Shown one piece after another: positions 1 through 34,990 of a stretch of DNA of 34,990 bases. The notes below the pieces were generated by a model. The model was not told where the DNA came from. It did no database searches and was given only the letters and a program-made list of their open reading frames with translations. Source of the DNA: Candidatus Thorarchaeota archaeon (GTDB taxonomy: Archaea > Asgardarchaeota > Thorarchaeia > Thorarchaeales > Thorarchaeaceae); contig JAUWOA010000011.1 in NCBI GenBank assembly GCA_030612365.1, positions 1 through 34,990 of the forward strand, given 5' to 3'. The translations under genes were made by a program, and so were the position numbers. Position 1 is the stretch's first letter. The number at the start of each line of letters is the position of its first letter.

Positions 1-1170
1 GACTCGTTGGATAAGGTGTTCCTCAACCGGTACCTCGGACTACCCGTGTTTCTAGTGATAATCTGGTCGATGTTCAATTTCACATTTCAAGCATCGGCTG
101 TCTTCATGGCGATTATCGAGGTGTTCTTTGAATGGATAGGCAGTTATACATCTCAGATTCCAATCCCATGGCTTGCATCCTTGCTCACAGATGGTGTAAT
201 CGGGGGAGTTGGTTTCATACTTGTCTTCGTTCCACCGATAATGTTCATGTACTTTGCAATCTCAGTCCTCGAAGATAGTGGATATCTTGCGAGAGCCGCA
301 TTTGTTATGGACCGTATCATGGTCAGAATGGGCTTACAGGGCAGATCATTCATACCACTTTTGCTGGGATTTGGATGTACTGTGCCAGCTATCATGGCTG
401 CAAGAACAGTGGACGGCGAATCAAACCGAATGACTACAATCCTGGTGAGCCCACTCATGTCATGTGCCGCAAGATTGCCCGTCTATGTATTGATTGCAGG
501 AGTCTTCTTCCCGGACATTGCAGGGACTATTGTATTCCTGCTGTACATCTTGGGGATTGTAATGGCAGTCACTATGGCACTGGTCTTCAAGAAAACCATC
601 TTCAAGGAGGAGTCTACACCATTGCTCATGGAACTCCCAATGTACCAGGTCCCAACGTTTCACGGGTCCATCATCCATATGTGGGAGAGAGCATCGCTCT
701 TCCTGAAGAAAGCAGGAACATATCTTCTGGCAGGGGCCATTATCCTGTGGTTCATATCAAACACTGGTCCCGGTGGGTTTGGTGTGCCTGTTGAGGAGTC
801 CTTCGTTAGCATACTCGGACACCTCTTCGAGCCGATTTTTGCACCGCTCGGTTTCAACTGGCAGATTGTCGCCGCCCTGATCTTCGGCTTGCTGGCAAAG
901 GAAGTAGTCGTTGAAGCAATTGGTGTCATCTACGCAGCTCAAGGAGAGGCTGCATTAGCTGGGGCTTTGGCTGCAAGCATCACCCCAATATCGGCACTCG
1001 CGCTCATGGTGTTTGTCTTACTTTATACTCCCTGTATCGCAGTAATTGGTATAGTAAGAAAGGAAACAGGGTCCAACAAATGGACTGTGTTCTCAGTGGT
1101 GTACCAGACAGTGTTGGCATACGCGGCGGCGCTTGTTGTAGTTGTTGTAGGAGGGTTGTTAGTTGGATAA
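1..1170 (+). CDS. feoB: Ferrous iron transport protein B (FeoB), C-terminal membrane part, truncated at the window's left edge
   Basis: LDKVFLNRYLGLPVF entry to the membrane domain, GFGCTVPAIMAARTV and LLAKEVVVEAIGVIY Gate/FeoB core motifs, multiple TM segments; the reading frame is open to base 1 and the G domain is missing, so the gene starts upstream of the window. Confidence 0.95.
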   Translation, partial: DSLDKVFLNRYLGLPVFLVIIWSMFNFTFQASAVFMAIIEVFFEWIGSYTSQIPIPWLASLLTDGVIGGVGFILVFVPPIMFMYFAISVLEDSGYLARAAFVMDRIMVRMGLQGRSFIPLLLGFGCTVPAIMAARTVDGESNRMTTILVSPLMSCAARLPVYVLIAGVFFPDIAGTIVFLLYILGIVMAVTMALVFKKTIFKEESTPLLMELPMYQVPTFHGSIIHMWERASLFLKKAGTYLLAGAIILWFISNTGPGGFGVPVEESFVSILGHLFEPIFAPLGFNWQIVAALIFGLLAKEVVVEAIGVIYAAQGEAALAGALAASITPISALALMVFVLLYTPCIAVIGIVRKETGSNKWTVFSVVYQTVLAYAAALVVVVVGGLLVG

Positions 1171-1648
1171 GAGTGGAGGTTTTCATTCGAGCACTTCCTC
1201 GGAATTTAAAACTGCGGCCATATACGCTGCGCTTGCTGGCGCATCATACGGCATACTTGGAGTGTTGCAGATTCTCGTGGGAATCGGCATGGTGAATCCC
1301 AACTCGATCATTTACGACCCAATAGGTGGAATAATGCTGGTCGTTGTTGCGCTTGTATTCATCTCCGGAGTTCGTCCTCTACTTGGAGAGGATCAGGAGG
1401 GTTACGCCTACTTGGCTGTTGGATCGATTCTAGGAGGCATTCTTTTCACTCTGCAGCTAATCATCCTAGGGACAAACGCTTTGGGTTGGTGGCTACAACT
1501 TGAAGACTGGAGCGAGTGGATTCTGCTCAGCGACTTAACGCCCGCGCTATTGCTCTTCATTCCAGTTCTCATGATATCGATACCCATGCACAGGGAAAAA
1601 CAAGGGGCGAAAACGCAAACAGATAATGAGAAGGAGGATGTAGACTAG
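1163..1648 (+). CDS. Small multi-TM membrane protein in the feo operon, unknown function
   Basis: TTG start overlapping the feoB stop, GAGGG-type RBS just upstream, about 4 hydrophobic segments, stop abuts the next gene. Confidence 0.7.
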   Translation: MDKSGGFHSSTSSEFKTAAIYAALAGASYGILGVLQILVGIGMVNPNSIIYDPIGGIMLVVVALVFISGVRPLLGEDQEGYAYLAVGSILGGILFTLQLIILGTNALGWWLQLEDWSEWILLSDLTPALLLFIPVLMISIPMHREKQGAKTQTDNEKEDVD

Positions 1649-1911
1649 TGCTCAAGAAGATACTGCAGATAATAGTGAACGACGGTATCCTCTACAAGAG
1701 AGAGATGGCTGAACGTGTAGGAGTGCAGACGGAAACCCTAGATGATATGTTGAAGATTCTGCTTGAGAGAGGCTACCTCAGGCTCTCTGAATGTGGGATT
1801 TCTGAGAAGGTCGTTTGTTCGAGTTGTCCATCTGCAGGCAGCTGCAACACCGGGGTGTCAGGACAAGCATACTACGTAACTGCAGTGGGCAGGAAGTATG
1901 CACAGCATTAG
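1648..1911 (+). CDS. FeoC-like winged-helix protein with Cys cluster
   Basis: 87 aa; N-terminal HTH (LLKKILQIIVNDGILYKREMAERVGVQTETLDDMLKILLERGYL) followed by CSSCPSAGSC, typical of FeoC-like proteins; position directly after feoB and membrane protein. Confidence 0.8.
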   Translation: MLKKILQIIVNDGILYKREMAERVGVQTETLDDMLKILLERGYLRLSECGISEKVVCSSCPSAGSCNTGVSGQAYYVTAVGRKYAQH

Positions 1912-2419
1912 GGAGGGAATGGCGATTATTCACGGAAAGATTAAGGCGACCAATCGAAGCAGAGCCGATTCGAGGCTTACAAGAACCCTTCAGGAGTACA
2001 TCAAGACAATTCACATTCTTGAAAAAGAGAAGGGTTCAGCCGCAGTATCAGATATAGCTAGCTCATTGGATGTGAAGGCGCCAAGTGTAACCTCTGCCCT
2101 CAAGAGATTGCATGACCTAGGAATGGTCAAGTACAAACCCTACAAAAGTGTAACCCTGACTGTTCAAGGGCAAAAAATAGGTGAATACCTTGAGAGGGTT
2201 CATACCATACTGAAGGATTTCTTTCTGTTCATAGGCATTGAAGAGGAGATAGCAAGCATAGACGCTTGTGAGATCGAGCACATCACTCATCCCGAAACAA
2301 TCGATCGGGTTACCAAGTTCGTTGAATTCATCCAGACAGCTCCCAAGAAACCGAAATGGCTGAAGCACTTTGAGGAGTTCGCTGCGACCGGCGACCGTCC
2401 GAAAGACTGCAATTGTTAA
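1898..2419 (+). CDS. DtxR/MntR-family metal-dependent transcriptional regulator (start may be 1919)
   Basis: RTLQEYIKTIHILEKEKGSAAVSDIASSLDVKAPSVTSALKRLHDLGMVKYKPYKSVTLT HTH plus dimerisation domain ICxxEHxxxxET-like (DACEIEHITHPETIDRVTKFVEFI). Confidence 0.9.
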   Translation: MHSIREGMAIIHGKIKATNRSRADSRLTRTLQEYIKTIHILEKEKGSAAVSDIASSLDVKAPSVTSALKRLHDLGMVKYKPYKSVTLTVQGQKIGEYLERVHTILKDFFLFIGIEEEIASIDACEIEHITHPETIDRVTKFVEFIQTAPKKPKWLKHFEEFAATGDRPKDCNC

Positions 2420-2449
2420 AACAGTCACTTGAGAAAAGGCAGTCCGAGG

Positions 2450-2467
2450 GCGAAATCCTGCTTTCGC
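2450..2467 (+). terminator. Small perfect hairpin (GCGAAA-tcctgc-TTTCGC) 30 nt after the dtxR-like stop; possible terminator
   Basis: 6-bp perfect inverted repeat read directly; no strong T tract, so the function is uncertain. Confidence 0.3.
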
Positions 2468-2546
2468 AATGCTTAATAGCGAATAGTACCAACAGCGGAT
2501 ACGGGGAGCGGGAAACGGTTAGATTGGGTGCTATCCGAGCGTAAAA

Positions 2547-2587
2547 CGAAAGATTTTTAAGTGTGAATGTGGTTCTATATATAAGTG
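2547..2587 (+). promoter_or_regulatory. Archaeal promoter region for the TFB gene (two candidate BRE/TATA elements)
   Basis: cgaaagATTTTTAA (about 2547-2560) and ttcTATATATAAG (about 2573-2585), 140-180 nt upstream of the TFB ATG. Confidence 0.5.
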
Positions 2588-2725
2588 TAACGGATTCGAC
2601 GGGGCCTAGCAGAATCTGACCGATTTCTTGCGTCAAAACACCACCAAAATGGAACCGCAACGGATGCTATTGATTGGTACAGTGCTGGCTAGAGTCCTAA
2701 GATCCGAGGGAGAGGTAATAAAAAG

Positions 2726-3688
2726 ATGGCATCAAATATCAACCGCACAGAAAAACGTGGGAATCGCGCACGCAGCAAATCCGGTTTCACGTGTTCAGAG
2801 TGCGGAGGGACCGAGGTTGTACAGGATCTTGAGAAGGGGGAGAGGATCTGCGCCCAGTGTGGTCTTGTGATCAGTGATCACAGAATAGACACAGGCCCAG
2901 AGTGGAGAGCATTCACAGCTGATGAGAAGGATGCACGTTCGAGGACTGGAGCACCAACGAACTATGCTATCCACGATAAGGGTCTCTCAACCATGATTGA
3001 TTGGCGAGACCATGACTCACAGGGCAAGCGATTCACGGCCAAGAAGAGGTCAGAAATCTACAGACTTCGCAAGTGGCAGATTCGAACAAGGGTTCACAGC
3101 TCTGTGGATAGAAATCTAGCACAAGCCATGAGCGAACTTGATAGGCTGGCTTCACAACTTGGACTTACAAGGAGCATCAAAGAGCTTGCTGCGCTTCTGT
3201 ACAGAAAGCTCATAATTCGAAGGCTCGCTCGCAGCAGATCAATCGACGCTATGGTCGGAGCAGCAATCTATGCCGCATGCAGACTAAGAATCGCTCCAAG
3301 GTCGCTCGAAGAGATATCAAGGCACTCGCGTGTGACCAAGAAGAAGATTGGGCAGCACTACAGGCTTCTTGTTGAAAAGCTTGGACTGAGAATGCCTGTT
3401 TCAGAGCCTGCCAACTATGTTCCAAGATTCATCACGCAACTTGGCCTTCCTGGCAAAGTTCAGCGCCGGGTCCTTGAAATCCTTGAAGAAGCAAAGAAGC
3501 AGAGAAGCCTCATTACAGGGAGAGACCCCAGAGGACTCGCAGCTGCCGCGATCTATATCGCATCTATCTTAGAAGACAGCAGAGTTACCCAGCGCGATAT
3601 CGCAATGGCTGCGGGAGTCACTGAAGTGACTGTTAGAAATAGGTACAAAGAGCTGGTGAGAAGGCTCAACATCACAATGGCTCCATAG
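2726..3688 (+). CDS. tfb: Transcription initiation factor IIB (TFB)
   Basis: N-terminal zinc ribbon CSECGGTEVVQDLEKGERICAQCGLV, B-reader/linker DTGPEWRAFTADE, two cyclin-like repeats (AAIYAACRLRIAPRSLEEIS; AAAIYIASILEDSRVTQRDIA). Confidence 0.98.
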   Translation: MASNINRTEKRGNRARSKSGFTCSECGGTEVVQDLEKGERICAQCGLVISDHRIDTGPEWRAFTADEKDARSRTGAPTNYAIHDKGLSTMIDWRDHDSQGKRFTAKKRSEIYRLRKWQIRTRVHSSVDRNLAQAMSELDRLASQLGLTRSIKELAALLYRKLIIRRLARSRSIDAMVGAAIYAACRLRIAPRSLEEISRHSRVTKKKIGQHYRLLVEKLGLRMPVSEPANYVPRFITQLGLPGKVQRRVLEILEEAKKQRSLITGRDPRGLAAAAIYIASILEDSRVTQRDIAMAAGVTEVTVRNRYKELVRRLNITMAP

Positions 3689-3697
3689 AGTTGAGTG

Positions 3698-3718
3698 GGC
3701 TGCAGTATAGCTGCAGCC
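3698..3718. terminator. Perfect hairpin GGCTGCAG-tatag-CTGCAGCC between the convergent TFB and Nudix genes
   Basis: 8-bp perfect inverted repeat, 5-nt loop, in the 66-bp convergent intergenic gap. Confidence 0.5.
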
Positions 3719-3754
3719 GACCTCTCTATTCTCTGCAATACTGGGTCAGACACA

Positions 3755-4441
3755 TCAAAGACCAAGCTCGTCTATTCTCTCGAAGAATGATTTAGTGAGA
3801 AATGCTCGGTACTTGAAGCCACCCCAACCAGACTCTTCCATGAGACGAGTTATTTCACCCAGCATCTCCTCACGAGTAACGACTCTGATGTCAAAGATCT
3901 CGTGCGTGTCAATGGGCTTCATCTCACCGCCAGTTACCTCAACTAAGAAAACCAACGACCGCCATGGTATAATTCCATCACTGCACACTACATCCAAGGT
4001 AAGGTCTAGGACGAATCTGATGAGCTGTATATCGAGTCCGGTTTCCTCGTACATCTCACGTACAGCCGCCTTCCGCAAGGATTCTCCAAGATTGGCACCT
4101 CCTGATGGGGCTCTGAAGATTCCTGATTCTGCATAGCCTGGTTTCTGTATTCCAACGTAACCCCCATCAAAGGGAATGAAACACGTTACGTCATGGTATC
4201 GATTCTTGGAAGCGCTTCGTCTTACAAGCTCACACTCGAACTCAGCGAAATCCGCTCTAAAATGAAGGCGTTTGGGTTCTCCGTATTCGGTGATGATAGA
4301 ATCGAGTTCAGCAGGGTCTATGTCGTTCAGTTGTCTCGCCACTAGGAACGCATTCTGAAGCAGAGAAAAGGATTGTGTACCTCGACATACTTTTACGTGT
4401 TCGCGCAATATATTCAATGCGTCCAAGCGAGGAAGTGGCAT
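3755..4441 (-). CDS. Nudix hydrolase
   Basis: Nudix box GANLGESLRKAAVREMYEETGLD matches GX5EX7REUXEEXGU. Confidence 0.92.
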   Translation of the reverse strand: MPLPRLDALNILREHVKVCRGTQSFSLLQNAFLVARQLNDIDPAELDSIITEYGEPKRLHFRADFAEFECELVRRSASKNRYHDVTCFIPFDGGYVGIQKPGYAESGIFRAPSGGANLGESLRKAAVREMYEETGLDIQLIRFVLDLTLDVVCSDGIIPWRSLVFLVEVTGGEMKPIDTHEIFDIRVVTREEMLGEITRLMEESGWGGFKYRAFLTKSFFERIDELGL

Positions 4442-4443
4442 TT

Positions 4444-4977
4444 ATGGATAAGAAAATGGGAGGCATACTAGTCCGAACGCACATCGGCACTATTACTGCA
4501 TTAAGTGTTGATGCAGTTGTTAATGCCGCCAACTCAGATTTATGGATGGGTTCTGGTGTTGCTGGTGCCATCAAAAGAAAGGGGGGCGATATCATAGAGC
4601 AAGAAGCGATGGCTCAAGGACCCATTAAGCCAGGCGAGGCAGTCATCACCAGTGCAGGAACACTCTCAGCAAAATATGTAGTTCATTGCGTGGGAATGGC
4701 TCCAGGAAAACCCGCCACGTATGACAGCGTCAAGTCATCTGTTCGCGAAGCGCTTAGATTGGCCACTGAGAATGAATTGACATCAATTGCATTTCCAGCA
4801 ATCGGAGCAGGTGTCGGGGGACTCTCCAAGGAACAATCCGCGAAGGCTGTTATTGAGGCGATCGAGGATTATTCAACCAGCGCAGGTTCCGTCAATGAAG
4901 TGGTTCTTGTATCGTTAAGTCCTGAAGTGAACGGCGCATTTGAGGGGGCATTAAAGTTCACGGGGGCAGGGATGTGA
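4444..4977 (+). CDS. Macro-domain (ADP-ribose-binding / deacetylase-like) protein
   Basis: VDAVVNAANSDLWMGSGVAGAIKRKGG and IAFPAIGAGVGGLSKEQSA macro-domain loops. ATG at 4444 preferred over the ORF-track start 4375, which lies inside the divergent Nudix gene. Confidence 0.93.
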   Translation: MDKKMGGILVRTHIGTITALSVDAVVNAANSDLWMGSGVAGAIKRKGGDIIEQEAMAQGPIKPGEAVITSAGTLSAKYVVHCVGMAPGKPATYDSVKSSVREALRLATENELTSIAFPAIGAGVGGLSKEQSAKAVIEAIEDYSTSAGSVNEVVLVSLSPEVNGAFEGALKFTGAGM

Positions 4978-5462
4978 AAGAGGAATGGATGATTGGCAAC
5001 ATCTCTGTATCAATCTCGCTGGGCCGTGCGGATGACACGGATCTTGGTTTAGTCGTCAAGGCAAAGGACATTCAGGTGGGCACGAACACAGGAGGTCCAA
5101 GCGGCCACCTTGGGAGCTTTGGGATAACAATCCAAGAAGCCACATCATCTGAGAATGTAGAGCACTGGCCGAGCGTTTCAATGACCGATCCGGGTCGACG
5201 GGCAATAATCTATGACGCGACCAGCAAAGCTCTGCGGACTGCAGAGGGTCTCGAGGTCAAGGAAGTCGGATTCTTCACAATGGGACTGGAAGTCGGAAGA
5301 ATTCCCACATGGGAAACTGCAGAGGAGATTGTGAAGGCAGTTCATGCCCATGCCAAGAACGCAGAAAGCGTGGAGAGAATCGCCCTTGTGGCAAGCTCAC
5401 CCACGCAGGTTTCGTCGTTTCAATACGCGCTTGACAACATCAAGACAATCACCTATGAATGA
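4974..5462 (+). CDS. Divergent macro-like protein (degenerate paralogue of the preceding gene)
   Basis: GTG start overlapping the upstream stop (ATGTGA). C-terminal half aligns by eye to the neighbour (VKEVGFFTMGLEVGRIPTWETAEEIVKAVHAH.. vs LTSIAFPAIGAGVGGLSKEQSAKAVIEAIEDY..), but the NAAN loop is absent. Confidence 0.75.
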   Translation: MKEEWMIGNISVSISLGRADDTDLGLVVKAKDIQVGTNTGGPSGHLGSFGITIQEATSSENVEHWPSVSMTDPGRRAIIYDATSKALRTAEGLEVKEVGFFTMGLEVGRIPTWETAEEIVKAVHAHAKNAESVERIALVASSPTQVSSFQYALDNIKTITYE

Positions 5463-5517
5463 GCCAAGGGCGAACTGCCCTGGACCACTGCTTGAGATTA
5501 GTGGATGAAGGAGGGAT

Positions 5518-6879
5518 TCAGATCTTCAGCCTGCGTCTAGCCGCTTCCGCAGATGTGACCAGCGGATCCCATGTGTCGCAAATCGCAGGCGCGTAGCAAT
5601 TCTCCATGTCAAATAGGTCAGCCGCAGTTATCTTGTGCTGAATTCCGAGAGTAATCACATTGATTCTCATCGCAGCGTCTTCAAGACTCACAATCTGGCC
5701 GCCCACGAGCTTCCCTGTGCCCTTCTCATAGAACGTCTTCACCTTGATATCTTTCCCACCAGCATAGTAATGGGGCTTGGTGCTTCCTTTAACTGAGCCC
5801 TTGACGATCTCTACTTCGAAGATTTTAGCAGTATGTTCAATGAAGCCTGTGCTGGCAACTTCAAGTCCGAACAATTTAGTGACCTTTGCTCCAACAATTC
5901 CAGGGAACTTCACGTCACCACCTGCAGCATTGATTCCTGCAACACGTGCTTGTCTTACTGCAACAGTTCCGAGACCACCAGGAACGGGTTTTCTCGTCAT
6001 GAATCCGACATTCTCGGAACAATCACCAACGGCATAGACATCCTTCAGGTTCGTCATCATTCGTTCGTTAGTCTTAATGCCCCTTGTTGTGCCAATCTCC
6101 GCTCCGATTGATGCTGCAAGATCGGTGACAGCTCGCACACCAGTCGATACAACGACTATGTCAGCAGGTATCTCCTCTGTTTCCTGAGTTTCCCTGTTTT
6201 GAATCACTACGGTGCGGGGCGTTTCATCACCAGTAATCTCTTGGGCGGCAGTATTGGTAAGTATCTTCAGACCGTGCTCTTTGCAATGGTCCTCTACAAT
6301 ACTTGCCATATCGGGATCAACCATCGCCAGTAGGATGTTAGGAAGGAATTCAACAACGGTCACGTTGACACCTTTCTCGTGGAATGCTTCTGCAGCCTCC
6401 ATACCAACAAGGCCACCGCCAATGATGACGGCGTTCTTTGTTTTGCCAACTTCTGCGGCAAGGGCTTTGGCGTCGTCCAGAGTTCTTAGGCCGTACACGC
6501 GCTTCTTGTCGAGCCCCTTTATCGGAGGGTCAGCGTTTCGTGCACCAGTTGCGAAGACCAGAACACCATATCCACAGCTGCCCGAACCCTCTGGGCTATC
6601 GTAGAACAATGTCTTGGTCTTGTGATCAATCTTTGTAACTGATGTACCAAACTTGGCGTCAATCTTGAGTCCGGACCAGCTGTCAACCGGCATAAGGATA
6701 AGATCGTCGAATGTCTTTACTTTTCCAGAAATCGTGTAAGGAAGGCCACATCGGGAATACTGAGAGTACGGTTCCTTGTTGAAAATTGAGATTCCTACTT
6801 TCCGATTGAACTTCCTTGCCTGCATTGCGACAGTTGCGCCAGCGGCACCACATCCAATAATTGCGATTTGGTCAACCAT
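5518..6879 (-). CDS. FAD-dependent pyridine nucleotide-disulfide oxidoreductase, CoA-disulfide reductase / NADH oxidase type
   Basis: IIGCGAAGATVAMQARKF FAD site; single redox Cys in YSRCGLPYTISG; NAD site VIIGGGLVGMEAAEAFHEKGVNVTVVE; DVYAVGDCSE C-terminal FAD motif. Confidence 0.92.
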   Translation of the reverse strand: MVDQIAIIGCGAAGATVAMQARKFNRKVGISIFNKEPYSQYSRCGLPYTISGKVKTFDDLILMPVDSWSGLKIDAKFGTSVTKIDHKTKTLFYDSPEGSGSCGYGVLVFATGARNADPPIKGLDKKRVYGLRTLDDAKALAAEVGKTKNAVIIGGGLVGMEAAEAFHEKGVNVTVVEFLPNILLAMVDPDMASIVEDHCKEHGLKILTNTAAQEITGDETPRTVVIQNRETQETEEIPADIVVVSTGVRAVTDLAASIGAEIGTTRGIKTNERMMTNLKDVYAVGDCSENVGFMTRKPVPGGLGTVAVRQARVAGINAAGGDVKFPGIVGAKVTKLFGLEVASTGFIEHTAKIFEVEIVKGSVKGSTKPHYYAGGKDIKVKTFYEKGTGKLVGGQIVSLEDAAMRINVITLGIQHKITAADLFDMENCYAPAICDTWDPLVTSAEAARRRLKI

Positions 6880-7043
6880 TGCTTAACACTCCGAGAATAA
6901 TTGGAGCAGTAGTGAGCTCTGCTCGGCAAATGCATGAACTTCAATCTTTGGGAATCCACATGTTGAAGATATTTCACAGGGAATGAATAAAAGGCAGGAT
7001 TCCCAATGCCAACCAATATCTGTGTCATAGATGGTGAAAGATA

Positions 7044-10000
7044 ATGTTCGCGTCATCGAGGGGTTCCAATTCTTCTAAATCGTTTCAAAGTGTTTTCAAG
7101 CCAACTAGCCGTCCGTTTACAGTAGGACATCTCCATCTTGTTGGAGGGTTCTTAGTTGTGATGATTCTGCTAATCATGACAGCGGCGGCACTAGCATCTG
7201 GCCCATCGCAAATGGAGAATCGAATTCTGCTTTCACCTGAGGAGCATATAATGACTGAAATCTCCGGTAATCTCATTAAAACCAGTTTGCCCGATTCGTA
7301 CGCTGTGGCTGTCGGCAGGGTTGGGGGTTTCCGAGGCTTCGGTTATGTACACGATGAAGAAGATGTGTTCTACTTCGTTGATCCAGTTCAAGACAGCATC
7401 ATTAACCAATCGTTGCCGGCCAGTACAGCATCAGGCTCATTCTCTCTTATGGGGGCGGACATTGACAGTGACAACAACACCGAATTCCTCTACATCAATA
7501 GGCCACTGTCGGGTGACTGGGAACTTGTTGTTGTCGATATGGATGCAGGAAGCTGGAACAACTACTCGATGACTGGATTGATATCGCCGTCCATTGTCGG
7601 AACTGGAGACTTCAACGGTGACGGTCAAACTGACGTTGCAGTGAGAGGGGTGACTATGACACTGCTAAATCAAATACGCATGATAGACCTGCAAGCAGAA
7701 ACAACAATAGGATCATTCACAACTCCTCTAACCGAATCACTGTCTTACATCGAGGTCGGGAGATTCTCCAATCCACTAGAAGATCAGTTAGCGGTTAGGG
7801 TTGGAAGCGTCAACCTCAGCATAGTGCACGGGAATGGAACACTATCGCACAGCATTTTGCATACATCAGTCATCCGCGATATTGAAACCATAGAATACCA
7901 AGGGGAATTTGATGATGTGGCAGCTGTTGACAGCGCGGGCCGGGTAATGGTGTTCAAAGGCGCTGACCTTGTTCAGGAATACATGAATGCAGTGGGTCCA
8001 GCTACTGGGGCGTATTATCTAGGGGTAGGTACCTTCAGCAATGACACGCAGGACGATCTTGTCGTGATTTCCGACTCTAGTCAGACAGCCTATTTCGTGA
8101 ACGGGAGTGACGGGACTGTCATGCGGTATACGGAACAGATTGATGGAGGCAGCATGCGGCAAGCCACGGGATACATCGACGCTGATAATATCACAGACCT
8201 CGCAGCGCTTCGATCTTCCGGGAACCCCTGTCTAGTCAGAGGTAGTGAGGGAATCATTGCGTACACTGAAACTCTTATTGATAATCCATCGCGAGTTCTC
8301 ACATTCGATGTCAACGGTGACAGCCGCGACGATATTGTGATTGCTGTTTCTAGCGATGTCTACACTCTTCTCAGCGATGCCGACCCACCAGAACTGACTC
8401 CAGCGGCACCGTCGCCTTTGCATCCCACAGTGCTTGACCCTTTTGTTGAGCTTGAGGTTCAGGTCAATGAGGTGTCTGAGATCGAGCTGGCAAACATCTA
8501 CTTGAGGAAAACAGGCGATATGAACTGGACCCAACCTCATGATGGCATGTTCTCTTCAGAGGACGGAACCTCCTATTTCGCGTTTCTTGTAGGTTTGCCA
8601 GCAGGTCAGTATGAATACTACATGGACTTTCAAGATGCCTACCTCAATATCGCGGAATACGGTAACCAAACCAATCCGAACACGTTAGAGATGACCGGAC
8701 ATCTGGCCTGGGAGTACGAAAAATCCTCAGAGCTATTCATATCGGTTTTGACGCCCCTAATGGATCTAGGCAATCTGTCAGACGGGAGTTCTGTGCTATA
8801 CACTCTGGAACCCTCTGCTGTGGATGAGCTGCTTCTTAGTCAGTACGATACGATGGGGGCTCTGCTCAACTCTACGACTATCCCCTATCCCAGTGGATAC
8901 GGCTACGCCCTCCACACAGGACTGATTGATGATGATAATGTCCTAGACCCGGTCGTGGCGCTAACAGCAGGTGACGACACGTACGCTCATGTCCTATTCG
9001 GAAACAACTTCACACTTCACTTCATATCAGCACCATCCCCAAATTACATCAAGGGTCTTAGATACTCTGAGGTCTACGACTATGACGCAGACGGTCGTGA
9101 CGAGCTTGTCCTTCTGGATGACGCCGGGGATTACTCATTGAACTGCATGGAAACTAATGGAACATGGTCGTCAACTGCGCTAACATCGCCGACATCAAAC
9201 GAGCTGAGGCCACGATCCTACGCGATATCTACCGTTGCGACTCAAGGTAGTTACATGTGCATCGAGCGTAGCGAATCGCTGGTTGAAGTCTATCGCCTCG
9301 ACAAATTGGGCTTTGTTAGTGCCCTTGCTGTTCCGCTTGGAAGCTACACGAGTGTTGAGATAGATATCTTGACATCGTTCACCAATGGTTCTGGAATCCC
9401 CAACAGGTTTGCCATGGGATGCACCTACTGGGATGGAACAGACCCAACAACGGCCATCTTTATCTTTGACGCATCTACGACCGACCTCTCGACTGCCACA
9501 ATGTATGAAATCAGCAACATGGACCTCTCTTCACTGTACTCGTGGGACATCGATAACGATACTCTTGACGAGCTCTTCTTGCTGTCCGAGGGGGGCGAGT
9601 TGATGTTAGGTCACCTAGATACATCGATGACAATTGACTGGACTGCAAATGTCAGCAGCTCCACACTTCTTAGCTGGATGAGCGCTGACTTCGACGGTGA
9701 TTCCGAGGAGGAGATTATACTCTTCACTGATGAAGATGAGCGCCTGACCGCTGTATCAAAGCTTGGAGAAGTCGAAAGAGAGGTTAGAGTGGGTGAAGTT
9801 CACAACCCGGTTCTAATTGATAGCGTGGATCTTGGAGATGGATTGGAGATAGCATCATTCCCGTTGGTTGATCAGGGTGGTATGAAGTTCGGGGTCGTAA
9901 GAGACCTTGACTGGTTCTACAGAATGAGTGTAGTGATTGCATACTCTTCTGCTGACCTCATTCAGGGCGATCAAATGGTTGTCACCGGCAGCGTGAAGAA

Positions 10001-12083
10001 TATCTACAGTGAAACTGTCAAGGATGGTTCAGTTTACATAACAGCAACACAGAGGGCAGGAAGTACGACTCAGACATCCGGGATGCTGTACAACCGCTCC
10101 ATAGGGAACTACACAGAAACCGTGTTCGTGAACTGGATGATGGGCATCTATGATGTTACTCTGTCAGTCGAGCATACCTATTATCATGACTTGATGTACA
10201 TTGATTCAGCCGTTCTTACTGTCAGAAGCCCGCTAGAGGTCTTCGTGGAAACCGGTGACACAACCTATCAGGGTGAGAATCACTTCATTCTTGTATTCGT
10301 ATCAGATAGTCTCGATACACTGGTGACAGATGCCTTCGTAACCGTCTCAATTGAAGGACATAGCTACAATACAACTCAAGCAGGTTCATCCTATGAAGCA
10401 GAGATTGTGGATGTTGATCTAAGTCTTGGAGAGCACACCGTCATAGCTGATGTTACGCATGCGTTCGCTGTTGATGATGTAGAGGTTTCAGGTGAACTAA
10501 CAGTGCGTGGTCATGCGATGGTTTCCATTGATACGCCCACTCATCTTGCCGAGTTCGTGCAGGGGGATGATGAGATTCACTTCTCAATTCAAGTAGCAGA
10601 TACCCTAGGAAACTCCACCGCTGATGCGCGAGTAAGAATCCATATTCACGGTAACGCGTATCAGCTGGAAGACCATCATAATGGTTCATATTCGGCTTCG
10701 GTGGACACTTGGGGCTGGGCGCCAGGAATTCACAACTATAGCATTCTTGTGGACCATGACTATCTCGATTATGACATCTCGGACCCAGCCATGGGCAATG
10801 TGACAATTGTGGGAATCATCCAAGCAGAGATAGAGGTTTCCGCGGGTGCTCTCACGACAAGCGGCCAAGAAATGGAGATTCGAGGCGGTGACCCCATCCT
10901 TATTACGATCAGAGTGACTGATCGATTCGGTACCGCTCTGGATGGCTTGAACATAGAAGTGACTCTATGGGAGAACCAGACAATGCTCATGCAGGTCATG
11001 GCAACACCCGCCGATGAGATTAGCGGCAAGTATGAGGTGCTATTGGTCCTCCCAATGGAAGGATACGGTGATCGCGCAATCACCGTTCAGATTCAGGGAG
11101 AGAATGTGGAACAAAGAAACGAGTCCTACACACCTCACACGTTCTCAGTTCTGCCATACATACCACCGATGGAGATGGATGCATCAACATTCACAACATG
11201 GAGTGTCCTCATATTTGTGGTCAGTCTGGTGGGGCTCCTCATCTACTTCAAGATCATCTCATCTGTGGGCGTGAGAGATACGTCTCAGGAGGGGTTCAAA
11301 AAAGCACTGCGACATTTAGATCTGCTTTACCGATTCATTGTTGTCATGGCAATCGTTGGTCTTGGAGCGGCATTGTCGTTTGCATCGCTAGGCATGTTCT
11401 ACATCGCAATCATTCTGAGTGTCATCCTGATGGGTGCTTCAGTACTGCTCTATGGCATCTGGCTTTACAGAGACGCGAGATCAGCCGTGCTAATCGAAAA
11501 CACTCTTAGTCGAAAGAGAATGATTCTAGGACTTTGGCATCTATTCTTCGTGCCACTGGTCGTGGTGCTCATATTCTCGTGGGCAAGCCACATAGACTTA
11601 CTCCGATACTATTTGCTTGAGCAAGTGACGGTCGTGGGCTCCATTGCGATTCCGACGTTCATGACTACAATCTTTACGACATTCGTGAGCTCAATTCTTG
11701 TAGTAGTCTTCAATCTATACAAGGAGGTCAGTAGTGGTCTCAAGAAACTACAGAGCATGGAACTTGCGGGAACTCCATCTGGCGTTCTTCAAGATGAGAG
11801 GTTGTTGATGGTTGGCAAGTTTGCCTCCTCAATCAGAATCAAGTTCCTCATGTTCTTGGTCATTTTGGCTGGAACTACCGCACTCACTCTTGATTTCCTG
11901 AGCAGCTACAACATTGGTGTGCTCATCCTGGTGCCTGTTGTCTTTTTGGTGGTGATACCTTTCACATCGTCGAAGGTTCTGCAGGTCATTCAGAAAGCAA
12001 ACGTATCTGAAAGGGTTCGTGGAGCAACATCTCGGAGGCGTACAAGAAGCGAAGATACAGAAAAAGAGGGTGACTCACTCTAA
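7044..12083 (+). CDS. Very large exported/membrane protein: FG-GAP/VCBS-like beta-propeller repeats, Ig-like segments, C-terminal polytopic membrane domain
   Basis: N-terminal hydrophobic signal/anchor (VGGFLVVMILLIMTAAALASG); recurrent Ca-binding-type motifs (GDFNGDGQTDVAV, DVNGDSRDDIVI, DYDADGRDELVLL, DIDNDTLDELFLL, DFDGDSEEEIILF); several hydrophobic TM segments in the last ~280 aa. Confidence 0.85.
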   Translation: MFASSRGSNSSKSFQSVFKPTSRPFTVGHLHLVGGFLVVMILLIMTAAALASGPSQMENRILLSPEEHIMTEISGNLIKTSLPDSYAVAVGRVGGFRGFGYVHDEEDVFYFVDPVQDSIINQSLPASTASGSFSLMGADIDSDNNTEFLYINRPLSGDWELVVVDMDAGSWNNYSMTGLISPSIVGTGDFNGDGQTDVAVRGVTMTLLNQIRMIDLQAETTIGSFTTPLTESLSYIEVGRFSNPLEDQLAVRVGSVNLSIVHGNGTLSHSILHTSVIRDIETIEYQGEFDDVAAVDSAGRVMVFKGADLVQEYMNAVGPATGAYYLGVGTFSNDTQDDLVVISDSSQTAYFVNGSDGTVMRYTEQIDGGSMRQATGYIDADNITDLAALRSSGNPCLVRGSEGIIAYTETLIDNPSRVLTFDVNGDSRDDIVIAVSSDVYTLLSDADPPELTPAAPSPLHPTVLDPFVELEVQVNEVSEIELANIYLRKTGDMNWTQPHDGMFSSEDGTSYFAFLVGLPAGQYEYYMDFQDAYLNIAEYGNQTNPNTLEMTGHLAWEYEKSSELFISVLTPLMDLGNLSDGSSVLYTLEPSAVDELLLSQYDTMGALLNSTTIPYPSGYGYALHTGLIDDDNVLDPVVALTAGDDTYAHVLFGNNFTLHFISAPSPNYIKGLRYSEVYDYDADGRDELVLLDDAGDYSLNCMETNGTWSSTALTSPTSNELRPRSYAISTVATQGSYMCIERSESLVEVYRLDKLGFVSALAVPLGSYTSVEIDILTSFTNGSGIPNRFAMGCTYWDGTDPTTAIFIFDASTTDLSTATMYEISNMDLSSLYSWDIDNDTLDELFLLSEGGELMLGHLDTSMTIDWTANVSSSTLLSWMSADFDGDSEEEIILFTDEDERLTAVSKLGEVEREVRVGEVHNPVLIDSVDLGDGLEIASFPLVDQGGMKFGVVRDLDWFYRMSVVIAYSSADLIQGDQMVVTGSVKNIYSETVKDGSVYITATQRAGSTTQTSGMLYNRSIGNYTETVFVNWMMGIYDVTLSVEHTYYHDLMYIDSAVLTVRSPLEVFVETGDTTYQGENHFILVFVSDSLDTLVTDAFVTVSIEGHSYNTTQAGSSYEAEIVDVDLSLGEHTVIADVTHAFAVDDVEVSGELTVRGHAMVSIDTPTHLAEFVQGDDEIHFSIQVADTLGNSTADARVRIHIHGNAYQLEDHHNGSYSASVDTWGWAPGIHNYSILVDHDYLDYDISDPAMGNVTIVGIIQAEIEVSAGALTTSGQEMEIRGGDPILITIRVTDRFGTALDGLNIEVTLWENQTMLMQVMATPADEISGKYEVLLVLPMEGYGDRAITVQIQGENVEQRNESYTPHTFSVLPYIPPMEMDASTFTTWSVLIFVVSLVGLLIYFKIISSVGVRDTSQEGFKKALRHLDLLYRFIVVMAIVGLGAALSFASLGMFYIAIILSVILMGASVLLYGIWLYRDARSAVLIENTLSRKRMILGLWHLFFVPLVVVLIFSWASHIDLLRYYLLEQVTVVGSIAIPTFMTTIFTTFVSSILVVVFNLYKEVSSGLKKLQSMELAGTPSGVLQDERLLMVGKFASSIRIKFLMFLVILAGTTALTLDFLSSYNIGVLILVPVVFLVVIPFTSSKVLQVIQKANVSERVRGATSRRRTRSEDTEKEGDSL

Positions 12084-12097
12084 CCAATGTTGAGTCA
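12071..12097. terminator. Hairpin TGACTCA-N13-TGAGTCA spanning the stop codon of the 1679-aa gene, in the convergent gap
   Basis: 7-bp perfect inverted repeat read from the sequence. Confidence 0.35.
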
Positions 12098-12138
12098 GCC
12101 AGACAAGGGAAGAGAGAGGGCCTTTTCGTCCCCCTGCA

Positions 12139-13779
12139 TTACATACGTTCCTTGTCCAACTCTTCAGAAGTTAGCTGGTCAGACTCATCCTCTTTGATTG
12201 AGTCTGTTTCTGATTCATCGGGCCTAGTGAAATCTTCATCCTCGACTGCCTCCTCAGAAAAGAACTCTGCTTCGTCTGTTACTACAGGCTCTTCTTCAAC
12301 AGGTTCTTCCGAAGCTTCATCTTTAAAGGGCTCAGCTTCCGATTCCATTTCAGTAGACTCCACAGATGGTTCCTCATCTACGGAGTCATCTGGTTCATCT
12401 GCTGCCGCATCTTCCTCTGGGCGTGGTGTTTCGAGAATGATTCCGTCGACATCAGTCCGGAATTTTTCAATCTGTGACTTGCGAGTGAAGTAAAGTGCGA
12501 TTATCACTCCGAGAGAGAGAGCGCCTCCAATGATTGTCAAGGTCATCTGGAAATCACCACCGCTGCCTCCTAGAAGCTGATCCCAAGTTATTATGAGAAA
12601 AGCAAGGCCCGCGATATTCATAACGAAGGCTCTGAATGGAGTCGACACCTTGGTTATCTCACTCAGTTCTGTATCCACAAGGGCAGCTCCAAGAACACCT
12701 GCGTTATAGTTGTTGGACTTTGTCTTCTTTGCAAGCTGCTTAATTGATACACTCTTCTTCTTGTTGAGCAAGCGAAGGGCAGGAGTCACTTTGGCTGCTA
12801 GCAGGTCCGCATAAGCCCGTTGGCCATCTTCCAAATCAAAACCGCACTTCTTGCATTCGTTAGTCTTCTTGTTCCACTTTCGCTTACATTTTGGACATTT
12901 GTCCATAAGCCATGCGCCGCCAGCAGTTTCACGGATTCGCTGGCGTACTACGTACTCGCTGACGCTGCTGTCAGAAGGTGATTCCACTTCATCACTATCT
13001 TTTCGTTTCTTGATGCCTTTAGACATCCCCGAAACGAGAGCGAACAATGCGGGTAATGCGCCCAACACGGCTAGGTTTGGCAGAGACCTCAGTTCAGAAG
13101 CCTTCTTCTGGATACTCCTAAGCTTGTGTGAAGTTTTCACGGCATCGAGTAGCATGTTGAAGTTCGATACAAGAGCAAAAGCTGTTGTTCCCGTTGCCAC
13201 AACGGCAGCGATTCCTGTGACTGATGTTAATATGGATGTAGGATCAGTGGGCGTCTTGAGATAGAATTTTTTGTCAATTGTGCCTCCCGAAGTCTGTTCG
13301 GGCATCTCTGTGTATTCAAAAAGGAATTGCACCTCGATAACAGCTGTGAGGAGACTAACAGGACCCAGAGTCAGATCACTAAGGTCAAGAATCGATGTGA
13401 CCGGATCGATGTCCGCATCGTGCGGAGCAATAATCCAAGGTAATCCAGTCGCTTCGTTGACGACATCAACAGAGAACAGCGCAATACTCTGATAGTAGAA
13501 CACCAGTGATGCTGTCACATTCAGGTCTTTGTCATTGGTTACATTTGTGTCCAAGTAGATTTCTACTGGGACTTTAAGATCAATGTCAATGGCGCTTGCT
13601 GACTCGTTCGCGTAAGCCAAGGGATTCCCATTAATTCTAACTAGCATGTGGAGCTTGGTATCTCCAATCCAAGTGTCGTCATACCCTTGAGCCTTTACTC
13701 TGGTAGTGGAAGCCGCGAAAAGAAAAATCAATACCAATGCCATTCCTAGTAGGAAAAACCTTGTACGTGTGCGTTTCAT
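12139..13779 (-). CDS. Membrane protein with signal peptide, ectodomain, internal zinc ribbon and ~95-aa acidic C-terminal tail
   Basis: N-terminal FFLLGMALVLIFLFAASTTRVKA; CPKCKRKWNKKTNECKKCGFDL zinc ribbon; hydrophobic segments before and after it; Glu/Asp/Ser-rich C-terminus. Confidence 0.8.
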   Translation of the reverse strand: MKRTRTRFFLLGMALVLIFLFAASTTRVKAQGYDDTWIGDTKLHMLVRINGNPLAYANESASAIDIDLKVPVEIYLDTNVTNDKDLNVTASLVFYYQSIALFSVDVVNEATGLPWIIAPHDADIDPVTSILDLSDLTLGPVSLLTAVIEVQFLFEYTEMPEQTSGGTIDKKFYLKTPTDPTSILTSVTGIAAVVATGTTAFALVSNFNMLLDAVKTSHKLRSIQKKASELRSLPNLAVLGALPALFALVSGMSKGIKKRKDSDEVESPSDSSVSEYVVRQRIRETAGGAWLMDKCPKCKRKWNKKTNECKKCGFDLEDGQRAYADLLAAKVTPALRLLNKKKSVSIKQLAKKTKSNNYNAGVLGAALVDTELSEITKVSTPFRAFVMNIAGLAFLIITWDQLLGGSGGDFQMTLTIIGGALSLGVIIALYFTRKSQIEKFRTDVDGIILETPRPEEDAAADEPDDSVDEEPSVESTEMESEAEPFKDEASEEPVEEEPVVTDEAEFFSEEAVEDEDFTRPDESETDSIKEDESDQLTSEELDKERM

Positions 13780-13844
13780 TGCCTTATCATCACCCTGCGA
13801 GTATCAGTAAGATTTGCAGTCGTATCAAAAAAGGGTTTTGTGTG

Positions 13845-14261
13845 TCACGCAACTGGGTCTGGTTGCCGAATTACTCGGACCATCTCAGCAACTTTGATGG
13901 CATTCGCCTTGAAGCCTTCGCTCTTCTTCAAGACGCCCTTGGCGCCGACGGATTGAGCTTCTGTCAGAAGTTTATCATCTACATAGGCTGAGAGGATGTG
14001 TATATTGCGCAAGCCCATCTCAGCTAGGACCTTTGTGCATTCAATCCCGTCCATAGCGGGCATACGCAAGTCCATCAGAGTCAAGTCCGGAGGAGTTCCC
14101 AACTCCAATAGCTCTTTGACCTTCTCAACTGCATCCCTCCCATTAAGGGCCGGGACTATCTCAAAATCCTCAATGAATTTTCTCAAATAGAGTTCCATGA
14201 CACCAGCAAGTGATGGCTCATCATCTACTAGAAGGATTCTAACGGTCATCGTTTGGCTCAC
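13845..14261 (-). CDS. Stand-alone CheY-like response regulator receiver protein (start may be 14249)
   Basis: ILLVDDEPSLAGVMELYLRK acidic pair, LTLMDLRMPAMDGIE phosphoacceptor Asp, GAKGVLKKSEG conserved Lys; no output domain. Confidence 0.93.
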   Translation of the reverse strand: MSQTMTVRILLVDDEPSLAGVMELYLRKFIEDFEIVPALNGRDAVEKVKELLELGTPPDLTLMDLRMPAMDGIECTKVLAEMGLRNIHILSAYVDDKLLTEAQSVGAKGVLKKSEGFKANAIKVAEMVRVIRQPDPVA

Positions 14262-14308
14262 TTTGGGGTATTATCATAAGGGGATTATGATGTGTTTCAT
14301 TGAGCCAA
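14253..14308. promoter_or_regulatory. Nested inverted repeats at the 5' end of the receiver gene
   Basis: Outer TTGGCTCA (14253-14260)/TGAGCCAA (14301-14308); inner ATCATAA (14273-14279)/TTATGAT (14285-14291), 5-nt loop. Confidence 0.5.
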
Positions 14309-14378
14309 GGGACCCTTAAGTATAGCGGCTTTTGGCGTGTCCCTTGCGATTGTGAATCAAACTGCATCCGGCGGAACG

Positions 14379-17300
14379 CTAGTGCCGCGCCGCCTGCTGC
14401 CTTCTGTGAGACGCTATCAAGCCAAGAACCTCAGCTTCGATTTGCTCAGTCGTGTAGTGCTTGCGCTTTGCTGCTCCAGTGGGGCAGACCACCTGACACT
14501 TCCCACAACCTGTGCATAGAAGCGAGTTAACCTCTGCAAGCTGCGGCCCTTCATCTCGGTCCTTCATTGTAATAGCATCAAACGGACATACCTTCTCACA
14601 AAGCCCGCACCCAATACAGGTATCCTCATCAATCATCGCCTTGTCCATCTGTACTCGTACTATGCCCTTGAGCACATGTGATGCTGCTGCGCTTGCTGCG
14701 GCTTTTCCATCCGAAACGCATGACGGGATGTCCTTAGGACTTTGACATGTGCCTGCAATGTACACTCCACGAGCCTTTGTGTTCACTGGCTCGAGTTTCG
14801 GATGTAGCTCCTTCATGAAGCCGCCTTCGCTTCTGTCAATTCCTAGCTTGTGTGCAAGTTCTGTAGTTCCCTCCGACGGATCAACCGCCATTGTGAGGAC
14901 AACGAGATCGAAATTCAACCTGAGGAGCTGGCCTGATCCTTGGTCAAAGATTGAGAAGCTAATTGTACCGTCCTTTTCCTCAGTGAAATCGCTGGGGAAG
15001 CCTCGTACGAAACGAATACCATGCTCTCTTACTCTCTTGTAAAATTGCTCGTACTCTTTTCCGCCTGCACGAAGCTCATGATAGATTATCCATTGCTCCA
15101 TCGAGTCACCATATTCACGGTTGGTCATCTCTGCGTGCCTGAGTGTGTACATGCATCCAAAGTTGCAGCACCAAGGTCTACAACCCTCATCACGAGACCC
15201 TGCGCAATTGATGTAGGCAATGCGCTTAGGCGTTTCAGCATAATCGGGAGGAATCTTTATCTTCCCAGCCGTCGGACCGACAAGGCTCAACAACCTGCCG
15301 TACTGACCAGCGGTGATGACCCTTTGGAACTTCCCGCCACCATATTCTGGCAGCTCTTCCATACTTATCTCTTCGAACCCTGTGGCTGCGACTATCGCGC
15401 CAACAGTCAGTTCAAACACCTCTTCCTTCATGTAATGGTCAATGGCATCCTTCTGACAAGCTTCGACGCAAAGCTTACACTCGCAACAGATCGCACAACC
15501 AAGACAACGCTCAGATTCCTTGACTGCAACTTTCTCGGTGAAGCCGAGCTCCACTTCATCGAAATTAGTGGCTCTCTTCTTCGCAGGCAATTTCTTCATC
15601 CTGGCTCGAGAACCACCAGGAAGTGCATCGGGAGCAACATCTGGCGGGGGCGCTTGAGGTAGAACAAATGGCCTGCCTTCACGAAGGTCAAGGCCGCGAA
15701 GGAACCTATGAATTGATTCCGCCGCCTCATTCCCCGCACCAACTGCCTCCACAGCAAGAGCTGGACCAGTCACAAGGTCTCCACCCGCAAATACGTCATC
15801 CATGCTTGTCTGCATTGTGAGAGGATCCACATCGACAGTACCCCAACTTGTCAATTCGAGGCCTGAGTGTATTCCGTCAGGCCCCACCTTTTGGCCAATA
15901 GCGACAATCATGTCGTCAACCTTGATATCAAACTCTGAACCCGAGATTGGAATGGGGCGTCTTCTCCCTGATTCGTCAGGTTCGCCCAGCTCCATCTTAA
16001 TGCACTTCAAGCTTGACACTGCACCGTTGGACACCAGGACCTCAACAGGATTAGTAAGCAGTTTTAGTTTCACGCCCTCCTTCACTGCATCATCTATCTC
16101 GCTCTGGATTGCCGGCATCTCTGTCCTTGACCTTCGATAGACAATTGTCACTGTGTCCGCTCCGAGGCGCAAAGCGACCCTTGCTGAGTCAACCGCAGAA
16201 TTGCCACCTCCTATGATAGCGACATGCTTTCCAAGCTGGACTTTCTTACCACTATTGACGCGATAAAGGAAGTCTAGTGCGTGATGAACGCCTTTCGCGT
16301 TCTCACCAGTCAGTCTCAGTTGTGAACTTACAGGGGCACCAGTTCCGAGGAACACAGCTTTGTATCCCTGCTTCTTTAACTGTTCAATGGAATCAACCCG
16401 AGTTCCGGTAACAATCTTGACTCCATGCTGTTCCACGAAGGCAATCTCTGATTGGAGGATATCCCGAGGTAGACGATGTTCTGGAATGCCCCATCTGAGC
16501 AAGCCACCTGCCTCCTTCTTTTCTTCGAAGACCATCACTGGATATCCAAGCCTAGCAAGATACAGAGCACATGCAATCCCTGCGGGTCCACCACCGACTA
16601 CCGCTACTTGCTCTTCCTTGTCTATTGCTGGTTCAACAGCCTCAACAGATCCGCTCTCAATCTCATAGTCGTGGAGCCATCGATGAACGTTTCTGATGCT
16701 CACGCTCTTATCGTGCGTGCCTCTTTCGCACTGGTCTTCACAGAAGGCGGGACATACACGTCCCAACGAGCCGGGGAACGGTATTGCTTCTCTCACAAGA
16801 CTGAGAGCCTTATCGTACGTGCCTTCACGTGTGAGCGTAAGAAAAGCTTGACAACTAACATGTGCAGGACAGGATATCTTGCACGCGGCGTGCCCCAGCT
16901 TTTCGATTGCAAAGGCACCGGGAACTGCTTGAGGATACGGCTTGTACGTTGCTTTTCGCAAGGACATGCCAAGGTCATGCTCGTTAGGTGTAAGTACTGG
17001 ACAAACCTCCACGCAATCTCCACAGGCATTGCATTTCTCGAGGTCTATGTAACGAGGTCGCGTCCGCAGCTTGACTTTGAAGTTGCCATAGTCCCGCTCC
17101 ACATCGATTATTTCAGTACATGTGTGTATGTCGATATTCTTGCTCCTATCAATAGCGCTCAGCTTTGGCGATAGGATACACATAGAACAATCGAGAGTGG
17201 GGAATGTCTTCTCCAACTTGGGCATGTAGCCGCCGATAGCTACATTGCGCTCGATTAGATGAACCTTGATATCCTTATCAGCGAGGTCCAATGATGTTTG

Positions 17301-17783
17301 GATTCCGGAAACACCAGCACCAACAACAAGCACACTCGTTTCAACTGGATACTCTTCGAATCCTATGTCCTCTAGTAGCTTGGCGCGCTCGATTGCTCCT
17401 GAAATCAGGTCATAAGCTATTTCGTAAGCTTTCTCGGGTTCGTCACCATGAACCCATGTGTTGTGCTCTCTGAGGTTCGCCTGTGCTAATCTGAACCTAT
17501 TGAGACCCTTCTCTTCCAAGATGTCCCTGAATAGTTCCTCATGAAGCTTCGGCGTGCACGATGCTACTACAACGCCTGTAAGGTTCTGTTCCTCGATGGT
17601 TTCTGCAATTCGGACCTGCCCCTCTTTTGAGCACGTGAACATGTTCCAGGCTGATAACGCAACGCCCGGATAGTCCTCGAACTCGCTAGCGAGTTTATCA
17701 ACATCAATAACTCCACCAATGTTTGTCCCACAGCTACAGACGAATACACCAATGCGTTCTTCTGTTTTCTTCTTCTTGGGCAA
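14379..17783 (-). CDS. Giant HdrA-like polyferredoxin/flavoprotein with an inserted complete GltD/NfnB-like NAD(P)H:acceptor oxidoreductase module
   Basis: HdrA N-terminus VFVCSCGTNIGGVIDV, FAD site VLVVGAGVSGIQTSLDLADKDIKVHLIE..., TFPTLDCSMCILSPKL; middle GltD features CKISCPAHVSC...VCPAFCEDQC, VAVVGGGPAGIACALYLARLGYPVMVFE, NAD(P) site IIGGGNSAVDSARVALRLGADTVTIVYRRSRTEMPA; HdrA C-terminal part with two 4Fe-4S motifs (CIGCGLCEKVCP, CTGCGKCQVVCP). Confidence 0.93.
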   Translation of the reverse strand: MPKKKKTEERIGVFVCSCGTNIGGVIDVDKLASEFEDYPGVALSAWNMFTCSKEGQVRIAETIEEQNLTGVVVASCTPKLHEELFRDILEEKGLNRFRLAQANLREHNTWVHGDEPEKAYEIAYDLISGAIERAKLLEDIGFEEYPVETSVLVVGAGVSGIQTSLDLADKDIKVHLIERNVAIGGYMPKLEKTFPTLDCSMCILSPKLSAIDRSKNIDIHTCTEIIDVERDYGNFKVKLRTRPRYIDLEKCNACGDCVEVCPVLTPNEHDLGMSLRKATYKPYPQAVPGAFAIEKLGHAACKISCPAHVSCQAFLTLTREGTYDKALSLVREAIPFPGSLGRVCPAFCEDQCERGTHDKSVSIRNVHRWLHDYEIESGSVEAVEPAIDKEEQVAVVGGGPAGIACALYLARLGYPVMVFEEKKEAGGLLRWGIPEHRLPRDILQSEIAFVEQHGVKIVTGTRVDSIEQLKKQGYKAVFLGTGAPVSSQLRLTGENAKGVHHALDFLYRVNSGKKVQLGKHVAIIGGGNSAVDSARVALRLGADTVTIVYRRSRTEMPAIQSEIDDAVKEGVKLKLLTNPVEVLVSNGAVSSLKCIKMELGEPDESGRRRPIPISGSEFDIKVDDMIVAIGQKVGPDGIHSGLELTSWGTVDVDPLTMQTSMDDVFAGGDLVTGPALAVEAVGAGNEAAESIHRFLRGLDLREGRPFVLPQAPPPDVAPDALPGGSRARMKKLPAKKRATNFDEVELGFTEKVAVKESERCLGCAICCECKLCVEACQKDAIDHYMKEEVFELTVGAIVAATGFEEISMEELPEYGGGKFQRVITAGQYGRLLSLVGPTAGKIKIPPDYAETPKRIAYINCAGSRDEGCRPWCCNFGCMYTLRHAEMTNREYGDSMEQWIIYHELRAGGKEYEQFYKRVREHGIRFVRGFPSDFTEEKDGTISFSIFDQGSGQLLRLNFDLVVLTMAVDPSEGTTELAHKLGIDRSEGGFMKELHPKLEPVNTKARGVYIAGTCQSPKDIPSCVSDGKAAASAAASHVLKGIVRVQMDKAMIDEDTCIGCGLCEKVCPFDAITMKDRDEGPQLAEVNSLLCTGCGKCQVVCPTGAAKRKHYTTEQIEAEVLGLIASHRRQQAARH

Positions 17784-17784
17784 T

Positions 17785-18699
17785 CTACCGCACCTCCAGC
17801 TTTCCCCGAATCGGGCTAGGTCCCAGATTCTGGATTTTCTCAGTGAACTCTTTCACGATGTCAGCGAATTTTATGCCCATGGCCGCGGACGCGGAGTCAA
17901 TATGAATTCTGCCGCCCATGCCAATCTCTTCAAGAATATCCATCCAGAACTTTACGAAGTCGTACTGCATGAAATTACCAGCCTTTGGGCTATCTCCTCC
18001 ATAATGACACTCTGAAAGGAGACAACCTGTCAACAAGACCCCATCGACTCCGTTCTCCAGTGCGGTCATGATGTGCATGGGTTCAATCGCGCCAAGACAT
18101 GGTATTCTAATAGTTCTGATATTCGTGGGATAGTGCAAGTGCATAAGACCTGCCAGGTCGGCCGCGGCATGCGAGCATTCCCAACACACAAAGCACAGTA
18201 TGAATGGCTCCCAGTCTTTGCTCACAGTGATTGACGGAGGCGGTTTCACCTCGCCGATTATCTCGGGCAGCTTGTAAGTCTTCTCCAACGTAAGGCAGTC
18301 CTCAAGGCAGGCCTCAATGCATTTGTCGCAAGCAATGCACCGGTCTGCAGCCCATGCAATAGAACCGTACCCAGGGAGTCCATCAGGAACCGAGATGGCC
18401 ATTACATCGCCCTCTTGCCTAAGTCCTTGTAGGAGGGTCACGAGAGATTCTCGGTTCTTGGACCTGAAACCGTCGTGTGGAATTGTAGCCGTCAAGTAGT
18501 CGGGAAGATTCATCGTTGGATCCATGTCCAACGCAGCAGGCTCGCAAGCTAGAATGCACTTCTTGCAAGCACTACACGTTTGTGCGGTGTACTTGATGGT
18601 TCCAAAGCCTTCAACCTTCTCAGGCACTTCGATGTCATTTTCAGGCGTCTTTACAGCGATGTTCCGGATCTTTTGGATGAGCTGGTCACGTTTATCCAC
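17785..18699 (-). CDS. Ferredoxin-MvhD fusion (two 4Fe-4S motifs plus methyl-viologen-reducing hydrogenase delta-subunit domain)
   Basis: CSACKKCILACEP and CIACDKCIEACLE; C-terminal CFVCWECSHAAADLAG...RIPCLGAIEPMHIMTALENGVDGVLLTGCLLSECHY. GTG at 18699 with GGAGGTG RBS preferred over the ORF-track start 18741. Confidence 0.88.
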   Translation of the reverse strand: MDKRDQLIQKIRNIAVKTPENDIEVPEKVEGFGTIKYTAQTCSACKKCILACEPAALDMDPTMNLPDYLTATIPHDGFRSKNRESLVTLLQGLRQEGDVMAISVPDGLPGYGSIAWAADRCIACDKCIEACLEDCLTLEKTYKLPEIIGEVKPPPSITVSKDWEPFILCFVCWECSHAAADLAGLMHLHYPTNIRTIRIPCLGAIEPMHIMTALENGVDGVLLTGCLLSECHYGGDSPKAGNFMQYDFVKFWMDILEEIGMGGRIHIDSASAAMGIKFADIVKEFTEKIQNLGPSPIRGKLEVR

Positions 18700-18700
18700 A

Positions 18701-20656
18701 TTATGCCACCTCCTCCTGCATCTTGTTGGGTAACGCTGCAATCATATACGTGGCCTTTACTCGTTCAGGGTCCTGTCCTATGCTTCGCAACATGTCCTGT
18801 GTGAACTTCACAACCAGCTCAGCCATATGATCTCCTGTCTGATGATGACAACCACCAGGTGGGCAATGGGCAACAATAACGCGGTCAGCGCCCACCGTCA
18901 ACCCTTTCAGAATCTCTATTGGGGAAACCATTCCCGCACACGGGAATTGAATCACATATGTTCCGGTAGGATAGCCCTTTCCAGTGAAACCTGCAAGGTC
19001 TATCGATGCGTTTGCGCACTCACTGCATGCGTATACGAATGTGAAGGGTTTCTCGCCCTCCATCTTCTTGTGGTTTTCCGCAAGGGCTTCGAGTCTGGCA
19101 AACCATGACTCCTTGCTGTGAGATTGAAACTCAATAGCCCGCGTGGGACAAGCCGAAACACAAATGCCACAGAACTCGCAATGCTGAGAGATGTGAGTTA
19201 CCTTGCCATCCACAAGTCTCAATGCGTCATTCGGACATGCCTCAATGCACGCCTCACAGACATCACATTGCTCCTCGTCAATGATTGGGATCCAGCCTTT
19301 GCGTCGAGTGGAAGCTCGGATATCCTTGAATACTTCTAGAGCCGCATTCCCGGCGGATGCCGTCGCATCATCAATACTCATTGGCATCTTGCCATTACCA
19401 GCAATGTAGATTCCTCTCTTAGATGTCTGGACGGGCTTGTTCTTCAAGTACCGGGTCGTGATGAATCCATCTTCATCCAGACTCAACCCTGCTATTCTAG
19501 CGAGCTCAGCTGTATCGCCTCTCGGTCGAGTCATAGTTTGAAGTACTAGTAAATCAACAACAAACTCTCTAATCTGCGATTCCAGTGTATTCTCTAGCCG
19601 ACAGACCATTCCTTCCTTGGTATCTTTGACCTTCTCCAAAGTACCTCTGACAAAGATGACACCAGATTCTCGAGCGGCTCGGTAAATGTTCTCATCTTCT
19701 GTTCTTATGTTTGAATGCGCCACAATGACAGTGTTGCCTTTCTTCACAGCCTTGGTGACAACTCGAAGAAGGTAGCCGCCCTCAACAGCACAGAGATGAT
19801 GAGTTGGGTCAACTGCGACCAACACTGTCCTCACATCCTTTGGTTCTTGCTTTTCAACGAGGGTTGCAAGATCCCCAAGGAGTATCGTTCGATCAGATTT
19901 ACCATAGAGCAACTTCCTTGCCATGGGCGGCGGCTTTTGCTCAACATTGGTCGCAATAACAATCGAGCCGCAGTCAATGGTCGATATTTTCCCATCAGGA
20001 CACGCGAGGGACACGCCATACTTCCCAGCCCGACCCTTGAGCCCGGTTATGGTACAGCATATCGTCGTCGCGGATGCAGTGGCAGACACTAACTCCTTGA
20101 CCATTTTCGTGAGGGTTTCTTCATCAGCCATGAATCGGCCAGCCTCAACATAGGCTGTATCATCCCACGGACAAGGCTCAAGAATTGTTACATCAATGCC
20201 CAGGTGTAGGAGGTCCGCAGCTACCTTCAGGCCACACATGCCTCCACCGACAACTAAGACCTCCTTCTCCATATGGTTCTCCACAACTGTTGGAGGATCC
20301 ATGTGATCGACTCTGATTGCAGCATCACGCAATAGCACTACAGCCTTGTTTGAAGCGCCCTTCAAGTCGTCAGAGTGAACCCATGCCACATGCTCTCTCA
20401 AAGGCACAAAGGAAACAGACTCAGTCTTCAGTTTCTCAGACATGGGCATGCCAATAATCTGTGATGTGCAGGCTCCAACGACTACGCTGTCCTCATTGGA
20501 AACTTCTGATTCCAAAAAGGCAAGTCCTTCTTTCAGGCACAGCGCGTCGTGAATCTGAACACTGTCGAAGACGTCCTTCAGCTCCTTCTCAATGCGCAGA
20601 AAGTCTAGCTTCTTATCGAGTGTCCTGTTACAGGTACACAGAAACAGCTTCTTCAT
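18701..20656 (-). CDS. HdrA-like flavoprotein with C-terminal ferredoxin and fused MvhD domain
   Basis: VLVVGGGMCGLKVAADLLHLGIDVTILEPCPWD FAD site; GIYIAGNGKMPMSIDDATASAGNAA; CDVCEACIEACP and CEFCGICVSACP; MvhD-like YACSECANASIDLAGF...FPCAGMVSPIEILKGLTVGADRVIVAHCPPGGCHH. Confidence 0.9.
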   Translation of the reverse strand: MKKLFLCTCNRTLDKKLDFLRIEKELKDVFDSVQIHDALCLKEGLAFLESEVSNEDSVVVGACTSQIIGMPMSEKLKTESVSFVPLREHVAWVHSDDLKGASNKAVVLLRDAAIRVDHMDPPTVVENHMEKEVLVVGGGMCGLKVAADLLHLGIDVTILEPCPWDDTAYVEAGRFMADEETLTKMVKELVSATASATTICCTITGLKGRAGKYGVSLACPDGKISTIDCGSIVIATNVEQKPPPMARKLLYGKSDRTILLGDLATLVEKQEPKDVRTVLVAVDPTHHLCAVEGGYLLRVVTKAVKKGNTVIVAHSNIRTEDENIYRAARESGVIFVRGTLEKVKDTKEGMVCRLENTLESQIREFVVDLLVLQTMTRPRGDTAELARIAGLSLDEDGFITTRYLKNKPVQTSKRGIYIAGNGKMPMSIDDATASAGNAALEVFKDIRASTRRKGWIPIIDEEQCDVCEACIEACPNDALRLVDGKVTHISQHCEFCGICVSACPTRAIEFQSHSKESWFARLEALAENHKKMEGEKPFTFVYACSECANASIDLAGFTGKGYPTGTYVIQFPCAGMVSPIEILKGLTVGADRVIVAHCPPGGCHHQTGDHMAELVVKFTQDMLRSIGQDPERVKATYMIAALPNKMQEEVA

Positions 20657-21922
20657 CTAACGACCACCCTCCAAGTCAGCATACACTTTCAGTGCAATGG
20701 CATTCGCCTCCACAATACTAGTCGGTATATCCTCAGGACCTGTGGCCGTGCCACACGCATAGACACGCCCTTCTTTGATCACTCTTGACGCAAACCCGTA
20801 TTCACCCAGGAAATCTGCCAAGACCTCACTCTGACTGGCAAGTGGAGATAATGGGGATGCTAGGACCACTAGGTCAGATTCAATCTCCATCCGTTGCTGG
20901 GTCTGTGTGTCTTCAACGATTGTAGTGGGCTTGCCGTTCCTGACAACAACCCGGTCAGGCTTCCCTCTGAGGAACTTCACGCCCTTCTCTCTTGCCAAGT
21001 CCAGATAATGGTCGCTTGCTTTCTGAACGCGCAGATCCATGTAGCATATCGTCACATCGATCTCCTTGTCCCTCAGCATGTTTGCATGCTTCAGACTGTA
21101 TGTACAACAAGCTTGAGAGCAGTACTCGGTGGCTTCCAAGTCCCTACTGCCAGCGCATAATACCATCGTCACCTTCGCCGCAGCGTTTCCGGATGATGTG
21201 ATTATTTGACCGTCCGTATCACCAGCTGGATCAATCAGCCTTGCCAATTCTCTTTGAGTGATTATATCGTCAGATTCGCTGTAAGAATAGCCGGGCAAAT
21301 TGAGAGGTATCTTCTCCTCAGTGCCCGTCGCTAGAATCAGAGCATCAGCTTTAATGGTACGGGTCTTAGCCTTCTCTTCGAGATTAATCGCATCGACTCC
21401 ACAGACTTCAACGCACTTGCCACACTGGGTGCAGTGGTCCATGTCAATAAGCGGAGCGAGTGGGACACCTTGAGATACTGGTCGGTAGATTGCTTTTCTA
21501 GTGCCGCCCCGGATTGCATATTCATCTGGGATTTCAACATCGCATACATTAATGCACTCAAGGCATACAACACATCGGTCAAGAAGAACGTAGCGTGGAT
21601 GTGACTTGATAGAAACAGAGAACTTTCCATCTGCTTCAGATATTGACTTTATCTCCGTCTGAGTGTATAGCTTTAGATTCTTCTTCAACGTCAGCAGACT
21701 TCTATACTGACACCGTCGATGATGTCCATCGAACAGCTCTTCACACGCATCCAAACAAAGAGCACAATCGCCTGTGGGGTAAACACGCCCCATGTGTGTT
21801 GCAAGGCCGCCGATAATAGGCTCCTTTTCAATTAGATGAACTGTAACACCCAAGTCAGTGAGCTGCTGAGTGACTTGAATACCAGCCATACCAGCTCCGA
21901 TAACAACAGCAGTCTTTGCCAT
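20657..21922 (-). CDS. hdrA: HdrA-like heterodisulfide reductase subunit A
   Basis: VVIGAGMAGIQVTQQLTDLGVTVHLIEKEPIIGG; CVVCLECINVCDV and CTQCGKCVEVCGVDAI; CAGSRDLEATEYCSQACCTYSLKHANM; GRVYACGTATGPEDIPTSIVEANAIA. Confidence 0.93.
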   Translation of the reverse strand: MAKTAVVIGAGMAGIQVTQQLTDLGVTVHLIEKEPIIGGLATHMGRVYPTGDCALCLDACEELFDGHHRRCQYRSLLTLKKNLKLYTQTEIKSISEADGKFSVSIKSHPRYVLLDRCVVCLECINVCDVEIPDEYAIRGGTRKAIYRPVSQGVPLAPLIDMDHCTQCGKCVEVCGVDAINLEEKAKTRTIKADALILATGTEEKIPLNLPGYSYSESDDIITQRELARLIDPAGDTDGQIITSSGNAAAKVTMVLCAGSRDLEATEYCSQACCTYSLKHANMLRDKEIDVTICYMDLRVQKASDHYLDLAREKGVKFLRGKPDRVVVRNGKPTTIVEDTQTQQRMEIESDLVVLASPLSPLASQSEVLADFLGEYGFASRVIKEGRVYACGTATGPEDIPTSIVEANAIALKVYADLEGGR

Positions 21923-22840
21923 CTATGCGGCACCTCCAATTTTCTCAAGCAGCGGCCCCACTTTGACCCGATGATACCGCCTTGCATTGGATATGACCAT
22001 GTCCTTCATTCCCATCGCTATGGCCAGCAACTCTCCCAGATACAACACAGGGATGCTATACTCGGGGTCGAATTTCGCGGTTGCTTTTTTCTGCTGCATC
22101 TCCAACTGAGTGTAGCATGTCGGGCAAACTACTATGATAGCGTCTGCGCCTGATGCTCGGATTTTTTCGATTCTTTGCGCAGTGAGTGTGAATGCTTTGT
22201 CCTCATCTGAAGGCGTAATCGGAGCCCCACAGCAGGACATCTTATCTTCGAATTCCGCCACCTCGGCACCTGTGACTTCTATCAAGTCATCCATCCACAT
22301 TGGTTGCTCAGCATCGTCCATGTGAGTCGCTTCTAGTGGCCTCACAAGATGGCATCCATAGTGTGGTGCAAACTTCAATCCTGTGAGTGGGTGAGTAATC
22401 TCCTTCTTTATGCGTTCCAGCCCGACATCCCCATGAAGAACATGAAGGATATTCTTAACAGTTAGGTCTCCAGTCACCTTCAGCCCGACCGTCTTGAGCC
22501 GTTCATTGATTCTGCCCTTCAGCTTTTCATCTTCCTGAATCATGTGATTCGCAACAGCCAAAGTATGGAAACAACCACTGCAAAGAGCGACAGTTTCCAA
22601 TCCGGTGGTTTCGCTAACAGCAACATTCCTAGCAGCTAGCGTTACCCAGGCGTCGAAGTCAACTCCTGTAAACGTCGTGGGTTCCGGACAGCAGGCGTGT
22701 CCCGGGTTCGCTTCCAACTCTATGTCGAGTCTCTTCAGAACCGCTCGCGCGGCCATCTCGAAATGGGGAAGCCTAAATGGGATCATACAGCCTGGGAAGT
22801 AAGTGTAAGTCTTTGCCTTACTCATTGCTCCCGCCTCCAT
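21923..22840 (-). CDS. hdrB: Heterodisulfide reductase subunit B (two CCG domains)
   Basis: FPGCMIP...HACCPEPTTFTG...CSGCFHTL and HYGCHLVRP...SCCGAP...CPTCYTQLE: both noncubane-cluster Cys sets present. Internal ATG at 22825 is also plausible. Confidence 0.95.
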   Translation of the reverse strand: MEAGAMSKAKTYTYFPGCMIPFRLPHFEMAARAVLKRLDIELEANPGHACCPEPTTFTGVDFDAWVTLAARNVAVSETTGLETVALCSGCFHTLAVANHMIQEDEKLKGRINERLKTVGLKVTGDLTVKNILHVLHGDVGLERIKKEITHPLTGLKFAPHYGCHLVRPLEATHMDDAEQPMWMDDLIEVTGAEVAEFEDKMSCCGAPITPSDEDKAFTLTAQRIEKIRASGADAIIVVCPTCYTQLEMQQKKATAKFDPEYSIPVLYLGELLAIAMGMKDMVISNARRYHRVKVGPLLEKIGGAA

Positions 22841-23345
22841 ATACTGACTCCACTGTTTCTAACTTCTTTGCAAGCCCAATCTCCTTGAGCACACTTGCGA
22901 TTTGATCAACTGGAGGCTGACCAAGGTCGGGGAGACCCATCTTGTCCCGAGTCTTGAGCATGGATTCATTTACCATAATGGTGCGTCCACCCGCAAGTAT
23001 TGCCCTTGCCCTATCGAGAGCTCCCTGTGGCGTATTGCCCCCTACAAGGCCCCTAACCTTCGCCAAAATGAGCAGATGCGGTATCTTAACATGCTCAGGG
23101 CATCTAACCTCGCATTGCTCGCATGTCAGGCAAGTCCAGACTAGCTGTTCCTCCGTCAAGGACTCATCAGCAAGTAGAATCTTCTGAAGGAATAATCGAG
23201 GATTGAAAGAATTGTCAATCGCTGCGACCGGGCAAGCGCTGGTGCATCGTCCACACTGATAGCACCTGAGCAGCGTTTCTCCTTCGGGCTGCTCTAGAAC
23301 CCAGTTACGGAAAGCCAAGTCGGATGTAGACCTAAGTACGACCAT
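22818..23345 (-). CDS. hdrC: Heterodisulfide reductase subunit C
   Basis: CYQCGRCTSACPVAAI and CLTCEQCEVRCPEHV 4Fe-4S motifs; overlaps hdrB. Confidence 0.94.
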   Translation of the reverse strand: MVVLRSTSDLAFRNWVLEQPEGETLLRCYQCGRCTSACPVAAIDNSFNPRLFLQKILLADESLTEEQLVWTCLTCEQCEVRCPEHVKIPHLLILAKVRGLVGGNTPQGALDRARAILAGGRTIMVNESMLKTRDKMGLPDLGQPPVDQIASVLKEIGLAKKLETVESVYGGGSNE

Positions 23346-23586
23346 TGCAATTGTCCACCACTTGCTCGTCTCGGAGTGTTCGCAATCGAACCAAAGGTGT
23401 ATTTTAGCTCACCGATTGCTACATGACTTGACTGAATGCTTCCGAAGGCTTACACCCCATAACCAAGTATGTCGATAATTAATAGTGCATTGCAACAAAG
23501 TAAGAGAAACGTGACATCAATCTGAAAGTGAAAGAATCCTAAAAGGAACATCCAGAGATTGAAAGGAACAAGACACGTTTCCCAGC

Positions 23587-24876
23587 CTACGTGCGTCCAC
23601 TGGTTTCAGTGACATGACAGGAACAGCTAATGCATGGATCATACGCTCTAATGAGTCGATTCAGATAGAGCTTGATCTCGTCAGGAGGTTTGCTACCTAT
23701 CAGGGGGAAAAAGGCTCTTACATCTTCCTCCATGTTGACGTAGTTCATCGTCGTAGGAGCTATAATATCCGCCTTCTTCAGAAGACCGTTCTTATCGAAC
23801 TCATATGAATGCAACAACGAGCCGCGTGGGGCCTCAGCGATATGGGTACCCCGCCCGCCTCTAGGCACAACCTTTGGTTCATGCCACTCCAAGTCGCTGC
23901 TCAGAAGCCCATCTATGGTCTGTTCAGTCATCTCGAACACCTGCGCACACTCTATGAGCTGAGCAGCGTTATTGTGGAAGGTATTGTAACTTGGCAGCTT
24001 GATTCCCAACTGTTTGAGTGTCTTTTTCGCAAATGGTAGTAAATGGTCGTTGTTAATATTGAGGCGTGCAAGAGCGCCAACGAAAAAGCCACAGCCATTC
24101 ATCGTTCCAGCCTTGGCAAAGCTATAATCTGGCACATATTCCTTAATGTAACTCTTGTAGTCCTCTACAGGAGCCCTAAGCCCGCCAAGTGTGGCGATAT
24201 CGCCATCAACCAAAGCGTATTCATCCTCTCTGCGAATGCACAGATAGTCGGTTTTTCGCTCGAAGGGGATCTCCTCAAGGGTAGCCCAAACGTCGATTGC
24301 GGTTTGTAGCTTGGGGCGAGACTCCTTAATCCTCTCTTTCATATGCTCAAGATCTTGATGTGTGGGGTACGCGCTGAACCCGCCAACCATAGGCGTTACT
24401 TGGTGTACCTCACGGCCACCGGTCAGTATCTGCATGTCGTTGCCGAGCTTTTTCAGTTCCAAAGCGATTTTCACAACATCTGGATACTCCGCAGCCGCTG
24501 AAATCACACTCTCGTGACCGATATAGTCAGGAAGCGCCAAGTACAGTGCATGCAGAATGTGCGACTCGATATACTCGCCCCAGACAAGGAGCTTTCGAAG
24601 ATTGGTGTCCTGTTGATCCACTTCAATTCCCATGGCCTTTTCCACAGCCCTCGTGGAAACCAATCTATGAGATGCGCTGCAGATGGCACATATGCGGCAA
24701 GCTATCTCCGGAACTTCGGTGTATTCCCGACCTACTAGAAAAGCTTCGAAGAGTCGAGCACCCTCATCGACAGACATTTTGACATCTTCAAGCTTGCCAT
24801 CTTTTGTGGTAACGTACAGGGAACCATGCCCTTCAACGCGTGTTATGTGTCTGATCTCGATTTTCTCTGTTGCCAT
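23587..24876 (-). CDS. hydA: NiFe hydrogenase large (alpha) subunit, group 3b/sulfhydrogenase type by context
   Basis: ITRVEGHGSLYV; N-terminal RICAICSASH and C-terminal DPCISCSCH NiFe ligand motifs; hydBGDA gene order. Confidence 0.95.
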   Translation of the reverse strand: MATEKIEIRHITRVEGHGSLYVTTKDGKLEDVKMSVDEGARLFEAFLVGREYTEVPEIACRICAICSASHRLVSTRAVEKAMGIEVDQQDTNLRKLLVWGEYIESHILHALYLALPDYIGHESVISAAAEYPDVVKIALELKKLGNDMQILTGGREVHQVTPMVGGFSAYPTHQDLEHMKERIKESRPKLQTAIDVWATLEEIPFERKTDYLCIRREDEYALVDGDIATLGGLRAPVEDYKSYIKEYVPDYSFAKAGTMNGCGFFVGALARLNINNDHLLPFAKKTLKQLGIKLPSYNTFHNNAAQLIECAQVFEMTEQTIDGLLSSDLEWHEPKVVPRGGRGTHIAEAPRGSLLHSYEFDKNGLLKKADIIAPTTMNYVNMEEDVRAFFPLIGSKPPDEIKLYLNRLIRAYDPCISCSCHVTETSGRT

Positions 24877-25649
24877 CAGAAATTCAACTCCTTAAACTCC
24901 GGCGCATCAGCCACGACAGGACAATACTTGAGGAATTTCCGTTTGATGTCATCATCCGTGGCTCCCATCTCTTTCAGTATCTTGTACTCTGCCCCCCAAT
25001 TGACCTGGGCAACAGGCCCGCGACAACCCTCGCAGGTCGCTCCGTAGGTGGGACAGATTGCTCCACACCCTGCTGATGTAACGGGACCCATGCAGAACTT
25101 GTTCTCTTTCAGGAGACATGCATTCTCGCGAATCTTGCATTCGTAACAAACCGCATAGTTGGGGATGTTAGGTGTCTTTCCTACAGCCAACGCTTTGACA
25201 GTCCTGATGAACTCGTCCTTGTCCATTGGACATCCTGGCAGCTCATGATCCACGTGAACATAGTCAGCGACTCTCTTGATGGGGATGACATCCAAGTGGT
25301 CATTCTTCTCGCCGTAGACGATTCGCTTCATCTCATCGATATCTTGGAAGTTCCTCATTGCCGGAAGCCCGCCATGGGTGGCACATGTGCCTATTGCCAC
25401 GAGTATTCTAGAGTTCTCTCGTATCGTCTTTATCCGCTCTACTTCCTCTTGCTTGGCTATTGACCCCTCCACAAAGGCGATGTCCCATGGGCCCTTGCTG
25501 TTTTCTGACTTAACCATCCTCCAAGTGGTTATATCTATGAGTTCAAGAAGCTCAAGCAGGTGGTCCTCTATATTGAGAATATTCAACTGACACCCAGCGC
25601 ATCCTGTGAATCCAAAGATGCCAACGGTTGGCTTGCCGTTGTCACCCAT
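24876..25649 (-). CDS. hydD: NiFe hydrogenase small (delta) subunit
   Basis: GFTGCAGCQLNILN; VAIGTCATHGGLPAMRN; LPGCPMDKDEF; CYECKIRENACLLKENKFCMGPVTSAGCGAICPTYGATCEGCRGP. Confidence 0.95.
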   Translation of the reverse strand: MGDNGKPTVGIFGFTGCAGCQLNILNIEDHLLELLELIDITTWRMVKSENSKGPWDIAFVEGSIAKQEEVERIKTIRENSRILVAIGTCATHGGLPAMRNFQDIDEMKRIVYGEKNDHLDVIPIKRVADYVHVDHELPGCPMDKDEFIRTVKALAVGKTPNIPNYAVCYECKIRENACLLKENKFCMGPVTSAGCGAICPTYGATCEGCRGPVAQVNWGAEYKILKEMGATDDDIKRKFLKYCPVVADAPEFKELNF

Positions 25650-26501
25650 CTAGATGGCCTCCTGGAGCCTCTGCACCTCAGAGAATGTGAACACAGGACC
25701 GTCAATACATGTCAGCTTGTGCCCTATCTGGCAATGAGCACACTTCCCTACTCCGCACTGCATCTTGCGTTCCAGTGACAAGAGAATGTCATCTCCCTTG
25801 AAGCCTAGCTTCATCAGGTCCTGCACAACGAACTTGTACATGACAGGTGGACCACAAATCATCGCTACAGTGTTCTCAGAAGCTACCTTGCATACGTCAA
25901 ACAAGCAAGTGACAACACCTACGTTTCCCTGCCACGTTTCATGACACTCGTCAACAGTCTGGTGCATCTCTACATCTGCAGCATTGGGCCAAACGTTCTC
26001 CAGCTCATCTACAAAGACTCGTTCGTCTGGAAGGCAGGCACCGTAGAAGATTGTGACCTTGCCATAGTCATCTCGCTTGTCCACAACGTAGTTTATGACA
26101 GATCGTAACGGAACCATGCCGATTCCGCCTGCGATAAAGAGCAAGTTCTTCCCGCAAAGCTTGTCAATTGGGAATCCATTTCCATACGGACCCCTGATGC
26201 CAACCACGTTGCCAACATTGAGATTGTGTATAGCATCTGTTACGTCCCCAGTCTGTCTTATTCCAAGCTCCAGATTGCCCGGTCTGGTTGGTGTCGAGCT
26301 TACGGAGAATGGAGCTTCACCAATGCCGAAGATGCTGACTTGCACGAACTGGCCAGGGCTATAGGTGAAGTACTTGCGGACATTGTTATCAAGAAACTCG
26401 AACTCGAATAGACTCTCCATTTCAGTCAGTTTGGTTTTTTTCACGAGTTTCGCCAGATCGGGCAGGTACTCGTTCGTTCTAGTCAATGTAATCTGCACCA
26501 T
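25650..26501 (-). CDS. hydG: Sulfhydrogenase gamma subunit: FAD/NAD(P)-binding reductase with 2Fe-2S motif
   Basis: APFSVSSTPTRPGNLELGIRQTG; LLFIAGGIGMVPLRSVI; ICGPPVMYKFV; CGVGKCAHCQIGHKLTCIDGPVF. Confidence 0.94.
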   Translation of the reverse strand: MVQITLTRTNEYLPDLAKLVKKTKLTEMESLFEFEFLDNNVRKYFTYSPGQFVQVSIFGIGEAPFSVSSTPTRPGNLELGIRQTGDVTDAIHNLNVGNVVGIRGPYGNGFPIDKLCGKNLLFIAGGIGMVPLRSVINYVVDKRDDYGKVTIFYGACLPDERVFVDELENVWPNAADVEMHQTVDECHETWQGNVGVVTCLFDVCKVASENTVAMICGPPVMYKFVVQDLMKLGFKGDDILLSLERKMQCGVGKCAHCQIGHKLTCIDGPVFTFSEVQRLQEAI

Positions 26502-27569
26502 TTAGCCCCCTTTCACAACTGGTGCCCCGACCCATCTCTTCTGGAGCTCGTAGGCCACATCCTTGACACTTATGCCCGCAGGGCAGTGCTCAATACATCT
26601 TCCGCATCCCGTACACGCAATAATACCGTGATCGTGCAGAGCGCCTCTGATCTTGTGGTAGAATCGATGCTTCAGTCTGGCAGAAGGATCCCCTCTGAAG
26701 TTATGAGGCCCTGCCACTAGTGCGAAGTCATGATACAGACAGGTGGACCATTTCCGTGTTCGATCAGCGCCGCTGAGGGAGAGGTCAAGCTCGTCAGCGA
26801 CATCATAGCAATAGCATGTTGGACACACTAGGGCGCATGAGCCGCAGTTCATGCACTCCTCGCCCAGTCTGACCCAGATTGGGTCATCCCAAGCCATGTC
26901 AAAAGTTTCGTTGATGTTGTCCAGGTGAAGCCCAACTGGCAGGGACTTATGCTTGTGTTTCATTGAGGTCTTGAATGCCTTGTGCCCCTCATCGGTGGCT
27001 TCTCCTAATAGCTTGTCAGCTATCGTGAGCAGGCGATCTCCTTTGGGAGAGCCAACGTGCACGTAGTATTTGTCACCTGCGATGGGAGTCAAGTAGAGGT
27101 CATAGCCTTCGTTCACCATGTGTGTATTAACCGATTTGCAGAAGCCATACTTGCAGGGATCTATGCAATTGAGCCCAATTATCGTCGTATTCTCTCGTCG
27201 TGCCACATAGTATGGGTCTACGTACTTCCCTCCAAAGACTTTGTCCAAAAACAATAGCGCGTGGATGTCACAGGCATGCACACCCACAAGCAATTGGGGC
27301 CGCTCCGCCTTGACATCTGGCAGAGAGTCGTCTATGGACATCTCCCGCAGGTTGAAGCGCATCATCACTTCTTTTGAAGGTATGAAGAACTTCTTCAGCG
27401 ACATCATTGTGTTGTCATAGTCCATATCGATGCGATTGGGGTCATCGATCTTGTCGAATACCCAAGTTGTACGGCGTTGGACTGGTCCATAAACATCATA
27501 CTCGTCCATTGCAGCTTGGACCAGCTTGAGCAGATTACTCCTCTTCATTATATAGGTTGGACTCATCAA
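26502..27569 (-). CDS. hydB: Sulfhydrogenase beta subunit, 4Fe-4S protein
   Basis: PQLLVGVHACDIHALLFLDKVF; CMNCGSCALVCPTCYCYDVADEL; CTGCGRCIEHCPAGIS. Start may be the internal ATG at 27548. Confidence 0.93.
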   Translation of the reverse strand: MMSPTYIMKRSNLLKLVQAAMDEYDVYGPVQRRTTWVFDKIDDPNRIDMDYDNTMMSLKKFFIPSKEVMMRFNLREMSIDDSLPDVKAERPQLLVGVHACDIHALLFLDKVFGGKYVDPYYVARRENTTIIGLNCIDPCKYGFCKSVNTHMVNEGYDLYLTPIAGDKYYVHVGSPKGDRLLTIADKLLGEATDEGHKAFKTSMKHKHKSLPVGLHLDNINETFDMAWDDPIWVRLGEECMNCGSCALVCPTCYCYDVADELDLSLSGADRTRKWSTCLYHDFALVAGPHNFRGDPSARLKHRFYHKIRGALHDHGIIACTGCGRCIEHCPAGISVKDVAYELQKRWVGAPVVKGG

Positions 27570-27591
27570 TCACCAGCCCCATCGGTTTCAT

Positions 27592-27630
27592 TCATTGTTT
27601 TCTTATGCAGAATGTATCATAAACCTTGAG
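27592..27630 (-). promoter_or_regulatory. Candidate promoter of the hydrogenase operon
   Basis: Minus-strand ctcaaggTTTATGATac (TATA-like at 27616-27623) about 25 nt upstream of a plausible TSS close to the hydB start. Confidence 0.35.
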
Positions 27631-27723
27631 AGTCGAATAGTACCAAGAAACATCAACAACATCTATTAAAACAGTGCATTTTCGTAAGTTACATATCGAA
27701 ACCTATCATTTTCAACCCAAACA

Positions 27724-27795
27724 ATGAAAGCTGTCTTGAAGGAAGAAAACGGGGTGGTCATTAATGCCCGAGAGTACAAAGTGGTGAAGGTGTAA
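27724..27795 (+). CDS. Possible 23-aa small ORF upstream of the OB-fold gene (MKAVLKEENGVVINAREYKVVKV)
   Basis: Intact ATG...TAA read directly, 7 nt before the TTG start of the next gene; no homology evidence available. Confidence 0.3.
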   Translation: MKAVLKEENGVVINAREYKVVKV

Positions 27796-27802
27796 CAAGG
27801 AC

Positions 27803-28288
27803 TTGCCAAAGATTGAAGCCACAGAAAACGCCCCCGAGAGGACACTCATTGCAAACCTCAGGCCCAAGTCGCGAGTGGAACTGGTGCGATTCAAGGTGCT
27901 TGAGATGGAGAGCCAGAGAGAAGTCATTGTGAAAAGCACCGGCAGGATGCACCGAGTTGCAGAACTACAGGTCGCAGATGAATCTGCAAGGGTCTTGCTG
28001 ACTATCTGGGACAATGACATTGAATCGATTGAAACAGGTAAGAGCTATGTCATCAGAAACGGGTATGTCAACGAATTCAGCCATAGAATGAGGCTGACGA
28101 GGGGTCGATTCGGCGAGATACTGCCTTCCGAATTTACAATTGAAACTGTGAACGATAGTTGTGATATGAGCAGGCCGTTTGCAGGAAAGAAACCCAAAAA
28201 GAAACGAGAGAGGTCGGATACGGGGAGGACATTCCGAGGCACCCAGAGACGGGAATCTCGGGGTTACTGCTCATGGAAGAGCTTTTGA
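27803..28288 (+). CDS. OB-fold ssDNA-binding protein (RPA/SOSS-B-like)
   Basis: LRPKSRVELVRFKVLEMESQREVIVKSTGRMHRVAELQVADESARVLLTIWDNDIESIETGKSYVIRNGYVNEFSHRMRLTRGRFGEI has the OB-fold pattern of SOSS-B/RPA-like proteins; basic C-terminal tail. Confidence 0.85.
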   Translation: MPKIEATENAPERTLIANLRPKSRVELVRFKVLEMESQREVIVKSTGRMHRVAELQVADESARVLLTIWDNDIESIETGKSYVIRNGYVNEFSHRMRLTRGRFGEILPSEFTIETVNDSCDMSRPFAGKKPKKKRERSDTGRTFRGTQRRESRGYCSWKSF

Positions 28289-28329
28289 GGTGGTTCTTGG
28301 TTCAATAGGACCAAGAGGAGCTACCTGCT

Positions 28330-29232
28330 TTGAACATCGATGTCGAAGGACATTCAATTCCATACCCGTGGGTTGTGATTCGAGGCCGACTCAGATTGAG
28401 TGGTGTAAATCCGTGGGATGTTGAGAGAATCGTTGCTAACGCGGTTCATGGCCTCAGAAAGCGCGACACCGTTACAGAGGAGGATTTGGTTCAAGCCTGC
28501 AGAAGCAAGATACCCCCCAAGGATCTTGCTACGCTGCACAGCTTCGATGTCCTCACAGAGTACGAACAATTGAGGAGAGAAAGAATAGGCCCACCACCTG
28601 TAATCCTTGCATTGGAAGGAGCCTCAGGAACTGGAAAATCATTGTTGGCCCTTAACATGATTTTCAATATGGCGGCCACACGCATCATCAGCACAGACAC
28701 GATAAGGCAGATTCTCAGAGATTTCAGACCAAAGGAAACTAACCCTGAACTCCATTGTCACACCTACCAAGCACACGCTCATAGACAAAGCGGGCCCGAG
28801 AAGCTGAATCCAATCTTGAGAGGCTATTTGGCGCAATGTGAGCTAATCTGCCCTCAAGTGCAAAAGATGGTGCAACGCGTAGTCGCTGAAGGTGCTGACA
28901 CTGTTGTTGAGGGAGTACATATTCTTCCAGGAGATCTTCACGACATTTGCCCAAGCGTTCTAGAGGTGCTAGTCAATCCTGAGCCCAAAGTTCACAAAGA
29001 GATGTTCATCACGAAGCATCTGACAGGCAAACTGAGAACTGTATCTGAGAATGAGAGTGACAGGCTCAAAGAATTTCACGCCGCACGACTAATTCAAGAT
29101 TATATGGTGGAGTGTGTCTTCAAATCTGAAACAGAAATTGTAGGATTCACCGACTACAGGCAAGCTGAGGATACTATCTGTCAGCTTGTTGTTGCCAAGA
29201 TAGAGAGCCTAATTGAAGACTTCAGGGCTTAG
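28330..29232 (+). CDS. 2-phosphoglycerate kinase with N-terminal ATP-cone-like region
   Basis: LALEGASGTGKSLLA P-loop; RIISTDTIRQILRDF; VVEGVHILPG; ATP-cone-like N-terminus. Confidence 0.85.
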   Translation: MNIDVEGHSIPYPWVVIRGRLRLSGVNPWDVERIVANAVHGLRKRDTVTEEDLVQACRSKIPPKDLATLHSFDVLTEYEQLRRERIGPPPVILALEGASGTGKSLLALNMIFNMAATRIISTDTIRQILRDFRPKETNPELHCHTYQAHAHRQSGPEKLNPILRGYLAQCELICPQVQKMVQRVVAEGADTVVEGVHILPGDLHDICPSVLEVLVNPEPKVHKEMFITKHLTGKLRTVSENESDRLKEFHAARLIQDYMVECVFKSETEIVGFTDYRQAEDTICQLVVAKIESLIEDFRA

Positions 29233-29249
29233 AGGGGAGTGTTTACCCA

Positions 29250-30635
29250 TTGGCATGGAAAATGGACTCCCTGCAGAAGCTGTTCAACCCAAAGTCCGTG
29301 GCTGTGATTGGAGCTTCGGACAAACCAAATAAGCTTGGCGCACTAACGCTACGCGCATTACGTTCCTTTGAAGGAAACCTCTGCCCAGTCAATCCAAGGT
29401 TATCACAACTCGACGGCTTGAAGTGCTATTCCAGCGTTGTAGACATTGAATCCGATGTTGACTTGGCGATAATTGCTGTTGGAGCTCCAACGGTCCCGAT
29501 GGCTTTAAGTGAGTGCGCAGAAGCAGGGGTTGGTTCTGCAATTATCTTCTCTGCAGGTTTCAAGGAGCTGGGAACGCTTGGTGAGCAATTGCAGAAGCAT
29601 ATCAAGGAGATCGCTGACAGCGCTCAGATTGCAGTGATCGGACCAAACTGCCTTGGGGCAGGTAATCTGAATGCAAAACTCAATGCGACATTCTTCCCAC
29701 AGGATTTCATTCCGCTCCGAGGGGGAAAGGTTTCGTTTGTAAGCCAGAGTGGCGGAGTAGCGGGTCTCATGATTTATGCTGCATCCGATTCCAACCTCGG
29801 CGTTGCCAAGTTCGCCAGCATTGGTAACCGCGTCAATGTTGACTTCCATGATATGTTGAAATTCTTGAATCAGGACTCCGATACCGAAGTGATTTGTCTG
29901 TTCGTAGAGGGCACAGAACACGGCAGGATGATGTACGAGGAGATGTCCAAGACCGCGATAAGGAAGCCAGTCATTGTATACAAAGTCGGGAAGACTCCCG
30001 TATCTAGAAGTGCAGCCTTGAGCCACACAGGCAGCCTGGCAGGTCAACCTGAGCTCTATAGTGCCGCTGTTAAACAGGCGGGTGGAATCGAGGTGAAAAA
30101 CGTTACCGAGATGATTGACACTGCCAAGGTGATTGCACTACATGGTTCCCGTCCCAAAGGCAATAGGGTTGCCATTGTCACTCATACCCTTGGTCCTGCT
30201 TTAATCGCAACACAGGTTCTTGAGGAACAGGGAATCGATCTCCCTCCGCCTTCGAACAATACTATCAAGACTGTGCAGGAATTGTTAGCAATGCCAATTG
30301 AAATACCAGTTTCAAACCCGGTTGATTTGCTTGCACAGGGATGGTCACAACCACGAATCTTCGGCGAAGCGTTCCGTCTGGTCATGAACGAAGATCGGTA
30401 TGATGCGGCCATGATTGTCTTTTCGCCCAACTACCTTGATGACATCGGTGGAGGTATGCCGATAGACATCATAGTTGAAACTAAGAAACAAACACAGAAG
30501 CCCGTCGTCGCGATTCTCAATGCGCCTGAATGCAAACCGCCACCGGGAAAGGAGCTCCTAGAGAATGCTGGAATTCCGGTGTTTTCGGTCCCTGAGCGTG
30601 CCGCCCAAGCTTTGGCCAACGCGTTGTCACGCTAG
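29250..30635 (+). CDS. ADP-forming acetate/acyl-CoA synthetase alpha subunit (CoA-binding, succinyl-CoA ligase-like)
   Basis: NPKSVAVIGASDKPNKLGALTLRAL; IGPNCLGAGN; FVSQSGGVAGLM; phospho-His region ALSHTGSLAG; no ATP-grasp beta domain. Confidence 0.92.
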   Translation: MAWKMDSLQKLFNPKSVAVIGASDKPNKLGALTLRALRSFEGNLCPVNPRLSQLDGLKCYSSVVDIESDVDLAIIAVGAPTVPMALSECAEAGVGSAIIFSAGFKELGTLGEQLQKHIKEIADSAQIAVIGPNCLGAGNLNAKLNATFFPQDFIPLRGGKVSFVSQSGGVAGLMIYAASDSNLGVAKFASIGNRVNVDFHDMLKFLNQDSDTEVICLFVEGTEHGRMMYEEMSKTAIRKPVIVYKVGKTPVSRSAALSHTGSLAGQPELYSAAVKQAGGIEVKNVTEMIDTAKVIALHGSRPKGNRVAIVTHTLGPALIATQVLEEQGIDLPPPSNNTIKTVQELLAMPIEIPVSNPVDLLAQGWSQPRIFGEAFRLVMNEDRYDAAMIVFSPNYLDDIGGGMPIDIIVETKKQTQKPVVAILNAPECKPPPGKELLENAGIPVFSVPERAAQALANALSR

Positions 30636-30665
30636 CTGAATTGCTACTTGGAACAGAAGGGGCAT

Positions 30666-31331
30666 TCATAGGAAGAATTGAAACAGTAAGACGAGTTGAG
30701 TCCAAGTAATTGCAATGGATAGCAGGAATCCTGCAACTACTTGTGCCAAAGTGTGTGCTTTCAGTTCTACTCTCGACCAACCAATAGGTATGATGAGCAG
30801 GAGCAGCGGACTGTACAGCCAACCCAAGAAGTACACCAAACATGTGAACGGTCCTGCCACGCCCACAGCGTGTACGCTAATTTTCCAATGGAGGCTAATG
30901 AGGAATGTGACAAGCGTGTTCATTGTGTAGCAGAACATCAATGCACTCACAATTGAAGGCGCATTCAGAGCGAACATGATGACTGTGCCCAATGCGTACA
31001 CTAGGATGCTCACCATAAATGGAGCCTTGCGTTCGCTCCGGTCCGTGACATCCAGGTCTCCGACTTTGTTCATCTTGTACATGAGATAGATTACCAGCAT
31101 GGGGAAAACAGAACCAAAGAGGAATGCCACTAAAAATAGCGGAGCAAAAGAAGGAGGATTGGTAGCAACCAGAAGAGCAATAAATGTCGGAATGGCCAAA
31201 ACCATCGGTGAGCCAAATCCAGATATGACCTTGGCAAGAAGCATTCTGTCATAGCGGCGTTGCGTGGAGTCCGACATAGCAAGACCAGAGTTTCCGTGAC
31301 TCGTACTTAATGATTGCTGATGCTCACTCAT
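30666..31331 (-). CDS. Polytopic membrane protein, PAP2 (phosphatidic acid phosphatase)-like
   Basis: DVTDRSERKAPF, SVHAVGVAGP and WSRVELKAHTLAQVVAGFLLS resemble the three PAP2 motifs in degenerate form; start at 31331 (MSEHQQ...) preferred over 31616, which lies inside mutS. Confidence 0.7.
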   Translation of the reverse strand: MSEHQQSLSTSHGNSGLAMSDSTQRRYDRMLLAKVISGFGSPMVLAIPTFIALLVATNPPSFAPLFLVAFLFGSVFPMLVIYLMYKMNKVGDLDVTDRSERKAPFMVSILVYALGTVIMFALNAPSIVSALMFCYTMNTLVTFLISLHWKISVHAVGVAGPFTCLVYFLGWLYSPLLLLIIPIGWSRVELKAHTLAQVVAGFLLSIAITWTQLVLLFQFFL

Positions 31332-31415
31332 AGGAAATCTATTTGTGGGAAGTAATGCTAGACTGTGTGCGTCATCGAGATTGCCTTGAGCGTGACGTGT
31401 AGAGCGGGAGAAGCA

Positions 31416-34019
31416 GTGAAGAAACCAACTCCGATGCAGCGGCAGTACCTTCAGCTGAAGAAACAGTATCCAGACTGCATCATGATGTTCAGACTTGGTG
31501 ACTTCTATGAGATGTTCAATGAGGACGCCAAGACTGCGAGTCCTGTGCTGGACATCATACTCACTGCACGGGGGGAAGGAGTTGACAAATGGCCGATGTG
31601 TGGGGTGCCACACCATGCGGTTGACGGCTATATCGCGAAGCTATTGCTAGCAGGCCACACTGTGGCTATTGCTGATCAGGTGGAAGATGCATCGCAAGCA
31701 AAAGGGCTTGTTAAGAGAGATGTGGTCCGCGTTGTTACACCTGGAACTGTGCTCGAATCCTCCATGCTCGAAGATTCCGCAAACAATTACCTCGTTGCCT
31801 TGATTGAACATGGAGATATGATAGGCATGGCAGCGGTTGATGTGTCAACCGGGGAGTTCATGGCTACTGAGTTCGAGGGGAATTACACAAGTGAGAGGAC
31901 AATGAACGAACTGGGGCGGCTTAGTCCCACTGAGATCCTTCTGCCGGATTCTACCTCGAAGAACGAGAGCGTCAAGGCTAAGCTCAAGGAATCTGGAGGG
32001 CATCTTACATTCAGAAGCGACGTGGACTTTTCTGCAAGGTCTGCTGAACGACGATTGACAGAACAGTTTCGAGTTTCCACATTAGATGGTTATGGAATGG
32101 GTAGTAAGAAGGTGGCATTGGGTGCTGCAGGGGCAGTGATGGCATATCTTCAGGACGTGCATAAGACCAATACAGTAACCATTACGGGCATGAGAGCATA
32201 CACCGTGGATGCCCACATGGTGGTGGATAGCACGACCCAGAGGAACCTCGAACTTGTGCGGAATGCGCGTGACGGGAGCACAAGGGGCACTCTCCTCTCA
32301 GTGCTATCCAAGACACTAACGCCGATGGGGAAAAGAAGACTCAAGCAATGGATGCTTCAACCACTAAGAGAACGTGCCGCGATAGAGAGAAGACTGGATG
32401 CAGTGGAAGAACTAGCGCGCGCTGCACTGAACCGACGAAGCCTAGCTGATAGCTTGAAGAATCTAGGAGACCTGGAGAGAATCACGAGTAGGATTGTATT
32501 TGGGGTTGCTGGGGCCAGAGACCTCATTGCTTTGCGGATTGCGTTGGAGAGAATACCACAGATAAAGGATGCATTGAGCGCTTGCGGAGCTGAGATGCTT
32601 ATGGCTGCCGGAAAGGCCATCGATCTTCTGACAGAGCTGCGAGAAACCCTTGACAAGGCAATCGTGGATGAACCGCCTGTGTCAGTGAAACAGGGTGGAA
32701 TGATTCGGGAGGGTTACAGTAAGGAACTTGACAATCTCGACAATTCTATCGCCGAGGACAAGAAATGGATTGCATCCCTTCAGGTTAGAGAACGACGTAG
32801 AACAGGCATCAAGACACTCAAGGTTGGGTTCAACAAAGTCTTTGGCTATTACATAGAGGTCACGAAACCGAACATAGGCAAAGTTCCTGAGGAGTACACG
32901 AGAAAGCAGACTCTGACCAATGCGGAGCGCTTCATAACTCCTGAGCTGAAAGAAAAAGAAACCACAGTTCTTGCGGGAGAGGAGAAGACAAATCGACTTG
33001 AGTACGAGATTTATGAGGAACTGCGAGAGAAGGTGCAAGATGCCTTAGACACACTCCGAAGGAACTCCGTGGCCGTAGCAACTGCAGATGTTCTGGTATC
33101 CATGGCGGATGTAGCAGTTACACGAGGATACACAAGACCTGTGGTCACCGATGGAACGTTGATTAGGATAATTGACGGTAGACATCCAGTTTTGGAGGTC
33201 ATCCTTGGACGAAATGAGTTTGTACCAAACAACCTGGAAATCGGAGACGGTGGCACAACTCTGCTTATTGTAACGGGTCCGAATATGGCAGGAAAGAGCA
33301 CCTTCATGCGTCAGGCAGCACAGATCGTACTGATGGCTCAAATGGGCTCCTTTGTCCCTGCTAAAGAAGCTGAGATAGGACTAGTTGACAGAATATTCAC
33401 CAGGGTCGGCGCTTTCGATGACTTAACAGCCAGACAAAGCACTTTCATGGTGGAAATGATCGAAACCGCGAATATTCTCAACAGTGCCACAGACCGAAGC
33501 CTCGTCATACTGGACGAGATAGGTAGAGGAACATCGACTTTCGATGGCATGGCGCTAGCTTGGGCCGTAGCCGAACAGATAGTTCTGATGAGAACCCGAA
33601 CATTGTTCGCTACCCACTTCCATCACCTTACATCAATGGCTAGTATGTATCATGGCGTCAAGAACGTCCACACCCTAGCCAAGGAATCTGGAGACACGAT
33701 TATCTTTCTGCATAAGGTTGTCCCAGGAGGAACTGACAAATCCTACGGCGTGCATGTTGCATCTCTTGCAGGAGTGCCTGACGCAGTTGTCAAGAGGGCT
33801 AAACAGCTATTGATTAGGCTTGAGAAGGAGAATATCGTTGACCTCGGGGATGTATCTGATGAACCCATAGAAACCCTGCAGACGTCTCTTGAAGCCCTTA
33901 CAATCGATGACCCCATTGTTGAGCAGATAAAGCACATGGAACTTGAGAAAACGACGCCCCTCGATGCACTCAATCAACTCAAGGAAATGCAAGACGAAAT
34001 CCAAAAAAGAAAGACCTAG
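31416..34019 (+). CDS. mutS: DNA mismatch repair protein MutS (MutS1 type)
   Basis: N-terminal FRLGDFYEMFNEDA mismatch-recognition motif, TGPNMAGKSTFMRQ Walker A, SLVILDEIGRGTSTFDGMALAWAVAE Walker B, LFATHFHHLT. GTG at 31416 with GGGAG RBS preferred over the ORF-track start 31365. Confidence 0.97.
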   Translation: MKKPTPMQRQYLQLKKQYPDCIMMFRLGDFYEMFNEDAKTASPVLDIILTARGEGVDKWPMCGVPHHAVDGYIAKLLLAGHTVAIADQVEDASQAKGLVKRDVVRVVTPGTVLESSMLEDSANNYLVALIEHGDMIGMAAVDVSTGEFMATEFEGNYTSERTMNELGRLSPTEILLPDSTSKNESVKAKLKESGGHLTFRSDVDFSARSAERRLTEQFRVSTLDGYGMGSKKVALGAAGAVMAYLQDVHKTNTVTITGMRAYTVDAHMVVDSTTQRNLELVRNARDGSTRGTLLSVLSKTLTPMGKRRLKQWMLQPLRERAAIERRLDAVEELARAALNRRSLADSLKNLGDLERITSRIVFGVAGARDLIALRIALERIPQIKDALSACGAEMLMAAGKAIDLLTELRETLDKAIVDEPPVSVKQGGMIREGYSKELDNLDNSIAEDKKWIASLQVRERRRTGIKTLKVGFNKVFGYYIEVTKPNIGKVPEEYTRKQTLTNAERFITPELKEKETTVLAGEEKTNRLEYEIYEELREKVQDALDTLRRNSVAVATADVLVSMADVAVTRGYTRPVVTDGTLIRIIDGRHPVLEVILGRNEFVPNNLEIGDGGTTLLIVTGPNMAGKSTFMRQAAQIVLMAQMGSFVPAKEAEIGLVDRIFTRVGAFDDLTARQSTFMVEMIETANILNSATDRSLVILDEIGRGTSTFDGMALAWAVAEQIVLMRTRTLFATHFHHLTSMASMYHGVKNVHTLAKESGDTIIFLHKVVPGGTDKSYGVHVASLAGVPDAVVKRAKQLLIRLEKENIVDLGDVSDEPIETLQTSLEALTIDDPIVEQIKHMELEKTTPLDALNQLKEMQDEIQKRKT

Positions 34020-34141
34020 TGGATCCTTGTAATGATGGATTCTCTTCACGCCACCCCGTTGGTGTCAGGTTTTATATTCTCAGATAGACTAATCAAATAT
34101 GAATAGACTAGTCGTGTCAGCAGATGGGATATTGAGGAGAT

Positions 34142-34930
34142 GTGCAATCTTTGGCAATTGTCAGCGTGAACAGTGTTGTGAAGTCATTCGGAGATCTCGT
34201 GGCTGTCAACGATGTGTCGTTTGAGATTCGTGAAGGTGAGATTTACGGATTACTCGGTCCAAATGGTGCAGGCAAGACCACGACAATCAAGGTTCTAATG
34301 GGGCTTCTTGACCCGGACTCTGGGTTTGCTACAGTTTTCGATATTGACGCCCAAGATGATCCAATTGGAGTCAAGAATCTCGTTGGCTATGTTCCCGAGG
34401 AAGAGCAGCTGTACGATTCACTCACACCCAGAGAGTTGTTTGATTTCATTGCCTCGGTCCGTAATCTTTCAAGCGAAAAGACAAGCAAGCGTATGCGTGA
34501 AATCGCTAAGGCATTCGATTTTGGAAAGTACTACGATTCAATGATAGTAACGCTCTCACACGGAAACAAGCAAAAAACAATGCTCATGGCGGCTTTGCTA
34601 CACGCCCCCAGACTGCTGATATTGGACGAACCGTTCTCGGGGCTCGACGTACGTACCTCAAGAATCATGAAGAACATCCTCAGAATTCACACTGAAACTG
34701 GAGGTGCCGTTCTTCTCAGTACTCACGTGATGGAGGTTGCTCAAGGTCTCTGTGACCGTGTTGGTATAATCGCCAACGGAGTTCTCGTTGCAGAGGGCAC
34801 ACTTGACGAGCTTAGAAAACAGTCCAAAGAAGAGGGGGCAACCTTGGAGGAAGTTTTCCTTGCGCTTACTCAACAGGAAGACGAAGTGCGCGAAGGTGTG
34901 GATATCCTTCGGGAGGCTCTAACTTGGTGA
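34142..34930 (+). CDS. ABC transporter ATP-binding protein (ABC-2 type exporter)
   Basis: LLGPNGAGKTTTIKVLMGLL Walker A, VTLSHGNKQKTMLMAALL signature-like, RLLILDEPFSGLDV Walker B, LLSTHVMEVAQ switch His. Confidence 0.95.
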   Translation: MQSLAIVSVNSVVKSFGDLVAVNDVSFEIREGEIYGLLGPNGAGKTTTIKVLMGLLDPDSGFATVFDIDAQDDPIGVKNLVGYVPEEEQLYDSLTPRELFDFIASVRNLSSEKTSKRMREIAKAFDFGKYYDSMIVTLSHGNKQKTMLMAALLHAPRLLILDEPFSGLDVRTSRIMKNILRIHTETGGAVLLSTHVMEVAQGLCDRVGIIANGVLVAEGTLDELRKQSKEEGATLEEVFLALTQQEDEVREGVDILREALTW

Positions 34931-34990
34931 AATTCTCCGAACGCTGGCGAATAGCGGGCGTCATAGCGTCGGAGGTCAGGTTTCAGGGAT
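34927..34990 (+). CDS. Start of the next gene (probably ABC permease), truncated at the right window edge
   Basis: GTG overlapping the ATPase stop (GTGA); reads VKFSERWRIAGVIASEVRFQG with no stop to the window end. Confidence 0.6.
   Translation, partial: MKFSERWRIAGVIASEVRFQG

Follow-up and report, generated by a model that had tools for sequence, protein, structure and literature searches.

The ten consecutive redox genes of this Thorarchaeota contig are probably two independent cassettes that share one slot, the first a four-gene hydrogenase (hydBGDA) and the second a six-gene Hdr module, in which two HdrA proteins would pair as a heterodimer and a third, giant one would serve as the NAD(P)H port, with its GltD domain as a plug-in. 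The tandem is a single example on one MAG contig. Asgard archaea are relatives of the eukaryotic ancestor, and their coupling of H2, NAD(P)H and ferredoxin has been argued mostly from gene lists. Gene neighbourhood alone misleads here, with two cassettes in one slot that are swapped among close relatives, and the notable part is instead an NAD(P)H-handling domain that is inserted in the Hdr cassette and seems to move between partner proteins.

The window, which is the whole stretch of 34,990 nucleotides that was analysed, is the entire contig C88 of a MAG that is 88% complete and consists of 188 contigs. The ten genes lie on one strand where the earlier note had placed them, and Pfam, NCBIfam and PDB comparisons bear out their identities; their junctions have zero gap or small overlaps, with the sole exception of 241 bp between hydA and hdrC. 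Pfam-type domains in the ten proteins stand far above chance level. The NCBIfam matches, to the sulfhydrogenase HydABGD/ShyABCD and the HdrA/B/C families, are all under the curated cut-offs, and the window proteins are thus divergent members. Rfam and tRNA scans of the window returned no matches. The features are as follows.

14379-27569, minus strand: ten-gene redox stretch within the Thorarchaeota contig
26502..27569, minus strand: hydB, 4Fe-4S beta subunit of a group 3b hydrogenase (Fer4_22 5e-30; ShyB/HydB; sulfhydrogenase 1 beta 5e-59)
25650..26501, minus strand: hydG, FAD/NAD(P)/2Fe-2S gamma subunit (NAD_binding_1, DHODB_Fe-S_bind; sulfhydrogenase 1 gamma 3e-65)
24876..25649, minus strand: hydD, small (delta) hydrogenase subunit (Oxidored_q6 9e-27; ShyD/HydD)
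23587..24876, minus strand: hydA, [NiFe] catalytic subunit (NiFeSe_Hases 1e-32; best PDB match a Pyrococcus-type sulfhydrogenase alpha)
23346..23586, minus strand: hydA-hdrC spacer, 241 bp (spacer comparison among relatives)
about 23393-23414, minus strand: hdrC-side block CGGTGAGCTAAAATACACCTTT, candidate hdr promoter element (spacer comparison among relatives)
22818..23345, minus strand: hdrC, two 4Fe-4S clusters (CoB_CoM_SS_C 1e-20)
21923..22840, minus strand: hdrB, two complete CCG motifs (CCG 2e-31; CoB_CoM_SS_B 6e-82)
20657..21922, minus strand: HdrA-t, a truncated HdrA (alignment to HdrA 5odc)
18701..20656, minus strand: HdrA/MvhD fusion (domain search; alignment to HdrA 5odc)
17785..18741, minus strand: Fd/MvhD fusion, two 4Fe-4S motifs and FlpD/MvhD (FlpD 5e-36)
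14379..17783, minus strand: giant type III HdrA, a complete HdrA with inserted GltD, 1134 aa (domain, PDB and residue comparison)
15489..16892, minus strand: GltD/NfnB-like insert of the giant, residues 298-765, inside its inserted ferredoxin domain (Pyr_redox_2 and Fer4_20)
14342..14361, minus strand: imperfect short repeat TTTGATTCACAATCGCAAGG (spacer comparison)

By type, cassette 1 classifies as a group 3b [NiFe] hydrogenase of the usual NAD(P)-linked kind, an assignment made in the earlier note and borne out by NCBIfam families and PDB matches. The nearest PDB chains of HydA, HydB and HydG are those of Pyrococcus-type sulfhydrogenase I, the HydA translation carries nickel ligands at both ends (RICxxC, here RICAIC, and DPCxxC, here DPCISC), and the full subunit set stands beside HydA, namely HydB, HydG (FAD/NAD(P)) and HydD. 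Characterised group 3b enzymes are NADP-linked.

The six Hdr genes of cassette 2 are a conserved module. A disulfide-type substrate is plausible for it, because HdrB has both CCG motifs, and two of its proteins contain an MvhD/FlpD domain (5e-36 and 7e-26). For Fd/MvhD, the start codon TTG at 18741 probably lies further upstream than the true one, since it produces a 41-bp overlap with the preceding gene. No group 3c hydrogenase (MvhA/MvhG) adjoins the module in the relatives examined. In the residue numbering of M. wolfeii HdrA (5odc), HdrA-t retains Cys197, the inserted Fd, Cys386/399/403/404 and K409, lacks the N-terminal and C-terminal Fd domains, and has Ala at position 356 with Glu at 354. 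HdrA/MvhD retains the N-terminal Cys11/13/46/71 and the C-terminal Fd, and lacks Cys197, the inserted ferredoxin domain, the Cys386-404 cluster and K409. The two proteins are complementary, with the N-terminal domain in one and Cys197 in the other, and the same complementarity recurs in the C87, C2 and C31 modules of this genome as well as in the G032 and G006 copies. Such complementarity has been taken as a sign of heterodimers (Chadwick et al. 2022, PMC9012536), and we infer that HdrA-t and HdrA/MvhD form an asymmetric HdrA heterodimer feeding HdrCB. The predicted structure of HdrA/MvhD is poor (pTM 0.49, AlphaFold monomer). Public relatives of this protein bear the name Candidatus Thorarchaeota. 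Contig C87 of the same genome (G000) also holds an Mvh-Hdr-like cluster (L064 2753-12868) comprising a short HdrA-GltD of 921 aa with both K409 and E356, hdrC, hdrB, two HdrA genes, mvhD and MvhG/MvhA-like hydrogenase genes.

By its domains, the giant belongs to an already known kind, type III HdrA, as Lyu et al. 2025 (PMC12054007) call HdrA proteins that have GltD as an insertion; HdrA9-11 of ANME-1 likewise carry an NfnB-like insertion (Chadwick et al. 2022, PMC9012536). The published GltD-bearing HdrA proteins come from ANME-1 and Bathyarchaeota, with NAD(P)H as their proposed partner (PMC12054007, PMC9012536), and we found no report of one from Thorarchaeota in the open-licence literature. 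The HdrA portions of the giant, residues 1-295 and 766-1124, flank GltD, and its nearest PDB chains are methanogen HdrA (5odc, 8rvu) and GltD/NfnB-type proteins; domain, family and PDB searches thus uphold the earlier claim that the Hdr half has an NAD(P)H-type module of its own. The NAD(P) motif of the insert is GGGNSA with YRR, a combination of NADP type by the criterion of Lyu et al. 2025 (PMC12054007), which points to a preference for NADP(H), and GGGNxA, GGGSAA or GGGDAA with YRR is found in nearly all GltD copies of the Thorarchaeota set. The giant has Arg at the K409 position and Gly at E356, as do G068 and the GltD-less orthologue. Its AlphaFold model, from nine sequences in the alignment, has a pLDDT of 38 and is unusable.

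The two cassettes are distributed separately. HydA orthologues (at least 75% identity) occur in 11 of 47 family genomes (one partial) and HdrA/MvhD orthologues (at least 56%) in 13, and the window's own genome is the only one of the 47 with both. Across the phylum, HdrA/MvhD is present in 14 of 228 genomes, all but one inside the window's family. The conserved ten-gene order that the earlier note proposed to look for is not found, as the Hdr module is absent from 10 of the 11 hydrogenase genomes and the hydrogenase from 12 of the 13 Hdr genomes, and single-half relatives include genomes up to 96-99% complete. That note had itself taken separation of the halves in most relatives as grounds for abandoning a single system, and they are indeed separate. 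Three genomes with both cassettes would be expected and one was seen, which is no significant avoidance (Fisher p = 0.15), and the comparison is confounded by lineage. The site is bordered by an SSB-like gene on one side and a response regulator (RR) on the other, some flank genes being missing in some relatives. Here, hydBGDA stands alone in G004, of the same genus, and in G022, G011, G012, G013, G016, G026, G007 and G023, of other genera; the six Hdr genes stand alone in the congeners G006, G005 and G001 (the last two each assembled from two contigs); and both cassettes are present in the window only. A 1679-aa FG-GAP repeat protein is encoded on the same contig (7044-12083, plus strand), and G022 and G023 have related proteins close to this site, with none seen in the stretches from G006 and G016.

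A link in metabolism alone is a tentative possibility, compatible with the two-cassette explanation: the two would be separate complexes on a common NADP(H) pool, and the hydrogenase would make or use the NADPH that HdrA-GltD uses or makes. Both the NADP link of characterised group 3b enzymes and the NADP-type GGGNSA and YRR of the insert argue for such a pool, but the link would have to be dispensable, as most single-half genomes are without the other half.

The spacers preserve some of the history of the site. From the sequence comparison, the hydrogenase cassette appears as the ancestral occupant in the family. Since the outgroup genera all have the hydrogenase at the site, the Hdr cassette was likely inserted within the genus beside the older hydrogenase, after which either of the two could be lost or exchanged. 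Within the genus, the tree is weakly resolved (support 52-71 at key nodes). The spacers read as holding matching deletion scars. In G004, the hydA-RR spacer matches the window hydA-hdrC spacer at 80% (extract positions 1-220) and its remainder matches the window HdrA-GltD-RR spacer at 84%. In G006, the SSB-hdrC spacer resembles SSB-hydB at its start (72% over 75 bp) and the final 143 bp of the window hydA-hdrC spacer at its end (76%). The Hdr cassette of G004 either was lost or had never been present. Furthermore, relatives without a hydrogenase upstream have a nearly identical copy of the block CGGTGAGCTAAAATACACCTTT, which lies ~50-70 bp before hdrC. Because this block is kept where no hydrogenase precedes hdrC, the hdr genes may well be a separate transcription unit with a promoter of their own. 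The repeat TTTGATTCACAATCGCAAGG resembles TTTGGTTCGATTGCGAA at about 23379-23395, so that the pair flanks the Hdr cassette, and a hydrogenase-only relative has a single copy; the significance of these repeats is suggestive only.

It is very unlikely that the ten genes are one unit, a hub for H2, NAD(P)H, ferredoxin and a disulfide in which Hdr is docked to, or directly fed by, the group 3b hydrogenase. MvhD recruits hydrogenases in other Hdr complexes, and this precedent, along with the shared strand, the adjacency and the NAD(P)H connection of both halves, lends the idea its appeal; however, each half stands alone in nearly complete relatives, the hydrogenase already has an electron partner in HydBG, and the 241-bp gap comes with an hdr upstream block that is kept without a preceding hydrogenase. 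We reject a single ten-gene operon because of the distribution together with the spacer scars. It is likewise very unlikely that the tandem arose by chimeric assembly, with the hydrogenase from one strain and Hdr from another, as might be thought from its presence in one MAG only and from a ~40-80-bp spacer part common to both strain types. That part is only ~75% identical between them, which is insufficient for k-mer joining, the scars in both spacers fit a tandem that really existed, and gene order is intact in the two flanks.

The proposed plug-in nature of GltD, the second element of the two-cassette explanation, is drawn from a natural series with and without the domain. Orthologues of the giant that lack GltD, of 672-688 aa, occur in G032, G019, G027, G059, G065 and G066, to which the giant is 66-69% identical in its N-terminal part and 75-77% in its C-terminal part. 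In the trees, the HdrA core of the giant is sister to these orthologues (support 100), whereas its GltD domain is nested within the GltD of the short HdrA-GltD paralogues (support 100/99). Because the two trees disagree, transfer of GltD into the HdrA line of the giant is favoured over the alternative to such a gain, a loss of GltD in the GltD-less group plus replacement. GltD thus seems to act as a port for NAD(P)H that can be moved and plugged in. The genes hdrC2-hdrB2 directly follow five of the six GltD-less copies, the module of G027 being decayed, and neither hdrC2-hdrB2 nor EtfAB follows any GltD-bearing copy examined. In G066 (L052 2539-4549) and G065 (L049 12991-14998), EtfA, with 4Fe-4S, and EtfB come right after hdrC2B2, and an ETF connection of the GltD-less module is possible. 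With this series for both the GltD insert and HdrC2B2, the NAD(P)H port role becomes testable on closely related protein pairs.

Two further observations concern related modules. A scaffold protein of unknown family in the paralogous C2-type Hdr module (loci compared: L065 399-2681 and L086 3-3329) contains a ~470-aa GltD insert in G001 and G035, which is absent in G000 and G006, so that both forms occur in one genus. A MAG labelled Heimdallarchaeota, HM4_B41, holds a copy of the module (L084 7199-11320) that is 61-78% identical to that of the window, adjoins the same DNA-alkylation gene as in Thorarchaeota HM6_B34 and has an HdrA/MvhD ending at 424 aa; this copy reflects either a binning error or a transfer.

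For cassette 2, we infer complex formation, an electron path and its direction as follows. NAD(P)H would reduce the GltD flavin of the giant; from there electrons would travel over 4Fe-4S clusters and Fd/MvhD to the HdrA heterodimer, which would hand them to HdrCB, and HdrA-t would offer its inserted ferredoxin domain as the ferredoxin port. Any bifurcation would occur at HdrA-t, the sole HdrA of the module with K409, and bifurcation itself is uncertain because E356 is lost in HdrA-t too. The reverse direction, a confurcation producing NAD(P)H, would be equally compatible with the sequence. A wider scheme, which we regard as conceivable though somewhat doubtful, is that Asgard Hdr combines an asymmetric heterodimer with an exchangeable port, in which GltD (NADPH) would move between HdrA and non-HdrA scaffolds and replace HdrC2B2(-EtfAB) as a carrier switch, and the flavin of the giant, its bifurcation residues lost, would act as a relay only. 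If true, the same Hdr core would alternate between NADPH and another carrier.

The same genome has a second group 3b hydBGDA on contig C45 (L069 5167-9226 and 3-3029), 31-43% identical to that of the window. Hydrogenases of this C45 type lie head-to-head with a ~1034-aa HdrA-HdrA fusion at 10 of 10 loci examined (including L093-L101), in several genera. This pairing is better evidence of a link between group 3b hydrogenase and HdrA than the window is, and if any group 3b hydrogenase partners HdrA in Thorarchaeota, the C45 locus is the first candidate.

We finally compare the two cassettes with known systems. First of all, the window HydBGDA is like Pyrococcus SHI, a group 3b sulfhydrogenase HydBGDA, in gene order, its four subunits, nickel ligands and best PDB matches, but it is divergent, with NCBIfam scores under the cut-offs. 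Second, the Hdr module has the HdrC, HdrB, HdrA and MvhD parts and the cluster motifs in common with methanogen HdrABC-MvhADG (5odc); it differs in being without MvhAG and in having its HdrA functions divided among three proteins. Third, in the tandem heterodimeric pairs HdrA5/6 and 12/13 (PMC9012536), one partner also has Cys197 and lacks the N-terminal domain, whereas the window pair bears a C-terminal MvhD on one partner and is joined by a third, self-complete HdrA, the giant. Finally, published type III HdrA carries a GltD/NfnB-like domain of ~470-500 aa at the same insertion site as the giant. K409 and E356 are conserved across the nine published type III sequences, as an observation and not a definition (PMC12054007); in the giant, K409 is replaced by Arg and E356 by Gly, and, unlike published type III, it has GltD-less orthologues and a GltD whose place in the tree is with the GltD of a different HdrA paralogue.
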